From Marivivens aquimaris (GTDB lineage: Bacteria > Pseudomonadota > Alphaproteobacteria > Rhodobacterales > Rhodobacteraceae): a DNA stretch of 64,000 nt. A model generated the notes under the pieces. That model had not been told where the DNA came from. It worked only from the letters and a program-made list of their open reading frames with translations, and searched no databases. Each line of letters starts with the position of its first letter. Position 1 is the first letter of the stretch. Made by a program: the position numbers and the translations under genes. Positions 1 through 64,000 of this stretch are shown in pieces. The DNA is taken from contig NZ_JADBGB010000001.1 of assembly GCF_015220045.1 (NCBI RefSeq), positions 372,001-436,000 on the forward strand, read 5' to 3'.

Positions 1-1
1 G

Positions 2-544
2 AAGTACGGCATCAAAAAGGTGATCTTCGCCAGTTCCGAAACCACCTACGCGGTCTGCTTCTGGGACGGCCACAAACAGCCCGACTACATCCCCGTGGAC
101 GAAGACCACCCCACCGTCCCGCAGGACAGCTACGCCATGTCCAAGGTGGTGAACGAGGCCACCGCCCGCAGCTTCCAAGCGCGCACCGGCGCCGATATCT
201 ACGGCCTTCGGATCAACAACGTGATCGAGCCGCACGAATACGCGGAAAACTTCCCCGCCTACGTCGAGGACGCCTCGCTCCGCCGCCGCAACATCTTCGC
301 CTATATCGACGCCCGCGATCTGGCGCATATGGTCGAATGCTGCCTGAACACCGACGGCCTCGGCTATGAGGTCTTCAACGTCTCGAACGACGACAGCTCG
401 GTCGGCATGCCCAGCGAAGAGGTGATCTCCACCTTCTACGAAGGCATCCCGCAAAAGGCCGAGATCACAGGCCATGACACCTTCTACAGCAATGAAAAAG
501 CCAAGCGTATGCTCGGCTTCTCGGCCCCGTCGCGCTGGCGCTGA
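2..544 (+). CDS. NAD-dependent epimerase/dehydratase, C-terminal part
   Basis: The reading frame is open from the first bases of the window to TGA at 542-544, so the 5' end, including the Rossmann glycine motif, lies outside. What remains is the second part of an extended short-chain dehydrogenase. It has the ASSETTY strand with the catalytic serine/threonine region, then the active-site pair Y-x3-K in SYAMSK (Tyr codon 131-133, Lys codon 143-145), then a C-terminal substrate domain. Such enzymes act on nucleotide sugars in the cytosol, but the substrate cannot be read from this fragment. The stop is followed directly by a dispersed intergenic repeat (546-597). Confidence 0.8.
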   Translation, partial: KYGIKKVIFASSETTYAVCFWDGHKQPDYIPVDEDHPTVPQDSYAMSKVVNEATARSFQARTGADIYGLRINNVIEPHEYAENFPAYVEDASLRRRNIFAYIDARDLAHMVECCLNTDGLGYEVFNVSNDDSSVGMPSEEVISTFYEGIPQKAEITGHDTFYSNEKAKRMLGFSAPSRWR

Positions 545-545
545 T

Positions 546-597
546 CTTCATTCTGGCGAAAATACCTTCGGGGGTGCGGGGGCAGACAGCCCCCGCG
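546..597 (+). repeat. Dispersed intergenic repeat, copy A
   Basis: It begins TTCATTCTGGCGAAAATACC, continues into a run of G, and ends in a GC-rich inverted repeat (GCGGGGGC...GCCCCCGC). The same layout recurs at 33721, 36850, 56313, 56504 and 62079, always between genes and often just after a stop codon. Confidence 0.7.
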
Positions 598-600
598 TCT

Positions 601-1494
601 TCAATCCGCTTCCCGCTCGCCGATCTTGCGCGCCATCTGCAAAATCGCCGTCATCACCGGTGTCTGCGGATCACGTGCGGCGGCAATCATGCCCAGCGTG
701 TGCCCCTTGCGCGGCTCGTCGAGCGGCACCCGTACCAGCGTCTTTCCCGCACTTAGGAACCCCGCCAGTCTGTGCGGCAGAATGGTAATCCAGTCGCCCG
801 TTTCCACATGGGCGACCAGCACCACTGTTGAATTGCTCTCGATCGTCGGCTGCGGCACCACGCCCGCTTCGGCGAGGTTCTGGTTGATGATCCGGCGGTT
901 CTGCATGTCCTGCGTCAGCAGGCAAAGCGGCGCGCCCGCCAGTTCGTGCCAGCCGACGGAAGCGCGCTCCGCCATGGGCGAATTCGCGTTGCACACCACC
1001 GAATAGCGCTCGCGGTACATCGGCACGCTCGTGACTTTGCCGAGCGGTTCGTTGTCGAGGTAGGTCACACCCCCGTCGATCTCGAGGTTTTCCAGCATCG
1101 TCAGGATCTCCGCCGAGGTCCGCGACAGGATCGTGAACCGCACACCGGGGTGTTCCTTCGCAAAGGCCGAGGTCAGTTCAGCCACCATTGTCAGTGCTGT
1201 CGGCACCGCTGCCAGCCGCACGTTCCCCGAAAGCCCTTCGCGCACCGCCCGCATCTCGTCCTTCATCGTGCGCACATCGCCGACGATGGACCTTGCCCAC
1301 TCCAGCACCCGCGCGCCCTCAGGCGTCAGGCCGCCATAGCGCGACCCCCGCCAGACAAGCTGCACGCCGAGTTGTGTCTCCAACTGCTTGATCCCTGCTG
1401 AAAGGCTCGGCTGCGTAATACCAAGGCTCTCCGCCGCGCGGCCAAAGTGGCTCTCGCGGGCGAGCGCAATGAACATTTCCAGCTTGTCGATCAC
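601..1494 (-). CDS. LysR-family transcriptional regulator
   Basis: This 297-residue protein has the standard LysR layout. A winged helix-turn-helix fills residues 1-60 (SHFGRAAESLGITQPSLSAG, then a linker helix), and a periplasmic-binding-like effector domain runs from about 90 to 290. The start is GTG at 1494-1492, which overlaps the TGA of the upstream DUF2461 gene by four bases (GTGA), so the two are translationally coupled. The sequence style resembles LysR regulators often found beside formate dehydrogenase genes in roseobacters, but no such genes are present here. The target is unknown. Confidence 0.88.
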   Translation of the reverse strand: MIDKLEMFIALARESHFGRAAESLGITQPSLSAGIKQLETQLGVQLVWRGSRYGGLTPEGARVLEWARSIVGDVRTMKDEMRAVREGLSGNVRLAAVPTALTMVAELTSAFAKEHPGVRFTILSRTSAEILTMLENLEIDGGVTYLDNEPLGKVTSVPMYRERYSVVCNANSPMAERASVGWHELAGAPLCLLTQDMQNRRIINQNLAEAGVVPQPTIESNSTVVLVAHVETGDWITILPHRLAGFLSAGKTLVRVPLDEPRKGHTLGMIAAARDPQTPVMTAILQMARKIGEREAD

Positions 1495-2129
1495 GCGCAG
1501 GCCACCGACAGCAGAACATCGGTCATCGGCTTGAAGGTTTCGAATTCCGCCATCAGCAGGTCCGCGATTTCATCCGTCGGTTCGATCTTCTTCGTGGCGA
1601 TCACCGACTTCATCCGCAGCATCCGCGCATTCTCATGCTCCTTCGGATAGCCGCGCGGGATGCGCACCAGTTCCGGCTCGCGGAACTCATATCCCTCGGC
1701 CTCAATCCGCTCCGCCGCGCCCATCATCCGTTTCGCGTCGAGGTCGCAGAACTTCCGCCAGTCATCCAGCACCTCTTTCCCCATCCCGAGCATCCCTCCG
1801 CCGCAGCGGATATAGTCGGGCTCGATCCCGAAGAAGAACGCCACAGGCTCACGCCCCACATTCACCTGCCAGAGCATGTGCATTTAAGGCTTATACGGCG
1901 TCTTATCTTTGGAAAAACGGGTGTCGCGATAGGGGCGGAACAGCTTGGTCGTGACCTCTTCGTCCATCAGGTCTGCAAGGCGCGGTTGCACATCCTCCAG
2001 CAGTTTTTTCGCCCCCGGTTTCAGGACGTTGTCATAGGTCGTGCGATTTTCTTCCCACCACGGCTTTTCATTGTTCGCCGCAAGGTTGCGGAAAAAGGTT
2101 TGTGCGGTATTGATGAACCCAGCGTCCAC
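1491..2129 (-). pseudogene. DUF2461 family protein, interrupted by an in-frame stop
   Basis: Two same-frame pieces make one DUF2461 protein. The first, GTG at 2129 to TAA at 1886-1884, encodes 81 residues and ends in the family hallmark RDTRFSKDKTPYK plus Pro. The next codon begins MHMLWQVNVGREP, the continuation expected in this family, and runs to TGA at 1491. Joined, the length is about 212 residues, near the family norm. Only the TAA separates them, and a TAC (Tyr) codon would restore TPYKPYMHMLW. The function of DUF2461 is unknown. The gene is either recently inactivated, read through, or carries a base-call error; the rest of the frame looks undamaged. It lies divergent from the MATE gene. 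Confidence 0.75.
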
Positions 2130-2216
2130 GTCGGTCTCCGATTTCGCGATCCCCGCACAGTCCGGTCTGTTTTTGACTGTCTGGACGAAAATTTTGGTAC
2201 AGCGTAAGGCTGCTTT

Positions 2217-3593
2217 ATGAGTCGAATTGTTCCTTCTTGGCGAGATGATTTCAAGCCGCTGATCAGGCTGGGCCTGCCGCTTATCGGGACCTCTGTCATG
2301 GGGTTCCTGATGGTGATGATCGATTCCCTGATGCTGGGGTGGTACAACGTCACTTCGCTGGCGGCTGCCTCCATTTCGGGGTCGTATTTCTTTATCCTGT
2401 TCACGCTTGGCGCGGGCGTCGGCTATGCCGTGATGCCCATCGTTGCAGCCGCTTCGGCTGTGAAGGACGAAATCCGCGTGCGCCGCGTCACTCGCATGGC
2501 CTTCTGGTGGGCACTGGTATTCTTCGCTCTGGCGTTCCCGCTCTTCTTCTACTCGGGCAATATCCTGCTGCTGATGGGGCAGGAGGAACAGATCGCGGCT
2601 GAGGGCCAGATGTATCTCCGCATCATGTGGATCACGCTACTGCCCGCGATGCTCGCCAACGTGCTGCGCTCGTTCCTGTCCGCGCTCGACCGTACCGCCG
2701 TGCTGGTCTGGTCGACGATCGCGGCCGTCGCGCTCAACGGCGTGGTCAATTACCTGCTGATCTTCGGCAACTACGGCTTCCCCGAGCTGGGTATCCGCGG
2801 CGCGGCGATTGCCTCGTGCTCCGTCCAGACGCTGATGATGGTGATCATGGCGGTCTACGCTAACTGGCGCTTGCCGGCCTATCACCTTTACCAGCGCCTG
2901 TGGAAACCCGACCGCGAGGTGTTCTTCGAGATCGCCCGCCTTGGTTTCCCCATCGGTCTGACCTCCGTGGCCGAGGTCGGTCTGTTCTCTGCCGCTGCGG
3001 TCATGATGGGCTGGATCGGTGAGGTCGAACTGGCCGCCCACGGCATCGCCCTGCAACTGGCCGGTCTGACCTTCATGTTCCACATCGGCATGAGCCAGGC
3101 TGCCACCATCCGCTGCGGTGCCAAATATGCCCACAAGGACGAGGTCGGACTACGCCGCACCGCCTATGCCTCGCTCACTATCGCGCTGGCTTTTGCCGTC
3201 TGCGTTGTGACCATGTTCCTGACCGTGCCGTCGCATCTGGTGGGCATTTTCATCGACCCCGCCGACCCGCGTGCGGATGCCGTGATCGCGTCCGGCGTCG
3301 CGCTGGTCTACCTCGCCGCGCTGTTCCAGTTCGTGGACGCGGGGCAGGTGACGGCCATCGGCGTGCTGCGCGGTGTGCAGGATACCAACGTGCCCATGTG
3401 GCTGGCGACCGTCAGCTACTGGATCATCGGTCTGCCCGCGAGTTACGTCATGGGCTTCATCTTCGGTTGGCAGCAGACAGGCATCTGGCTCGGACTGACC
3501 GTCGGCCTCGGCGCGGCAGCGGTGTCGCTCATGATCCGCTTCTGGACCAAGTCGGTAAAGATCGGTGAAACCGTGGTGGCGGAGCCGGTTTAA
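2217..3593 (+). CDS. MATE-family multidrug/toxin efflux transporter
   Basis: This 458-residue protein is almost entirely hydrophobic, with about twelve predicted membrane helices in two repeated halves, as in MATE (NorM-type) cation-coupled antiporters. The N-terminal half carries a typical stretch (LIGTSVMGFLMVMIDSLMLG), and the second half opens at about residue 235 with FEIARLGFPIGLTSVAEVGL. It would export cationic compounds through the inner membrane; the substrate is not predictable. The TAA at 3591-3593 overlaps the TAA of the convergent gene at 3592-3590, leaving no room for a terminator between them. Confidence 0.92.
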   Translation: MSRIVPSWRDDFKPLIRLGLPLIGTSVMGFLMVMIDSLMLGWYNVTSLAAASISGSYFFILFTLGAGVGYAVMPIVAAASAVKDEIRVRRVTRMAFWWALVFFALAFPLFFYSGNILLLMGQEEQIAAEGQMYLRIMWITLLPAMLANVLRSFLSALDRTAVLVWSTIAAVALNGVVNYLLIFGNYGFPELGIRGAAIASCSVQTLMMVIMAVYANWRLPAYHLYQRLWKPDREVFFEIARLGFPIGLTSVAEVGLFSAAAVMMGWIGEVELAAHGIALQLAGLTFMFHIGMSQAATIRCGAKYAHKDEVGLRRTAYASLTIALAFAVCVVTMFLTVPSHLVGIFIDPADPRADAVIASGVALVYLAALFQFVDAGQVTAIGVLRGVQDTNVPMWLATVSYWIIGLPASYVMGFIFGWQQTGIWLGLTVGLGAAAVSLMIRFWTKSVKIGETVVAEPV

Positions 3594-3979
3594 AGCCGGT
3601 CCGCTTTCTTCCTGACAAGCACAGTACGCAGGTCGTGCATCGCGAGCAAAAGCTCGTCGGTGAACTGTTCCAGTTGCTCCGGCGTCGCCTTTGACTGCGC
3701 CCACTGGGTCGTCAGGTTCAGGTGGTCGATGGCGCGGTGGATATCGTCGATGTCCCGCTTGGCGAGCGTTTCCACCCGCGCGGCCATCCAGTCCTTGATC
3801 GCTTTGAGGTCCGCCTCGCTCAGCTCGCGGTCGCCCTGCGGCTTGATCTCGCCATTCTTGACGTTGATCACCGCGATTTGGTCCATCTCGATCCGGCGCT
3901 GACGGTTCTGGGTGTCGACACGGAAAACGCTGGCACCGTTTTCGCGAACGCGGAAGTAGTATTCGGGCAGTTCGGTCAT
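3590..3979 (-). CDS. Conserved hypothetical protein
   Basis: The 129-residue product is hydrophilic, with no signal peptide or membrane segment. The N-terminal half is beta-rich (YYFRVRENGASVFRVDTQNR) and the C-terminal half is helical and charged (HRAIDHLNLTTQWAQ, then a K/R-rich end). I do not recognise the family; its composition and codon use match the neighbours, so it looks like an indigenous cytosolic protein. The ATG at 3979 is the first start in the frame. It is convergent and overlapping with the MATE gene, and about 90 bases separate its stop side from nothing else on the same strand. Confidence 0.7.
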   Translation of the reverse strand: MTELPEYYFRVRENGASVFRVDTQNRQRRIEMDQIAVINVKNGEIKPQGDRELSEADLKAIKDWMAARVETLAKRDIDDIHRAIDHLNLTTQWAQSKATPEQLEQFTDELLLAMHDLRTVLVRKKADRL

Positions 3980-4068
3980 GCGCGTCCCTAGGGCTTTCCG
4001 TTTCTCCGCCCATACTTAGCAGTCGCAGGGGCGGAGAAAAAGTCTTTCGATACGTGCAGTGCGCGAGG

Positions 4069-5754
<1,686 letters not shown>

Positions 5755-5758
<4 letters not shown>

Positions 5759-6030
5759 CAGAGACCCGTGAAATCAGGATCAAACGCCTGAAAATGCGTT
5801 CCATGCGTCGCGGCATCAAGGAGATGGACCTCATCCTCTCCGACTATGCGGACCGCGAACTGGTGAATATGTCCGACGCCGAGCTAGACCTTTACGAGGT
5901 CATGCTCGAAGAAAGCGATCTGGAGATGTTCAAGTGGGTGAACGGTCAGGAACCGGCTCCCGAACGCTATTCGGCCCTGATTTCGCGTATCACGCAGGGC
6001 GCTCACGGACTGACCGCCCCGCGTACCTAA
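5755..6030 (+). CDS. sdhE: SdhE/SDHAF2-family FAD assembly factor
   Basis: This 91-residue protein matches the SdhE (DUF339) family, which helps attach FAD covalently to succinate dehydrogenase subunit SdhA in the cytosol. It contains the family signature with the key RGxxE motif (RRGIKEMD, residues 18-25), then the helical segment ELDLYEVMLEESDLEMFKWV. Length agrees with the 80-95 residues usual for the family. Its ATG overlaps the XRE stop (ATGA). The sdh genes are not in this window, so here it sits with a regulator rather than its client. Confidence 0.9.
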
Positions 6031-6049
6031 GTTTTTCGGAAAAACTGCA
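6031..6049. promoter_or_regulatory. Short perfect inverted repeat before the LdtR-like gene
   Basis: AGTTTTTCGGAAAAACT (about 6031-6047) is a near-perfect palindrome directly after the sdhE stop and about 75 bases before the next start. It could be a weak terminator stem for the XRE-sdhE pair, though no long T-run follows, or an operator for the downstream MarR-type regulator. Confidence 0.35.
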
Positions 6050-6120
6050 TTTCGTTTACGATATGTTCTTCTTCTGGTTCTTATTCTGTTCTCAGATAGC
6101 CGAAAGAGGAGACGGCCAAG

Positions 6121-6642
6121 ATGAGCCTCCATTCCGAACTCGGGGTCCAGAAGGATAATACCCTTACAAACGCGCAGAATGCGGTTTTCATGCACAACTA
6201 CCTCGAGGCGCTGACGCTGGTCGAAAGACTGCACCGTCTGCTCCTCGATGTGATCAAGGACGAATTCGAACGCCTCGGCATCATCGAGGTAAACCCCGTC
6301 CAGGCCTTGCTGCTTTTCAACGTCGGCACGAACGAAGTCACCGCCGGAGAGCTGAAATCCCGCGGGTACTATCAAGGCTCCAACGTCAGCTACAATCTCA
6401 AGAAACTGGTGACGCTGGGCTACATGCACCACAACAAATGCGTGGTCGACCGCCGTGCGGTGCGGGTGAGCCTGACCGAAAAGGGCCGCCGTATCCACGA
6501 GATCGTCGCCAAGCTCTTCGAGCGTCATTCTCAGGGTCTACAAGATCGCGGTGTCGTCAGCCTCGACGGGATGGAGCATATCACCGCTTCGCTCCGCCGC
6601 ATCGAACGCTACTGGGGCGACCAGATCCGCTACATCTACTGA
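6121..6642 (+). CDS. MarR-family winged-helix regulator, LdtR-like
   Basis: The 173-residue protein has a winged helix at about residues 60-130 (VNPVQALLLFNVGTNEVTAG, RGYYQGSNVSYNLKKLVTLG, then DRRAVRVSLTEKGRRIHEIV as the wing), flanked by dimerisation helices. The style matches the alphaproteobacterial LdtR-like branch, known in Liberibacter to control an L,D-transpeptidase gene and stress tolerance. That assignment is by resemblance only. GAGGAG-like AGAGGAGACGG precedes the ATG at 6121. It stops inside the convergent DUF1194 gene (overlap 6636-6642). No L,D-transpeptidase gene lies in the window. Confidence 0.82.
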   Translation: MSLHSELGVQKDNTLTNAQNAVFMHNYLEALTLVERLHRLLLDVIKDEFERLGIIEVNPVQALLLFNVGTNEVTAGELKSRGYYQGSNVSYNLKKLVTLGYMHHNKCVVDRRAVRVSLTEKGRRIHEIVAKLFERHSQGLQDRGVVSLDGMEHITASLRRIERYWGDQIRYIY

Positions 6643-7316
6643 AGCGCGCCCAGCGCGAGGCTACGGACCTCGCGCAGCAGCTTGCGCTGCATCGCGGCCT
6701 CATAGTCGTCGAAACTGCTGGCGGTCTCCACAAACCGCTGCGGCCCGCGGATAACGTTCGTTTTCCAGTAACTGACAAGCTCGTCATCGTTATCCGCGCC
6801 TAGCACGACCAGCCCGTTAACGGTCATATCGAACCGTTCGGGAATGTCCTGAGGGCGGGGGCCGTTGTTGTTCTGCCCGTCGCCCGAAAGATCGAGCGTG
6901 TGACGCCAGCACTGCGGCTGCTGGTCCATCAGCGCCTCACCCGTAAGGATAGCGGAGCCGATGGCCGTGGTCACATCCGACGGCGCGGTGTTCGTCGCCT
7001 CCAGCGTGGCGGCCACATCCGCGATGGCAGCGGCAGAGTTCAGTTCGGTCCACGGCACCAGCAGCCTTACAGCTTCAGGGCCGCTCCACTGATACACCGC
7101 CAGCCGGATCGGCGCGAAGGTGTCGGACAGGATCGCCTCGCTGACTTCCTGCGAGGTCAGCGCGCCCGCCAGCCCGTCCAGTTGCAGGCGGTATTCGGAC
7201 GGGTCCACGGAGCCCGACACGTCAAGACCGAGCGCCAGCGCTTGCCGGCACTCGGACAGGGCAGGGGACGCCGCAAACAGCGCGGCGACCAAGGTCAGCT
7301 TACCAGTGACCGACAT
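6636..7316 (-). CDS. DUF1194 von Willebrand A-like secreted protein
   Basis: The 226-residue product starts with a signal peptide (about residues 1-21, ending near SPALSEC). It then shows a metal-ion-dependent adhesion site of the von Willebrand A fold, DxSxS, as LDVSGSVD (Asp32, Ser34, Ser36), and a second core strand, HTLDLSGDGQNNNG. DUF1194 proteins are periplasmic or exported, and their role is unknown. The start overlaps the stop of gloA by 17 bases, so it is probably expressed from the gloA promoter. The C-terminal end overlaps the convergent LdtR-like gene. Confidence 0.85.
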   Translation of the reverse strand: MSVTGKLTLVAALFAASPALSECRQALALGLDVSGSVDPSEYRLQLDGLAGALTSQEVSEAILSDTFAPIRLAVYQWSGPEAVRLLVPWTELNSAAAIADVAATLEATNTAPSDVTTAIGSAILTGEALMDQQPQCWRHTLDLSGDGQNNNGPRPQDIPERFDMTVNGLVVLGADNDDELVSYWKTNVIRGPQRFVETASSFDDYEAAMQRKLLREVRSLALGALQ

Positions 7317-7728
7317 TTTCCATGCTTGCCCACGGCTCCGCCGGCGCCAGCGAGTCGCCCGCTTGCAGCAGCTCGATCGAGATATTGTCGGGCGAACGCA
7401 CGAACGCCATGTGACCGTCGCGCGGCGGACGGTTGATGGTGACGCCGTTGTCCATCAGCAGCTGGCAGGTCTCGTAAATGTTGTCCACGCTGTAGGCGAG
7501 GTGGCCGAAATGGCGGCTGTCCGAGGGCAGTCCGTCATCACCGTCCCAGTTATAGGTCAGTTCGACAGGGCATTCTTCCTGTCCTTCGGGCGCCATGAAA
7601 ATAAGGCTGAAACGGCCGCCTTCGTTGTCGATACGGCGGGTTTCCTTGAGGCCCAGCAGTTTGAAAAAGTCCATCGTCTTTTCCAGATCCTTAACGCGGA
7701 CCATGGTGTGCAGATAGCGAAGGGTCAT
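7300..7728 (-). CDS. gloA: Lactoylglutathione lyase (glyoxalase I)
   Basis: This 142-residue enzyme converts the methylglyoxal-glutathione hemithioacetal to lactoylglutathione in the cytosol. The vicinal-oxygen-chelate fold is complete, with the four metal ligands in the expected order: His7 (LHTMVRV), Glu56 (PVELTYNW), His76 (FGHLAYSVD) and Glu119 (ISIELLQ). Length is typical of the Ni/Co-type bacterial enzymes (about 130-145 residues). AAAGGAA sits before the ATG at 7728. The gene is first of a two-gene unit with the DUF1194 gene, which it overlaps by 17 bases. Confidence 0.93.
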   Translation of the reverse strand: MTLRYLHTMVRVKDLEKTMDFFKLLGLKETRRIDNEGGRFSLIFMAPEGQEECPVELTYNWDGDDGLPSDSRHFGHLAYSVDNIYETCQLLMDNGVTINRPPRDGHMAFVRSPDNISIELLQAGDSLAPAEPWASMENVGHW

Positions 7729-7784
7729 TTGAAATTCCTTTCCTTTGCGAGTGGCAACCTAGCAGGCGATCCACCCTTTGCCAG

Positions 7785-9128
7785 TCAGAAAGAGGACTCG
7801 ATCCCGACCCCGACGCTGAGCTCTTCGGTCTCGTGGAGCGCGACGTTGCTGTTGTTCCGGCTGGCTTGCAGGTTCAGCACGGGGTGGAAACCGTAGAGGT
7901 CCAACGCAGGCAGCCCCGCCGAGACCGTCAGTGTGTCTCGGTTGTCATCGCGGCCATCCGGCGCGAGGAAATTCGCCCCGTAGGCCCGCCAGTCGTGGCG
8001 GTAGCTGAACGCTATATCCATTCCTGCGACGGGCTCGCTCAGGTCGAATGCCAACCCGACGGATTGCGCATCGACGCTGCGCGAGGCTGACGCGGACACC
8101 GTGTCCTTCACCTCCGCCCAGACGGTCAAGCGGCCCATGTCGGTCGGGTGACGCAGCGCGGTGTGCAGGCTCCACGTCGCGGCCTCGACGTCGTCGGACA
8201 GGTAGGTCGTCCAGTCGCGGCCCAGCTTGGCGGACACCACGTTTTCGCCCATCCGCCAGCCGCGGGTCAACGATACCGACTGGAAACTGGTGAACGGATC
8301 GCCGCCGTAGGTCGAATAGCCCAGCGTGCCGTCCAGCGCATAGTCGACCTCGCCCATGCGCCAGTTGTGGATCAGGCTGCCGGACACTTGGCGGTGCGCA
8401 TAATCACTGCCGGATTTGCTGGGTGCTGCGCTTTGCGCTTCGTCCGAAAGGGCGACCGCCGTGCCTCCGAAGGTCAGCTTGGCGGTCGTCGCGCTGGTGC
8501 GGTCAGCTTCCAGCCTGTAGCCCAAGCTGACCCGCGCCGAAGCGACAGTGCCAGATAGCGCCTGCGCGTCTGCGCTGAGTGGCGCGTCAAACGGCATTCC
8601 GGGGATGGCGATGGTGCTCTCGGAAGAGCCGTTGTTGACGTTGCTCGACGGCGAAATCGCAAGGTCCAGCTTCAGCGAAAGCGGATTGCGCTGCCTGACA
8701 AAACGGTAGTCCTCGGCCAGCTGCTCGACCTTGTTTTCAGGCGCCAACGCCCGCGCACGCCGCAGCCAGAACTGCGCCCGTGTCGGATGATCCAGCCGCG
8801 CATGGGCGAGGGCGATCAGGCGCGCGGCCTGAAACTTCACTTCGTCATTCTCGGAAAGCCCGAACGCGGTCGAGGCATGGTCCAGCGATACCGCGAATTC
8901 ACCCATGGCCGAGGCCGCCTCGGCGCGCAGCAGATGGGCGGAGATATCACCGGGGTCGCGGACAAGCAGGCCCTCGGTTAGCAGCACCGTGTCCTGCGGG
9001 TAGCCGTTCGCCAGCGCCCGCGCCGCCAGATCGCGGGCTTCCAGCGGCGAAAGCGTCTGCTCCGCCGCTGCTACAGGTGCCGCGAGCGCCAGAAACGCCG
9101 CGACAATAATTGCGTTATTCAAAGTCAC
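7785..9128 (-). CDS. Slam-like surface lipoprotein assembly modifier (DUF560-type barrel)
   Basis: The GTG at 9128 gives a 447-residue protein with a signal peptide (VTLNNAIIVAAFLALAAP...). An alpha-helical TPR-like region follows at about 30-130 (LLRAEAASAMGEFAVSLDHA, ARLDHPTRAQFWLRRARALA), then a long beta-barrel of alternating strands ending in a C-terminal Phe (SVGVGIESSF). This is the layout of Slam proteins, outer-membrane barrels that move lipoproteins to the cell surface. The gene overlaps by 14 bases the upstream lipoprotein gene, the usual Slam-substrate pairing. A longer frame to 9239 exists but would lie inside the lipoprotein gene. Family assignment is by layout and context. Confidence 0.75.
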   Translation of the reverse strand: MTLNNAIIVAAFLALAAPVAAAEQTLSPLEARDLAARALANGYPQDTVLLTEGLLVRDPGDISAHLLRAEAASAMGEFAVSLDHASTAFGLSENDEVKFQAARLIALAHARLDHPTRAQFWLRRARALAPENKVEQLAEDYRFVRQRNPLSLKLDLAISPSSNVNNGSSESTIAIPGMPFDAPLSADAQALSGTVASARVSLGYRLEADRTSATTAKLTFGGTAVALSDEAQSAAPSKSGSDYAHRQVSGSLIHNWRMGEVDYALDGTLGYSTYGGDPFTSFQSVSLTRGWRMGENVVSAKLGRDWTTYLSDDVEAATWSLHTALRHPTDMGRLTVWAEVKDTVSASASRSVDAQSVGLAFDLSEPVAGMDIAFSYRHDWRAYGANFLAPDGRDDNRDTLTVSAGLPALDLYGFHPVLNLQASRNNSNVALHETEELSVGVGIESSF

Positions 9129-10161
9129 GGTAGACGATGAAACCGCCGGTTTCCTGCCAGCCGATATCGAGGTTGGCCGAGTTCTCCAAGACCAGCACGC
9201 CGACAATCTCGCCGCCGTCGTTCGGGTCGGTCGCATCACCCGCCATGATGGCGTAGTAGGTGCCTTCCTCGTAGGTCTCGCCGTCGATGGCGTTGATTAC
9301 TGTGCCGGTGACCTCACCGTTGGCGTCCATGGTCACATCGCTCGCGATCACACGGTAGAAGTTCGGCATTTCGATATCGGTGACGATGTCGCCGTTTTCA
9401 TCAAATGCTTCGCGGTTGGTGATCGTCAAACCCACCGTCGGGCCTTCACCGAAACCTTCGAAGTCGATCGAAACCTGAGCGTCCGCACGGGTGTAGTTGA
9501 TGCCGGTCGTGCCGTCGAACACGCGCATGCCGCCGTAGTTGCCGTTGAACACGGCCTGCCCGTCGGTCGGGATGACGACGGACCCTTCGCGCTGGTAGAC
9601 AAAGCCGCCAAAGCCGTAGCCCACATAGCCGCCCGTCCGCACAATCGCGAATGAGCTCCGCGGGCGTCCGTTGGCGGTGTTCGGGGACATGCCGACCACA
9701 GCGCGGTAACGGCTGATCTGCGTGACGTCGTCGCCGGTGATATCGTCGCTCACCGTGGTGTCGGCTTCATAGATGGCATAGCCGCCGATCGAGCCGATCC
9801 GTGTGTTGCGTTCGTAAACATCGTCACCGTCAAAGGCGAGGCCGCGGATCGTCAGTTCGTCGTTTTCGGCGTCGTAGCTGAAATTACGCGCATGACCGCC
9901 GCTGCCGTCGTCTTCGGAGCTCTGCGGCTCATAGCGGAAGATGCGGTATTCGGCGGTTGGTTCTTCGGTGCCTGGGGGCAGGGATGTGCCGTCGGTTTCC
10001 AGACCGCCTTCTTCCCCTGTCTCTTCCTCGACAACTTCTTCTTCTTCTTCTTCTTCTACAACCTCTTCAACGACCTCTTCTTCGACGTCGAACAAGGGCT
10101 GGCCGCCCCCGCATGCAGAGAGGAGCGCAAGAAATGCGCAAGTCGTGAGTAAGCGGGACAT
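9115..10161 (-). CDS. Surface lipoprotein with acidic linker, probable Slam substrate
   Basis: The 348-residue product has a type II signal peptide with lipobox LSAC (Cys17), then a strikingly acidic stretch at about residues 27-51, almost only Glu and Val. After a Thr/Pro linker follows a beta-rich domain with repeated GG.YV.YG strands (VGYGFGGFVYQREGS, AVFNGNYGGMRVF). Its C-terminal part recalls the barrel domain of TbpB-like or Slam-dependent lipoproteins. The lipoprotein ends at 9115, inside the start of the Slam-like gene, so both are made together. The ligand is unknown. ATG 10161 is preferred to upstream starts because it begins the signal peptide directly. Confidence 0.78.
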   Translation of the reverse strand: MSRLLTTCAFLALLSACGGGQPLFDVEEEVVEEVVEEEEEEEVVEEETGEEGGLETDGTSLPPGTEEPTAEYRIFRYEPQSSEDDGSGGHARNFSYDAENDELTIRGLAFDGDDVYERNTRIGSIGGYAIYEADTTVSDDITGDDVTQISRYRAVVGMSPNTANGRPRSSFAIVRTGGYVGYGFGGFVYQREGSVVIPTDGQAVFNGNYGGMRVFDGTTGINYTRADAQVSIDFEGFGEGPTVGLTITNREAFDENGDIVTDIEMPNFYRVIASDVTMDANGEVTGTVINAIDGETYEEGTYYAIMAGDATDPNDGGEIVGVLVLENSANLDIGWQETGGFIVYRDFE

Positions 10162-10373
10162 GACCGGACCTGTGTTTTTGATTGGCTGCTCTTTTTTCAA
10201 ACATTCATCGTGGAACGTCAGTTCTGTCAACCGCAACGGATATGGTTGGTGTCTGATTGTATCAAAGCAGCCACTCAAAGGGGGTGTCCTGCTAATTGGC
10301 CCGATGGCGCCAAAGGCAGTTGTCGCCCTTCGCCTTTGAAGGTTAAAAAGCCTGCGAAGCCAGAGGAGTCATC

Positions 10374-11282
10374 ATGCCCATTACGCCCGAACAGGAAGCC
10401 GAAGTCGCCGAACTGCGCGCCGAAACCCGTCAGACGCTCCGCGCCGTGTCGGAGGGCATGGAAAAGCACCTCTACACCATCAAGCCGGTGCTCGATCACG
10501 GTTTCATCCGCGTTGTCGACTACATGGGAGACGATGCCGCGATCTGTCAGGCCGCCCGCGTGTCCTATGGTCGTGGTACCAAGTCGGTGAAAAACGACGA
10601 GGGCCTGATCCGCTATCTGATGCGTCACTGGCACTCGAGCCCGTTCGAGATGTGCGAGATCAAACTCCACGTCAAACTGCCCGTTTTCGTCGCCCGCCAG
10701 TGGATCCGTCATCGCACCGCGAACGTCAACGAATACTCGGGCCGCTACTCGATCCTCGACCGTGAATTCTACATCCCGCAGCCCGAAGTGCTCGCCGCGC
10801 AGTCGGTGGTGAACAACCAAGGCCGCGGTGAAGTGCTGCAAGGCGAAGAGGCAGAGCGTGTGCTCGAATACCTCAAGGCCGACGCCGCCCGCGCTTACGA
10901 CCACTACGAAGAGATGATCAGCCAGGACGGCCAGCAGGGCCTCGCCCGCGAACTGGCCCGCATGAACCTGCCCGCAAACATCTATACCCAGTGGTACTGG
11001 AAAGTGGACCTGCACAACCTGCTGCACTTCCTGCGCCTGCGCGCGGACAGCCACGCCCAGTACGAAATCCGGGTCTATGCTGAAGAGCTGTGCAAAGTGG
11101 TCGCCGATTGGGTGCCCGCAGCCTACGGCGCGTTCGAAGACTACCGCATGGGCGGCGCCACTCTGTCGGAAAAGGCGCTAGGCTGCATTCGTGCGATGCT
11201 GAAAGGTGAAGAAGTCACGCAGGAAACCAGCGGCATGTCCGTCGGTGAATGGCGTGAGTTCCAGCAAGTGCTGGAAGGCTGA
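10374..11282 (+). CDS. thyX: Flavin-dependent thymidylate synthase
   Basis: The 302-residue enzyme makes dTMP from dUMP using methylene-tetrahydrofolate and FAD/NADPH. The ThyX signature RHRxxxxNExSxRYS is complete as [15 protein letters not shown], starting at Arg112. Other typical parts are the N-terminal [20 protein letters not shown] and the helix [20 protein letters not shown] near residue 200. Length fits the alphaproteobacterial form (about 300 residues). AGAGGAG precedes ATG 10374. It stands alone, with about 210 bases of leader. It takes methylene-tetrahydrofolate supplied by GlyA-type reactions (see glyA at 33857). Confidence 0.96.
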
Positions 11283-11377
11283 TTTTTGCGACGCTGCTGC
11301 CGGTCCTTTCAGATCGGCAGTTCGCCCTGTTTAACGAAGGATGGACGCGGTCGTGAAAGCCACCGCGTCACCGAAAA

Positions 11378-11587
11378 TCAGTCCATCTTGGTCAGGTTGC
11401 CGGCCATCTGGCGACCGTCGCGACCCTCGATCAGTTCGAACTCGATTTTCTGGTTGTCGGCAAGGCCGGTCATGCCGGAACGTTCCACTGCCGAAATATG
11501 TACAAACACATCTTTGCCGCCCCCATCGGGTGCGATAAATCCGTAGCCTTTAGTCGTATTGAACCATTTCACGGTGCCAGTCGGCAT
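11378..11587 (-). CDS. Cold-shock domain protein (CspA family)
   Basis: This 69-residue single cold-shock domain protein binds single-stranded RNA or DNA. Both nucleic-acid motifs are present: RNP1 as KGYGFIAP (13-20) and RNP2 as VFVHIS (27-32). The start at 11587 follows AAAGGAGTACTAGG on the minus strand, a good ribosome site. The frame is open much further upstream, but that extension overlaps the divergent ArsC-like gene and is rejected. The long untranslated stretch before it (11588-11765) is shared with that gene and may hold a cold-responsive leader, as is common for csp genes. Confidence 0.93.
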   Translation of the reverse strand: MPTGTVKWFNTTKGYGFIAPDGGGKDVFVHISAVERSGMTGLADNQKIEFELIEGRDGRQMAGNLTKMD

Positions 11588-11765
11588 CCTAGTACTCCTT
11601 TGTTTAGTCTCTCCCAAATTCGGAAGAACGCGACACCACAAGATGCCCCAGCACAGGCACGTCGAAGGGTCACGCAATAAAAAGACTAACACGATTCTAG
11701 AAAACTCAAATGACAACCTTGCAGGTATCGGAAATTCCGTTCCACATGCCGAAAACGGAGGCACA

Positions 11766-12092
11766 ATGAAGGTATTTTCCCTTTCAACATGCGACACTTG
11801 TCGCAAAGCGGTCCGCGAAATGACCGAAGCGGGCCTAACCGTGGACGTCACCGACATCCGCAAGGACGGCATGTCCGCCGAGGAGATCGGACAGATCGTT
11901 TCCGCTTTCGGTGACAAAGCGGTCAACAAGGCGTCGGCCACGTGGCGCAACCTCTCGGACGAGGAAAAAGCCCGCGACCCGGCTGAACTGATCGCCGACA
12001 ATCCCACCGTGATGAAGCGGCCCGTCATCGTCAAAGACGGTCTGCTGTTCCAAGGCTGGACCGCAAAGACAAAGGCCGAAGTACTCGGCTAA
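11766..12092 (+). CDS. ArsC/Spx-family thioredoxin-fold protein
   Basis: The 108-residue protein has the ArsC/Spx/YffB fold: an N-terminal CxxC in STCDTCRK (Cys9, Cys12), a central helical insert, and the conserved MKRPVIVKDG loop (residues about 82-91) with the arginine that helps the active cysteine. It could be a small reductase or an uncharacterised member; nothing nearby points to arsenic resistance. ATG 11766 is chosen because the fold begins there at once (MKVFSLSTC) after CGGAGGC. A strong two-way terminator follows its stop. Confidence 0.85.
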   Translation: MKVFSLSTCDTCRKAVREMTEAGLTVDVTDIRKDGMSAEEIGQIVSAFGDKAVNKASATWRNLSDEEKARDPAELIADNPTVMKRPVIVKDGLLFQGWTAKTKAEVLG

Positions 12093-12094
12093 CG

Positions 12095-12124
12095 AAAAAG
12101 GCCCGCCAGAACGGCGGGCCTTTT
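12095..12124. terminator. Bidirectional intrinsic terminator
   Basis: Stem GGCCCGCC (12100-12107), loop AGAAC, and GGCGGGCC (12113-12120) are flanked by A-run and T-run. The structure works on both strands and separates the convergent ArsC-like gene and thrS. Confidence 0.9.
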
Positions 12125-12142
12125 CAATTCCTACGAGCGCGA

Positions 12143-14089
12143 TCAGCGCAGGTCCGGCGGGGTGGTGGACACCTTCAGCTCTGCCACGATCTCGTCCAGC
12201 GACATGGTCGAGGTCTTCTGCTCGCCCAGACGGCGGACCGAAACGGTGCGCTCTTCCACTTCGCGGGCACCAATGGCCAGGATGAACGGCACCTTGCCCA
12301 GCGAGTGTTCGCGGATCTTGTAGTTGATCTTCTCGTTGCGCTTGTCGGCCTCGGCGCGTACGCCGACGGCTTTCAGCGCTTCGACAACCTCGTCAACGAA
12401 ACCGTCCGCATCCGAAACGATCGACGCGACAACGACCTGACGCGGCGCGAGCCAGAACGGTAGCTTGCCTGCGTGTTCTTCGATCAGGATGCCGATGAAA
12501 CGCTCGAACGAGCCGAGGACCGCACGGTGCAGCATGACGGGGCGGTGCTTCGCGCCGTCCTGACCGATATAGACTGCGTCCAGACGCTCGGGAAGGTTCG
12601 GGTCGACCTGAAGGGTGCCGCACTGCCAGTCACGGCCGATGGCGTCGGTCAGCACGAACTCCAGCTTCGGACCATAGAAAGCGCCTTCGCCTTCCTGAAT
12701 CTCGTAGTCGTAGCCCGCAGCCTTACACGCATCGCCCAGCGCCGCTTCGACACGGTCCCAGCTTTCGTCCGAACCCACGCGCTTTTCGGGGCGGGTCGAC
12801 AGCTTGATGGTCCAGTTGTGGAAGCCGAGGTCGGCGTAGATGCCTGCGAGGAAGTCGATGAACTTCTTCGTTTCCGCTTCGATCTGGTCGTCGGTGCAGA
12901 AGATGTGCGCATCGTCCTGCGTAAAGCCGCGCACGCGCATGATGCCGTGCAGCGCGCCCGACGGCTCGTAGCGGTTGCACGATCCGAATTCGGCCATGCG
13001 CAGCGGCAGGTCGCGGTAGGACTTAAGGCCGTGGTTGAACACCTGCACGTGGCACGGGCAGTTCATCGGCTTCAGGGCATTCACGGTCTTCTCGCGGGCG
13101 TGGTCTTCGTCCACTTCCACGATGAACATGTTTTCCTGATAGTTTTCCCAGTGACCCGAGGCTTCCCACAGCTTGCGGTTCACGACCTGCGGGGTGTTCA
13201 CCTCGACATAGCCGTCGCGGTACTGCTGGCGGCGCATGTAGTCCTGCAGCTTGGTGTAGATGGTCCAGCCGTTCGGGTGCCAGAACACCTGACCCGGCGC
13301 TTCTTCCTGCATGTGGAAGAGGTCCATTTCCTTGCCCAGCTTGCGGTGGTCGCGCTTCGCCGCTTCCTCCATCATGGTTTCCCATGCCTTGAGGTCTTTG
13401 CGGTTCTTGAACGCCACGCCGTAGATACGCTGGAGCATCGGACGCGAGCTGTCACCGAGGAAGTAAGCACCCGCGACGTGGGTCAGCTTGAACCCGTCGG
13501 CAGGCACTTGGCCGGTGTGCTGGAGGTGCGGACCACGGCAGAGATCCTGCCAGTCGCCGTGCCAGTACATGCGGATGTCTTCGCCTTCGGGGATGCGGTT
13601 CACCAGCTCGACTTTGAAGTTCTCGCCGCGATCCTCGTAGAACTTGATCGCGTCTTCGCGGCTCCAGACTTCGGTCTTCACAGCGTCGCGTGCGTTGATG
13701 ATCTCTTTCATCTTCGCTTCGATCTGACCGAGGTCTTCGGGCGTGAACGCTTCTTCGCGGTCGAAGTCGTAGAACCAGCCGTTGTCACGGATCGGACCGA
13801 TGGTGACTTTGACGTCCGGCCAGATCTCTTGCACGGCACGCGCCATGATGTGCGCGAGGTCGTGACGGATCAGTTCCAGCGCGGGCGCGTCGTCCTGCAT
13901 GGTATTGATCGCGATCTTGGCGTCCGCCTCGATCGGCCACTGGAGGTCCCAGTGTTCGCCGTTCACGGTCGCGGAAATGGCCTTCTTCGCCAGCGAGGGT
14001 GCGATGGACTCGGCCACCTGCGCAGGGGTGACGCCTGCGTCGTACTCGCGCGAGTTACCATCGGGGAATGTCAGGGAAATCTGGCTCAT
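12143..14089 (-). CDS. thrS: Threonyl-tRNA synthetase
   Basis: This 648-residue class II synthetase charges tRNA-Thr. The domain order is complete: TGS (about 1-62, [20 protein letters not shown]), the editing domain with [11 protein letters not shown] and [10 protein letters not shown], the catalytic core with the zinc cysteine in [13 protein letters not shown] and the [10 protein letters not shown] motif 2 region, and the HGTP anticodon-binding domain at the end. ATG 14089 (MSQISLTF) is preferred to ATG 14098, because GAGGAG is only one base from the latter and ten from the former. It is convergent with the ArsC-like gene across a shared terminator, and divergent from the MFS gene. Confidence 0.96.
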
Positions 14090-14244
14090 CTTGGCCATGC
14101 TCCTCGTCGTTTTGGCGCCCACGGAACGCCCGGTTGCGGGTTATGTGTGTGCGCCTAATTGATGCGCTGTTCGCAGGGTGTCAAGACAAACCCGAAATCC
14201 GCCCTAAATCCATGAAGCGATCTGGATGTGAGACGGAATTGAAT

Positions 14245-15522
14245 ATGAGCGACATGGCAGCCGAAGAGCTTTTCGAGAAGGTAGTGAACGACCCCGATAA
14301 GGACGGCGGTCTGAAATCGGACGCCCGCGATGCCGAGCCGCGCAACTTCTTCCACCACGTCATCGCGCTCTCCTGTTCCAAGGTTGCCGACGGTCTGATC
14401 GACCCCAAACTGGTGCTGAGCTGGCTCCTCACCAACCTCGGCGCGGGCGCGTTTCTGGTCGGCCTTCTGGTCCCTGTGCGCGAGGCCGGATCACTTCTGC
14501 CGCAGATTTTCACCGCAGGCGCTATCCACGGAATGCCGCGCCGCAAATGGGCGTGGGCCGCAGGCTCCGCAGGGCAGGGGATCGCCGCTGCTGGCATCGT
14601 GCTGTCGGCGCTGTTCCTTGACGCGCAGACCGCAGGTGTCGCCATCGTCGCACTGCTCGCGCTCCTCGCTGTCAGCCGTTCGGTCTGCTCGGTCAGCTTC
14701 AAGGACATCCTCGGCAAAACCGTCGGCAAAAGCCGCCGTGGCACCGTTACCGGCGGCGCGGCCTCTGTCGCATCCGTCGCCGTGATCGTGTTTGCGGGCC
14801 TCTTGCTGTCGGGCCTCATCGACCGCTTCAACCTCGTAATCGGCGCCATCACCCTTGCCGCGCTGGGCTGGTTCCTTGCCGCTGTCACCATGGCCTCGCT
14901 CAAGGAATTCCACGACGAGGGCCAAGCGAAAACCGCGATGCCGAAGCCGTGGGCCACGCTGAAAAAGAACCCGCAGCTCGCCCGTTTCATCCTTGTCCGT
15001 TCGCTGCTCGTCGGCACCGCGCTCGCCCCGCCGTACCTCGTGATGCTCGCCTCCTCGGGCCAGCAGGAAACAGCAGAGCTTGGCGGCCTCGTCCTCGCCT
15101 CCGCCATCGCGTCCTTCATCTCTAGCTACGTGTGGGGCCGCCTGTCCGACAAATCGTCCCGCCGCGTGATGATCTACGCGGGCCTTGCCGCCGCCATCGC
15201 GCTGGGCCTTGCGATCTTTGTCGGCTACGCGGGCCTTGCCTCCACCGTTTGGGCCATGCCGCTCGTGCTCTTCGGCCTGATGGTGTCCTACCACGGCGTG
15301 CGTCAGGCGCGTTCCACCCACCTTGTCGATATGGCAGGTCCCGACCAGCGGGCCGAGTTCACCGCCGTCTCCAACACCCTTGTCGGCGTGTTCCTCCTGA
15401 TCGCAGGTGCCGCCGCTGCCGCGCTCGCCAACTTCGGCGCGGGGCTTGTCATCGGGGTCTTTCTTGTGATGTCTGTCGCGGGGGCCGTTCTGGCTCTGGG
15501 ACTGGACGAGGTGCAAGAATGA
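14245..15522 (+). CDS. Major facilitator superfamily transporter
   Basis: The 425-residue protein has a hydrophilic N-terminal tail of about 35 residues, then around ten to twelve membrane helices. The central loop (TMASLKEFHDEGQAKTAMPK) separates two six-helix halves, and the second half carries an MFS-type loop (VWGRLSDKSSRRVMIYAG). It is an inner-membrane transporter of unknown substrate. The frame is open upstream to 14068, but the added residues overlap thrS and have no transporter character. Its TGA overlaps the ATG of the next hydrolase (ATGA at 15519-15522), making a coupled pair. Confidence 0.82.
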   Translation: MSDMAAEELFEKVVNDPDKDGGLKSDARDAEPRNFFHHVIALSCSKVADGLIDPKLVLSWLLTNLGAGAFLVGLLVPVREAGSLLPQIFTAGAIHGMPRRKWAWAAGSAGQGIAAAGIVLSALFLDAQTAGVAIVALLALLAVSRSVCSVSFKDILGKTVGKSRRGTVTGGAASVASVAVIVFAGLLLSGLIDRFNLVIGAITLAALGWFLAAVTMASLKEFHDEGQAKTAMPKPWATLKKNPQLARFILVRSLLVGTALAPPYLVMLASSGQQETAELGGLVLASAIASFISSYVWGRLSDKSSRRVMIYAGLAAAIALGLAIFVGYAGLASTVWAMPLVLFGLMVSYHGVRQARSTHLVDMAGPDQRAEFTAVSNTLVGVFLLIAGAAAAALANFGAGLVIGVFLVMSVAGAVLALGLDEVQE

Positions 15523-16271
15523 CCGACTATCTGACAACCGCGCAAGGCCGCCGGATCGCCTACAACCTAACGGAAGGCAAAGCGCCCTACGTCGTGTTCT
15601 GCGGCGGTCTGAAATCGGACATGGAGGGCACTAAGGCGCTCGCCCTCGAAGAATGGTGCAAAGCGCGCGGCCAAGGTTTCCTGCGTTTCGACTACTCCGG
15701 CCACGGCATCAGTTCCGGCAATTTCGAAGACGGCTGCATCGGTGACTGGAATGAAGACGCCTCCGCCGCGATCGACCTCGTCGATGGCAAAGTGCTCCTC
15801 GTCGGCTCGTCCATGGGCGGCTGGCAGTCGCTGCTGCTTGCCCGTGAACGCCCTGAAAAAGTCGCGGGCCTCGTCACCATCGCGGGCGCGCCCGACTTCA
15901 CCGAGGATGGCTACTGGGCCGGCTTCACCGAAGAGCAGCGCGCCACGATCATGAACGAAGGCCGCATCGAGATCCCCAACGAATACGTCGAACCCTACGT
16001 CATCACCCTACGCCTGATCGAGGATGGCCGCACCCGCCTGATGCTCCGCACGCCGCTGTCGTTCGACTTCCCCGTCCGCATCCTGCAAGGCAGCGCGGAT
16101 GATGTTGTGCTCCAGTCGGTCGCGGAAAAGCTCTTTGCCCACGCCAGCGGCGACGACATCCGCCTGACGGTCGTCAAAGGTGCCGACCACCGTTTTTCTG
16201 ACGATGCCTGCATCAAGCTGATCAACGACACCGTTGCGGAAATTCTGGCGCTGGTCGGGGCAGGGGACTGA
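15519..16271 (+). CDS. Alpha/beta hydrolase, ABHD10-like thioesterase
   Basis: This 250-residue hydrolase shows a complete triad in order: nucleophile Ser98 in GSSMGGW, acid Asp204 in LQGSADDVV, and His234 in GADHRFSD. The early FCGGLKSDMEGTKA and FDYSGHGISSG motifs resemble the ABHD10/palmitoyl-protein-thioesterase-like group, which removes acyl groups from thioesters or esters. The substrate is a guess. It starts inside the MFS gene (ATGA overlap), so transport and hydrolysis of a common compound is a reasonable but unproven idea. Confidence 0.85.
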   Translation: MTDYLTTAQGRRIAYNLTEGKAPYVVFCGGLKSDMEGTKALALEEWCKARGQGFLRFDYSGHGISSGNFEDGCIGDWNEDASAAIDLVDGKVLLVGSSMGGWQSLLLARERPEKVAGLVTIAGAPDFTEDGYWAGFTEEQRATIMNEGRIEIPNEYVEPYVITLRLIEDGRTRLMLRTPLSFDFPVRILQGSADDVVLQSVAEKLFAHASGDDIRLTVVKGADHRFSDDACIKLINDTVAEILALVGAGD

Positions 16272-16354
16272 TCTTTCTCTTTTCCTCGGCCCCTCGCACG
16301 CTAAGGTGAGACAAGAGCAAAGTAAGTCGCCCTCCGCGCGGCAACAGGTAGTCC

Positions 16355-17062
16355 ATGTTAGAGCCACTGGTGTTTTTGCCCGACATCGCCACCGATGTCC
16401 GGCTGTTCCTGCCGCAGATCACGGCCATGACGCACGAGCGTCCGGTCATGGCGGCTCCGGTCGGGCAGGGCGACCGCGTGGATGACATCGCCTCCGCTCT
16501 GATGCTGTCGCTTCCGGCCAAATTCGCGCTCTGCGGTCAGGGCCTCGGCGGTATGGTCGCGATGGAGGTCATGCGCCGCGCCCCCGAGCGTGTTCTGCGC
16601 ATCGCCCTGATCAACACCTCGCCCTTGCAAGAAACCCCGCAGGACGCTGCCGAGCGCGAGGTGCACGTCATGGCCGCCCGCGCTGGCCGTCTGGAGGACG
16701 CGGTGACGGGCGAAATTCCGATCAGTAGCCTCGCTCCCGGACAGCACCGTCAGGACGTCATGAACAAACTCATGGCGATGGCGCGTACCGCTGGGGCGGA
16801 CCTGTTCGTCCGCCAGTCCCGCGCCATGCAGCGCCGCCGCGACCAGCAAAGCACCCTGCGCCGCGTCCGCCAGCCCGCCATGGTGATCTGCGGCGAACAC
16901 GACACCGTTTTCCCGATGCGCAGGCAGGAAACGATGGCCAGCCTCATCCCCGATGCCAAGTTCGTCGTGATGCCCGATGCAGGCCATATGCCCAGCCTTG
17001 AGGCACCCAGCGCACTGACCAAACACCTGCGGGATTGGCTGGCCATGCCGCAGGCGTGGTGA
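16355..17062 (+). CDS. Alpha/beta-hydrolase-fold protein lacking the nucleophile serine
   Basis: The 235-residue protein has the alpha/beta-hydrolase order of elements. The nucleophile elbow, normally GxSxG, reads CGQGLGGM, placing Gly63 (codon GGC, 16541-16543) where serine should be. The acid (CGEHDTVFP, Asp183) and the histidine (DAGHMPSLE, His211) are kept. One A-to-G change from AGC would explain the replacement. It may be a non-catalytic relative, use another nucleophile, or be newly inactivated. It ends exactly beside the convergent WYL regulator (stops at 17060-17062 and 17065-17063). Confidence 0.8.
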   Translation: MLEPLVFLPDIATDVRLFLPQITAMTHERPVMAAPVGQGDRVDDIASALMLSLPAKFALCGQGLGGMVAMEVMRRAPERVLRIALINTSPLQETPQDAAEREVHVMAARAGRLEDAVTGEIPISSLAPGQHRQDVMNKLMAMARTAGADLFVRQSRAMQRRRDQQSTLRRVRQPAMVICGEHDTVFPMRRQETMASLIPDAKFVVMPDAGHMPSLEAPSALTKHLRDWLAMPQAW

Positions 17063-17785
17063 TCATTTCGGGATCGCACTGCTGTAAGGCGTCACGTCTT
17101 CCTTGAACGGAATGTAGCGTTTGCGAAACGGCCTATCGGCCAGCACCTCGGGCGCGCTCAGACGGTCCATACGGAAGTAGCGGAAATCATCGCGCATCGG
17201 GTCCCAGCTGACCAGATACCACAGCGGCGGCAGGATCAGCATCGCCTGCGGCTCCACCTCCCGCATCGTCTCACGCCCGTTCTTGTCGCGGTAGGCAAAG
17301 CGGAGCATCCGCCGCTCCAGAAACGCCAGTTCGAACGCGGGCAGCAGCGCGTCGTCCATCTCCCGCATGTCCGACAGATCGAACCCCGGTGCGAGGTTGC
17401 CGACGTGCAGACAGTCCAGCATCAGCCGCAAGTCCTTCACGCGGTCAGCGGGCAGGGCCTTTTCAATCTTCGCCAGCCCCGCATCCGCCAGCCCTGAAAA
17501 CGGGATCGCGCCCGCCGCCTTGGCAGCGCCGACCGTGACAATTAGCGAAAACACCTCTGCCACCGACAGGCGGGAGGCTTTCTGCATCGACTGCGGATCA
17601 AGCTGCAAACCGCCCCCGCGTCCGACCTCTGAATAGATCGTGTAGCCTTCGTCCCGCAGGGCCGAGATGTCCCGCAGCACCGTTCGCCGCGACGCGCCGA
17701 CCTCTTGGGCCAGTGCGTCAATGGTCGCAGAGCCGTTCCGCAAAAGGGTGCGCAGGATGGTGTCTTGTCTGAGTCTGACGTTCAT
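17063..17785 (-). CDS. YafY/DeoR-type regulator with HTH and WYL domains
   Basis: The 240-residue protein has an N-terminal winged helix (residues 5-58, TIDALAQEVGASRRTVLRDI) and a C-terminal WYL domain. The naming triplet is visible as PPLWYLVSWD (Trp169-Tyr170-Leu171), with a following basic stretch (YFRMDRLSAPEV). WYL domains bind small ligands or nucleic acid and control the attached DNA-binding part. The gene is divergent from the Rid-family gene at 17871 with an 85-base gap, the common arrangement for a regulator and its target. Ligand and operator are not visible. Confidence 0.9.
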   Translation of the reverse strand: MNVRLRQDTILRTLLRNGSATIDALAQEVGASRRTVLRDISALRDEGYTIYSEVGRGGGLQLDPQSMQKASRLSVAEVFSLIVTVGAAKAAGAIPFSGLADAGLAKIEKALPADRVKDLRLMLDCLHVGNLAPGFDLSDMREMDDALLPAFELAFLERRMLRFAYRDKNGRETMREVEPQAMLILPPLWYLVSWDPMRDDFRYFRMDRLSAPEVLADRPFRKRYIPFKEDVTPYSSAIPK

Positions 17786-17870
17786 GAAACCACCCTAGCA
17801 CTAATGGTGACACTTTATGGCACTGTTTCTGGCTACCCCTGTTTCAGCAACTCGAAAACAGGAGAATCCC

Positions 17871-18287
17871 ATGAACATCCAAACCAATACCGCCGCCCAG
17901 TACATCAACCCGACCGACATGGTGGAGACCACCCGCAACGGCTACTCCCAAGCCGTCATCGCCCCCGCAGGCAAGCGCATGGCCTATATCTCCGGCCAGA
18001 CCGCGAACTACCACGAAGGCGCGATCACGCCCGATTTCGACGCTCAGGTGCTGGAGGCATACGCCAACCTCGCCAAGGTGCTGGACTCGATGAACGCCCG
18101 CCCCGATCAGGTGGTGAAACTGACGACTTATGTCGTTGATCACGACCCGAGCAAGTTCCCGATCCTCGTCAAAGCGGTCATGGACCTGTTTGGTGACGCC
18201 CGCCCCGCGCAGTCGTTGGTTCCCGTACCGTGCCTCGCCGTGCCGGGACTGAAGTTCGAAGTCGAAGCCGTCGTCGCGATCGACTGA
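17871..18287 (+). CDS. RidA-superfamily protein without the canonical arginine
   Basis: This 138-residue protein has the chorismate-mutase-like Rid fold: AYISGQTANYH, YANLAKVLDSMNARPDQVVK, VVDHDPSKF. The usual strand with the substrate arginine (PAR-S/T) reads RPAQSLVPVPCLAV, so Gln replaces the arginine needed for the enamine/imine deaminase activity of RidA proper. It therefore probably belongs to one of the other Rid subgroups with a different or no known activity. ACAGGAG lies about six bases before ATG 17871. It is divergent from the WYL regulator, which is its likely controller. Confidence 0.88.
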   Translation: MNIQTNTAAQYINPTDMVETTRNGYSQAVIAPAGKRMAYISGQTANYHEGAITPDFDAQVLEAYANLAKVLDSMNARPDQVVKLTTYVVDHDPSKFPILVKAVMDLFGDARPAQSLVPVPCLAVPGLKFEVEAVVAID

Positions 18288-18289
18288 CC

Positions 18290-20686
18290 CTAGGCCAGTC
18301 CCGCCTCTGCCATGAGGCGGGCGGCCTCTTCCTCTTCCAGCCGCTCCCGCGCCGCGCCCATGACGGGCACCTTGCCGACCTCAAGCAGCATCGGCGCGGC
18401 CAGCGGGGGCAGATGGTCCGTCACCACATGGTCGATCCGGCCCTTGGTGCGGGTCAGCATTTCCTCGATCCGGCCAAAGTCCACGAGCCCGCGCATTGCC
18501 TCTTCGCGGGTGATCCGCAGCAAGAGGTGCTCGGGGTCATACTTGCGCAGCGTGTCATAAAGGATGTCTGACGAGAACGTCGCCTGCTTCCCGTTCTTGC
18601 GGGCGGCAGGCGCGTTGCGTTCGATCAGCAGCGCGATATTCGCCACCGCGCGGAACGTCCGCTTCATCACCGCGTTGCCTTGCAGCCAATTGTCCAGCCC
18701 GTCCCGCAGCCCTTCGGGCGCCAGCAGCGGGGCAGGGTCGTGGACGTCCTGCAATCCCCAGATCAGCGTGGCATAATCGGTGGCAACAAAGCCCAAAGGC
18801 TCCAGCCCCGCAGCCTCCATCCGCTGCGTCAGGATCAGCCCGAGCGTTTGCTGCGCGTTCCGCCCCGCAAAGCCGTAAAAACATGTGTGCGCACGGCCAT
18901 CCCAGCGGAAGCTCTCCACCAGCAAGCGGTCGGTCTGCGGCATGTGGGATCGTTCGCGCTGGAGGCCCAGCCACTCCGCCGTATGCGCGGGCAGATCGGG
19001 CCACGATGGCTGGTTCAGCATGTGAACGATGCGTTCCGATAGCTGCGTAGAGGTCGCGAACTTCGTCCCGCCGAACGTGGCGACCTTGGGCTTGTCGGAG
19101 GCAGAGCGCGTCACCTCCACCGTCATTTCCTTCAACCCCTGATAGCGCACGATCTGCCCGCCCATCAGGAACGTATCCCCCGGCGTCAGCGTCGCGGCAA
19201 AGCCTTCCTCGACCTCGCCCAGCGGTTTGAAGCTGCCCTTCATCCGCACTTTCAACGTATCGGTGTCCTGAATGGTGCCGATGTTCATGCGGATGCGCAG
19301 CGCGGACCTCGGATCACGCAGGTTCCAGATGCCCGCAGGCCGCTCCACCAACCGCTGCCAGCGATCATAGGCCCGCAGCGCGTAGCCGCCGGTCGCCACG
19401 AACTCCAGACAGTCGTCGAACGCTGCCCGCGTCAGGCTCGCGTAACCGCCTGCGCTGCGCACTTCGTGGAACAGGTCTTCGGCGTTGAACGGCCCCGCAC
19501 AGGCGACCGTCAGGATATGTTGACAAAGGACATCCCGCGGCCCCGGACCGCGCGGATCACCGTCGAGATCATGCGCCAGAACAGCCTCAAGCGCGGCAAC
19601 GCATTCGATCACCTCGAAGCGGTTGGCAGGGACCAGCAGCGCTTTCGACGGCGCGTTATAGCGGTGGTTCGCCCGCCCGATGCGCTGCACCAGACGTTTG
19701 ACGTTCTTGGGCGCGCCCACCTGAATGACCAGATCGACGTCGCCCCAGTCGATGCCCAGATCGAGGCTCCCCGTACAGACGACCGCCCGCAGCTCACCCC
19801 GCACCATCGCCCCTTCGACCGCCTCGCGCTGATCGCGTGACAATGATCCGTGGTGGATGCCGATGGGCAGACCCTCGTCATTGGCCAGCCACAGGTGGTG
19901 AAAGAAAATCTCGGCCTGCGCGCGGGTGTTGTGGAAAATCAACGTGGTGCGGTGCTTGCGAACCTCCTCCAGCACGGCGGGGATCGCATAGCGCGCACCG
20001 CCGCCCGCCCAAGGCGGCGGCTCGTCCGTCACCAGCATGGAGATGTCGGGATCGGGGCCGGGGTCGGCCTCCACAATCGTGCAGCCATGCGGATGCGGCG
20101 CCATCAGATCGGCGAGGGCAGGTGGGTTCTCCACCGTTGCGGAAAGCCCGACCCGCCGCATCTGCGGCGCGAGCCGTTCCAGCCGCGACAGCGCGAGGAA
20201 CAACTGGTCGCCCCGCTTGCTCTCGGCCAGTGCGTGGATTTCGTCAATCACCACCCGCTGGAGCGTCGCGAACATCGTCTCCGCCTCGGGATAGGAAAGC
20301 AGCAGCGCGAGGCTTTCGGGCGTCGTCAGCAAAATCTGCGGCGGATCGACCCGTTGGCGTTTCTTGGCGGTGCCCTTCGTGTCGCCAGTCCGGTCCTCAA
20401 TGCGGATCGGCAGGCCCATTTCCTCGACAGGGCGGGTAAGGTTGCGGCGGATGTCGCTCGCCAGTGCCTTCAGCGGCGAGACATAGAGCGTATGCAGCCC
20501 CTTATGCCCGTCCATCAACTCCACCAGCGTCGGCAGGAACCCCGCCAGCGTCTTGCCCCCGCCCGTCGGTGCGATTAGCAGCAGGGACTTTTCGGACGCG
20601 CGGTCCAGCAGCGCCGCTTGGTGCGGGTGGATGCTCCAGCCTTGGGCAGAGAACCAGTCGGTGAACAAAGGGGGAAGATCGCGCAT
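18290..20686 (-). CDS. Lhr-type DEXH-box helicase, ligase-associated form
   Basis: The 798-residue protein is a superfamily 2 helicase of the Lhr-core type. Motif I is APTGGGKT (39-46), motif II DEIH (148-151), motif III SAT (182-184), and motif VI is in RLVQRIGRANHRYN. A winged-helix and a large C-terminal domain follow (WRDLPAHTAEWLG region, then GRAHTCFYGFAGRNAQQTLG). Bacterial members act in DNA repair and are often encoded with an ATP-dependent ligase and a phosphoesterase; neither partner is here. The stop lies two bases past the convergent Rid gene's stop. Confidence 0.92.
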   Translation of the reverse strand: MRDLPPLFTDWFSAQGWSIHPHQAALLDRASEKSLLLIAPTGGGKTLAGFLPTLVELMDGHKGLHTLYVSPLKALASDIRRNLTRPVEEMGLPIRIEDRTGDTKGTAKKRQRVDPPQILLTTPESLALLLSYPEAETMFATLQRVVIDEIHALAESKRGDQLFLALSRLERLAPQMRRVGLSATVENPPALADLMAPHPHGCTIVEADPGPDPDISMLVTDEPPPWAGGGARYAIPAVLEEVRKHRTTLIFHNTRAQAEIFFHHLWLANDEGLPIGIHHGSLSRDQREAVEGAMVRGELRAVVCTGSLDLGIDWGDVDLVIQVGAPKNVKRLVQRIGRANHRYNAPSKALLVPANRFEVIECVAALEAVLAHDLDGDPRGPGPRDVLCQHILTVACAGPFNAEDLFHEVRSAGGYASLTRAAFDDCLEFVATGGYALRAYDRWQRLVERPAGIWNLRDPRSALRIRMNIGTIQDTDTLKVRMKGSFKPLGEVEEGFAATLTPGDTFLMGGQIVRYQGLKEMTVEVTRSASDKPKVATFGGTKFATSTQLSERIVHMLNQPSWPDLPAHTAEWLGLQRERSHMPQTDRLLVESFRWDGRAHTCFYGFAGRNAQQTLGLILTQRMEAAGLEPLGFVATDYATLIWGLQDVHDPAPLLAPEGLRDGLDNWLQGNAVMKRTFRAVANIALLIERNAPAARKNGKQATFSSDILYDTLRKYDPEHLLLRITREEAMRGLVDFGRIEEMLTRTKGRIDHVVTDHLPPLAAPMLLEVGKVPVMGAARERLEEEEAARLMAEAGLA

Positions 20687-20785
20687 CCCGCTAATCTGGG
20701 TGATTGCGCCCTGCCGTCAAGTCCTGCGACGAAGGGTGCAGGTCAACCGACTGGACACAGGTGCGTCAGCCGCTAGAAAGTTGGT

Positions 20786-21781
20786 ATGAGAAAACCCGTC
20801 GACATTCCCGCTCTGGCCGCCAGCCTCAAGGCCGGCGAGCGCCGCGCACTGGCCCGCGCGATCACCCTCGTGGAAAGCGGCCGCGCCGATCACCGCGCCG
20901 ATGCGCTGGCCTTGTTGGACGCGCTGGGCAGTGACCGTCAGGCGCTGCGGATCGGTCTGTCGGGCACGCCGGGTGTCGGCAAATCCACCTTTATCGAAGC
21001 CTTCGGCCTGTTCCTTGTGGAAAAGGGGCTGAAGGTCGCCGTGCTCGCCGTCGATCCGTCTTCGGCACGTTCGGGCGGCTCGATCCTCGGGGACAAAACG
21101 CGGATGGAGCATCTCTCGCGCCACCCGCTCGCCTTCATCCGTCCGTCTCCGTCGCAGGCCCAGATGGGCGGCGTCGCCCGCCGCACCCGCGAGGCCATCG
21201 CGCTCTGCGAAGCTGCTGGCTATGACGTTGTGCTGATCGAAACCGTCGGCGTCGGCCAGTCCGAAACCATGGTTGCCGAGATGTGCGACCTCTTCACGCT
21301 ACTCCTCGCACCCGCTGGGGGTGACGAGCTGCAAGGCGTGAAGCGCGGTATCATGGAGATCGCGGACATTATCCTCGTGAACAAGGCCGACGGTGATCTG
21401 AAATCCCAAGCGACCCGCACCTGCGCCGATTACGCTGGCGCGCTGCGGCTGCTGCGCAAACGTCCGCAAGATCCCGAAGGCTTCCCGAAAGCGATGACCG
21501 TTTCCGCTGTCGAGGGCAGGGGCCTTCCCGAAGCGTGGGACGAGATGACCGCGCTTGCCGACTGGCGCAGGGATCATGGCCATTTCGTGGGCCGCCGCGC
21601 CGAACAGGCCCGCTACTGGTTCCATGAAGAGGTCCGGCTCCAACTCCTCGAACGCCTCCAGCGCGACCCAGACCTTGCCGCGACACTGGCCGCCGAGGAA
21701 ACCAAACTGGTCAACGGTGACTCCACCCCGACCGTCGCCGCCGCCAACGTCCTCGCCAGCTTCGCCGGAGGCGCGAAGTGA
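20786..21781 (+). CDS. meaB: Methylmalonyl-CoA mutase-associated GTPase MeaB
   Basis: This 331-residue G3E GTPase guards and loads B12-dependent acyl-CoA mutases such as methylmalonyl- or ethylmalonyl-CoA mutase. The motifs are clear: Walker A GTPGVGKST (60-68), the switch region ETVGVGQSE (152-160) and the guanine motif NKAD (199-202). The C-terminal dimerisation helix contains RYWFHEEVRLQLLERL. The mutase genes are not in this window; prpE at 36917 feeds the same propionyl-CoA route. Its TGA overlaps the GTG start of the next gene (GTGA). Confidence 0.95.
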   Translation: MRKPVDIPALAASLKAGERRALARAITLVESGRADHRADALALLDALGSDRQALRIGLSGTPGVGKSTFIEAFGLFLVEKGLKVAVLAVDPSSARSGGSILGDKTRMEHLSRHPLAFIRPSPSQAQMGGVARRTREAIALCEAAGYDVVLIETVGVGQSETMVAEMCDLFTLLLAPAGGDELQGVKRGIMEIADIILVNKADGDLKSQATRTCADYAGALRLLRKRPQDPEGFPKAMTVSAVEGRGLPEAWDEMTALADWRRDHGHFVGRRAEQARYWFHEEVRLQLLERLQRDPDLAATLAAEETKLVNGDSTPTVAAANVLASFAGGAK

Positions 21782-22587
21782 CCCAAGCAGAGCCGGTGGT
21801 CGAACGCCTCTTTGATGGCAAACGCCTGCGGCTGACTCTCTTCTGTTATGGTCACCGCAAACTGCTGGTGAGCTTCGACAACCGCATGGCCAGCCGCAAA
21901 GGCTTTGCCGAGGTCGCCCCGCTCAAAGCCTTTGCCCGTTCCGGTTTCGACCAGCTTGCCTTGCGCGTGTCGAAAAACGACTGGTTCATCAACGATGAAA
22001 CCGAGGCCGTCGAGGCCATCATGTCCCAGCTTGCTGGCGAATATGACGAGGTCATCACCTTCGGCTTTTCCATGGGCGGCTATGGCGCTTTCCGCTTTGC
22101 CAAACCGCTGGGCGCGAGTCGAATCCTTGCCGTCTCTCCGCAGTGGTCGATCCACCCCGAGGACGTCCCGAACGACCCGCGCTACCGCAAGGACGCCCAC
22201 CATTTCGACCGTACGCTTGGAGCCATCCCGCCCACAGGTGCGCAGGGCATCATCATGGTTGATCCGTTCAACCGCCTCGACCTCTGGCACTCTGACCATC
22301 TGCTGGAGATGTTCCCCAAGGTCCGCCGTGCCCGCGTCGGTTTCGCAGGTCACCCCGCAGGGAAGGTGCTCACGAAAACAGGGCGTTACCCGCTGCTCCT
22401 CAAGGCGATCACTGCCCCCACGCCCGACCGCGGTCTGATCTGCCACGCCCACCGCGAGGCCCGCAGGGAATCCCCCGACTACTTCCGCAACCTCGCCAAA
22501 TACGCCGATACCCGCCGTCCCGAGGTCGCCTCCAAGGCCCGCCGCCTCGCGCGGCGCACCGAACGACAGGCCGCCGAAGACCAATAA
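21778..22587 (+). CDS. Alpha/beta-hydrolase-fold protein
   Basis: The 269-residue protein has a nucleophile elbow FGFSMGGYGA (Ser98), typical of serine hydrolases, preceded by a strand-rich core (LTLFCYGHRKLLVSFDN). The acid and histidine are less certain, perhaps in IIMVDPFNRLD and VGFAGHPAG. The C-terminal 50 residues are strongly basic (SKARRLARRTERQ), unusual for this fold. It begins with GTG overlapping the meaB stop, so it is co-translated with MeaB, yet no known role links it to the mutase. Substrate unknown. Confidence 0.75.
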   Translation: MTQAEPVVERLFDGKRLRLTLFCYGHRKLLVSFDNRMASRKGFAEVAPLKAFARSGFDQLALRVSKNDWFINDETEAVEAIMSQLAGEYDEVITFGFSMGGYGAFRFAKPLGASRILAVSPQWSIHPEDVPNDPRYRKDAHHFDRTLGAIPPTGAQGIIMVDPFNRLDLWHSDHLLEMFPKVRRARVGFAGHPAGKVLTKTGRYPLLLKAITAPTPDRGLICHAHREARRESPDYFRNLAKYADTRRPEVASKARRLARRTERQAAEDQ

Positions 22588-22659
22588 TTGTTGACCGCTG
22601 AGGGGAAACTCCCTAAAGGCTGCACCTCATGACGGAACCTGCAATGACAGGGGCCGCAT

Positions 22660-22698
22660 CGGGCTATGCCCGTAACCCAAGCCGGCCCTGGTGGCCGG
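22660..22698 (+). promoter_or_regulatory. Two stem-loops in the rpmB leader
   Basis: CGGGC-TAT-GCCCG (22660-22672) and CCGGCC-CTGGT-GGCCGG (22682-22698) lie in the transcript just before rpmB; the second ends 21 bases before the start codon. They could form an autoregulatory ribosomal-protein leader. This is inferred from pairing only. Confidence 0.4.
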
Positions 22699-22719
22699 GA
22701 CAACAAAATAGGTGATACT

Positions 22720-23001
22720 ATGTCGCGCAAATGCGAACTGACCGGTAAAGGCCCCATGTCGGGCAACAATGTCAGCCACGCCAAAAACAAGACCCGTCGT
22801 CGCTTCCTGCCGAACCTGCAGGACGTTACGCTCGGTTCGGACGCTCTTGGCCGCACCTTCCGCCTGCGTATTTCTTCGGCTGCCCTGCGCACCGTTGACC
22901 ACCGTGGCGGTCTGGACGGTTTCCTTCTGAAAGCCAAAGACGCCGATCTCTCGGCTCAGGCTCTGAAGATCAAGAAAGAAGTCGTTAAGGCAACTGCCTA
23001 A
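22720..23001 (+). CDS. rpmB: Large ribosomal subunit protein bL28
   Basis: The 93-residue protein begins [20 protein letters not shown], the classic bL28 N-terminus, and continues with the basic [13 protein letters not shown]. It sits in the 50S subunit near the exit-site region. Length matches the alphaproteobacterial form (90-98 residues), which lacks a full set of zinc cysteines. The ATG at 22720 follows GGTGATACT and a hairpin-bearing leader. The gene is monocistronic, closed by a strong terminator. Confidence 0.97.
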
Positions 23002-23027
23002 TCGTCTTTTGACTGACTGACTTTATT

Positions 23028-23053
23028 GCCCGGCCGTCTTGGCCGGGCTTTTT
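23028..23053 (+). terminator. Intrinsic terminator of rpmB
   Basis: Stem GCCCGGCC (23028-23035), loop GTCTT, GGCCGGGC (23041-23048), then five T and a second T-run after CG. Confidence 0.93.
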
Positions 23054-23118
23054 CGTTTTCAGGGGCTGCGACCAACAGGCGCTTCACCCCGCCCGAGCGG
23101 CCTGCTAGATATCCCGTC

Positions 23119-23466
23119 ATGCTGATGCTCCGCCGATATCTGGCTATCGCCCTTGTCCTGCTGGTCGCCGTGACCTCGCAGCAGATGGCGATGCTCCGCG
23201 GAGAGCCCAAGGCCGTCGCCGCCGCCGTCTATTGTCTGAACGATGTCGCCACGCACACGCTGGTAGACAAAGACGGCAAGCCCGTCGGTCCCTCGCATCT
23301 GTGCCCCGATTGCGCGCTGTCGCTGTTTGTCGATGCCGGCACCGCCGTGCAGATGCCCGTCCGGATCGAGGGCCGGTCCCTTGCCCTGACGTTTGCCGAA
23401 AATACGCTGCCCGTCAGCGCCGCCAGCCCCACCGCGAACGCCCGAGGTCCGCCGCTGTTCGTCTGA
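23119..23466 (+). CDS. Small secreted/membrane protein with CxxC, DUF2946-like
   Basis: The 115-residue product begins with a hydrophobic helix (about residues 4-22, RYLAIALVLLVAVTSQQ) that serves as signal peptide or anchor. It then has Cys39 and a HLCPDC element (Cys62, Cys65) able to bind metal. The pattern recalls DUF2946-type proteins found with copper-handling genes, and the next gene is a periplasmic copper chaperone, 41 bases downstream. A role in copper delivery is therefore inferred. ATG 23119 is chosen because it opens the hydrophobic segment. Confidence 0.65.
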   Translation: MLMLRRYLAIALVLLVAVTSQQMAMLRGEPKAVAAAVYCLNDVATHTLVDKDGKPVGPSHLCPDCALSLFVDAGTAVQMPVRIEGRSLALTFAENTLPVSAASPTANARGPPLFV

Positions 23467-23507
23467 TTTCCATCCATAGAAACAGACAAACCCAAAGGAC
23501 TCCACAG

Positions 23508-24014
23508 ATGAAAACCATCCTTTCGCTCGCCGCTGCCGCAACCCTTTTCGCATCGGCCGCTGCCGCTGACATCGAAGTGCACCACGCCTACGCGATCCAG
23601 TCGAGCCCCGTTGCCCCCGCTGGCGCAGCCTTCATGGTCATCATGAACACCGGCGATGCGGACGACCAACTGATCGCGGCGACCTCCGAGGTCTCGGCCC
23701 GCACCGAACTGCACACCCACATCATGGAAGACGGCGTCGCCAAGATGCGTCAGGTCGAAGGCGGCTTCACCATCCCCGCGCAGGGCCATCACGAGCTTGC
23801 GCGCGGCTCTGATCACGTCATGTTCCTCGGTATCAAAGAGCCGTTCGAGGACGGCGATATCCTCCACGTCACGCTGACCTTCCGCGATGCGGGCAACGTT
23901 GAGGTCGACATTCCCGTGGACCTTGGCCAGCTTTCGAACATGAACAGCATGAGCCATGACGAGATGATGGAAAGCGAAGAACACGAGATGGAACACGGCT
24001 CGGACAGTCACTAA
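23508..24014 (+). CDS. Periplasmic copper chaperone PCu(A)C
   Basis: The 168-residue protein has a signal peptide (residues 1-20) and the cupredoxin-like PCu(A)C domain (DUF461). The Cu(I) ligands fit the H(x)10M(x)~22HxM pattern: His69/His71 and Met80 in LHTHIMEDGVAKM, then His103 and Met105 in DHVMFLG. A His/Met/Glu-rich tail (SMSHDEMMESEEHEMEHG) adds possible extra copper sites. In this family the chaperone supplies copper to the CuA centre of cytochrome oxidase. It follows the small CxxC gene and is probably expressed with it. Confidence 0.93.
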   Translation: MKTILSLAAAATLFASAAAADIEVHHAYAIQSSPVAPAGAAFMVIMNTGDADDQLIAATSEVSARTELHTHIMEDGVAKMRQVEGGFTIPAQGHHELARGSDHVMFLGIKEPFEDGDILHVTLTFRDAGNVEVDIPVDLGQLSNMNSMSHDEMMESEEHEMEHGSDSH

Positions 24015-24086
24015 CCATCACGAGCGGCGGGGGTGACCCCGCCGTTTCCGTTTGCGCCCCGCGCCGCCGCGATTATGGTGCGGCAC

Positions 24087-24506
24087 ATGACCCAGCCTTC
24101 CGTTCTTTTCGTCTGTCTCGGCAACATCTGCCGCAGCCCCGCCGCCGAAGCCGTCGTCCGTTCGCTCGCGCCCCATTGGACGCTGGACAGTGCAGGGACG
24201 GGCCGCTGGCATATCGGAGAGCCGCCCTACACCGCCATGCAGGACGCCGCCCGCAAGCGCGGCATCGACATGAGTGACCTACGCGCCCGCCAGTTCACCC
24301 GCGCGGACTTCGGCCGGTTCGATCTGATCCTGTGTATGGACAGCGATAATCTGGAAACCGTGCTGGACATGCAGCCGAAAGGCGACACCACCGAGGTGCG
24401 CCTTTTTGCAGATGGTCCCGTGCCGGACCCCTATTATTCGCGTGATTTCGAAGGCTGCCTGAACATCATCCAGCAAGCAGCCGAAAAGCTCGTCAGCGGC
24501 AGATAG
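24087..24506 (+). CDS. Low-molecular-weight protein tyrosine phosphatase
   Basis: The 139-residue enzyme carries the phosphate-binding loop CLGNICRS (Cys10 to Arg16, Ser17) at its N-terminus and the general acid in DPYYS (Asp114). It removes phosphate from tyrosine residues or from small molecules in the cytosol. ATG 24087 is favoured over ATG 24075, since the fold normally begins two or three residues before the first strand. Neither has a strong ribosome site. Its stop lies within the convergent lipoprotein gene (overlap 24493-24506). Confidence 0.92.
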   Translation: MTQPSVLFVCLGNICRSPAAEAVVRSLAPHWTLDSAGTGRWHIGEPPYTAMQDAARKRGIDMSDLRARQFTRADFGRFDLILCMDSDNLETVLDMQPKGDTTEVRLFADGPVPDPYYSRDFEGCLNIIQQAAEKLVSGR

Positions 24507-24801
24507 CTTCGGCGGTCGCAACGAACGCCTTATAGCGCAGCCAGAACGCCTCGTGACCCGAGTTGTCCGACTGGCGCATGTCCTGCGCTTTCTGCGGATC
24601 GGCAAAGAACTCCGCCGCGCGCGCCTGATCCGACCCGCGCAGGGTCACGTTGGCAGCGCGCTGGACGCAGGAACAAAGCTCAGGATTGGCTTGCGACCGG
24701 CCCGCGCTCATACACGCTTTCCCGACATCACCACTGACGCGGCTTCCGCCACATGAGGTCAGAGTCAGTACAGCTAAAGCCGCAAAAATGAAGCGCGTCA
24801 T
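24493..24801 (-). CDS. Small putative lipoprotein
   Basis: The 102-residue product has a type II signal peptide with lipobox LTSC (Cys17). The mature part contains four more cysteines (KACMSAG, LCSCVQRAA, AICR) in a helical, charged context, which suggests disulfides in the periplasm. I do not recognise the family. The start ATG at 24801 opens the signal peptide at once. It is convergent with the phosphatase gene. Confidence 0.7.
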   Translation of the reverse strand: MTRFIFAALAVLTLTSCGGSRVSGDVGKACMSAGRSQANPELCSCVQRAANVTLRGSDQARAAEFFADPQKAQDMRQSDNSGHEAFWLRYKAFVATAEAICR

Positions 24802-24935
24802 GGATCGTCCTGCTGATGTCGTGACCTGCGCCCGAGTTATCCGGTGTCATCAGGTCTGGTGCCTTACTTAACACTGCCAGAACGTGTGACCACTGTCTAC
24901 GTGCGCAAAAGGATGCCTCACATCCGCGCGAGCGC

Positions 24936-25544
24936 TCAGCGATCCTGCATTCCTTTGCCAGCGCGGATCTTGTCTTCGTACTTGTCTATTCTATTTGTGC
25001 GGGTCTGCGATTGCTTCGCCCCGACGAAAAAGATCAGATACCCACGCTTCCGGCCGGGCGTAAGTGCTTCGAACGCCTCGGCAAAATCGGGATCGGCTTC
25101 CATTTTTGCGATCAGCTCTTCGGGATAGTCGACCTCGCGGTGCTGCTGGAAGTCCACCTTCTTCCCATCGCGGTGCAGCCCGAAAACCTCCTGAATCGTT
25201 GCGCGGATCAGCGCGTCATTTTCACGGATCGCCTCCAGACTCGTGAAGCGCAGAAAACGACCGGCGCGCGAGTGCTCGCCCGGCACGATCAGCACGCCTT
25301 CGGGATCGGATAGCAGCGCCCCGCGAAACAGGTTCAGCGTCGCCCCGTCCTTGAAGCTGCTCACCACCATCATATTGGTGCCGTCAGGGTCCCACGTAAA
25401 ACACGGCTGCGACCACTTCAGCGCCTCCGACACAGGCTCGCCCTCGGCCTCTTCCTGAACGATCTTGTAGAGCGCCAGCATCTCTTCGCGCCACGTTGTC
25501 GCTTTCTCGAAATACGCGTCGATGCTCTTGATGGACCTGTCCAT
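24936..25544 (-). CDS. YdeI-family protein (DUF1801 plus YdeI-type tail)
   Basis: The 202-residue protein starts MDRSIKSIDAYFEKATTWRE and has the DUF1801/YdhG-like fold: ALKWSQPCFTWDPDG, VSSFKDGATLNLFRGALL. The C-terminal element FEALTPGRKRGYLIFFVGAK is typical of YdeI-like proteins. The role of this family is unknown, possibly binding of a small iron-containing or hydrophobic compound. ATG 25544 has AGGGGGGAG upstream. An extension to 25583 lacks a ribosome site. It is divergent from the MFS gene across 142 bases. Confidence 0.85.
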   Translation of the reverse strand: MDRSIKSIDAYFEKATTWREEMLALYKIVQEEAEGEPVSEALKWSQPCFTWDPDGTNMMVVSSFKDGATLNLFRGALLSDPEGVLIVPGEHSRAGRFLRFTSLEAIRENDALIRATIQEVFGLHRDGKKVDFQQHREVDYPEELIAKMEADPDFAEAFEALTPGRKRGYLIFFVGAKQSQTRTNRIDKYEDKIRAGKGMQDR

Positions 25545-25686
25545 GAGGCTCCCCCCTGTCTCTCGCCGTACAATGATCGCCAATCAGGGCCAAAGCAACA
25601 GAACGCTGTGCGGTTCTGTGGATTGACAGAATCCGGCCTTTGTCTACCACTGGTTGCCGCGCCCGTTGCCAGGAGGGGGCGGAGCT

Positions 25687-26838
25687 ATGACGATGACCGC
25701 CCCTATGATGGACGAAAGCGCCGTCCGCCGCCGTATGCTGATGGTCTTTGCCGTGCAGGGCATCATGGCCGCTGCGCTCAACATGCGTATCCCCGATATC
25801 CAACTGTCGCTCGGCCTGTCGGAATCGCAGCTTGGCTACATCCTCGCCTTCGGCACCATCGGCGCGGTGATCGTCTTTGTGCTGTCGACATCGCTGGTGG
25901 ACCGGTTCGGCACCCGACGCCTGATTATCGGCACCAACCTCATCATGCTGGGCGCGATCCTCGGTGCGGCTATAGCGACCTCGGGCGCGGTTCTGGCCGC
26001 GTCGCTGCTTGTGTTCGGCGCGATGATGTCGCTCTCCAATATCGGCATCAATGTCGAGGCTGACAGGGTAGAGGCCGCCACCACCGGCCGCCTCATGAAC
26101 CGCTGCCACGGGCTCTGGAGCGTGATGTTCTTCGCCTCCACCGCAGCCTCCGCTGCGATCCGCGCGCAGCACATCTCTCCGTTCATCCATTTTCTGATCT
26201 TCGGCGCGATCTACGCGGTCCTCACCGTTGCCCTCGCCGGTCCCATGACCGAATGCCCACCGCGAGAGGTCCAGTCCGGCCCCAAGCGCCGCTTTGTCCT
26301 GCCCACGCTCGCGGTCTTCGGCCTTCTGGCCTACGCGGTCGGCGGCGACCTTCTGGAAGGCGCGAGCCGCACGTGGTCGACAATCTACATGCGCGACGAA
26401 TTCGACATCTCCCGCGCGCTGGAAGGCGTCGCTGCCCCGACCGTTGTCCTCGCCATGGCGCTCGTTCGCCTGACCGCCGACCGTCTGGTTGAACGGATGG
26501 GCGCGCCCGCGATGGGCCGCCTTGCTGCAATCACCGCTTTCGTAGGCCTCCTGATCGTCACCATCGCTCCGAACGCCTACATCGCGATCCTCGGTTTCGC
26601 CCTTGTCGGCATGGGCATCGCGCCGGTTTATCCGCTGACCATTTCCGCCGCCGCACGGCTTGGCGATCGCCCCGCAGCCGACAACGTGGCCGCCGTCGCC
26701 CTGGTGTTCCAAGGGGTCATGCTCTTCGCGCCGCCGGTCATCGGTTTCGTCGCCGAAGGCTTCGGCATCCGCACCGCTTTCGGCCTCTTCCTGCCGCTTC
26801 TGCTGCTCAGCATCCTTATGGCCCGCCGCCTGAAGTAA
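25687..26838 (+). CDS. Major facilitator superfamily transporter (YbjJ-like)
   Basis: The 383-residue protein has about twelve membrane helices. Loop motifs include VDRFGTRRLIIGTNLIMLGA between helices 2 and 3, and NRCHGLWSVMFFASTAASA in helix 4-5. It resembles the YbjJ-like group of MFS proteins, whose substrates are mostly unknown. AGGAGGGGGCGGAG stands before ATG 25687. It is divergent from the YdeI-like gene and followed, after 112 bases, by lepA. Confidence 0.83.
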   Translation: MTMTAPMMDESAVRRRMLMVFAVQGIMAAALNMRIPDIQLSLGLSESQLGYILAFGTIGAVIVFVLSTSLVDRFGTRRLIIGTNLIMLGAILGAAIATSGAVLAASLLVFGAMMSLSNIGINVEADRVEAATTGRLMNRCHGLWSVMFFASTAASAAIRAQHISPFIHFLIFGAIYAVLTVALAGPMTECPPREVQSGPKRRFVLPTLAVFGLLAYAVGGDLLEGASRTWSTIYMRDEFDISRALEGVAAPTVVLAMALVRLTADRLVERMGAPAMGRLAAITAFVGLLIVTIAPNAYIAILGFALVGMGIAPVYPLTISAAARLGDRPAADNVAAVALVFQGVMLFAPPVIGFVAEGFGIRTAFGLFLPLLLLSILMARRLK

Positions 26839-26950
26839 GGGCAGGGGAGGACTGCGCGTCACCGCGTCCGTATTCCGCGTTCACCCCTTGCAAAAAGTGG
26901 CGTTCGGCCTCATAGGAAGCCGTTAATCCACCCCTATAGGGCTGACTACG

Positions 26951-28750
26951 ATGACCGAGCTGAAGAACATCCGCAACTTCTCGATCGTTGCGCACATCGA
27001 CCATGGTAAATCCACTCTGGCAGACCGTCTGATCCAGATGACTGGTACCGTGGCCGAACGCGACATGAAGGCACAGATGCTCGATGCGATGGACATCGAA
27101 CGCGAACGCGGCATCACCATCAAGGCGAACTCCGTCCGTATCGAATATCCTGCCAAGGACGGTGAGACCTACATCCTCAACCTGATCGACACTCCTGGTC
27201 ACGTCGACTTTGCCTACGAAGTCTCCCGCTCCATGCAGGCGGTCGAAGGCTCGCTGCTGGTTGTCGATGCCTCGCAGGGCGTCGAGGCGCAGACCCTCGC
27301 GAACGTCTATCAGGCGATCGACGCTGGCCACGAAATCGTGCCCGTCCTGAACAAGGTCGACCTTCCCGCCGCCGAGCCCGAGCGCGTGAAGGAAAACATC
27401 GAGGACGTCATCGGCATCGACGCTTCCGAAGCGATCCCGATCTCCGCCAAAACCGGCCTCGGCATCCCCGAAGTGCTCGAAGCCATCGTCCAGAAGCTGC
27501 CCGCCCCCACCGGCGACCGCAACGCGCCGCTCAAGGCCATGCTGGTCGACTCGTGGTACGACCCGTACCTCGGCGTTGTCGTCATGATCCGCGTCATGGA
27601 CGGCGTCATCAAAAAGGGCGACCGCATCAAAATGATGCAGACCGGTGCCGTCTACGGCGTCGACAAACTCGCCGTCCTCAAGCCCAAGATGGTCGACATC
27701 CCCGAGCTTGGACCGGGCGAGATCGGCATCTGGACCGGCTCCATCAAGCAGGTCCGCGACACCCGCGTCGGCGACACCATCACCCACGAGAAAAAAGGCA
27801 CCGACAAGCCGCTGCCGGGCTTCAAACCCGCCCAGCCGGTCGTCTTCTGCGGCCTCTTCCCCGTGGACGCCAACGACTTCGAAGACCTGCGCGACGCGAT
27901 CGAGAAACTCGCCCTCAACGACGCCTCCTTCTCCTACGAGATGGAAACCTCGGCCGCTCTGGGCTTCGGCTTCCGCATGGGCTTCCTCGGCCTCCTCCAC
28001 CTCGAGGTCGTCCGTGACCGCCTCGAACGCGAATACGACCTCGACCTGATCACGACCGCCCCCTCGGTGGTCTTCAAGATCCACCTGCGCGACGGCGAGG
28101 TCCGCGACCTGCACAACCCCGCCGACATGCCCGACCTCACGCTGGTCGAACACATCGAAGAGCCGCGCATCAAGGCCACCATCATGGTGCCCGACGAATA
28201 CCTCGGCGACGTGCTCAAGCTCTGTCAGGACCGCCGCGGTGTGCAGCTCAACCTCACCTACGCGGGCACCCGCGCCATGGTGGAGTACGATCTGCCGCTG
28301 GCCGAGGTCGTGTTCGACTTCTACGACCGCCTCAAGTCGGTGACCAAGGGCTACGCCTCCTTCGACTACCAGATGCTCGAATACCGCGAGGATAACCTCG
28401 TCAAGATGTCGATCCTCGTGAACGAAGAACCCGTGGACGCGCTGTCGATCATGGTCCACCGCGACCGCGCCGAATCCCGTGGCCGCGTCATGTGCGAAAA
28501 GCTCAAGGACCTGATCCCCCGCCACATGTTCAAGATCCCCGTGCAGGCCGCCATCGGTGGCCGCGTCATTGCCCGCGAGACCATCGCCGCCATGCGCAAG
28601 GACGTGACGGCCAAGTGCTACGGCGGCGACGCCACCCGTAAGCGCAAACTGCTCGACAAGCAGAAGGCCGGTAAGAAGAAAATGCGCCAGTTCGGCAAAG
28701 TCGAAATCCCGCAGGAAGCCTTCATCAACGCGCTGAAGATGGATAATTGA
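26951..28750 (+). CDS. lepA: Elongation factor 4 (LepA)
   Basis: This 599-residue translational GTPase moves stalled ribosomes backwards or helps initiation complexes. It shows the G motifs [17 protein letters not shown] and NKVDLP, then domains II-V as in EF-G but without domain IV. The C-terminal domain unique to EF4 includes [20 protein letters not shown]. Length is exactly typical (598-602 residues). A strong terminator follows at 28774, after which composition changes abruptly. Confidence 0.97.
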
Positions 28751-28773
28751 TCCACCTCCAGTTGTGATGCTAC

Positions 28774-28805
28774 AAAAAGCCGTCCCGATGTGGGGCGGCT
28801 TTTTT
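28774..28805 (+). terminator. Intrinsic terminator of lepA
   Basis: Stem GCCGTCCC (28779-28786), loop GATGT, GGGGCGGC (28792-28799, one G-T pair), then six T, with an A-run before the stem. Confidence 0.92.
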
Positions 28806-28817
28806 GTTTGGGTTGGC

Positions 28818-29678
28818 ATGATTGAACTTATTAGCCAGAGTTTGTCGTATGGTTTGCAAGATTTAGATTTGCACAGTCCTTCGTCTTGGGTCCTCTCAGA
28901 CGCAATTATAGATAATGAAAGAATAAACTATTGGGATTGGGCTGCGGCCAATGCGTCTGCCTTCGGTGGGTTCTTCTCAGGTTTGGCATCCGGGGCTGCA
29001 GCATATTTCATTTTCCGCCAAGGTATAAAAACAGAAAGAAAAAAACAGTCTATTGCGGAAAGAAAAATTCAATCTCAAAAAGCGCTTTCGGCATTTATGA
29101 AAATTAGGAAATACGTAGACAGCGCAGTCAAAATTCGTCACCAGCAAAGTCTTGAATATCCAGTAAATATAATGGGGCCAAGCGATATTCCAATGCGACC
29201 TTTTTCGGTTTTGCCGGCTGAAAATCACGATTTTCAGTTTGAGCAAATATTAGTTGATGAGGTCATATTTTTGGCAAAGTCTTCATCCAGCGAGTTTTTA
29301 CTGAACGATGTATTCGATTTAGAGGCTTGGGCACGTCGGAGAGCTGCGCTTTGTTCTGAGTATAGCAAGCTCCGGCATGAATGGGATCAATGGTTTTCAA
29401 ATCTAATCCCATTGCAGGCATACTTATTGGGCAACAAAAAAAGTCCACCGGGATTGACCGGTTCGATGATATTAGAAGCAAAAATACGTATGTCGAAAAT
29501 GAATAGTCTTCTAAGCGGAATTCTTGATGATCACCTTGGTGCAGATAGACAATATGTTGAGGTCTTGGAGCAATATCACATACATGCTTCGGCCGAGTTT
29601 GAGGGTGATTTCCCCCTTGGTATGGAGATCAGCGAGCTTTTGGCTATGGTGTTGCGGATCGAAGGCGCCCCTAGCTAG
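28818..29678 (+). CDS. AT-rich orphan gene: membrane segment plus helical domain
   Basis: I do not recognise this 286-residue protein. A hydrophobic stretch at about residues 41-66 (WAAANASAFGGFFSGLASGA and onward) should cross the inner membrane once or twice. A strongly basic helix follows (FRQGIKTERKKQSIAERKIQ, likely coiled coil), then a soluble, mainly helical region with a WARRRAALCSEYSKLRHEWD element. Base use differs from all neighbours: by hand count 28981-29040 has 26 G+C of 60 and 29041-29100 has 20 of 60. Starts upstream of 28818 lie inside the lepA terminator. It borders an IS element and is probably acquired. A defence or toxin role is possible but unsupported. Confidence 0.7.
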   Translation: MIELISQSLSYGLQDLDLHSPSSWVLSDAIIDNERINYWDWAAANASAFGGFFSGLASGAAAYFIFRQGIKTERKKQSIAERKIQSQKALSAFMKIRKYVDSAVKIRHQQSLEYPVNIMGPSDIPMRPFSVLPAENHDFQFEQILVDEVIFLAKSSSSEFLLNDVFDLEAWARRRAALCSEYSKLRHEWDQWFSNLIPLQAYLLGNKKSPPGLTGSMILEAKIRMSKMNSLLSGILDDHLGADRQYVEVLEQYHIHASAEFEGDFPLGMEISELLAMVLRIEGAPS

Positions 29679-29735
29679 GGCGCCGCTGCGTCGTCGGGTT
29701 TCATGCCGATCGACTCACTCCCCACTCAAAGCCTG

Positions 29736-29743
29736 TCGCACCC
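29736..29743. repeat. TCGCACCC motif at the left edge of the IS
   Basis: One copy of the motif that clusters at 31356-31505 lies two bases from the IS left end. Neither the orphan gene nor the IS explains it. Confidence 0.45.
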
Positions 29744-29824
29744 TGTGACCTGCCCCCAAGAAACTGGGCCATTCAAAAGGAGAGTTTGTTCTCGTAACGT
29801 TCGAAGCAACGAGGAGAACAAAGA

Positions 29825-30091
29825 ATGCGTAAATCACGTTTCACGGAAGAACAGATTGTCCGGATTTTGCAGGAATATACGGCCGGGGCGAAGGTCGCGG
29901 AGCTGTGTCGCAAGCATGGCATGTCGGATGCGACGCTCTACAAGTGGAAGAGCCGGTATGGGGGCATGCAGGTTTCCGAACTGCGCCGCCTGAAAGATCT
30001 GGAAGCCGAGAACGCTGAACTCAAGCGGCTTCTGGCGGATGCCATGCTCGACAATTCGGGTCTGAAAGGGCTGCTGGCAAAAAACTCCTGA
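29825..30091 (+). CDS. IS3-family OrfA (helix-turn-helix, leucine zipper)
   Basis: The 88-residue protein has the IS3 OrfA helix-turn-helix (RKSRFTEEQIVRILQEYTAG, VAELCRKHGMSDATLYKWKS), which recognises the inverted repeats. A leucine-zipper helix follows (LRRLKDLEAENAELKRLLAD) for pairing with OrfAB. GAGGAG lies before ATG 29825. Near its end the codons GCA AAA AAC form the slippery heptamer A-AAA-AAC (30079-30085), after which OrfA stops at TGA. Confidence 0.95.
   Translation: MRKSRFTEEQIVRILQEYTAGAKVAELCRKHGMSDATLYKWKSRYGGMQVSELRRLKDLEAENAELKRLLADAMLDNSGLKGLLAKNS
30079..30085 (+). other. Minus-one programmed frameshift site A-AAA-AAC
   Basis: In the OrfA frame the bases read gcA AAA AAC, a classic slippery heptamer. 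Slipping back one base joins OrfA to the orfB frame, which is open here (LLTPAHRRDAVKTLMADHQ), giving the OrfAB transposase. Confidence 0.8.
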
Positions 30092-30114
30092 CGCCTGCAC
30101 ACCGCCGGGATGCC

Positions 30115-30984
30115 GTGAAGACGCTGATGGCGGATCATCAGTTCACGGAGCGGCGGGCGTGCAGGCTGGTCGGGATTTCGCGGTCGAGCCTGGCCTATCG
30201 GGCACGGCCAGACCGCCATGTGCGACTTCGAGAACGCCTGATCACTCTTTCAGGCAAACACAGGAGGTATGGTTATCGCATGCTGCATGCCAAGCTTGTC
30301 CGCGAGGACTTCAAGGTGAACGTGAAGGTCGTCGAGCGCCTCTATCGGGAGGAGCGCCTATGGCTGCGCCGGACGAAGCGCAAGAAGATCCCGCGCGAGG
30401 CGCGTGAGGGCAGTTGGTGCCCGATCGCTGCCAACCAGCGTTGGTCGCTCGACTTCACCAGCGATGCGTTGGCCAATGGCCGGAAGTTCCGCACCGCCAA
30501 TCTCAAGGACGATTGCACCCGCGAATGCCCGGTGATCGAGGTGGACTTTTCTCTGCCTGGTGAGCGGGTTGTGGAAATGCTGGAGCGGGTTGCCCGGGAG
30601 CGAGGATACCCCGATATCCTGGTCGTTGATAACGGCCCGGAACTTCGTGGTCGGGCCATGGACAGATGGGCCGATGATCACGGCGTGCAGCTGTATTTCA
30701 TCGACCCGGGGAAACCTACGCAGAATGCTTACATCGAGAGCTTCAACGGGCGGTTCCGCGAGGAATGCCTGAACCAGCACTGGTTCACGAGCATCGGTGA
30801 AGCCCGAGAGATTATCGAAGAATGGAGGGCCGATTACAATACGGAACGCCCGCACAGCAGCTTGAAGTATCAGACGCCGGAGGAGTTCGCCGCAGCGCGG
30901 CCCTTCGACAAAACGCAATGGGCACCGACGCTTGAGCTACCTGATGGCTCCGCGCCTGCGCCCATTGCTCACGCAGCCGAATGA
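30115..30984 (+). CDS. IS3-family transposase OrfB (DDE integrase core)
   Basis: The 289-residue stretch holds an N-terminal helix-turn-helix remnant (FTERRACRLVGISRSSLAYR), the HTH_21 region, and the rve/DDE core. The catalytic residues are Asp in WSLDFTSD, Asp in LVVDNGPE, and Glu in AYIESFNGRFREE, with the usual spacing. The end has YNTERPHSSLKYQTPEEFAA. It is most likely made as OrfAB by minus-one slipping at 30079. The GTG at 30115 is only the first possible separate start, and the frame is open further back to the slip site. Confidence 0.95.
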   Translation: MKTLMADHQFTERRACRLVGISRSSLAYRARPDRHVRLRERLITLSGKHRRYGYRMLHAKLVREDFKVNVKVVERLYREERLWLRRTKRKKIPREAREGSWCPIAANQRWSLDFTSDALANGRKFRTANLKDDCTRECPVIEVDFSLPGERVVEMLERVARERGYPDILVVDNGPELRGRAMDRWADDHGVQLYFIDPGKPTQNAYIESFNGRFREECLNQHWFTSIGEAREIIEEWRADYNTERPHSSLKYQTPEEFAAARPFDKTQWAPTLELPDGSAPAPIAHAAE

Positions 30985-31012
30985 TGGCACACAAAAGGGG
31001 AACAGGCTCTTC

Positions 31013-31330
31013 TCACAAGTGGCCCTGAGAAAAGGGGCAGGTCAGTAGGACTCTCTCGGCCTCTTGGGTTAGTTCGTAGTGTTCGATGTGGAGTTTGGCG
31101 AAGCGCCAGTCCTGTAGGATGCGTTCCATCTCGCTTTCGTGCTGGTCCATCGGTTTGCCCATCATCCGGTCGAGCGCGCGCATGTGGTGGGCGGGGACGA
31201 CGCCTGCGGCGGGGCGGCCGTGTTTGAGCAGCCAGATGTGGGCGTTGTTCTCTATGACCCAGTTCACATTTTTTGACGCGTGGATGCGAAAATCTGTGAG
31301 GGAAAGCTTGCGTAACGGTGCCACGCCCAT
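31013..31330 (-). pseudogene. Small gene truncated by the IS, Phd-antitoxin-like
   Basis: ATG 31330 (AAGGAG six bases before) begins a 105-codon frame. Residues 1-95 are native: KLSLTDFRIHASKNVNWVIE, NAHIWLLKHGRPAAGVVPAH, then helices. The layout of a strand, then a short loop ending GRPAAGVV and a helix, recalls Phd/YefM antitoxins. At 31044 the frame enters the IS right end, and the last nine residues (TCPFSQGHL) are IS-encoded. The original C-terminus, and any gene downstream on this strand, is therefore lost or lies elsewhere. Family call is tentative. Confidence 0.6.
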
Positions 31331-31355
31331 GGGCATCTCCTTTTTGCGGCGGTGA

Positions 31356-31505
31356 TCGCACCTTTTTCTGGGGCGGTTAGGGTGCGAAGTGCGGAATTCA
31401 GGTGCAATCGCCCGATTCACAAACCTTCCGATCGCACCCTTTTCGCGCCCCGATAGGGTGCGGACTCAAGCTATCGCACCCCCGCGAAAACGCCCTTAAC
31501 GCACC
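31356..31505. repeat. Cluster of GGGTGCGA-type repeats in both directions
   Basis: Within 150 bases the motif (C/T)CGCACC(C) or its complement occurs about seven times: 31356, 31380 (GGGTGCGA), 31401 (GGTGCAA, degenerate), 31432, 31456 (GGGTGCGG), 31474 and 31499. Two pairs form spaced inverted repeats around GGGGCGG/CGCCCC centres. It lies upstream of the truncated antitoxin-like gene and may be its operator region, or a protein-binding or recombination site. Confidence 0.6.
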
Positions 31506-31587
31506 GTCCGCAGGGGTGGTTGACCTACCTCAAGGCGGGCTCTGTTAATTTATGAGATTATCGGGATGTAACAGGAAAGGGCCCCAA

Positions 31588-31770
31588 ATGCTCCGTCTCG
31601 CATCCGTTTTGTACTCCCTGATCTCCACCACACTCGCCGGCACCTTCGTCGTGGCGGCCTTGGTGATGGGGCAGGACACCCTTCAACCCATTGTAATCGC
31701 AGCAGCTTTGGGTTTTGTCGCAGCACTGCCAGTTACGTGGCTCGTCGCCAAAGCGATGGTCGAGCGCTGA
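31588..31770 (+). CDS. Small two-helix membrane protein, cassette copy 1
   Basis: The 60-residue protein is two hydrophobic helices: ASVLYSLISTTLAGTFVVAA, then a short loop (GQDTLQP), then VIAAALGFVAALPVTWLVAK. It is homologous to the 72-residue protein at 32582 (shared LAG, LxxG, PV-W-V pattern). Short proteins of this type are, from memory, common in Rhodobacteraceae and are sometimes mislabelled CTP synthetase, with which nothing is shared. Function is unknown. ATG 31588 follows AGGAAAGGGCCCCAA. A 26-codon gene follows at 31827. Confidence 0.75.
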   Translation: MLRLASVLYSLISTTLAGTFVVAALVMGQDTLQPIVIAAALGFVAALPVTWLVAKAMVER

Positions 31771-31826
31771 CCCGCGACGGAATCCCCGCGCACGTCCGTA
31801 TTACTCCCAAACCAAAGGAGTTAACG

Positions 31827-31907
31827 ATGACCTACGTCTCAGCCACCTACCTGATTTTCCTGGGATTCCTCACCGCTACCGCACTAATTTCGGGCGTCGG
31901 CATCTAA
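31827..31907 (+). CDS. 26-residue membrane peptide, cassette copy 1
   Basis: ATG at 31827 follows a good ribosome site, AAAGGAG, six bases upstream, and the frame closes with TAA at 31905-31907. The product is one hydrophobic helix (TYLIFLGFLTATALISGVGI at its end). It has the same length as the peptide at 32805 and, in an ungapped alignment, eight identical positions: M1, Y8, I10, L15, T16, A19, L20 and I26. Both peptides follow a gene for a small two-helix membrane protein. Possibly a regulatory or structural membrane peptide. Confidence 0.65.
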   Translation: MTYVSATYLIFLGFLTATALISGVGI

Positions 31908-31938
31908 AAAGGCCGCCCCAGTGGGACGGCCCTTAAAA
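31908..31938. terminator. Bidirectional terminator
   Basis: GGCCGCCCC (31911-31919), loop AGT, GGGACGGCC (31923-31931), with one mismatch. An A-run on the left gives a T-run for the minus-strand gene, so it serves the peptide gene and the FMN-barrel gene. Confidence 0.8.
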
Positions 31939-31946
31939 GGTAAATG

Positions 31947-32453
31947 TTAAGCCGCGAAGCGGAAGGTCTTGTGGACCCCGACGTCCGGCAGATGGTCCTC
32001 ATCCATGTTCGCCCGCGCGATCTCAAAACCGAAACGCAGGGAGCTTTCGGTCGAGCCCCAGACCGAGGCGTCAGCCAGCGTCAGGCGCAGCAGCGTGACC
32101 TTCGGATCCTCGCGGCCCTTCTCGAACCACGCGCCGGCAACGGGCGACCACAGCTCGTCCAGTTTCGCTTGGTCCTCGACCTGCTCAAGCGTACCTGCGA
32201 GGCAGGCGTGGAAGTCCTGATCCTTGCCGACAATGCAGTAATGCGCGCGGCCACCAAGGCCCACAGCGCGGACCAGATCGGTGTCCGAAGAGGTAATGAA
32301 ATAAAGGGTATTGGTGTCCCAATCGGTGAAGTGGGTCATCGGCTGCATGTGCTGCGACGAGCCTTCGACGCCCAGCATACCAACGCGGACATCGTCCATT
32401 TTCTCGATGAGAGCGTGGCGCGGATCGTGTTCGATTTCTTTGCGGATAGACAT
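31947..32453 (-). CDS. Pyridoxamine-phosphate-oxidase-like FMN split-barrel protein
   Basis: The 168-residue protein looks like a general-stress-protein-26 type split barrel that binds FMN or a related flavin. Visible strands include VGMLGVEGSSQHMQPMTHFT, TNTLYFITSSDTDLVRAVGL and HYCIVGKDQDFHACLAGTLE, and the C-terminal helix and strand contain LLRLTLADASVWGS. The substrate is unknown. ATG 32453 has AAAGGA nine bases upstream; a TTG start six codons earlier is less likely. It lies between, and opposite to, the two small-membrane-protein cassettes. Confidence 0.85.
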   Translation of the reverse strand: MSIRKEIEHDPRHALIEKMDDVRVGMLGVEGSSQHMQPMTHFTDWDTNTLYFITSSDTDLVRAVGLGGRAHYCIVGKDQDFHACLAGTLEQVEDQAKLDELWSPVAGAWFEKGREDPKVTLLRLTLADASVWGSTESSLRFGFEIARANMDEDHLPDVGVHKTFRFAA

Positions 32454-32581
32454 GGTTTTGCATCCTTTCAATTGCTTGCCAATCCAACGCCGTAGGCGGC
32501 GCGCGGTTCCGTCACGAACACGTCACGGAACGAAGCCCGCCTTTTGCACGTTACTCTCCAAAGCTTAATGAGGAGCAAGTT

Positions 32582-32800
32582 ATGCGTGCTTTACTTTGGG
32601 TCGTCGCCCTGATGACCGCTTCCGCCCTCGCCGGCGCCGCCATCATCATGGTTCTCGCTCTGGGATTTTATACGGGCTACGCGTTAACGCTGGCTGTAGT
32701 GACCGGCCTGATCATTTCCATTCCGGTAAGCTGGGTCGTCACCCGCGCCATCGGCAAATCCGACCCGCACTGGTCGGTCAAACGCGATGCAAAGATCTAA
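32582..32800 (+). CDS. Small two-helix membrane protein, cassette copy 2
   Basis: The 72-residue protein has two hydrophobic helices (LLWVVALMTASALAGAAIIM, then TLAVVTGLIISIPVSWVVTR) plus a charged tail (KSDPHWSVKRDAKI) absent from copy 1 at 31588. Shared residues include SALAG/TTLAG, the central LALG/LVMG, and IPVSWVV/LPVTWLV. GAGGAGC lies seven bases before ATG 32582. The 26-codon gene starts only four bases after its stop, so the two are translationally coupled. Confidence 0.75.
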   Translation: MRALLWVVALMTASALAGAAIIMVLALGFYTGYALTLAVVTGLIISIPVSWVVTRAIGKSDPHWSVKRDAKI

Positions 32801-32804
32801 CACT

Positions 32805-32885
32805 ATGAAGACACTGTATTTTAGCTACATCATCGCCATGGTCGGCCTCACCAGCCTCGCACTGATGACATCGAACTTCATCTAA
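32805..32885 (+). CDS. 26-residue membrane peptide, cassette copy 2
   Basis: ATG 32805 follows the upstream TAA by four bases with no clear ribosome site of its own, so translation should depend on re-initiation. The peptide is a single hydrophobic helix (YIIAMVGLTSLALMTSNFI). It shares length and eight identical positions with the peptide at 31827. A stable hairpin follows directly after its TAA, marking the transcript end. Confidence 0.65.
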   Translation: MKTLYFSYIIAMVGLTSLALMTSNFI

Positions 32886-32887
32886 AC

Positions 32888-32914
32888 GAAAGGGCCGGAT
32901 CACTCCGGCCCTTC
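32888..32914. terminator. Bidirectional terminator-like hairpin
   Basis: AAGGGCCGGA (32890-32899), loop TCAC, TCCGGCCCTT (32904-32913). It separates the peptide gene and the convergent esterase gene. Confidence 0.8.
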
Positions 32915-32918
32915 GCTT

Positions 32919-33662
32919 CTATGCATTCAGGAAACTGCGCACCGCTGCCTCGAATTCCCGAGGCTTCTCGGCATGAAGCCAGTGTCCCGTGCCCGGAATT
33001 TTCGCGAAAACGGCGTTCGGGAACAGCTCTTTGATCCGCGCACGATACTCCGGCAGAACGTAAGTCGACTCGGCGCCTGACAGGAAAAACGCAGGTCCCT
33101 CGAAACGGCCGCTGACCTCAGGAAAACCGATGATCGCATCCATGTTCGCTTCCAAAGCGTCAAGGTTCAGCTTCCAGCGTTTCTCTTTCAGATCAAGGCT
33201 CTGGAGGAAGAACGCCTTCAAACCGTCGTCGATATCACCAAACTGCGCGACCGCATCAGACCGCTGGTCGACCGTCGATAGATCCACCCCCCGCATCCGC
33301 TCGATATTGTCACTCTGGGTATGCGCATAGCCCACAGGCGCGATGTCAGCGACAATTAGCTTGCGCACTTTCTCGGGGTGTTTCAGCGCCAGCATCATCG
33401 ACGCCTTGCCGCCCATTGAGTGACCCAGAACATCCCACTGTCCGTCGATCACCTCGGCCAGATCGTCCGCCAGATGCGGGTAATCATGCACGTCCGACCA
33501 TTCGCTGCTACCGTGGTTGCGCATATCAACAGCCACAACGCGCCGCTCATCCGATAGCCGCTTGGCAATGACGCCCCAGTTGCGGCCCGATCCGAACAGG
33601 CCATGGGCGATCAGCAGATCGGGATTGCCGGTTTTTTCACCGTGGAGAATGGTATTCAGCAT
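32919..33662 (-). CDS. Alpha/beta hydrolase, YbfF-like esterase
   Basis: This 247-residue serine hydrolase shows HGLFGSGRNW (oxyanion-hole region), VDMRNHGSS, nucleophile Ser82 in GHSMGGKA, and the histidine in GTGHWLHAEKP near the end. The N-terminus MLNTILHGEKTGNPDLLIAH and length fit the YbfF group, esterases of short acyl chains, including acyl-CoA in the E. coli protein. The natural substrate is unknown. The start has GAGGTG before ATG 33662, and the gene seems monocistronic, with a dispersed repeat upstream. Confidence 0.87.
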   Translation of the reverse strand: MLNTILHGEKTGNPDLLIAHGLFGSGRNWGVIAKRLSDERRVVAVDMRNHGSSEWSDVHDYPHLADDLAEVIDGQWDVLGHSMGGKASMMLALKHPEKVRKLIVADIAPVGYAHTQSDNIERMRGVDLSTVDQRSDAVAQFGDIDDGLKAFFLQSLDLKEKRWKLNLDALEANMDAIIGFPEVSGRFEGPAFFLSGAESTYVLPEYRARIKELFPNAVFAKIPGTGHWLHAEKPREFEAAVRSFLNA

Positions 33663-33720
33663 CGTTCACCTCTTCCCCGCAGCTATACCAGCCACAGGGC
33701 AAAGCAACACCCCGCCGCTT

Positions 33721-33780
33721 TTCATTCTGATTAAAATACCTCGGGGGTGAATGCCCGCAGGGCAGAGGGGGCAGCGCCCC
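33721..33780 (+). repeat. Dispersed intergenic repeat, copy B
   Basis: Starts TTCATTCTGATTAAAATACC, then TCGGGGG and a GC-rich inverted part (GGGCAG...GCGCCCC). Related to copies at 546, 36850, 56313, 56504 and 62079. Confidence 0.7.
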
Positions 33781-33804
33781 AATGCGCCGCGCCAGCGGCC
33801 AACG

Positions 33805-33834
33805 AAAAAGGCCGCAGCGCGATGCTGCGGCCCT
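33805..33834 (-). terminator. Intrinsic terminator of glyA
   Basis: GGCCGCAGC (33810-33818), loop GCGAT, GCTGCGGCC (33824-33832). Read on the minus strand, five T follow the stem. Confidence 0.9.
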
Positions 33835-33856
33835 ATTCAATTCAGTCCGAAACAGA

Positions 33857-35146
33857 TCAGAGTGTCGGGTAGACCGGGAACTGCTTGCAGAGGGCTTCGA
33901 CCTCGGCTTTGACCTTTTCTTCGATCTCGGCGTTGCCTTCAGCGCCGTTGGCAGCAAGGCCGTCGACAACTTCGACGATCCAGCGGGCGATCTGGCGGAA
34001 CTCTTCTTCCTTGAAGCCGCGGCTGGTGGCAGCCGGCGAGCCCAGACGGACGCCCGAGGTAACGGTCGGCTTTTCGGGGTCGAACGGGATGCCGTTCTTG
34101 TTGCAGGTGATGTGCGCACGGCCCAGAGCTGCCTCGGTCTCGTTGCCCTTCACGCCTTTGGGGCGCAGGTCGACGAGCATCAGGTGGCTGTCGGTGCCGC
34201 CGGTAACGATGTCGAGGCCACCCTTCATCAGCTCGTCAGCCAGCGCCTGAGCGTTGGCGACAACCTGCTTCTGGTAGTCGACGAATTCCGGACGCAGCGC
34301 TTCGCCAAAGGCAACGGCCTTTGCGGCGATGACGTGCATCAGCGGGCCACCCTGGATACCCGGGAAGATGGCCGAGTTGACCTTCTTCGCGATGTCGGCG
34401 TCGTTGGTGACGATCATGCCGCCACGCGGACCGCGGAGAGTCTTGTGGGTGGTGGTGGTCGCAACGTGAGCGTGCGGGAACGGCGACGGGTAGATGCCTG
34501 CAGCGACGAGGCCGGCGAAGTGCGCCATGTCGACCATGAGGTAGGCGCCGACCTTGTCAGCGATTTCGCGCATACGGGCGAAGTCGATGATACGCGGGAT
34601 GGCCGAGCCACCTGCAACGATCAGCTTGGGCTGGTGCTCTTCTGCGAGGGCTTCGATCTGATCATAGTCGATCTGCTGGTCCTGCTGGCGAACGCCGTAC
34701 TGGACTGCGTTGAACCACTTGCCCGACTGGTTCGGACGTGCGCCGTGGGTCAGGTGACCACCAGCGTCGAGCGACATGCCGAGGATGGTATCGCCCGGCT
34801 TGATGAGCGCCTGGAACACACCCTGGTTGGCCTGAGAACCCGAGTTCGGCTGGACGTTGGCGAATTCACAGCCGAACATCTTGCAGGCACGTTCGATCGC
34901 GAGGTTCTCGGCGATGTCGACGTACTGGCAGCCACCGTAGTAGCGCTTGCCCGGGTAGCCTTCGGCGTACTTGTTGGTCATGACGGAGCCTTGGGCTTCC
35001 ATCACGGCTTTGGAGACGATGTTCTCCGAAGCGATCAGTTCGATCTCGTGACGCTGACGACCCAGTTCCTTCTGGATGGCGTCGAACAGGTCGGGGTCGC
35101 GGGTTTCAAGGTTTTCGGTGAAAAAGCCGTTATCGGTGGCGGTCAT
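33857..35146 (-). CDS. glyA: Serine hydroxymethyltransferase
   Basis: The 429-residue pyridoxal-phosphate enzyme interconverts serine and glycine and makes methylene-tetrahydrofolate, the carbon donor used by ThyX here. Cofactor lysine is Lys235 in [13 protein letters not shown]. Other motifs: [51 protein letters not shown]. Length fits the bacterial form (415-435). It is divergent from nadK across 212 bases. I looked for a glycine or folate riboswitch in that gap and saw none. Confidence 0.97.
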
Positions 35147-35261
35147 GAAGCGGGACCTCTGACAAGCGTTGCGTTGGGCCTGTGTTTAGTGGGGCGGCGT
35201 CGTTACGTAAATGCGCGAAAGCGTCATAATGAATATGAAAACGAAGCGAATAGGTGTTCCA

Positions 35262-35282
35262 CCGCCGAACCGGCGGATTTTT
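35262..35282 (+). promoter_or_regulatory. Hairpin with T-run upstream of nadK
   Basis: CCGCCG-AAC-CGGCGG (35262-35276) followed by ATTTTTC looks like an intrinsic terminator. It lies 77 bases before nadK with no plus-strand gene before it, so it may end a small RNA or act as an attenuator. Confidence 0.45.
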
Positions 35283-35358
35283 CGCTTTGAAAGGGTTTTC
35301 GGCACTGTACCTTCGCTAAACCTTTGTTACCCATAGGGGCGAAGACACGGAGTGCCCG

Positions 35359-36117
35359 ATGAACAGGATCGCGTTTGTTGCCAGCGAAACGCCGACCGCG
35401 CAAAACGCGCTGGACCGGCTTGTGGGGCGTTACCGTAACCGACCGATGGAAGAGGCCGAGGTCATCGTTGCCTTGGGCGGTGACGGTTTCATGCTGGAAA
35501 CGCTCCACGCGACCGAGCATCTGACTGTGCCGGTCTACGGGATGAACCGCGGCACGGTCGGATTTTTGATGAACGAATACCACGAGGAAGATCTGTTGTT
35601 CCGTCTAGCGGCGGCGGAGGAGGAGCACTTCAACCCGCTCTCCATGACCGCTTGGAACAACAAAGGCGAGGTGCGCAAGGCGCTCGCTATCAACGAAGTG
35701 TCTCTGCTGCGGGAAGGCCCGCAGGCCGCGCGTCTGCGCATCACCGTCGATGGGCGTATCCGTCTGCCTGAACTGGTTTGCGACGGCGCGCTGGTTGCCA
35801 CGCCTGCAGGCTCGACCGCCTATAACTATTCCGCGCACGGGCCGATCCTGCCGATCGGTGCCGATGTTCTGGCGCTGACCGCTGTGGCCGCGTTCCGTCC
35901 GCGCCGCTGGCGCGGTGCGCTGCTGCCGAAAAAGGCTGTGGTGCAGTTCGATGTGCTCGACCCCGTGAAGCGTCCCGTCATGGCCGACGCCGATGGCCGT
36001 TCGTTCCGCGATGTCAGCCGCGTCGAGATCCGCAGCGAGAACAGCGTGACCCACCGTATCCTCTTCGATCCCGGTCACGGGTTGGAAGAGCGTCTCATTC
36101 AGGAGCAATTCGTCTGA
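35359..36117 (+). CDS. nadK: NAD kinase
   Basis: This 252-residue enzyme phosphorylates NAD to NADP. It has the family GGDG motif ([10 protein letters not shown], Asp42), the conserved [12 protein letters not shown], the NEVSLLR segment, and [20 protein letters not shown], all needed for NAD and phosphate-donor binding. The chain is a short alphaproteobacterial form. Its TGA shares one base with the ATG of the VOC gene (TGATG), so they are co-translated. The divergent glyA and this gene share an intergenic region of 212 bases. Confidence 0.96.
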
Positions 36118-36530
36118 TGCTACGCGGCGTCCACCATATCGCCATCATCGTGTCCGACTACGAACGGTCGAAGGTTTTCTATAGTGAAAAGCTTGAACTG
36201 CGGATCGTGGCCGAAACCCACCGCGCGGAGCGGGACAGCTGGAAGCTGGACCTCGAACTGCCCGACGGCACCCAGCTGGAGATGTTCACCTTCCCCGGCG
36301 CGCCCGAGCGCCCGAGCTATCCCGAAGCGCAGGGCCTCCGCCACATCGCATTCCGCGTCGGTGATGTCGCCGCCACCAAGGAATGGCTGGAGGCAAAGGG
36401 CATCGATGTCGAAGATGTGAGAATTGACCCAGTCACCCGTAAACGCTTTGCTTTCTTTGCTGATCCTGATGGTTTGCCGCTGGAAATCTATAGCGACGAG
36501 AAGGCGTTCGACGGAACCATTGCGCCCTGA
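36117..36530 (+). CDS. VOC-family metalloprotein, YaeR/GloA2-like
   Basis: The 137-residue protein is a vicinal-oxygen-chelate fold with metal residues at His7 (VHHIAIIVSDY), Glu in LEMFTFP, His in RHIAFRV and Glu in LPLEIYS. The style matches the YaeR/SMU1112c group, a glyoxalase-like family whose reaction is not settled. Its start overlaps the nadK stop by one base (TGATG). It is probably expressed from the nadK promoter. Confidence 0.87.
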   Translation: MLRGVHHIAIIVSDYERSKVFYSEKLELRIVAETHRAERDSWKLDLELPDGTQLEMFTFPGAPERPSYPEAQGLRHIAFRVGDVAATKEWLEAKGIDVEDVRIDPVTRKRFAFFADPDGLPLEIYSDEKAFDGTIAP

Positions 36531-36585
36531 AACGGTTGTCTCTCCAAGCGCGGCAAGGAGCCGCAATAGCATTGGAGGATCAGTT

Positions 36586-36789
36586 ATGAACTGGAACCAG
36601 ATCGAAGGTAATTGGAAGCAATTCAAAGGTTCGGCCAAAGCCCAGTGGGGCGACCTGACCGACAACGAGCTGACCGAAGCCGAAGGCAATCGTGACAAGC
36701 TCGTCGGCAAAATTCAGGAGCGTTACGGTATCGCTCAGGAAGAAGCCGAGCGTCAGGTAGATAGCTTCGCAGCTGGCCTGAAGCACTAA
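36586..36789 (+). CDS. CsbD-family stress protein
   Basis: The 67-residue, highly hydrophilic protein is a CsbD family member: MNWNQIEGNWKQFKGSAKAQ, then WGDLTDNELTEAEGNRDKLV. Such small proteins are general-stress-induced in many bacteria, and their molecular role is not known. ATG 36586 has GGAGGA six bases upstream. It is likely monocistronic, with its own terminator. Confidence 0.92.
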   Translation: MNWNQIEGNWKQFKGSAKAQWGDLTDNELTEAEGNRDKLVGKIQERYGIAQEEAERQVDSFAAGLKH

Positions 36790-36809
36790 CGCTTCCGTTC
36801 CCAGAATAG

Positions 36810-36846
36810 AAAAGGCCTCCCGGTTCGCGCTGGGAGGTCTTTTTGT
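36810..36846 (+). terminator. Intrinsic terminator of the CsbD gene
   Basis: AGGCCTCCC (36813-36821), a loop of about nine bases, GGGAGGTCT (36832-36840, one G-T pair), then TTTTTGTTT. Confidence 0.85.
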
Positions 36847-36849
36847 TTG

Positions 36850-36912
36850 GCGGGGAGGGGGCTCTGCCCCCGCGGCTATGCCGCTCCCCCGAGATATTTT
36901 TTGGCACAAAGG
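36850..36912 (-). repeat. Dispersed intergenic repeat, copy C
   Basis: A GC-rich inverted part (GGGGGCTC-TGCCCCCGCGG) leads into CTCCCCCGAGATATTTTTTG, the same element as copies A and B on the opposite strand. Confidence 0.65.
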
Positions 36913-36916
36913 CAGG

Positions 36917-38809
36917 TTAGCCCTTCGCGTAGCCGAGGCCTTGGAGCGAGAGTTTGATCTCGTCGAGGATGGCGGGATCGTCGATCGTGGCAGGAACTTT
37001 GAAGTCCTGATTGTCGGCGATTTTGACCATCGTGGCGCGCAGGATTTTGCCCGAGCGGGTTTTCGGCAGGCGGTCGACGACGGTTGCCAGTTTGAAGGCC
37101 GCGACGGGGCCGATCTGCTGGCGGACCATGGTGACGACTTCCTTGACGATCTCGGCATGCTCGCGGTTGCAGCCTGCGTTGAGACACAGGAAGCCGAGCG
37201 GAAGCTGGCCTTTGAGGTCGTCGCCCACACCGATCACCGCGCACTCGGCGACGTCGGGGTGGGAGGCGAGGACTTCTTCCATTGCGCCGGTCGAGAGGCG
37301 GTGGCCCGCGACATTGATGACGTCATCGGTGCGGGCCATGATGTAGAGGTATCCGTCCTCGTCGATCATGCCTGCATCGCCGGTCTCGTAGTGGCCTGCG
37401 AAGTTGGTGAGGTATGCTTTCTTGAAGCGGTCCTCTGCGTTCCACAGCGTCGGCAGGGTGCCGGGGGGGAGGGGAAGCGGGGTGACGATGGCGCCAAGTT
37501 CGCCGCGCGGGAGTTCCTTGCCTTCGTCGTCGACGATTTTGAACGCATAGCCGGGAAGCGAGACCGACGGGGAGCCGATTTTGACGGGTAGCAGTTCGAT
37601 GCCGACGGGGTTGGCGACGGCGGGATAGCCCAGCTCGGTCTGCCACCAGTGGTCGATGATTGGCTTGCCCAGCTTTTCCTGCGCCCACTTGATCGTGTCG
37701 GGGTCTGCGCGTTCACCGGCGAGATAAACTGTGCGCAGGTTCGACAGGTCGTATTTCTTCACATACTCGCCGGTCGGGTCTTCGCGTTTGACGGCGCGGA
37801 AAGCGGTCGGGGCGGTGAAGAACGAGCGGACTTTGTATTCTTCGATGATGCGCCAGAACGTGCCCGGATCGGGGGTGCCGATGGGCTTGCCCTCGAACAC
37901 GATGGTGGTGTTGCCGTGCACGAGCGGGCCGTAGGTGATGTAGCTGTGGCCGACGACCCAACCCACGTCTGAGGCGGCCCAGAAGGTCTCGCCCGGATTG
38001 ATGTTGTAGACGTTCTTCATAGTCCAGTTCAGCACGACGAGGTGGCCTGCGGTGTCGCGGACGACGCCCTTGGGCTGGCCCGTCGTGCCGGAGGTGTAGA
38101 GGATGTAGGCGGGGTGGTTGCCTTCGACGGGAACGCACTCAGCGGGCTCAACGCCATACTGGAAGCCGTGCCAGTTGTAGTCGCGGCCTTCGACGAGCTG
38201 GGCGACTTCCTGTTCGCGCTGGAAGATCACGCAGAAGTCGGGCTTGTGCGAGGCCTGATCAATTGCGGCGTCGAGGAGCGGTTTGTAGTGGACGACACGG
38301 CCCGGCTCGAGGCCGCAGGAGGCCGCGATAATCGCTTTCGGCTTTGCATCGTCGATGCGGACGGCAAGTTCGTGCGCCGCAAAGCCGCCGAAGACGACCG
38401 AGTGGATCGCACCGAGGCGGGCACAGGCCAGCATGGCTTCGAGTGCTTCGGGGACCATCGGCATGTAGATGATGACGCGGTCGCCCTTTTCGATGCCTTT
38501 GGCGCGCAGCGCACCGGCGAGGTTGGCGACGCGGTTGCGCAGTTCCACGTAGGAAATCTGGCGCTTGGTCTGCGTGATCGGGCTGTCGTAGATGATCGCG
38601 GTCTGTTCACCGCGGCCGTTTTCGACGTGGCGGTCCACGGCGTTATAGCAGGCGTTCACCTTTGCATCGGCGAACCATTCGTACATCGGAGCATTGTCGT
38701 CCCAGAGAGCCTTGCTCGGTGGCTCGACCCAGTCGATGGCCTTGGCCTGCTCCATCCAGAACCCCTCGGGGTCCGATTTCCAAGCGTCGTAGACGTCCTT
38801 GTATCCCAT
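36917..38809 (-). CDS. prpE: Propionyl-CoA synthetase
   Basis: This 630-residue AMP-forming ligase activates propionate to propionyl-CoA. It has YTSGTTGQPKGVVRD (phosphate loop), the SDVGWVVGHSYITYGPLVHG segment usual in acetyl/propionyl-CoA synthetases, HYETGDAGMIDEDGYLYIM, and the catalytic lysine in LPKTRSGKILR near the C-terminus. The N-terminal MGYKDVYDAWKSDPEGFW is typical of PrpE rather than acetyl-CoA synthetase. TTTGCAAA-type sites 100-140 bases upstream suggest control by an ScfR/PccR-type propionyl-CoA regulator. MeaB at 20786 serves the downstream mutase step. Confidence 0.93.
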   Translation of the reverse strand: MGYKDVYDAWKSDPEGFWMEQAKAIDWVEPPSKALWDDNAPMYEWFADAKVNACYNAVDRHVENGRGEQTAIIYDSPITQTKRQISYVELRNRVANLAGALRAKGIEKGDRVIIYMPMVPEALEAMLACARLGAIHSVVFGGFAAHELAVRIDDAKPKAIIAASCGLEPGRVVHYKPLLDAAIDQASHKPDFCVIFQREQEVAQLVEGRDYNWHGFQYGVEPAECVPVEGNHPAYILYTSGTTGQPKGVVRDTAGHLVVLNWTMKNVYNINPGETFWAASDVGWVVGHSYITYGPLVHGNTTIVFEGKPIGTPDPGTFWRIIEEYKVRSFFTAPTAFRAVKREDPTGEYVKKYDLSNLRTVYLAGERADPDTIKWAQEKLGKPIIDHWWQTELGYPAVANPVGIELLPVKIGSPSVSLPGYAFKIVDDEGKELPRGELGAIVTPLPLPPGTLPTLWNAEDRFKKAYLTNFAGHYETGDAGMIDEDGYLYIMARTDDVINVAGHRLSTGAMEEVLASHPDVAECAVIGVGDDLKGQLPLGFLCLNAGCNREHAEIVKEVVTMVRQQIGPVAAFKLATVVDRLPKTRSGKILRATMVKIADNQDFKVPATIDDPAILDEIKLSLQGLGYAKG

Positions 38810-38907
38810 GCTTCGAGCTCCTCCTCTCGTTACCTCATAGGTTTAGGCGACGAGCGAAGAGGCGGGCAACATTGTTAGCGATAAGTGTGGCGCTTTGAGC
38901 CAAAAAA

Positions 38908-38947
38908 TTTGCATAAACTCGCTTTCCGGTCTGCAAATTTTTGCAAA
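38908..38947. promoter_or_regulatory. TTTGCAAA-type sites upstream of prpE
   Basis: TTTGCATA (38908-38915), TCTGCAAA (38930-38937) and TTTGCAAA (38940-38947) form an array 100-140 bases before prpE. The published PccR site in Rhodobacter sphaeroides is a pair of TTTGCAAA half-sites, so this is a candidate. Spacing here is 2 bases, not 4. Confidence 0.5.
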
Positions 38948-38977
38948 CCGGCGCGATCTATGCGGAATTACAGAAAA

Positions 38978-39005
38978 AAGGCCCGACTTTGCAAAGTCAG
39001 GCCTT
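38978..39005 (-). terminator. Intrinsic terminator of maeB, containing TTTGCAAA
   Basis: AAGGCC-C-GACTTTGCAAAGTC-A-GGCCTT is a near-perfect 28-base palindrome; on the minus strand six T follow. Its centre includes TTTGCAAA, the same motif as in the prpE region. Confidence 0.85.
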
Positions 39006-39011
39006 GGTGTC

Positions 39012-41291
39012 TTAGCTGTAGTGGGCGACCGGCGTGCCCGCGATGGCCGACATATTCAGGAGGCCGCGCGGGGTGATCGAGGGCGTCACGATGTGCGCCT
39101 TGTTCTGCATGCCCATGAGGATCGGGCCAACCTCGAGGCCGCCGCCCTTCATCTTGAGGATGTTGCGCACGCCCGATGCCGCGTCGGTGTTGGCGAACAC
39201 GAGCGTGTTGGCTGGACCGGTCATGCGGCTGTCAGGGAAGATGCGTTCGCGCAGAGCCACGTCGAAGGCCGCGTCGATGTGCATTTCGCCCTCATAGCAG
39301 AAGTCTCGCGGCTGGCTGTCGAGGATTTCGAGAGCGGCGCGCATGTTGCGGCCCGACGCGGTGTCGAGGTTGCCGAACTGCGAGTGCGAGCAGAGCGCGA
39401 TATTCGGGTTGAGGCCGAAACGGCGGACGTGACGGGCACAGCCGACAACGGTTTCCGCGATCTGCTCTGGGGTCGGTTCGGGGTGACATTGAGTGTCTGC
39501 CACAAACAGCGGGCCGTCTTCGAGGATCATCATCGACAACGCGCCAACGGGGTGGCGACCTTCGCGGCCGAGGATTTCGTTGACGTATTTGAGGTGCCAC
39601 AGGAACTGGCCGAAGGTGCCGCAGATCAGGCTGTCGGCTTCACCGCGCTGCACCATGACCGCGCCGATGGCGGTGGTGTTGGTGCGCATGATGGCCTTGG
39701 CGAGGTCGGGGGTCACGCCGCGGCGGGCCATCAGGGTGTGATAGGTGGTCCAGTAGTCGTAGTAACGCGGGTCGTTTTCGGGGTTCACGACCTCGAAGTC
39801 GATGCGCGGGCGGATCTTCAGGCCGGCACGTTCGCAGCGGGTTTCGATAACCTCGGGACGACCGATCAGGATCGGCGAGTCCGTGGTTTCCTCGATGATC
39901 GCCTGAGCGGCACGCAGCACGCGCTCGTCTTCGCCTTCGGAGAATACGATGCGGCGGGTGACTGTGCGGGCGGCTTCGAAAACGGGGCGCATGAGGAGGG
40001 CGGACTTGAACACCGAGCCGTCGAGCGACTTCTTGTATTCGGCCATATCCTCGCGCGGACGCTCGGCAACGCCGGTTTCCATTGCGGCCTTGGCCACGCT
40101 GGAGGCGACGACGCCCATGAGGCGCGGGTCGAACGGTTTGGGGATCAGATAGTCTTCGCCAAACGCCAGCTTTTCACCTTGGTAGGCGGCGGCAGCTTCG
40201 GCAGAGGTCGTCTGGCGGGCGAGGGCGGCGATGCCTTCGACGCAGGCGATCTGCATGTCATCGTTGATCTCGGTCGCGCCGACGTCGAGCGCGCCGCGGA
40301 AGATGAACGGGAAGCACAGTACGTTATTCACCTGGTTCGGGTAGTCAGAACGGCCCGTGGCGATGATGGCGTCAGGTTTTACCGCGCGGGCCTCGTCGGG
40401 CAGGATTTCCGGCGTTGGGTTGGCGAGGGCGAAGATGATCGGACGGTCCGACATCTTGGCGACCATCTCGGGCTTCAGAACGCCAGGGCCGGAGAGGCCG
40501 AGGAACAGGTCAGCGCCTTCGATCACATCCAGCAGGGTGCGCGGCTCGGTGCCTTGCGCGTACTCTGCCTTTTGCGGCGTCATATCGAGTTCGCGGCCAT
40601 TGTAGACCAGACCCTGAAGGTCGCAGAGGAAGACGTTTTCACGCTTCACGCCGAGTTTGAGTAGCATGTTAAGGCAGGCGATGCCCGCCGCGCCGCCGCC
40701 GGTGGAGACGACTTTGACGTCTTCGAATTTCTTGCCCGCAACATGCAGCGCGTTGGTCGCTGCCGCGCCGACGACGATAGCGGTGCCGTGCTGGTCGTCG
40801 TGGAATACGGGAATATTCATGCGCTCGCGGCAGATCTTCTCGACGATAAAGCAGTCGGGTGCCTTGATGTCTTCGAGGTTGATCGCGCCGAAGGTCGGCT
40901 CTAGCGAGCAGACGATTTCAGCGAGCTTATAGGGGTCGGGCTCGTTCAGTTCGATGTCGAAGCAGTCGATGTTCGCGAACTTTTTGAACAGGACAGCCTT
41001 GCCTTCCATGACCGGTTTGGAGGCGAGGGCGCCGATGTTGCCAAGGCCCAGAACAGCCGAGCCGTTGGTCACGACGCCGACGAGGTTGCCGCGAGCAGTG
41101 TAGTCGCGGGCGGTGCTGGCGTCGTCCTTGATCTCGATACAGGCTTCCGCAACGCCGGGGCTGTAGGCGCGCGCAAGGTCGCGTCCGTTGGCCATCGGCT
41201 TGGTCGCGCGGATCTCCAGTTTTCCCGGCTTGGGGTACTTGTGGTAGTCCAGCGCGGCTTGGCGCAGGTTGTCTTTGCTCTTATCGGTCAT
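39012..41291 (-). CDS. maeB: NADP-malic enzyme with C-terminal phosphotransacetylase-like domain
   Basis: The 759-residue protein combines a malic enzyme (about 1-430; [49 protein letters not shown] near the NADP site) with a PTA-like domain (about 430-759; [40 protein letters not shown]). It decarboxylates malate to pyruvate with NADP; the PTA part is usually regulatory, not catalytic. Length matches the MaeB type. A perfect inverted repeat 12-29 bases upstream of the start may be its operator. It ends at the palindromic terminator shared with the prpE upstream region. Confidence 0.95.
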
Positions 41292-41302
41292 CGGGCACCT
41301 GA

Positions 41303-41320
41303 TAGTTTAATGCTAAACTA
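41303..41320. promoter_or_regulatory. Perfect inverted repeat directly before maeB
   Basis: TAGTTTA-ATGC-TAAACTA has seven-base arms and lies 12-29 bases upstream of the maeB start, overlapping the expected transcript start or ribosome site. It is probably an operator or an RNA hairpin. Confidence 0.55.
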
Positions 41321-41468
41321 ATTTTCTGATTGCGGGTTTCCCTTCCATACATGTCTTTGCGCCTTACTTGCAAATTCATTCGGTCAGGCGCACCCTTCGA
41401 CGCAGGGTTCCGCTTGCAGCCGCCAACGGCTCGGCTCATATTTTACTGATTGGTCAAAAGGAAATCAG

Positions 41469-41861
41469 ATGTCGCTACTCGATCACGCGCTCAAGGTCCG
41501 CGAAAATGCATATGCGCCTTACTCCAACTTCAAAGTCGGGGCTGCGCTGCGCACGGCGGATGACACTGTATATGTGGGCTGCAACGTCGAGAATGTCGCC
41601 TATCCCGAAGGCACTTGCGCCGAAGCGGGCGCCATCGCGGCCATGTGCGCGGCAGGCGACCGCGAGTTCGTTGAGATTTCCGTCGTGGCGGACAGCCCGT
41701 CGCCGGTCACGCCGTGCGGTGGCTGCCGCCAGAAAATCGCGGAATTTGCCAAGCCAGAGACCAAGGTCAACATGCACACCACCGATGGCAAGGTCATGAC
41801 CCTGACCGTGGCAGAGCTGCTGCCGGGCGTGTTCGATGCCGGACATATGGCCCGCACCTGA
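41469..41861 (+). CDS. cdd: Cytidine deaminase
   Basis: The 130-residue zinc enzyme turns cytidine or deoxycytidine into uridine or deoxyuridine. The catalytic motif is Cys50-Ala-Glu52 (GTCAEAGAIAAM), with Pro82-Cys83 and Cys86 (TPCGGCRQKI) as remaining zinc ligands, which is the homotetrameric, all-cysteine type. AAAAGGAAATC precedes ATG 41469. It opens a five-gene nucleoside-salvage operon; its stop shares a base with deoA (TGATG). Confidence 0.95.
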   Translation: MSLLDHALKVRENAYAPYSNFKVGAALRTADDTVYVGCNVENVAYPEGTCAEAGAIAAMCAAGDREFVEISVVADSPSPVTPCGGCRQKIAEFAKPETKVNMHTTDGKVMTLTVAELLPGVFDAGHMART

Positions 41862-43162
41862 TGGATACCCGCACGATCATCGCCAAGGTCCGCGACGGTA
41901 TTCCGCCGAGTGTGGATGAGCTTCGTTGGTTCGCTGGCGGGCTGGCCACGGGCTCTGTGTCTGATGCGCAGGCCGGTGCCTTCGCGATGGCGGCGCTACT
42001 GAACGGTCTGGGCGAGGAGGGGCGCGTGGCCCTGACGCTCGGGATGCGCGACTCCGGTGATGTGCTGAAATGGAAGCTCGACGGGCCGGTGATGGACAAG
42101 CATTCCACCGGCGGCGTCGGTGACTGCGTGTCACTGATCCTTGCGCCCGCGCTGGCGGCTTGCGGTGTCTATGTGCCGATGATCTCGGGTCGCGGGCTGG
42201 GTCACACGGGCGGAACGCTGGACAAGATGGAAGCCATTCCGGGTGTCAGCATCAACGTGTCCGAGGATGACCTGCACCGCATGGTCAAGGACGTCGGCTG
42301 CGCCATTGTCAGCGCCACGGGACAGATCGCGCCTGCGGACAAACGGCTTTATGCGATCCGCGATGTGACGGCGTCTGTCGAAAGCGTCGATCTGATTACC
42401 GCGTCGATCCTGTCCAAGAAGCTCGCCGCTGGCCTCGAAGGGCTGGTGCTCGACGTCAAAGTCGGCACGGGCGCATTCATGAAATCCGCCGACGACGCCC
42501 GCGCGCTGGCGCAGTCGCTCGTTTCGACCGCGAACGGGGCAGGGTGCCCGACGGCGGCGATGATTACCGATATGAACGAGCCGCTCGCGCCTGCCTTGGG
42601 CAATGCGTTGGAAGTGGCGGTCTGTCTGGAGGTTATGAGCGGCAACCGTCTGGCCGCGCCGCGTCTGCATGATCTGACCGTTGCGCTAGGTGGCCGCCTC
42701 TTGGCGCTGGCGGGTGTTGCCGAAGGCGAGGGCGAAGAAAAGATCGCCGCCGCGATTGCCTCGGGCGCGGCGATGGAACGCTTTGCCCTGATGGTGCGCG
42801 CAATGGGCGGTCCCGCAGATTTGACCAAAGGGTGGGACATGCTGGCCAAAGCGCCCGTAATCCGGCCTGTGCCTTCGCGGGTAAGCGGTGTAATGTCCGG
42901 CTGGGACGGACAGGCGCTGGGTATGACAGTCGTCGGTCTGGGCGGCGGGCGGCGTGTGGAAACGGATCGCATTGACCCCGCTGTTGGAATCTCGGACGTG
43001 ACCCGGCTGGGGCGCATGGTAAACGAAGGCGATCCGATCGCGTTTGTCCACGCCGCCAGCGATGAGGCCGCCGACAACGCAATTGAACAAATCCAGCGTG
43101 CGGCAGAGATCGGAGGCACGGACCCCGATACCCCGCTGGTACATGAAAGGATTGATCCATGA
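41861..43162 (+). CDS. deoA: Thymidine phosphorylase
   Basis: The 433-residue enzyme cleaves thymidine to thymine and deoxyribose-1-phosphate. It carries the family stretch MDKHSTGGVGDCVSLILAPA with the phosphate loop, GRGLGHTGGTLDKMEAIPG and the KVGTGAFMKSADDA loop. Start ATG 41861 overlaps the cdd stop by one base, and its TGA overlaps deoB's ATG (ATGA at 43159). Product deoxyribose-1-phosphate is the substrate of DeoB just downstream. Confidence 0.96.
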   Translation: MDTRTIIAKVRDGIPPSVDELRWFAGGLATGSVSDAQAGAFAMAALLNGLGEEGRVALTLGMRDSGDVLKWKLDGPVMDKHSTGGVGDCVSLILAPALAACGVYVPMISGRGLGHTGGTLDKMEAIPGVSINVSEDDLHRMVKDVGCAIVSATGQIAPADKRLYAIRDVTASVESVDLITASILSKKLAAGLEGLVLDVKVGTGAFMKSADDARALAQSLVSTANGAGCPTAAMITDMNEPLAPALGNALEVAVCLEVMSGNRLAAPRLHDLTVALGGRLLALAGVAEGEGEEKIAAAIASGAAMERFALMVRAMGGPADLTKGWDMLAKAPVIRPVPSRVSGVMSGWDGQALGMTVVGLGGGRRVETDRIDPAVGISDVTRLGRMVNEGDPIAFVHAASDEAADNAIEQIQRAAEIGGTDPDTPLVHERIDP

Positions 43163-44349
43163 GCCGAGCATTCTTGGTCGTCATTGACTCGGTCGGCATT
43201 GGGGGCGCCCCTGATGCCGACAAGTTTTTTAACGACGGAAAGCCCGACACCGGAGCGAACACCATCGGTCATATCGCGCAAGAGCGGGCCAAAAGCGGGA
43301 AGGGGCTGGTGCTGCCGCTCCTCGACGGGCTGGGGCTTGGCGCTGCGCTGAACCTTGCCTCCGGGCTGGAGGCGCCCGATCTGGGTGCTGCGCCGCTGTG
43401 CGCATGGGGCGCTGCGACCGAAGTGTCGATGGGCAAGGACACGCCCTCGGGCCATTGGGAGCTGGCAGGTGTGCCGGTGCCGTGGGATTGGGGCTATTTC
43501 ACCGACGAAGAAAACAGCTTCCCCGAAGACGTAATCGCCAAGGTCTGCGAGGTCGCGGGCGTTGACGGCATCCTCGGCAACTGCCACGCCTCTGGCACGC
43601 AGATCATCGCGGAACTGGGCGAAGAGCACCAGAAAACGGGCAAGCCGATCTGCTACACCTCTGCCGACAGCGTGTTCCAGATCGCGGCGCACGAGGACAC
43701 CTTCGGCCTCGAGAAACTCTACGATCTGTGTAAGGGCCTCGCGCCGATGCTGCACGACATGAAAATCGGCCGCGTCATCGCGCGTCCGTTCGTGGGTGAA
43801 CCTGGAAATTACACCCGCACCGCGAACCGCAAGGACTACGCCATCAACCCGCCGTCGCCGACACTGTGCGACTGGGTGAGCGCGGAGCATCGCAAGGTCT
43901 ACGCCGTGGGCAAGATCGGCGACATCTTCTCGATGCAGGGTATCGACGAAGTGCGCAAAGGACGTGACCACATCCTGATGGATCACCTCGACGATCTGGT
44001 GAACGAGGCCGAGGACGGCTCGCTGACCTTTGCGAACTTCGTCGAGTTTGACAGCGAATACGGCCACCGCCGCGATGTAGACGGCTATGCCGAGCATCTG
44101 GAGTGGTTCGACGAACGTATGTCGCAGATCATCCCGCGCCTCCGCGAGGATGACCTGCTGGTGATTACGGCCGACCACGGGAACGATCCCACGTGGTTCG
44201 GCACCGACCACACCCGCGAACGGGTGCCGGTCCTGATGTATGGTGTGGGGGCAAAAGAGCTGGGCCATATGGCCTTTGTCGATGTCGCTGCGTCGGTTGC
44301 GGCCCACCTCGGGGTCCCGTCGCAGGGTGAAGGGAAAAGCAAGATATGA
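43159..44349 (+). CDS. deoB: Phosphopentomutase
   Basis: The 396-residue, manganese-dependent enzyme moves phosphate between C1 and C5 of ribose or deoxyribose. It belongs to the alkaline-phosphatase superfamily: VIDSVGIGGAPDADKF near the start, TPSGHWELAG around the phosphothreonine, EFDSEYGHRRDVDG, and ITADHGNDPTW metal ligands. Start and stop both overlap neighbours by four bases (ATGA), so it is translated as part of the operon. Confidence 0.96.
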   Translation: MSRAFLVVIDSVGIGGAPDADKFFNDGKPDTGANTIGHIAQERAKSGKGLVLPLLDGLGLGAALNLASGLEAPDLGAAPLCAWGAATEVSMGKDTPSGHWELAGVPVPWDWGYFTDEENSFPEDVIAKVCEVAGVDGILGNCHASGTQIIAELGEEHQKTGKPICYTSADSVFQIAAHEDTFGLEKLYDLCKGLAPMLHDMKIGRVIARPFVGEPGNYTRTANRKDYAINPPSPTLCDWVSAEHRKVYAVGKIGDIFSMQGIDEVRKGRDHILMDHLDDLVNEAEDGSLTFANFVEFDSEYGHRRDVDGYAEHLEWFDERMSQIIPRLREDDLLVITADHGNDPTWFGTDHTRERVPVLMYGVGAKELGHMAFVDVAASVAAHLGVPSQGEGKSKI

Positions 44350-45332
44350 GCTGGCAATCACTGCCCAAAGTCGAACTGCACCTGCATTTCGAAGGCGCCG
44401 CGCCGCCGTCGTTCATTCGTGGGTTGGCCAAGGAAAAGAACGTCGACCTATCGAAGATTTTCGACGAGGACGGCGGATATCGCTACGAGAACTTCGACCA
44501 CTTCCTTGAGGTTTACGAGGCCGCGACGTCGGTCCTGAAAACGCCCGAGGATTTCGCCCGCCTGTGTGACGCCGTGCTCGAACAGAGCCGCGAGCAGGGT
44601 GTGGTCTACACCGAAACATTCCTGTCGCCGGAGTTCTGCGGCGGTGCTGACGTTGCCGCGTGGAAGGAATACCTTCACGCCATCGAAGAGGCTGCCGCGC
44701 GCGGCGAGGCTCAGGGCATCACGCTCAAAGGCTGCGTGACCGCGATCCGCCACTTCGGACCGGACCGCGCGAAGTTGACCGCCACCTGTGCCGCCGAGAC
44801 CGCTGGCGATTTTATCACGGGCTTTGGTCTGGCTGGTGCCGAGATGATGGGCCGTCCGGGTGACTTTGCCTACAGTTTCGACATGGCGCGCGAAGCAGGT
44901 CTGCGTCTGACCGCCCACGCAGGCGAGTGGGGCGGGCCGGACATGGTTGCCGACACGATCCGCGATCTGAAGGTCGAGCGCATCGGCCACGGGATCAACG
45001 CGATCAAGGACGCCTCGCTGGTCAAACAGATCGCGGAGCAGGGCATCACGCTCGAAGTCTGCCCCGGATCTAACGTTTTCCTCAACGCCGTCGAAAGCTG
45101 GGACAAGCATCCGATCCAGCGACTGCGCGACGCGGGCGTGAACGTGACCGTTTCGACCGATGATCCGCCGTTCTTCCACACGACGATGACCGAAGAATAC
45201 AACATGCTAGAGAAGACATTCAGCTGGGCCGAGGATGACTTCCGCGAAGTGAACCGTGTTGCCCTCGACGCCGCCTTCTGCGACAGCGCCACCAAAGAAC
45301 GTATCGCCAAACGACTGGAGCCCGAGACATGA
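44346..45332 (+). CDS. add: Adenosine deaminase
   Basis: This 328-residue zinc amidohydrolase converts adenosine to inosine. Metal ligands include the LHLHFEGA pair near residues 11-13, [10 protein letters not shown] (His and catalytic Glu region), the helix with GHGINAI, and the late Asp pair in STDDPPFF. Length is typical (325-345). It overlaps deoB and upp by four bases each. Confidence 0.95.
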
Positions 45333-45961
45333 CCGAACACCTGACCGTCGTGAACCACCCGCTGGTGCAGCACAAACTGACCCTTATGCGCGAGAAGGAC
45401 ACTTCCACGGCGTCGTTCCGCCAGCTGCTCAAGGAAATCTCGCTGCTGCTTGCTTACGAGATCACCTCTGAACTGCCGATGACCACGCAGAAGATCGAAA
45501 CGCCGCTGTGCGAGATGGATGCGCCGGTGATCGAGGGTAAGAAGCTCGCGCTGATCTCGATCCTGCGTGCGGGCAACGGCCTGCTCGACGGTATCCTCGA
45601 ACTGATCCCCGCGGCCCGCGTCGGTTTCGTCGGCCTCTACCGCGATCATGAAACGCTGCAGCCGGTCGAATACTATTTCAAGGTTCCGCAGAACCTCGAA
45701 GACCGCACGGTCATTGTTGTCGACCCGATGCTGGCGACCGGTAACTCTTCGGCGGCTGCGATCGACATGATCAAGAAGGCCGGCGCGAAGGATATCCGCT
45801 TCATGTGCCTTCTGGCCGCCCCCGAAGGTGTCGCCCGCATGAAAGAGGCGCATCCCGATGTTCCGATCGTCACCGCGTCGCTGGACGAGAAGCTCAACGA
45901 GCTCGGTTACATCGTTCCGGGCCTAGGTGATGCGGGCGACCGCATGTTCGGCACGAAATAA
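45329..45961 (+). CDS. upp: Uracil phosphoribosyltransferase
   Basis: The 210-residue enzyme makes UMP from uracil and PRPP. The PRPP loop is [20 protein letters not shown], and the uracil-binding part is [18 protein letters not shown] at the C-terminus. It is the last gene of the operon cdd-deoA-deoB-add-upp. A strong 22-base hairpin without T-run follows at 45998. Confidence 0.96.
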
Positions 45962-45997
45962 GGCCGAAATCAGGCGCCGAAATGGCTTAGCCCAGGC

Positions 45998-46019
45998 GTA
46001 GACTCTTTACAGAGTCTAC
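45998..46019. terminator. Perfect hairpin after upp
   Basis: GTAGACTC-TTTACA-GAGTCTAC, eight-base arms. It lies 37 bases after the upp stop and 42 before the next start. There is no T-run, so it could be a terminator stem, an mRNA stabiliser or an operator. Confidence 0.45.
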
Positions 46020-46060
46020 TCGCTCGTACATTGTTTCCATGAGATATTTTGGAGACGGGC

Positions 46061-47509
46061 ATGTTGAACTCGCGCTTCGTTGCGGCGGCAGTCATTTCGG
46101 TTCTTTCGCAGGTTCTGCCTGCATCTGCACAAAGCAGCATCATGGCCGTTCCCGCCGAAATTCCAGCGGCGAGCTACTCCGGCAGCCAGTATGTCGACAG
46201 CAAGGGCTGCGTCTTCATCCGCGCGAACATGGCGGGCACCTATAGCTGGGTGCCGCGCCTGACCCGCGACCGTCAGCAGCTTTGTGGTTTCCAGCCGACC
46301 GGCGGCGCGACGCGCTCGATCGAGGCGGCGAATGCGGCTGCCGCGGCGAGCGCCGAGGTCCTGACGCTCGACCTCGATACGCCAACGCCAGCTGCGCCGC
46401 CCGCGCCTGTGCAGGTCCAAGTGCAGGCACCCGCACCTGTCCGGACGGCGTCGACCTCGGTCGGTGATCCGATCCGCACGGTTGCGTCGATGACATCGCG
46501 TCCGGCCACTCCGCCCGTCGCAGTGTCGGTGACTGTGCCGTCTGTGACCCCGCAGATCGTGGTTGCACCCGAGCCGCAGCGCATGACCCTGTCCGAGATT
46601 TGCGAAGGCCGCACGGGTATCCAGCGGTCGTACCTCAATGCCGAAACGGGTCAGCCCGTGGACTGCGGCCCTGCGCCTGTTGCCGTCACTGTCGCGACCG
46701 TTGCGCCCGCGCCCGTGGCGAACGGCTGCGATACCTCTGCCCATATGAACTCGCGCTACGCTGTGCGTTGCGGTCCGCAGACCCAGCCGATCCGCGCTGG
46801 CGGTGCCACCGTTCCGGCCAGCAATCCCGTGCTCGAATTTAACCGCACACCGCCGAGCGTTTCGACCGTATCGGTTGCGCCGACCGTCGTGGCTCCTGCC
46901 GTCACCGTGGCCCCGACCGTGACTGTCACCGCGCCTGTCGTGGTCGCGCCGACCCAAGCTGCGCCTGCGGCTTCCTCGTGCAGCGGCTTCGATGATGTCA
47001 GCTCGCGCTACATGGCGGGGTCGGTCCGTTGCGGTCCGCAGACCCTGTCGCCGTCGGGCGGCTCTTCGCTGAGCTACAAGACCTCCGGCCTTTTCGGCAC
47101 GGATATTCCGGCGTCCAACCCGACTTCAGGAACTTACCGCGTGGGCGACCATCCGGCAGGCTACGAGACCGCTTGGGATGACGGTCGTCTGAACCCGAAC
47201 CGCGGCATCCCGGCAGCAACGGCGCAGGTCGTCATTTCGACCCGCACGGCTCCGGTCGCGGCTCCTGCAGTTGTTGCGACCTCGCACCGCTTTGTTCAGG
47301 TCGGCACCTATGCGGTGGCTGCGAACGCACAGGCTGCGATGGCGCGCCTTCAGTCGATGGGCTATCCGGTGTCGAACGGAACGGTGCGTTCCAATGGCAA
47401 GAATATGACCGTCGTCGCAGCAGGTCCGTTCAGCAACGCCGCTGCGCTGCGGGGTGCGCTGCAATCGGTTCGTGCGGCTGGTTACGCCGACGCGTTCACG
47501 CGCGGCTGA
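46061..47509 (+). CDS. Secreted SPOR-domain protein with internal cysteine repeats
   Basis: The 482-residue product has a signal peptide (about 1-24, ending PASAQ), long A/P/V/T-rich linkers, and a C-terminal SPOR domain (about 405-480; SHRFVQVGTYAVAANAQAAM) that binds denuded peptidoglycan at division sites. Three repeats in the middle share C-x-SRY-x-RCGPQT or a variant: ICEGRTGIQRSYLNA...DCGP, GCDTSAHMNSRYAVRCGPQT, SCSGFDDVSSRYMAGSVRCG. GGAGACGGGC precedes ATG 46061, which is preferred to a TTG at 46049. Function is inferred as envelope or division related. Confidence 0.85.
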   Translation: MLNSRFVAAAVISVLSQVLPASAQSSIMAVPAEIPAASYSGSQYVDSKGCVFIRANMAGTYSWVPRLTRDRQQLCGFQPTGGATRSIEAANAAAAASAEVLTLDLDTPTPAAPPAPVQVQVQAPAPVRTASTSVGDPIRTVASMTSRPATPPVAVSVTVPSVTPQIVVAPEPQRMTLSEICEGRTGIQRSYLNAETGQPVDCGPAPVAVTVATVAPAPVANGCDTSAHMNSRYAVRCGPQTQPIRAGGATVPASNPVLEFNRTPPSVSTVSVAPTVVAPAVTVAPTVTVTAPVVVAPTQAAPAASSCSGFDDVSSRYMAGSVRCGPQTLSPSGGSSLSYKTSGLFGTDIPASNPTSGTYRVGDHPAGYETAWDDGRLNPNRGIPAATAQVVISTRTAPVAAPAVVATSHRFVQVGTYAVAANAQAAMARLQSMGYPVSNGTVRSNGKNMTVVAAGPFSNAAALRGALQSVRAAGYADAFTRG

Positions 47510-48529
47510 TTACCGACCACAGATATTCTGGAGCGCAACCCAGTCGCCATCCGACAGGATGAGCGGCGCTTGCGCGGCATTTACCGGATCGGCAGCGATC
47601 AAGTTGGCGGTCGTATTGCCGGTTTCGTCCACTGCGTAAGCGTAGGGTTTGGTCGAGATCTGGGCATTTTCGAACGCCGCAAGCATCTGGTTCAGCGAGG
47701 GCTGGGGCAGGTCTTCGTTCGACATCGACAGCGCGTATTCACGCAGCGCGTTACTGTCGATTTCGCCGGTTGTCAGCAGGTGGAACGTCTCGAATAGGCC
47801 GATATGGCTGAGCACTTCGGCCAGCGGATCGTTCTCTGCGCGGATGCGCTCTGCCGCGATCAGGTAGCCAGCGGCAACGGCGGGGTCCTCGTGGTTTTCG
47901 ACCAGCGAACGGTTCAGCACGGTGATGTTGCCAGGCAGGGCGAGGACGGCGGGCACTTCCTCGGGCAGGATCACAACCTGCGCGTCGGAATTGTTCGGAA
48001 GGGCGCGTGACTTCAGACGGTTCAGCGACAGCAGGCCGCGCGGGTTGCGGCACGCAGTGCCAGAGACCCGCTGAAGGTGGCCGAGGATCGTCGCGCCGAT
48101 TTCCTCACGCTTGGCCATCGGAACGGCCTCGACCGCTTGGTGGCGGAGCAGCGGGGGCAGGGTGAACGCGCCTGCAACGATGGCCAGCAAAAGGATACCC
48201 CTGATCCAGCCCTTCCGGCGCGGCGCATTCGTCGGACGGCGGCGGGCGATGCTGTCGCGGACGGTCTCGATCGCCTCGACCATCGTTTCGTCCTCGATCT
48301 CCAGCACTTCAAAGGCATCGCTATCGGGCGAATAGAGCGCGGGCATCTCGGTGCCGTTCAGGCGCATCGTGGCGGGCAGGGACCAGTGGGTGAGGGGCTG
48401 ACCGCTGGTATCGCGGATAATCAGCGACGCATCACCGAACGATACAACGACCTCGAATGGCGCGTCGTCCTTCGACGGGCGCCAGTATCCGGTGCTTTCA
48501 AGTCGTGCGTAGCGTGTAAGTGCGGTCAT
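47510..48529 (-). CDS. Membrane protein with degenerate M48-peptidase-like domain
   Basis: The 339-residue protein has a soluble N-terminal part (residues 1-100, beta-rich), one membrane helix at about 109-127 (WIRGILLLAIVAGAFTLPPL), and a periplasmic part. The segment NITVLNRSLVENHEDPAVAAGYLIAAER resembles M48 metallopeptidases around their HExxH motif, but zinc-binding residues are missing here. It may be a non-catalytic relative. The match is by eye and uncertain. ATG 48529 opens the folded part; the stop abuts the convergent SPOR gene. Confidence 0.6.
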   Translation of the reverse strand: MTALTRYARLESTGYWRPSKDDAPFEVVVSFGDASLIIRDTSGQPLTHWSLPATMRLNGTEMPALYSPDSDAFEVLEIEDETMVEAIETVRDSIARRRPTNAPRRKGWIRGILLLAIVAGAFTLPPLLRHQAVEAVPMAKREEIGATILGHLQRVSGTACRNPRGLLSLNRLKSRALPNNSDAQVVILPEEVPAVLALPGNITVLNRSLVENHEDPAVAAGYLIAAERIRAENDPLAEVLSHIGLFETFHLLTTGEIDSNALREYALSMSNEDLPQPSLNQMLAAFENAQISTKPYAYAVDETGNTTANLIAADPVNAAQAPLILSDGDWVALQNICGR

Positions 48530-48594
48530 CTGCTTTGTTATTCTTGTCCCACCCCTTTGAAGTGCATCCAACAAGGGGGTGGGTCAAGGGCAGT

Positions 48595-50232
48595 TTAAGC
48601 AGACTCTACCATTGCGCGAGCCTTGGCGCGCAGTTCGAACTTCTGGATTTTGCCGGTCGAGGTCTTGGGAAGCTCCTCGAACAGCACCTTTTTCGGGGTC
48701 TTGAAGCCCGCCAGGCGGGAACGGACGTGCGCGATGAGGTCGGCGTCAGTCGCCTCGGCCCCTTCTTTGAGTTCGACGAAAGCGCAGGGCACTTCGCCCC
48801 ACTTTTCATCAGGCATTGCGACCACGGCGCAAAGGTTGACGGCTGGGTGATGCATCAGCGCGCCTTCGACCTCGACCGACGAGATATTCTCGCCGCCAGA
48901 AATGATGATGTCCTTGGCGCGGTCCGCGATCTGCATGTAGCCGTTGGGGTGCTGGATCGCGAGGTCTTCGGAATGGAAGTACCCGCCGCGGAAGGCTTTC
49001 TCGGTCGCTTCGGGGTTCTTGTAGTAGCCCTTCATCACCGAGTTGCCGCGCATTACGATCTCGCCCTGCGTGGTGGCGTCCATCGGGATCTGCTGCACGT
49101 TTTCGTCGACCACGGTGATGTGTTCGTTCATCGGCATGGAAACACCCTGACGGGCCTTGATCGCGGCCTGTTCGTCGGCTGGCAGGGCCTCCCATGCCGG
49201 GTCCCAAGTGCATTCGGTGGCGGGGCCGTAGGTTTCGGTGAGGCCGTAGACCTGCGTGATATTGAACCCGAGCTTTCCGACAGCGGCGAGCGTGGCGGCA
49301 GCGGGCGGTGCGCCTGCGGTGAACACCTCGACCGTGTGGTCGAATTCGCGGCGGTCTTCGGCTTTGGCGTTGACGATCAAGTTCAGAACGATGGGCGCGC
49401 CGCCAAAGTGCGTGACGCCCTCATCCGCGATGGCATTGTAGATCGCCTTTGCCGTCACATCGCGGCAGCAGACGACCGCGCCGCCGAGGGCAGGGATCAT
49501 CCAGACGTGGCACCAGTTGTTGCAGTGGAAAAGCGGCACAATGGTCAGGTAGCGCGGGTAGAGCGTCATGCGCCATGAAATCGGCGTGGCCATCGTGATG
49601 AGGTACGCGCCGCGGTGATGGTAGACGACGCCTTTGGGGCGGCCCGTGGTGCCGGAGGTGTAGTTAAGCGCGATGCTTTCCCACTCGTCCTCTGGCATGA
49701 TCCACTGGAAATCGGGATCGCCGGTTTTCAGGAAATCCTCGTAGTCCATCTGGTTGCCGAGGTGCGGCACGCCAGCGACGTCATCGGGCACTTCGATCAC
49801 GAGCGGGGCGGTGCCCTCCATGCGGTCGATGGCTTCCATGCAGACCGGAATAAACTGGCTGTCACAAAGGATGATCTTCGCTTCGCCATGATCGAAGATG
49901 TAAGCGATGGTATCGACGTCGAGGCGGATGTTGATCGTGTTGAGCACGCCGCCCGTTGCGGGGACAGCCCATGTCGCTTCGACGTGGGCGGGGACGTTCG
50001 GCAGGATGGTGGCGACTACATCACCGGGTTTGATGCCGGCCTTGACCAGCGCAGAGGCAAGTCGCGTGACCCGCTCGTGCATCTGGGCGTAGGTGTAGCG
50101 ATGGTGGCCGTAGACGAGCGCATCACGGTCCGCGAATACCCGCTTGGCGCGGGTCAGATGGCTGAGAGGCGTGAGCGGTACATAGTTCGCTTCGCGTTTG
50201 TCCAAACCTGTTTCATCGGCCATCCAGCCCAT
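48595..50232 (-). CDS. Acyl-CoA synthetase, possibly DmdB-like
   Basis: This 545-residue AMP-binding ligase has YTSGTTGRPKGVVYHHRGAY (phosphate loop), VYGLTETYGPATEC, GEIVMRGNSVMKGYYKNPEA, and the catalytic lysine in LPKTSTGKIQKFEL. It activates a carboxylate to a CoA thioester. Roseobacter ligases of this length and style include methylmercaptopropionate-CoA ligase DmdB; the substrate cannot be fixed by sequence reading. GGGAGAG lies before ATG 50232. The acyl-CoA dehydrogenase at 56861 and fadJ/fadA nearby could process its product. Confidence 0.88.
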   Translation of the reverse strand: MGWMADETGLDKREANYVPLTPLSHLTRAKRVFADRDALVYGHHRYTYAQMHERVTRLASALVKAGIKPGDVVATILPNVPAHVEATWAVPATGGVLNTINIRLDVDTIAYIFDHGEAKIILCDSQFIPVCMEAIDRMEGTAPLVIEVPDDVAGVPHLGNQMDYEDFLKTGDPDFQWIMPEDEWESIALNYTSGTTGRPKGVVYHHRGAYLITMATPISWRMTLYPRYLTIVPLFHCNNWCHVWMIPALGGAVVCCRDVTAKAIYNAIADEGVTHFGGAPIVLNLIVNAKAEDRREFDHTVEVFTAGAPPAAATLAAVGKLGFNITQVYGLTETYGPATECTWDPAWEALPADEQAAIKARQGVSMPMNEHITVVDENVQQIPMDATTQGEIVMRGNSVMKGYYKNPEATEKAFRGGYFHSEDLAIQHPNGYMQIADRAKDIIISGGENISSVEVEGALMHHPAVNLCAVVAMPDEKWGEVPCAFVELKEGAEATDADLIAHVRSRLAGFKTPKKVLFEELPKTSTGKIQKFELRAKARAMVESA

Positions 50233-50400
50233 GTCTGCTCTCCCGTACTAGAATGACAACAGACGGCATCCTCCCACGCCGCCCGCAACAATGTTGCCGC
50301 AACGCGGCAGTGAAAGCTACTGATGTTTTACGCCCTTCGCCGCGTCAGGCGGACGCATGCACGATTGCGCATAGCTTTGCGGATCGGATAGCAATGCCGC

Positions 50401-51060
50401 ATGATTATCTCGCGCGGGCGCCGCTATATCTTTGTCCACATTCCCAAGACGGGTGGCACCGCGATGGCGCTGGCGTTGGAGCAGCGAGCCAAGGCGGACG
50501 ACATCCTGATCGGTGACACACCCAAGGCGCTGAAGCGCAAACGCCGGCTGAAGGAACTGACACCTTCGGGACGGCTGTGGAAGCACTCTACGCTTGCGGA
50601 TATCGACGGTGTCGTTGCGCCGAAAGAGCTGGACGGGATGTTCATCTTTACCCTCGTACGCAATCCGTGGGACCGGATGGTGAGCTATTACCACTGGCTA
50701 CGGAAGCAGACGTTCGACCATCCTGCGGTCATTGCGGCAAAGGCGGTGGGCTTCGAAGCGTTCCTGCACCGGCCCGAAATCCAAGCCTCCATCGCGGCAA
50801 ATCCCTACAGTAAATACGTGACGGATGCGACGGGGCGGGAGCAGTGTTCGGCCTGTCTGAGGTTGGAGAACCTCGCCGAGGATATGGCGCCGCTGACGGC
50901 TCATCTGGGCTTCACGCCTGACGTTCCCATCGCCAACACATCGCCCCGAAATCCGGATTGGCGACCGTATTATTCCGACGACACGGCTGCAATCATCGCG
51001 CGAATCTGTGCGGCAGATGCCCAAAACTTTGGCTACAACTTTGACGGCATTGGTGCGTAA
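50401..51060 (+). CDS. Sulfotransferase-family protein
   Basis: The 219-residue protein has the PAPS-binding loop HIPKTGGTAM (residues 13-22) and the second site LVRNPWDRMVSYYHWL around residue 85. Such proteins move a sulfate group from PAPS to a sugar or other hydroxyl. The acceptor is unknown, and no glycan gene lies next to it. The ATG at 50401 opens the first strand at once (MIISRGRRYIFVHIPKTG). It is divergent from the acyl-CoA synthetase. Confidence 0.85.
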   Translation: MIISRGRRYIFVHIPKTGGTAMALALEQRAKADDILIGDTPKALKRKRRLKELTPSGRLWKHSTLADIDGVVAPKELDGMFIFTLVRNPWDRMVSYYHWLRKQTFDHPAVIAAKAVGFEAFLHRPEIQASIAANPYSKYVTDATGREQCSACLRLENLAEDMAPLTAHLGFTPDVPIANTSPRNPDWRPYYSDDTAAIIARICAADAQNFGYNFDGIGA

Positions 51061-51207
51061 GCACGCTCAATCACCCGATGTTAGCGTGCATCTGTGCAAT
51101 AAAAGAAACCATTGCCCCGAAAGTGCCAGATTTGCGCTGAATTGCTGACCTACTGAGAGGGTCAACTGGGGTTAACCAATTTTGATTCACATTTAAGGAC
51201 AATTCAG

Positions 51208-51855
51208 ATGTTCGCCTGGAATGACGAGACGTGGGGCATTGCCGCCAACGTTAATGGTCAATCCCTTACCCTCCCGGAGATCGGTCATGGATTTATGACC
51301 GGCTCCACCATCGCTACGCCTAACGGCTGGCGCTTTGTCGAAGCACTCTCGGTGGGAGACGAGGTGATGACCTTCGACGGCGGTGCGCAGCGGATCGTCG
51401 ATATCCGCCGCCACTATATTTACACTCACGAGAGCCACGACCAGATCGAATACTGGCCGATCCACGTGCCGACAGGCGCGCTTTCGAACCTCAAAGACAT
51501 GATGCTGCTGCCCAACCAGGCGGTGATGATCGAAAGCGATGCCGCAGAGGAAGTCTACGGCGATCCTTTCGCTCTCGTTCCTGCTGCCTCGCTCGAAGGT
51601 CTGCGCAAGATCGCTCGCGTCAAACCGAGCCCGCGCGTGGAGGTCATTTCACTCTCCTGCGCGCGTGACCAGATCCTTTTCACCAACGGCAACACCCTGT
51701 GCCTCTGCCGTAAGAGCCGTGACATGATGGACGAGCTGTTCGGACGCGATCAGAGCTACCGCATCCTGCCGATGGATCAGGCCGAACTGCTCGTCGATCT
51801 GATGGAAATCGATGACGGTCTTATCGCAAGCGGCCAAGGCCACCTGCGCGCCTGA
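51208..51855 (+). CDS. Hint-domain protein without the first cysteine
   Basis: The 215-residue protein carries a Hint (Hedgehog/intein) module: TIATPNGWRFVEALSVGDEV, MTFDGGAQRIVDIRR, then LPNQAVMIESDAAEEVYGDP with its FALVPAASLEG continuation. In self-processing members, a Cys starts the block (CFxxGT); here the same place reads HGFMTGSTI. Self-cleavage is therefore doubtful. It has no signal peptide. AAGGACAATTC precedes ATG 51208. Such proteins are frequent in Rhodobacterales and of unknown role. Confidence 0.8.
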   Translation: MFAWNDETWGIAANVNGQSLTLPEIGHGFMTGSTIATPNGWRFVEALSVGDEVMTFDGGAQRIVDIRRHYIYTHESHDQIEYWPIHVPTGALSNLKDMMLLPNQAVMIESDAAEEVYGDPFALVPAASLEGLRKIARVKPSPRVEVISLSCARDQILFTNGNTLCLCRKSRDMMDELFGRDQSYRILPMDQAELLVDLMEIDDGLIASGQGHLRA

Positions 51856-51857
51856 GC

Positions 51858-52454
51858 TTAGAACTGGTAGCCGAAGGTTACCGATAGATAAGGTATCGCC
51901 GCCATATCGGACAGATCACTGTTCAGGTCGGCGATATCGCTTTGCACAGCCGGATCCGACGAGGTGGACGACGCTTCGAGCTGTGCACCGATGGCACCGA
52001 GCTCGCCTGCGAGCGTATAGCCGCTGTTCCACTGCTTGCGGTAGCCTGCGGTGATGACGGGCGCGATGCTGCGGTCGAATGCGATGGTGCCTTTGTAGGT
52101 CTCGTCGTCGTAGAAGGTGCCTTCGATCTCGCCTTTGGTCATGAACATGCCGAGCGAGAGACGGAAGCCGCTCTGTTTCCAGTAATAGTCGGCCATCAGG
52201 CCGTAACCGCCGAGGCTGTCGTTGCCCTCGACCAGAACGCTGTCGCCGTCGTCCTCGTAGGTTTCGCTGGTCGACATGGTCAGAACGCCCGCGCCGAAAC
52301 CGCGCAGGTCGAGACCCGGCTGGATGGCGTAGGTGCCTTCGACTTGGGTGCCGAAAGACGAAATGCCGCTGGCGTAGCCCCAGTCTTGGATGCCTTGGGC
52401 GTGGATGGTGGTTGCAGCCATGAGCGCGGCTACCGTAAATGCGGCACGTTTCAT
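51858..52454 (-). CDS. Small outer-membrane beta-barrel protein
   Basis: The 198-residue product starts with a signal peptide (about 1-19, MKRAAFTVAALMAATTIHA). The mature part alternates hydrophobic and polar residues in short strands (SLGGYGLMADYYWKQSGFRL, FDRSIAPVITAGYRKQWNSG) and ends SVTFGYQF, with the C-terminal Phe needed for barrel assembly. About eight strands would fit. The role is unknown. GAGGGACCG lies before ATG 52454, and the stop lies two bases from the convergent Hint gene. Confidence 0.78.
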   Translation of the reverse strand: MKRAAFTVAALMAATTIHAQGIQDWGYASGISSFGTQVEGTYAIQPGLDLRGFGAGVLTMSTSETYEDDGDSVLVEGNDSLGGYGLMADYYWKQSGFRLSLGMFMTKGEIEGTFYDDETYKGTIAFDRSIAPVITAGYRKQWNSGYTLAGELGAIGAQLEASSTSSDPAVQSDIADLNSDLSDMAAIPYLSVTFGYQF

Positions 52455-52575
52455 GCTCGGTCCCTCACATTTTCTTTTTATTGATGAGAAGGATTAGTCT
52501 GCGCCGTGCCTGTTGAGTACAGGTTTGAGTTGCGCACTCATAGAAACCCTATTCTTGTGGTTTCCACGCCATAGC

Positions 52576-52604
52576 AAAAGGGCGGCCCGTGGGCCGCCCT
52601 TTGT
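52576..52604 (-). terminator. Intrinsic terminator of fadJ
   Basis: GGGCGGCC (52580-52587), loop CGTG, GGCCGCCC (52592-52599), flanked by AAAA and TTT, so it can work on the minus strand just after the fadJ stop. Confidence 0.9.
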
Positions 52605-52608
52605 TTCT

Positions 52609-54807
52609 TTATGCCGCTTGGGCTTTAGCTGCGTTGCCGTAGAAGGTCTGATCCTTCTCGGCCATATCACGCAGTAGCTGCGGGCAGGCGAAGCGGGGGC
52701 CATAGGTCTCGGCCAGCTGGTCGCAGCGCTCTGCCGCGTAGGGCGAGCCCAGCATGTCCAGCCACGAGAACGGACCGCCCGACCACGGAGCATAACCCCA
52801 GCCGAGGATCGCGCCGACGTCGCCTTCGCGGATGTCCATCAGCACGCCTTCTTCGAGGGCGCGAACAGCTTCGAGGGTCTGGACGAACATCAGGCGGTGC
52901 TGCACTTCGATCAGATCGGGCTGCTCTTCGGCGACAGGGTACTTGGCCTCAAGGCCATCCCAAAGACCGGTGCGCTTGCCCTTTTCATCGTAGCCGTAGA
53001 AGCCCGAACCGGACTTGCGGCCCAGACGGTTCTGATCGGCCATCCAGAACAGCACCTCGTCCACTTCGCCGTCGGGGTAGTCGTCACCCATCGCAGCGCG
53101 GGTCGCCTTGGCGATTTTCACGCCGAGGTCGATGGAGGTCTCATCCACCAGCTGAAGCGGGCCGAGCGGCATCCCCATCAGCTTGGCAGCGTTTTCGATG
53201 AGGGCGGGCTCGACGCCTTCCTTCACCATGCGGATGCCTTCATTGATGTAGGGAATGATGCAGCGGTTCGCGTAGAAGAAGCGCGCGTCATTGACCACGA
53301 TCGGGGTCTTGCGGATCTGGCGCACGTAGTCGAGCGCTTTGGCCGTTGCGCGGTCGCCGGTTTCCTTGCCCTTGATGATCTCAACCAGCAGCATCTTGTC
53401 GACGGGGCTGAAGAAGTGGATGCCGATGAACTGCTCGGGACGGCTCGATGCCTTGGCGAGCATGGTGATCGGCAGGGTCGAGGTGTTGGTCGCGAAGATG
53501 CAGTCATCACCGACGATGGCTTCGACCTTCTGGGTCATCTCGCCCTTGATCTTCGGGTCTTCGAACACGGCTTCGACGATCAGGTCACAGCCCTTGAGAG
53601 CGTCGAGGTCGGAGGTCGCGTTAATGCGGCCCAGCACTTCCTCTTTCTTCTCGGCGGTGACCTTCTTGCGGCTCATGCCCTTGTCGAGGATGCCTTCGGC
53701 GTAGGATTTGCCCTTGTCGGCGGCTTCCTGATCGCGGTCGATCAGCACGACCTCGATACCCGCGTTAGCCGAGACGTAGGCGATGCCCGCACCCATCATG
53801 CCCGCGCCCAGAACGCCGACTTTCTTGACCTTCTGGTCGTCGACGGCGGGACGGTTCGCACCTTTCTCCAGCGCCTCTTTGTTGATGAAGAGGCTGCGGA
53901 TCATGTTGCCCGACGATGGGTTCATCAGGATGTTGGTGAACCAGCGGGCTTCGATCTTGATCGCGGTGTCGAACGGCACCAGCGCGCCTTCGTAGACCGC
54001 CGAGAGCAGCGCCTTGGCAGCAGGGTAGACGCCTTGGGTGTTGCCGTTGACCATCGCGGAGGCACCGACAAAGGTCATGAAACCAGCGGGGTGGTAGGGC
54101 GCGCCGCCGGGCATTTTGTAGCCCTTGGCATCCCACGGTTTGACCAGATCGGCGTCCTTGGCGTTCAGAACCCATTCCTTCGCCTTGGCGATCAGTTCGT
54201 CAGCGGGGACTACCTCGTCGACGATACCCATCGACTTGGCTTTCTTCGGATCGCTCAGCTTGCCTTCAAGCAGGATCGGCGAGGCACCCATGGCGCCCAG
54301 CTTGCGTGACAGACGTGTGGTGCCGCCAGCGCCCGGGAAGATGCCGACCTTGATTTCCGGCAGGCCGATCTTGGCCTTCGGGTTGTCGGCGGCAAAAATG
54401 CGGTGAGTGGAGAGCGGCAGTTCGAGACCGATGCCGAGCGCGGTGCCGGGCAGGGCGGCTGCAATCGGCTTGCCGCCTTTCTTGGTCTTCGGGTCCATGC
54501 CCGCCAGTTCCATTTTGCGCATGATGGCGTGGATGCGCATGATACCGTCGAACAGGCCCTTGGCCGGATCGTCGCCCGCCATTTCCTTCATCTTGGCGAT
54601 GACGTTGAGGTCCATGCCGCCCGCAAAGGTGTCTTTGCCCGAGGTCAGGACGATCCCCTTGACCGCCTCGTCAGCCAGTGCGGCGTCGAGCAGCCCTTCG
54701 AATTCGTCCCAGCCGTCCAGCGACATGACGTTCATCGATTTGTTGGGCACGTCCCACGTAATGACGGCAACGCCATCACCGTCTACGGACATCGTAAATT
54801 CGTTCAT
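52609..54807 (-). CDS. fadJ: Multifunctional enoyl-CoA hydratase/3-hydroxyacyl-CoA dehydrogenase
   Basis: The 732-residue beta-oxidation protein has an N-terminal crotonase domain (GIVLTSGKDTFAGGMDLN, AALPGTALGIGLELPLS with the oxyanion and acid region). A 3-hydroxyacyl-CoA dehydrogenase NAD fold follows (VGVLGAGMMGAGIAYVSANA at about 330), then the C-terminal dehydrogenase domain (RFFYANRCIIPYINEGIRMV). It hydrates enoyl-CoA and oxidises the product. Length and order match FadB/FadJ. AGGAAATC precedes ATG 54807. Thiolase fadA lies 172 bases upstream on the same strand. Confidence 0.93.
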   Translation of the reverse strand: MNEFTMSVDGDGVAVITWDVPNKSMNVMSLDGWDEFEGLLDAALADEAVKGIVLTSGKDTFAGGMDLNVIAKMKEMAGDDPAKGLFDGIMRIHAIMRKMELAGMDPKTKKGGKPIAAALPGTALGIGLELPLSTHRIFAADNPKAKIGLPEIKVGIFPGAGGTTRLSRKLGAMGASPILLEGKLSDPKKAKSMGIVDEVVPADELIAKAKEWVLNAKDADLVKPWDAKGYKMPGGAPYHPAGFMTFVGASAMVNGNTQGVYPAAKALLSAVYEGALVPFDTAIKIEARWFTNILMNPSSGNMIRSLFINKEALEKGANRPAVDDQKVKKVGVLGAGMMGAGIAYVSANAGIEVVLIDRDQEAADKGKSYAEGILDKGMSRKKVTAEKKEEVLGRINATSDLDALKGCDLIVEAVFEDPKIKGEMTQKVEAIVGDDCIFATNTSTLPITMLAKASSRPEQFIGIHFFSPVDKMLLVEIIKGKETGDRATAKALDYVRQIRKTPIVVNDARFFYANRCIIPYINEGIRMVKEGVEPALIENAAKLMGMPLGPLQLVDETSIDLGVKIAKATRAAMGDDYPDGEVDEVLFWMADQNRLGRKSGSGFYGYDEKGKRTGLWDGLEAKYPVAEEQPDLIEVQHRLMFVQTLEAVRALEEGVLMDIREGDVGAILGWGYAPWSGGPFSWLDMLGSPYAAERCDQLAETYGPRFACPQLLRDMAEKDQTFYGNAAKAQAA

Positions 54808-54979
54808 GATTTCCTCCCGAAGTCAGGATCTGAATTTGAAAGCGCCGTCGCCCCGCCGCGGATATGCCGGGCTTGGGGCTGCGCTGAAATATTGGTCGAT
54901 GCGGCGGTGGCGCGCGGCAGCCGTCCTGCGGTGAAGTCACCGCTGAGCAGGGCATATGAACCGCGCACGCAGGCCACGA

Positions 54980-56191
54980 TCAGATACGCTCGATAATGGT
55001 AGCCGCGCCCATGCCGGACGCGATGCACAGGGTCGCAAGGCCAGTGCCCTTGCCCGAGCGCTCCAGCTCGTCCAGCAGGGTGCCGATGATGATCGCGCCG
55101 GTCGCGCCCAGCGGGTGACCCATCGCGATCGAGCCGCCGTTGACGTTGACTTTGCTGTCATCGACGTCGAACGCCTGCATGAAGCGCAGAACGACCGATG
55201 CGAAGGCTTCGTTCACTTCGAACAGGTCGATGTCGTTGATCGACATACCGCTGTCCTTGAGGATCTTTTCGGTCACCGGAACCGGACCCGTCAGCATGAT
55301 GGTCGGGTCGGTGCCGATCTTGGCTGTGGCACGGATGCGGGCGCGAGGCTTCAGGCCCCACTTTTCACCGAATTCCTTGTTGCCGATCAGAACACCTGCG
55401 GAGCCATCCACGATGCCCGACGAGTTGCCCGCGTGGTGGATGTGATTGATGCGTTCAAGGTGCGGGTACTTCATCAGCGCGACCTTATCGAAGCCGGGCA
55501 TCACTTCGCCCATTTCCTTGAACGACGCTTTGAGCGATCCGAGCGCTTGCATATCGGTGCCAGGGCGCATGTATTCATCATGATCAAGGATCGCGATGCC
55601 GTTCTGGTCGCGGACCGTGATGACCGACTTGGCAAAGCGGTTGTCATCCCAAGCGGCCTTCGCGCGGCGCTGGGATTCAACGGCTAGCGCATCGGCGTCG
55701 TCACGGCTGAAACCGTACTCGGTCGCGATAATATCGGCCGAGATGCCCTGCGGCACGAAATAGGTGTCCATCGCAACGCTCGGATCGACAGCAATCGCTG
55801 CACCGTCCGACCCCATGGCCACGCGGCCCATCATCTCGACACCGCCCGCGATATAAGCTTCGCCTGCGCCGCCTTTGATCTGGTTGGCAGCGAGGTTCAC
55901 GGCTTCCATGCCCGAGGCGCAGAAACGGTTGATCGCCAGACCCGGAATGGATTGATCAAGGTTCGACGCCAGAACAGCAGTACGGGCCAGACAGCCGCCC
56001 TGTTCGGCGACTTGGGTGACATTGCCCCAGATCACGTCTTCCACCGCGTGACCTTCGAGGCCGTTGCGTTCCTGAAGCGCGTTGAGCACCTGCGACGACA
56101 GACGGACGCTGGTCACCTCGTGTAGCGCGCCATCCTTGCGGCCCTTGCCGCGCGGCGTGCGAACAGCGTCATAAATATAGGCTTCGGTCAT
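54980..56191 (-). CDS. fadA: Acetyl-CoA acyltransferase (beta-oxidation thiolase)
   Basis: The 403-residue thiolase performs the last step of beta-oxidation, releasing acetyl-CoA. Catalytic residues are all visible: Cys91 in NRFCASGMEAV, His359 in GGSIAMGHPLGATGA, and Cys389 in ATLCIASGMGAA. Length and motif style match trifunctional-type FadA partners. GAGGAAC lies upstream of ATG 56191. It is followed, after a 172-base gap with a small hairpin at 54928-54943, by fadJ, so the two are probably one transcript. Confidence 0.95.
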   Translation of the reverse strand: MTEAYIYDAVRTPRGKGRKDGALHEVTSVRLSSQVLNALQERNGLEGHAVEDVIWGNVTQVAEQGGCLARTAVLASNLDQSIPGLAINRFCASGMEAVNLAANQIKGGAGEAYIAGGVEMMGRVAMGSDGAAIAVDPSVAMDTYFVPQGISADIIATEYGFSRDDADALAVESQRRAKAAWDDNRFAKSVITVRDQNGIAILDHDEYMRPGTDMQALGSLKASFKEMGEVMPGFDKVALMKYPHLERINHIHHAGNSSGIVDGSAGVLIGNKEFGEKWGLKPRARIRATAKIGTDPTIMLTGPVPVTEKILKDSGMSINDIDLFEVNEAFASVVLRFMQAFDVDDSKVNVNGGSIAMGHPLGATGAIIIGTLLDELERSGKGTGLATLCIASGMGAATIIERI

Positions 56192-56312
56192 AAGTTCCTC
56201 CTCAGGCCCGCGCGGGAATTAGAGCGGCGGGCGTAAATGGATCGTTCGATTTGTCTGCCGGCGTGCGGCGGTCTGCTATCTGCGGACCACTCCGCTGCCG
56301 GAAAAGGAGAGT

Positions 56313-56372
56313 CGGGGGTTTTCCACCCCCGGACCCCCGGAAGGTATTTTTGTCAGAATGAAGAGCGCCTTG
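56313..56372 (-). repeat. Dispersed intergenic repeat, copy D
   Basis: GGGGGTTTTCCACCCCC followed by CCCCGGAAGGTATTTTTGTC and AGAATGAAG; the reverse orientation of copies A, B and E. Confidence 0.7.
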
Positions 56373-56503
56373 ACCCTTCATTAACCTCGCCCTGCCATAG
56401 TCGGCTTGCGGTACAGGCCGAGGGGCCGATGACCGTTCAGAGTGAAGCTCTGCCTCGCGCGCCGCCTGTAGGTTCCGGCGTTGCGGGGCAGGGTGCATCC
56501 TCG

Positions 56504-56565
56504 TCTTCATTCTGACAGAAATACCTCGGGGGACGCCTCCGGAGGAGGCGGGGGGCAGAGCCCCC
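56504..56565 (+). repeat. Dispersed intergenic repeat, copy E
   Basis: TCTTCATTCTGACAGAAATA, then CCTCGGGGG, then a GC-rich inverted part (GCCTCCGGAGGAGGC and GGGGGC...GCCCCC). It faces copy D. Confidence 0.7.
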
Positions 56566-56590
56566 ATCGAGGTATCAATCTGTCCGAAGT

Positions 56591-56803
56591 TCACCGTTTT
56601 CGTGCCTCGAGTTCAGAGTTGAACAAACGCAGCCGCGCGGCGAGGTTTTCGCCGTTCGTGACGCTTTCGAAGTTCTCGAAGAGGAACGAAAGCGCCTCGC
56701 CTTCGTCCAGACCTGCCTGCTGCGCGAACTTGCGCAGGCGGCGGTAGCCGTCCTCGGTCATGGACACCGGAAAGCGGCGGGTCAGGCGGAAGCGTTTGGG
56801 CAT
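56591..56803 (-). CDS. Small basic protein, possible ribbon-helix-helix
   Basis: The 70-residue protein begins with a basic strand (MPKRFRLTRRFPVSMTEDGY) followed by two helices (RRLRKFAQQAGLDEGEALSF, FENFESVTNGENLAARLRLF). This strand-helix-helix order suggests a ribbon-helix-helix DNA-binding protein, but the match is only by layout. It starts 57 bases after the acyl-CoA dehydrogenase stop on the same strand, with AAGGAGACGCCC before ATG 56803, so it is probably in the same transcript. Confidence 0.65.
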   Translation of the reverse strand: MPKRFRLTRRFPVSMTEDGYRRLRKFAQQAGLDEGEALSFLFENFESVTNGENLAARLRLFNSELEARKR

Positions 56804-56860
56804 GGGCGTCTCCTTTGATGCATTGGCGGGCCGGAGGGGACTCGGGCCCGCCTTTCCACC

Positions 56861-58633
56861 TTAGAAGTGGTCTGCGGACAATGCCATGACAGGCTCTGCA
56901 CCGCTTTCGATGCGCGAAAGGTGCATCGCGCAGGCGGGCAGGTGGCGTGCCATGTAGTATTTGCCGGTCGCGATCTTGGTCTCGTAGAAAGCGGTGTCCG
57001 ATGCGCCGCCGTCGAGCGCTGCATAGGAGGCAGCCGCCATACGGGTCCACATCAGGCCGAGGCAAACATGGCCCATCATGGTCATAAAGTCGTACGAGCC
57101 GGCGAGTGCATTGTTCGGGTTCTTCATGCCGTTCTGCATGAAGTACATGCCCGCTGCCTGAAGCTGTTTCGATGCGACTTTGAGCGCATCGGTGAACGGC
57201 TTCATGCGTTCGTCCTCGTGGGCTTTGCACTCGGCTTTGATCATTTCGAAGAACGCCATGACGTGCTTGCCGCCGTCCTGCGCCAGCTTGCGGCCGACGA
57301 GATCAAGGGCCTGAATGCCGTTCGCGCCTTCGTAGATCATGGTGATACGGGCATCGCGGGCGTATTGGGACATGCCCCATTCCTCGATGTAGCCGTGTCC
57401 GCCGTAGACCTGCTGGGCCTGGCTCGCCATTTCAAAGCCTTTGTCGGTCTGGAAGCCCTTGATGACCGGCGTCAGCAGCGACACGAGGCCCAGAGCGTCC
57501 GCGTCACCCGAGCGGTGCGCTTTGTCGATCAGCATGGCGCCCCAGTAGGTCAGTGCGCGCGCGCCTTCGACGAAGGACTTCTGGTCCATCAGGTTGCGGC
57601 GGATGTCGGGGTGGACGATCAGCGGATCAGCCGGACCTTCGGGGTTCTCTGCGCCGGTGACGGCACGGCCCTGAAGGCGGTCCTTGGCGTAGGCAACCGC
57701 GTTCTGGTATGCGATTTCGGCCTGTGCGTAGCCCTGCAGACCGACGCCCAGACGGGCTTCGTTCATCATGGTGAACATGGCACGCATACCCTTGTGGGCC
57801 TCGCCCAGAAGGTAGCCGGTCGCACCGTCGTAGTTCATCACGCAGGTGGCGTTGCCGTGGATGCCCATTTTCTCTTCGATCTTGCCGACCGATACCGCGT
57901 TGCGATCACCGAGTGAGCCGTCCTCATTGACCATGAACTTGGGCACGATGAAGAGCGACACGCCCTTGATGCCCTCGGGGCCGCCGGGGATCTTGGCGAG
58001 AACGAGGTGGATGATGTTGTCGGCCATGTCGTGGTCGCCGGCAGAGATGAAGATCTTCTGGCCAGTGACTTTGTAGCTGCCGTCATCCTGCGGTTCTGCC
58101 TTGGTGCGCATCAGACCCAGATCCGTGCCGCAGTGCGGCTCGGTCAGGTTCATGGTGCCGGTCCATTCGCAGGTGACCATCTTGGGCAGGAATTTCGCCT
58201 TCTGTTCATCCGAGCCGTGGGCATGGATGGCAGAGTAGGCGCCGTGGGTCAGGCCCTGATACATGTTGAAGGCCATGTTGGCCGACACGAACGGTTCCTG
58301 AACGGCGGTGTTCATCAGATAGGGAAGGCCTTGGCCGCCATATTCCGGATCGCAATCCAGCGCGGTCCAACCGCCTTCCTTGATCTGTTCGAAAGCCTCT
58401 TTGAAGCCTTCGGGGGTGCGGACGACGCCGTTTTCCAGCGTCACGCCTTGCTGGTCGCCGATGACGTTCAGCGGTGCCAGAACCTCGGAAGCGAGTTTGC
58501 CTGCTTCTTCGAGGACGGCCGCTGTGAAATCGCGATCCAGCTCGTCGTATCCGGGGGTGTCTTGCTCCGATGCCTTGAGCAGATCATGCAGTACAAACTG
58601 GATGTCCTTGGTCGGTGCGGTAAAGCTGGGCAT
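56861..58633 (-). CDS. Acyl-CoA dehydrogenase, long form (FadE/DmdC-like)
   Basis: This 590-residue flavoprotein makes the trans-2-enoyl-CoA that FadJ hydrates. It has the FAD and substrate motifs ([40 protein letters not shown]), the catalytic Glu435 in [20 protein letters not shown], and an extra C-terminal helical domain seen in this long family. DmdC, the dehydrogenase of DMSP demethylation, has the same architecture; the substrate here is not fixed. It follows a MerR regulator by 30 bases and shares its strand. Confidence 0.92.
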
Positions 58634-58663
58634 TCGTTCCTTCTCCTCGCCTTGCGGGGAAGG

Positions 58664-59059
58664 TTACGCTGCCTCCCCCCCTTTGAGTTTGGCCAGATGT
58701 TCGCGGCCCCACTCGATCTGTTGTTTCAAATCCTCGATGGCTGTTTCGAGCTCAGCCTTCTGGGATTCCATTTCCGCAAGATGACGCTTGGCCACCTCGT
58801 ATGTCCGTTCGAGCTGCGTCTCCTGCTGGTCGTCCAGTTCGTACAGGTCCAGAAGTTGCCGGATCTCTTCGAGAGAGAAACCGAAACGCTTGCCACGCAG
58901 AATGAGTTTCAGGCGGGCGCGGTCTCGGCGGGTAAACAGGCGTTTCTGGCCTTCGCGGATCGGGAACAGCAGCTCCTTTGCTTCGTAGAACCGCAGGGTG
59001 CGCGGAGTGACGTCGAACGCCTCGCACATCTCACGGATCGATAAGATCTCTTCAGTCAT
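58664..59059 (-). CDS. MerR-family regulator, copy 1
   Basis: The 131-residue protein has a MerR winged helix (SIREMCEAFDVTPRTLRFYE, then RLFTRRDRARLKLILRGKRF) and a long C-terminal coiled coil (TQLERTYEVAKRHLAEMESQ and on). There is no metal-binding cysteine set, which fits acyl-CoA-type rather than metal-responsive MerR proteins. It lies 30 bases upstream of the acyl-CoA dehydrogenase gene, so it probably controls fatty-acid genes. ATG 59059 is chosen by alignment with the paralogue at 59707. Confidence 0.9.
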   Translation of the reverse strand: MTEEILSIREMCEAFDVTPRTLRFYEAKELLFPIREGQKRLFTRRDRARLKLILRGKRFGFSLEEIRQLLDLYELDDQQETQLERTYEVAKRHLAEMESQKAELETAIEDLKQQIEWGREHLAKLKGGEAA

Positions 59060-59131
59060 CATATGTCGTCTCACAGATGTTTAGCGATGAAGCCGGTCAT
59101 CTGCTGCCGACATCACCATCCTACAAGTCAG

Positions 59132-59149
59132 GTTTACCCGAACGTAAAC
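59132..59149. promoter_or_regulatory. Inverted repeat GTTTAC-N6-GTAAAC, candidate MerR operator
   Basis: GTTTAC (59132-59137), CCGAAC, GTAAAC (59144-59149). It lies about 73 bases upstream of MerR copy 1. Operators of acyl-CoA-linked MerR proteins (LiuR type) are, as I recall, of the TTTACGTNNACGTAAA kind, so it fits loosely. Confidence 0.5.
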
Positions 59150-59338
59150 GAAACGCTGCGTCACAAACTCGAGTGACGAAAGGTCACAAAAGGTACCGTA
59201 GGGGAATGCGAAATATCATGAGTGCGCGAAAGCGCAATATTTGCGGGTGAAACAAGATTCTCACGATTGCTCGATCAGTCGGGCACCCCTCGGACGGCCG
59301 CGGCCGTCTCGATTCGCAACATGCCAGATAACCTAGGG

Positions 59339-59707
59339 TCAAGAAAGGCTGGCAGCCGTCTCGTTCCGCAGGGCTTCGAGCTCGTTGATGGTTTCTTCGA
59401 GCTGGATTTTCTGCTCGGCCAGTTCTGCCAACTGTCGGTCTGCCATCTCGACCCAGACACGCATCTGCGCCGAAGTGCCTTCTTTTTCATAGATAAGCAG
59501 CCACTGGCGGATGTCTTCGAGGGCAAAGCCGAACTTGCGTCCACGCAGGATGAGCGTCATCCGCGCGACTTCCTTCGGGCCATAGAACCGCGAGCGGCCG
59601 TCCTTCTCGGGCGACAGCAATTCAATGTACTCGTAGTAGCGAAGCGTGCGCGGCGTCACGTCGAACTTGGCGCACATCTCTTTGAATGAAAGGCGGCTTT
59701 CGGTCAT
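59339..59707 (-). CDS. MerR-family regulator, copy 2
   Basis: The 122-residue protein is a paralogue of the one at 58664: SFKEMCAKFDVTPRTLRYYE, then SRFYGPKEVARMTLILRGRK and a coiled coil (QLAELAEQKIQLEETINELE). Both share MTE-x-LS start, CxxFDVTPRTLR and LILRGxxFGF. Again no metal cysteines. The pair suggests gene duplication, and both probably sense acyl-CoA or related products. GGAGGATTG precedes ATG 59707 (reading on the minus strand). It is divergent from the thioesterase gene. Confidence 0.9.
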   Translation of the reverse strand: MTESRLSFKEMCAKFDVTPRTLRYYEYIELLSPEKDGRSRFYGPKEVARMTLILRGRKFGFALEDIRQWLLIYEKEGTSAQMRVWVEMADRQLAELAEQKIQLEETINELEALRNETAASLS

Positions 59708-59841
59708 TCAATCCTCCAGTTGACGCACAAGTTAGGTCGAAACGTGCGCTTCGGCAACACGACTTGCGCCGCGTTGGGTGTGACGAGGGGTTGCACCCCG
59801 ATGAGGATTGTTGAACCTATCCGCCAGTACAGGAGCACCCC

Positions 59842-60288
59842 ATGACCGACTCTGCACAGGACCGGAAAACCAAGATGGCGAGCCAGTTCATCGGCGCGCT
59901 TCCCCATGCCAAGGCGCTGGGGCTGACCATGACGGAAATCGGTGACGGACGCGCCGTGATCGAGATGCCGTATGACGAGCAGCTCATCGGTGATCCCGAG
60001 ACGGGCGTCGTGCATGGCGGTGCGGTTTCGGCCTTGATGGACACCTGCTGCGGCGCGGCGGTGATGGTGCATCCGTCGTCTCCCGGCGGGACGGCGACGC
60101 TGGGTCTGCGCATCGACTATATGCGCCCCGCCACCCCCGGTCAGACGATCACCGCATGGGCCGAATGCTATCACGTGACACGTAGCGTGGCGTTCGTCCG
60201 CGCGACCGCGATGGATGATGACGGTGAACGCCCCGTGGCGACCGCGACCGGCACCTTTACCGTCGAACGTCCGAGAAAGGCCGAATGA
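59842..60288 (+). CDS. PaaI-type hotdog thioesterase
   Basis: This 148-residue hotdog-fold protein carries VVHGGAVSALMDTCCGAAVM, with the HGG turn and the acid in the central helix used for thioester hydrolysis in this family. The last strands are GLRIDYMRPATPGQTITAWA and TATGTFTVE. It would split CoA esters in the cytosol. The stop overlaps the next thioesterase by four bases (ATGA). AGGAGCACCCC precedes ATG 59842. Confidence 0.9.
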   Translation: MTDSAQDRKTKMASQFIGALPHAKALGLTMTEIGDGRAVIEMPYDEQLIGDPETGVVHGGAVSALMDTCCGAAVMVHPSSPGGTATLGLRIDYMRPATPGQTITAWAECYHVTRSVAFVRATAMDDDGERPVATATGTFTVERPRKAE

Positions 60289-60788
60289 TGCGCAAGCCCG
60301 AACCAGTCCAGATCGTCAAACAGCGCCGCGATGCCGCGCTCGAACGGCTCGTCGGCGGTGTGCCTTACATCCGCTTTCTAGGGATCAAGTTCGACCGCCG
60401 CGGCGACGAGCTGACCGCGATCATGCCGTTCGACGACAAGCTGATCGGCAACCCGATGTTGCCCGCGCTGCATGGAGGTGCAACGGCGGCTTTCCTTGAG
60501 ACCACAGCGATTGTCGAGCTTGCTTGGGCGATGCTTTGGGAAGACATGGAAAACACGGAAGGGCAGGATTTCGAGCCGCAGCTCTTCACACCGCGCCTGC
60601 CGAAGACCATCGACTTTTCGGTCGACTATCTGCGTTCAGGTCTGCCGCGTGACGCCTATGCTCGTGCCCGCGTGAACCGCTCGGGTCGCCGCTATGCCTC
60701 CGTCCATGTCGAGGGGTGGCAGGATAACCGGTCCCGCATGTTCGCACAGGCGACGGGCCATTTCCTGATGCCGTCCCGCGATGAGTGA
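60285..60788 (+). CDS. PaaI-type hotdog thioesterase, second copy
   Basis: The 167-residue protein has the same hotdog order as the previous one: RFLGIKFDRRGDELTAIMPF, ALHGGATAAFLETTAIVELA (HGG and Glu on the helix), TIDFSVDYLRSGLPRDAYAR, and QATGHFLMP. It carries a longer insert after the helix (EDMENTEGQDFEPQLFTPRL). The pair may form a heteromer or act on different acyl groups. It begins in the first thioesterase's stop and overlaps the MATE start by eight bases. Confidence 0.9.
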   Translation: MMRKPEPVQIVKQRRDAALERLVGGVPYIRFLGIKFDRRGDELTAIMPFDDKLIGNPMLPALHGGATAAFLETTAIVELAWAMLWEDMENTEGQDFEPQLFTPRLPKTIDFSVDYLRSGLPRDAYARARVNRSGRRYASVHVEGWQDNRSRMFAQATGHFLMPSRDE

Positions 60789-62079
60789 GATCACGCACGC
60801 CCGCGTTCTGAAAATTGCATTTCCGATTGTTCTGGCGAACGCCACGGTGCCGCTGCTGGGGCTCGTCGATACCGGCGTGGTCGGGCAGCTTGGCGCGGCG
60901 GAACCCATCGGCGGCGTGGCCATCGGTGCGCTCGTTCTGTCGTCGATTTATTGGGTCTGCGGGTTTCTGCGGATGGGCACCACTGGCCTGACCAGTCAGG
61001 CGCTGGGCGAAGGGCAGAGCCGCGAGGTCGCCTCGCTCTTGCTGCGCGGATTGCTGATCGGCGGCGGGTTCGGCCTTTTGGTAATCCTGCTGCAATTGCC
61101 GCTGATCGCCGGAGCCTTCGCGATTTCACCCGCCAGTGACGAGGTCGAGAGCCTCGCCCGCGAATACATGACGATCCGCGTCTGGTCCGCACCCGCGGCA
61201 GTGTCGATGTACGCCGTGACGGGCTGGCTGATCGCGCAAGAGCGGTCGCGGGCTGTGCTGGTCCAGCAGATATTCGCGAACGGCATCAATATTATCCTCG
61301 ATATCCTCTTCGTGTTGGTCTGGGACTTCGGCGTCAAAGGTGTCGCGATGGCGACCTTTATCGCGGAGTGGGGCGGGCTGCTGCTGGGGCTTTGGCTCTG
61401 CCGCGATGCGTTCGCGGTGAAGCTGCGCTGGCCCGAGATCCTCGACCCTGCGCGGCTGAAACGTATGGCGGTCGTGAATACAGACATTCTGATCCGGACG
61501 TTGCTCCTTCAGTCAATCATCATCCTATTCGTCATGTGGGGAGCGCGGTTCGGCGATGTGACCTTGGCCGCCAATGAAGTGCTGATGCAGTTCGTGACAC
61601 TGACCGCCTTTGCGCTGGACGGCTTCGCTTTTTCGGCCGAGGCCTTGGTCGGGCAGGCGCTGGGCCGAAAGGACAAGCCGATGCTCCGCCGCGCGGCTTT
61701 GCTAACGTCATACTGGGGGTTCGGAGCCTGCGTGGTGTTCGCTGTGTTCTTTGCCATTGGGGGCGGCACGATCATCGACATCCTGACAACGGCGCCCGAT
61801 GTGCGTAGCCATGCGCGCGAGTTTCTGCCGTGGATGGTTGCGGGGCCGGTGATCGGCGTGTCGGCATGGATGCTGGACGGCATTTTCATCGGTGCGACCC
61901 GCAGCCGCGACATGCGCAACATGATGCTGATCTCGTTCGTGATCTATGTCGCGGCAGCCATTCCGCTTATGACGGCGTTCGGCAATCACGGCCTCTGGGC
62001 CGCGATGCTGGTGTCATGGATCGCGCGGGGCGTGACGTTGGGCCTACGCTATCCGGCGCTGGAGCGGTCGGCGATCTGA
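60781..62079 (+). CDS. MATE-family transporter, DinF-like
   Basis: The 432-residue protein has twelve membrane helices, opening with HARVLKIAFPIVLANATVPL and LLGLVDTGVVGQLGAAEPIG, the Asp-containing first helix typical of the DinF branch of MATE exporters. The second half repeats the pattern (VNTDILIRTLLLQSIIILFV). It is an inner-membrane antiporter, substrate unknown. The start overlaps the thioesterase stop by eight bases, so it forms an operon of three genes. The dispersed repeat F follows its stop. Confidence 0.92.
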   Translation: MSEITHARVLKIAFPIVLANATVPLLGLVDTGVVGQLGAAEPIGGVAIGALVLSSIYWVCGFLRMGTTGLTSQALGEGQSREVASLLLRGLLIGGGFGLLVILLQLPLIAGAFAISPASDEVESLAREYMTIRVWSAPAAVSMYAVTGWLIAQERSRAVLVQQIFANGINIILDILFVLVWDFGVKGVAMATFIAEWGGLLLGLWLCRDAFAVKLRWPEILDPARLKRMAVVNTDILIRTLLLQSIIILFVMWGARFGDVTLAANEVLMQFVTLTAFALDGFAFSAEALVGQALGRKDKPMLRRAALLTSYWGFGACVVFAVFFAIGGGTIIDILTTAPDVRSHAREFLPWMVAGPVIGVSAWMLDGIFIGATRSRDMRNMMLISFVIYVAAAIPLMTAFGNHGLWAAMLVSWIARGVTLGLRYPALERSAI

Positions 62080-62143
62080 GGAGGGGCGCTGCCCCTCTGG
62101 CCTGCGGCCATTCACCCCGGGATATTTGGAGCACAAAGGCAGG
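62079..62143 (-). repeat. Dispersed intergenic repeat, copy F
   Basis: GGAGGGGCGCTGCCCCTC hairpin, then CACCCCGGGATATTTGGAGC; reverse orientation of copies A, B and E, between the convergent MATE and ArsC-like genes. Confidence 0.6.
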
Positions 62144-62479
62144 TCAGAGGATGGCGAGCATGTTTTCCGGCGGGCGGCCGATCGCAGCTTTGCTGCCGTT
62201 GATCAGGATCGGTCGCTCGATCAGGCGGGGATGCGCGATCATTGCGTCGATGAGCGTGGCTTCGTCCGCGGCGGCGAGGTTCAGATCCTTGAACTCTTTC
62301 TCCTTTTTCCGCGCGAGGTCGTTGGCAGTGATGCCGAGCATTGTCAGCAATTCGCGCAGTTCGTCCGCGTCCGGCGGTGTTTCAAGGTATAGGCGTATCG
62401 AGGGATCAAAGCCGTTGTCCTTGAGCAGGGCGAGGGTCTCGCGGCTTTTGGAGCAGCGCGGATTGTGCCAGAGGATCAT
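62144..62479 (-). CDS. ArsC-family protein, glutaredoxin-linked arsenate reductase type
   Basis: The 111-residue protein begins [18 protein letters not shown], with the catalytic Cys9 and no second cysteine, as in glutaredoxin-dependent ArsC. Arg89 in [11 protein letters not shown] stabilises the thiolate. Arsenate reduction is the family activity, but no other ars gene is near. ATG 62479 begins the fold and overlaps the pyrD stop by four bases; a TTG at 62485 is also possible. It is the last gene of a three-gene unit (DUF952, pyrD, this). Confidence 0.88.
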
Positions 62480-63528
62480 GTCCAATCGCTCCGTCCTGTG
62501 CCGATGGCATCTGCTATGTTCGCAAAACCGTCGCGAGCAAGGAGTTGGTCGAGGCCCTTGGTGATCTCGTCCACGAGGCTGATGCCGCCGTAGACCAGCG
62601 CGGTATAGAGCTGGACCGCCGACGCGCCGGCGCGGATTTTCTGGTAGGCCTGTTCCGCCGAGCCGATGCCGCCGACGCCGATGATCGGCAGGGTGGTCAT
62701 GCCCGAGAGCGCGGCGAGGATGCGGGTCGACTTTTCGAAAAGCGGCTGGCCGGAGAGGCCGCCTTTTTCATCGCGGTGCACGCTGGCGAGGCCGTCGCGC
62801 GACAGGGTGGTGTTTGTCGCGATGATGCCTGCGATGCCGGAGGTGTTCGCCACATCGGCCACGTCGGCAAGCTCGTCCGGCGACAGGTCGGGGGCGATTT
62901 TCAGGAAGACGGGCAACGGTCGGGCGAGGCCGGCGTTGGTTTCCAGAACGCCGTTCAGCAGCGCGGAGAGGGCGGCTTTGCCCTGAAGGTCGCGCAGTTT
63001 TTCCGTGTTCGGGCTGGAGACGTTGACGGTGGCAAAGTCGAGGTGTGCACCGCAGCGGTCCAGTACCTTGGCGAAGTCGGAGGCGCGGTCCTCGCTGTCC
63101 TTGTTCGCGCCGAGGTTCAGACCGATGATGGCGTTCTGAGGGCGTTTGGACAGGCGATCAGCGGCGGCTTCCATGCCTTCGTTATTAAAGCCGAAGCGGT
63201 TGATCGCGGCTTCGTCCTCGGTCAGGCGGAAGAGGCGCGGTTTGGGGTTGCCAGGCTGCGGGCGGGGCGTGATGGCGCCGACCTCGACAAAGCCGAAGCC
63301 GCAGCGGGCGAGGGGATGCAGCACCGTCGCGTTTTTATCGAACCCAGCGGCGAGGCCCACGGGGTTGGGCAGCGCAAGGCCGGCCACGGTCGTTTTCAGG
63401 CGCGGCGTGGAATAGGGGCCGGATTTCGGGCCAAGGCCCATTGACAGCGATTTGAGGGCGATGCCGTGGGCGGCTTCGGGATCGACGCTGCGCAGCGCCT
63501 TCATACCAAGCTGTTCGATCAGGCTCAT
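62476..63528 (-). CDS. pyrD: Dihydroorotate dehydrogenase (quinone), class 2
   Basis: The 350-residue flavoprotein oxidises dihydroorotate to orotate in pyrimidine synthesis, passing electrons to quinones at the inner membrane. It has the class 2 N-terminal amphipathic helix ([20 protein letters not shown]), [36 protein letters not shown] (catalytic Ser region), [12 protein letters not shown] and [15 protein letters not shown] 63528 is chosen; the longer frame would cover the DUF952 gene. Both ends overlap neighbours by four bases. Confidence 0.96.
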
Positions 63529-63860
63529 GCGAGGTCCGGAAACTGGTGCGTGCCGTCGACCAGCGGCAGGGGCTTCTGCCAGATGATGTCGGTCAAACGC
63601 AGGTTGCGATAGATGTGCGGGAAAAGCTGGCCACCACGGGAGGGCTCCCACTTCAGCTCGTCGCCGAAGCTGTCGGACTCGAGCGCGAGGAGGACCAGAC
63701 CGTCTTCGCCAGCGAAGTGCTTGGCGGCGGTTTCCTTGGCCTGCTCGGCGGTCGAGGTGTGGACGTAACCGTCGGTGATATCGATCGGCGCACCGGCGGT
63801 TTCACCGTTCGCTTGAAGGGCGGCCCATTCGTCCGCGCGGAAGATTTTGTAGATCAGCAT
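63525..63860 (-). CDS. DUF952-family protein
   Basis: The 111-residue protein matches DUF952: [59 protein letters not shown]. Members are small cytosolic proteins of unknown function, related in shape to glutathione-S-transferase-like or ADP-ribosyl-binding folds only by guess. It leads the transcript with pyrD, overlapping it by ATGA. The 140 bases upstream to the window end hold its promoter. Confidence 0.87.
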
Positions 63861-64000
63861 GAGACGTCTGATGCATGGAGTGCCTCTTTTGGTCAAGTTC
63901 ACCCGACGTCACTGCCCGAAAAAGATGCGCCGCTGTTTACGAGACTGTCGCAATCGTTGCGTAGTCGATCATACGAAGACGGTTTGTTTGACTTGTTAGT

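Follow-up and report, generated by a model that had tools for sequence, protein, structure and literature searches.

A micropeptide family of Rhodobacteraceae that looks like a stress-response output of an ECF sigma factor

Introduction

A 64-kb stretch of the Marivivens aquimaris genome (the window, taken here at its full length) contains the same short arrangement twice: a gene for a small membrane protein, of 60 residues in one copy and 72 in the other, and behind it a hydrophobic open reading frame of 26 codons. The initial annotation read this as a duplicated, coupled membrane pair. Are the two tiny frames genes and, if so, do they belong to the membrane proteins in front of them or to another system? 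Sequence searches easily miss genes of about 26 codons, and a promoter defined on another operon can mark them without use of the peptide sequence, while naming a testable regulator. Here we report that both tiny genes look real. They appear to be members of a Rhodobacteraceae family, as yet without a name, of membrane peptides ~26 residues long, and the peptide has the look of a stress-response gene and not of a fixed partner of the neighbouring small membrane protein.

Results

The layout of the locus was confirmed with its coordinates. The 60-aa gene (31588-31770, plus strand) is followed by micropeptide 1 (31827-31907, plus strand), which has a single hydrophobic span and a Shine-Dalgarno sequence, AAAGGAG, read at 31814-31820 on the same strand. 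The 72-aa gene (32582-32800, plus strand) is followed by micropeptide 2 (32805-32885, plus strand), whose start lies 4 bases past the 72-aa stop codon. Aligned without gaps, the two peptides are identical at 8 of 26 positions (shuffle P=0.009, mean 3.5), as first noted. The gene between both copies, on the minus strand, is indeed a PNPOx-like FMN split-barrel gene (31947-32453; PF16242, E=1.7e-39); among 27 peptide places it adjoins the peptide only in the genome holding the window (G000) and in the nearly identical G295. In many relatives the peptide gene converges with an alpha/beta hydrolase gene, which here lies at 32919-33662 on the minus strand (PF00561).

Two readings of the initial annotation held in part. 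Both membrane proteins had been described as two-helix proteins; hydropathy gives two stretches for the 60-aa protein and, for the 72-aa protein, three peaks that overlap. Each copy had also been said to end in a hairpin terminator. Hairpins do lie 3' of both peptides, but the first (GGCCGCCCC-AGTG-GGACGGCC, 31911-31931) has its U-run, by eye, on the minus strand only, where it suits the FMN gene, and a consensus terminator scan listed neither hairpin. The sigma-70 promoter and terminator scan was uninformative at this locus.

Other features were seen in the vicinity. Upstream of the 60-aa gene there is an operator-like 33-bp direct repeat (GATCGCACC...GGGTGCG, 31354-31386 and 31430-31462, 79% identical), adjoining a 135-aa minus-strand ORF without Pfam match. 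A palindrome, GTTCCGT-N12-ACGGAAC (32506-32531, by eye), lies upstream of the 72-aa gene; it has ACGGAA in common with the sigma element described below, without the spacing of that element. Between lepA and the cassette lies a transposase gene pair (HTH_Tnp_1 and rve, 29825-30984), which we take to be of the IS3 type.

Comparison of the 60-aa with the 72-aa protein shows homology (28% over 47 aa, E=2e-6 in a single comparison), and the two are, by this similarity, diverged paralogues. The 60-aa family is widespread, with a match in 144 of 295 family genomes; the best named matches of the 60-aa protein of the window are Marivivens donghaensis records (95% and 81% identity). Neither membrane protein nor either window peptide had a Pfam or NCBIfam match above cut-off. 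Several NCBI records (e.g. P0011, P0014) name members of the 60-aa family 'CTP synthetase', evidently a misannotation of a membrane protein.

The initial annotation had staked the peptides on conservation of their 26-codon frames in relatives, and similar frames under coding-type constraint do exist there. We scanned 94 deduplicated loci of the 60/72-aa type for a downstream short hydrophobic ORF preceded by a Shine-Dalgarno sequence. Ten had one, always starting at +45 to +59, and these ten are similar to one another; the copy-2 peptides of G000 and G295 fall outside this set because they lack the Shine-Dalgarno sequence that the scan required. A first profile, made from nine of the ten plus copy 2 and blind to position, gave non-seed members in G249, G006, G202, G284 and a second place in G050 (E=1.4e-8 to 1.5e-4), as well as in the same-genus genome G297 (E=6.2e-5), together with a chance-like match in G069 (5.6e-4). 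In the genus search G297 and G295 were the only non-seeds. SD-like sequences precede the starts of the relatives' peptides. Their length ranges from 23 to 51 aa, so the exact 26 residues first emphasised are not a fixed property. The distribution is patchy: 12 of 394 genomes matched at E<=2e-6, and 11 of those 12 are profile seeds.

Alignment of 27 peptides, from which 3 near-duplicates were dropped, gave a frame-0 similarity of 1.358 per column, compared with -0.048 (sd 0.176) for shuffled columns (24 sequences); this test favours frame 0, since a protein profile had supplied some of the peptides. The nucleotide identities at the three codon positions were 0.43/0.60/0.35, position 2 being the most and position 3 the least conserved. 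Between G000 and G295, copy 1 differs by 6 synonymous and 1 non-synonymous codons, and copy 2 by 1 synonymous and 2 non-synonymous, too few to show selection on copy 2.

A profile built without both window copies finds neither of them. For this reason the profile E-values of seed members are a product of construction and were not used as evidence. A fixed-register shuffle test, with the register taken from a MAFFT alignment, supports both copies (copy 1, P=2.5e-4; copy 2, z=4.5, 0 of 20000 shuffles). We therefore place the window copies in the family, as probable members, on position, on the element described next (copy 1) and on the register test. No Pfam or NCBIfam family was matched by more than one of 23 peptide members, and the family profile gave two weak renin-receptor matches only, none named AcrZ, among PDB chains at E<=10. 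The 40-aa member, the only one long enough to query, matched itself alone among 5.8 billion proteins, in a search that needs shared 5-residue words and could miss distant members.

What, then, drives the peptide gene? Beginning 4 bases past the 60-aa stop codon, between that gene and peptide 1, there is a promoter-like element of the ECF sigma type, GCGACGGAA-N14-CGTATTA (31774-31804, plus strand). Of the first 19 peptides, 17 have the same element ~45-65 nt ahead of the start codon, with at most two changes in GCGACGGAA and always with 14 nt between this box and CGT; the only exceptions are copy 2 in G000 and in G295. One of the four exact element sites in G000 precedes an operon 13 kb past the end of the window, which encodes an EF-hand protein, an ECF sigma factor, a 122-aa protein assigned to no family and a Metal_resist (PF13801) protein. 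The sigma factor exceeds the NCBIfam NF009176 (PRK12524) cut-off (307 vs 264 bits). Judged by where it lies in the operon and by a hydrophobic stretch, the 122-aa protein is a putative anti-sigma factor. A match to the sigma factor was found in 255 of 295 family genomes at E<=1e-35; a co-occurrence test of peptide and sigma was dropped, because so common a sigma does not discriminate. The 30 best of the 255 genomes, examined at one locus each, all have the element upstream of the sigma match, at a distance of 616-880 nt (30 of 30), and the gene after the site reads as EF-hand-like in nine genomes (Pfam was run on that of G000 only). Such a position is what one expects of an autoregulated ECF promoter.

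We infer from this position that the sigma factor of the operon reads the element. A site of another regulator would be the alternative, and it draws on the fact that the assignment is made by sequence only. Against it stand the two boxes with a fixed 14-nt spacing, at ~45-65 nt before start codons, and the autoregulatory position at the sigma operon just described for the 30 best of 255 genomes; we hold it to be very improbable.

A weight matrix was trained only on 29 sigma-operon sites, with the own genome left out, so that no peptide sequence entered it. In the whole 64 kb, on both strands, it found one site above 8 bits, at 31772-31807 before peptide 1, with 27.2 bits. The 17 peptides named above score 14.7-32.0, while shuffled 120-nt stretches gave a 99.9% value of 10.0 and a maximum of 17.2 of 11200; four of the 17 (G117, G049, G202 and G050b, at 14.7-16.8) lie below that maximum, and G190 was counted among the 19 at a profile E=0.0125, after its element had been seen. 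The ten 60/72-aa loci with a peptide all score 14.7-27.8 bits downstream of the gene, compared with none above 9.1 bits (L039) among the other 84, two of which are the copy-2 loci. Copy 2 itself lacks the element: the best score is -6.6 in 32381-32600, upstream of the 72-aa gene, and -18.1 before peptide 2.

An enlarged profile, run on 292 order-level genomes, gave 18 new places for scoring, in a scan of 170 nt set against a null made on 120 nt. All 11 with E<=3.7e-4 score 11.5-27.5, although four of these (G416, G404, G573, G413) belong to the genus of a seed and two (G467 and G436) reach just 13.1 and 11.5; of the 7 weaker matches one scores at least 11.5 (G442, 29.4). Two further G295 matches were not counted as new. 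Among 37 weak matches examined, nine had the pattern, comprising seven family-like places (G338, G190, G339, G241, G163, G371, G032), a duplicate (G241) and a match taken to be chance (L248, G346). Those without pattern include G218 (family-like, 9.6 bits), G069, G156 and others, mostly within long frames, as well as G324, whose contig starts at the peptide. Some profile matches had no element: G069 (E=3.6e-4), which lies within a frame of 591 residues and was put down to chance, and the family-like G145, G377 and G534. A count of 23 of 28 for the element is not independent, as six non-seed places were added after the element had been seen; the cleaner counts are 17/19, 10/10 vs 0/84, and 11/11. 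The looser pattern GACGGAAN14CGT was discarded as too weak alone (19 vs 10 for the control in G000). Peptide family, frame constraint, element and the match of the element to the sigma operon can all be read in the DNA itself.

Could the transcript act mainly as a stress-induced small RNA, with the short ORF secondary, as for Pos19 of R. sphaeroides? The short ECF-type transcription unit would suit this, and the effect of Pos19 is reported to persist without translation (PMC5036791). However, the family is conserved at the protein level, with the codon-position pattern and the best frame given above, SD-like sequences stand before the starts, and an Rfam search of 31400-33000 returned only two matches, both far below gathering scores. 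We consider the small RNA unlikely.

The proposed coupling of peptide and membrane protein is mostly not borne out. The promoter element stands between the two genes, and 84 of the 94 60/72-aa loci have no such peptide, which speaks against obligate pairing. In 11 genomes (G297, G249, G006, G284, G190, G338, G339, G241, G163, G371, G032) no 60-aa homologue was found in the 1.4 kb before or the 2.4 kb after the peptide, the flanks being shorter for several of them (~1.1 kb upstream in G006); some of the 11, e.g. G190 and G241, have the gene elsewhere in the genome. Near the peptide, a 60/72-aa gene is present in 14 of 27 places and an opposite-strand alpha/beta hydrolase gene in 18 of 27. Given the 14 of 27 places and the 11 genomes, the 60-aa gene is a common neighbour and not an obligate partner. 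In G297 (L125/L139) peptide and element are kept and the 60-aa gene is, by eye, a C-terminal remnant; a search for the 60-aa gene in this genome found none.

A single membrane complex, duplicated here, whose subunits would be the 60-aa protein and the peptide made from one transcript, would agree with the peptide behind the gene in 10 of 94 loci and with the two copy-2 loci, where it follows 4 bases downstream. Most of the 94 loci, the 11 genomes, the same-genus G297 included, and the intervening promoter argue against it, and we give this explanation very little weight. For copy 2, coupling with the 72-aa gene is plausible, and it is seen in G000 and G295 only.

The reach of the element was followed in the 16 peptide-bearing genomes, where the exact element has 66 sites and the reversed pattern 20; chance would account for about 20 of the 66, and several sit within long ORFs. 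Downstream genes were read for 52 of the 66. The sigma operon stands behind the element in 13 genomes, the nine with an EF-hand-like reading plus G284, G006, G202 and G249, which were counted by the element upstream of sigma. RND-pump adaptor-like genes carry it in 10 of 16 genomes (G000, G295, G117, G296, G049, G190, G249, G298, G299, G284; Pfam HlyD_3 was run on the adaptors of G298 and G000, and the sites of the other six genomes were partly read), and in G000 the adaptor is followed by an RND permease (PF00873). Cytochrome b561-like genes carry it in six (G006, G295, G298, G299, G284, G202; Pfam on that of G298 only). DUF3500 was met more rarely, in two genomes, and single cases are a ferric-reductase-like membrane protein, a second sigma factor, a dioxygenase-like protein, a DUF4405 protein and a zinc-ribbon protein. 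The regulon thereby outlined would extend to an RND efflux pump and, in certain relatives, to cytochrome b561-like genes.

Two side observations concern these sites. A perfect intergenic copy of the element (L159/L169, G000:C1:1466953-1466978, plus strand; L294, G295:C20:203984-204009, minus strand) has no convincing ORF directly after it and, by eye, GC-rich hairpins in G000; it possibly serves a sigma-dependent small RNA. The adaptor genes L280, L222, L208 and L228 begin MRFLRRS..G.FLL..T..L, like the start of some peptides (MRFLP...), which could reflect either common ancestry or just two membrane anchors.

Discussion

The element, the specificity of the matrix and the 11 genomes without a 60-aa neighbour make peptide 1 best read as an autonomous regulon member. 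Taking gene and regulation jointly, and leaving the partner aside, we are fairly confident that it is a micropeptide gene of a conserved ECF-sigma envelope-stress regulon.

We propose the following sequence of events. A signal, from the content of the operon probably periplasmic metal or oxidative stress, would free the ECF sigma factor (NF009176) from its putative membrane anti-sigma factor. The sigma factor would then transcribe its own operon, the HlyD/RND efflux pump and the peptide gene from GCGACGGAA-N14-CGT promoters. Basic N-termini of membrane proteins face inside, by the positive-inside rule. Many members of the family have such a terminus, so the peptide probably enters the inner membrane as one helix with its N-terminus inside. 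Its most likely role there would be to attach to a membrane complex under the same control and to adjust it, in the way that AcrZ acts on AcrB, with the RND pump as first choice; this partner is a guess by analogy, for which we claim little confidence. Copy 2 would be a duplicate without the element, now read behind the 72-aa gene.

Hydrophobic, stress-induced peptides of the TisB kind depolarise the membrane and slow growth. Size, single span and stress-type promoter would fit such an action here, by analogy, but the conserved register with its TS/SS motif suggests a specific contact, and we judge a TisB-like role about as improbable as a small RNA.

In its furthest form, which we hold to be doubtful, our reading would make the peptides a new ECF-sigma-driven family through which a widespread metal/oxidative envelope-stress regulon of Rhodobacteraceae acts, and which, from inside the membrane, would adjust either the RND pump under the same control or the anti-sigma switch itself, with an AcrZ-type function that evolved independently. 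Stress-controlled small membrane proteins are a known kind; among the matches listed from open-licence PMC papers we found no description of this peptide family, of its control or of the sigma regulon.

Several known systems can be compared. The EcfG general stress response uses the promoter GGAAC-N16-CGTT (PMC7083833). It shares with our system a CGTT -10 box and an autoregulated ECF operon, whereas the spacing between GGAA and CGT is 14 in all 30 sigma-operon sites here (16 if counted from GACGG); with this spacing, the element does not fit the EcfG promoter. The heavy-metal regulon of Caulobacter sigmaF-NrsF, with a six-span putative anti-sigma NrsF (PMC3511200), is likewise a small autoregulated ECF regulon of an alphaproteobacterium under metal stress, but its promoter is GTAACC-N16-CGAA and not GCGACGGAA-N14-CGT. 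In Rhodobacter sphaeroides, the sRNA Pos19 depends on RpoE and contains a 150-nt ORF that is translated (PMC5036791), an ECF-sigma-controlled short ORF in a related genus; its 150-nt ORF, its dependence on RpoE and its action as RNA differ from the window peptide, which is conserved in protein frame. Finally, AcrZ of E. coli is a small membrane protein acting with an RND pump (PMC7267776). No chain so named is among the PDB matches of the family profile, the regulator differs, and binding of our peptide to a pump is proposed by analogy only; the likeness lies in the promoter element that, by sequence, the family peptide has in common with an RND pump in 10 of 16 genomes.
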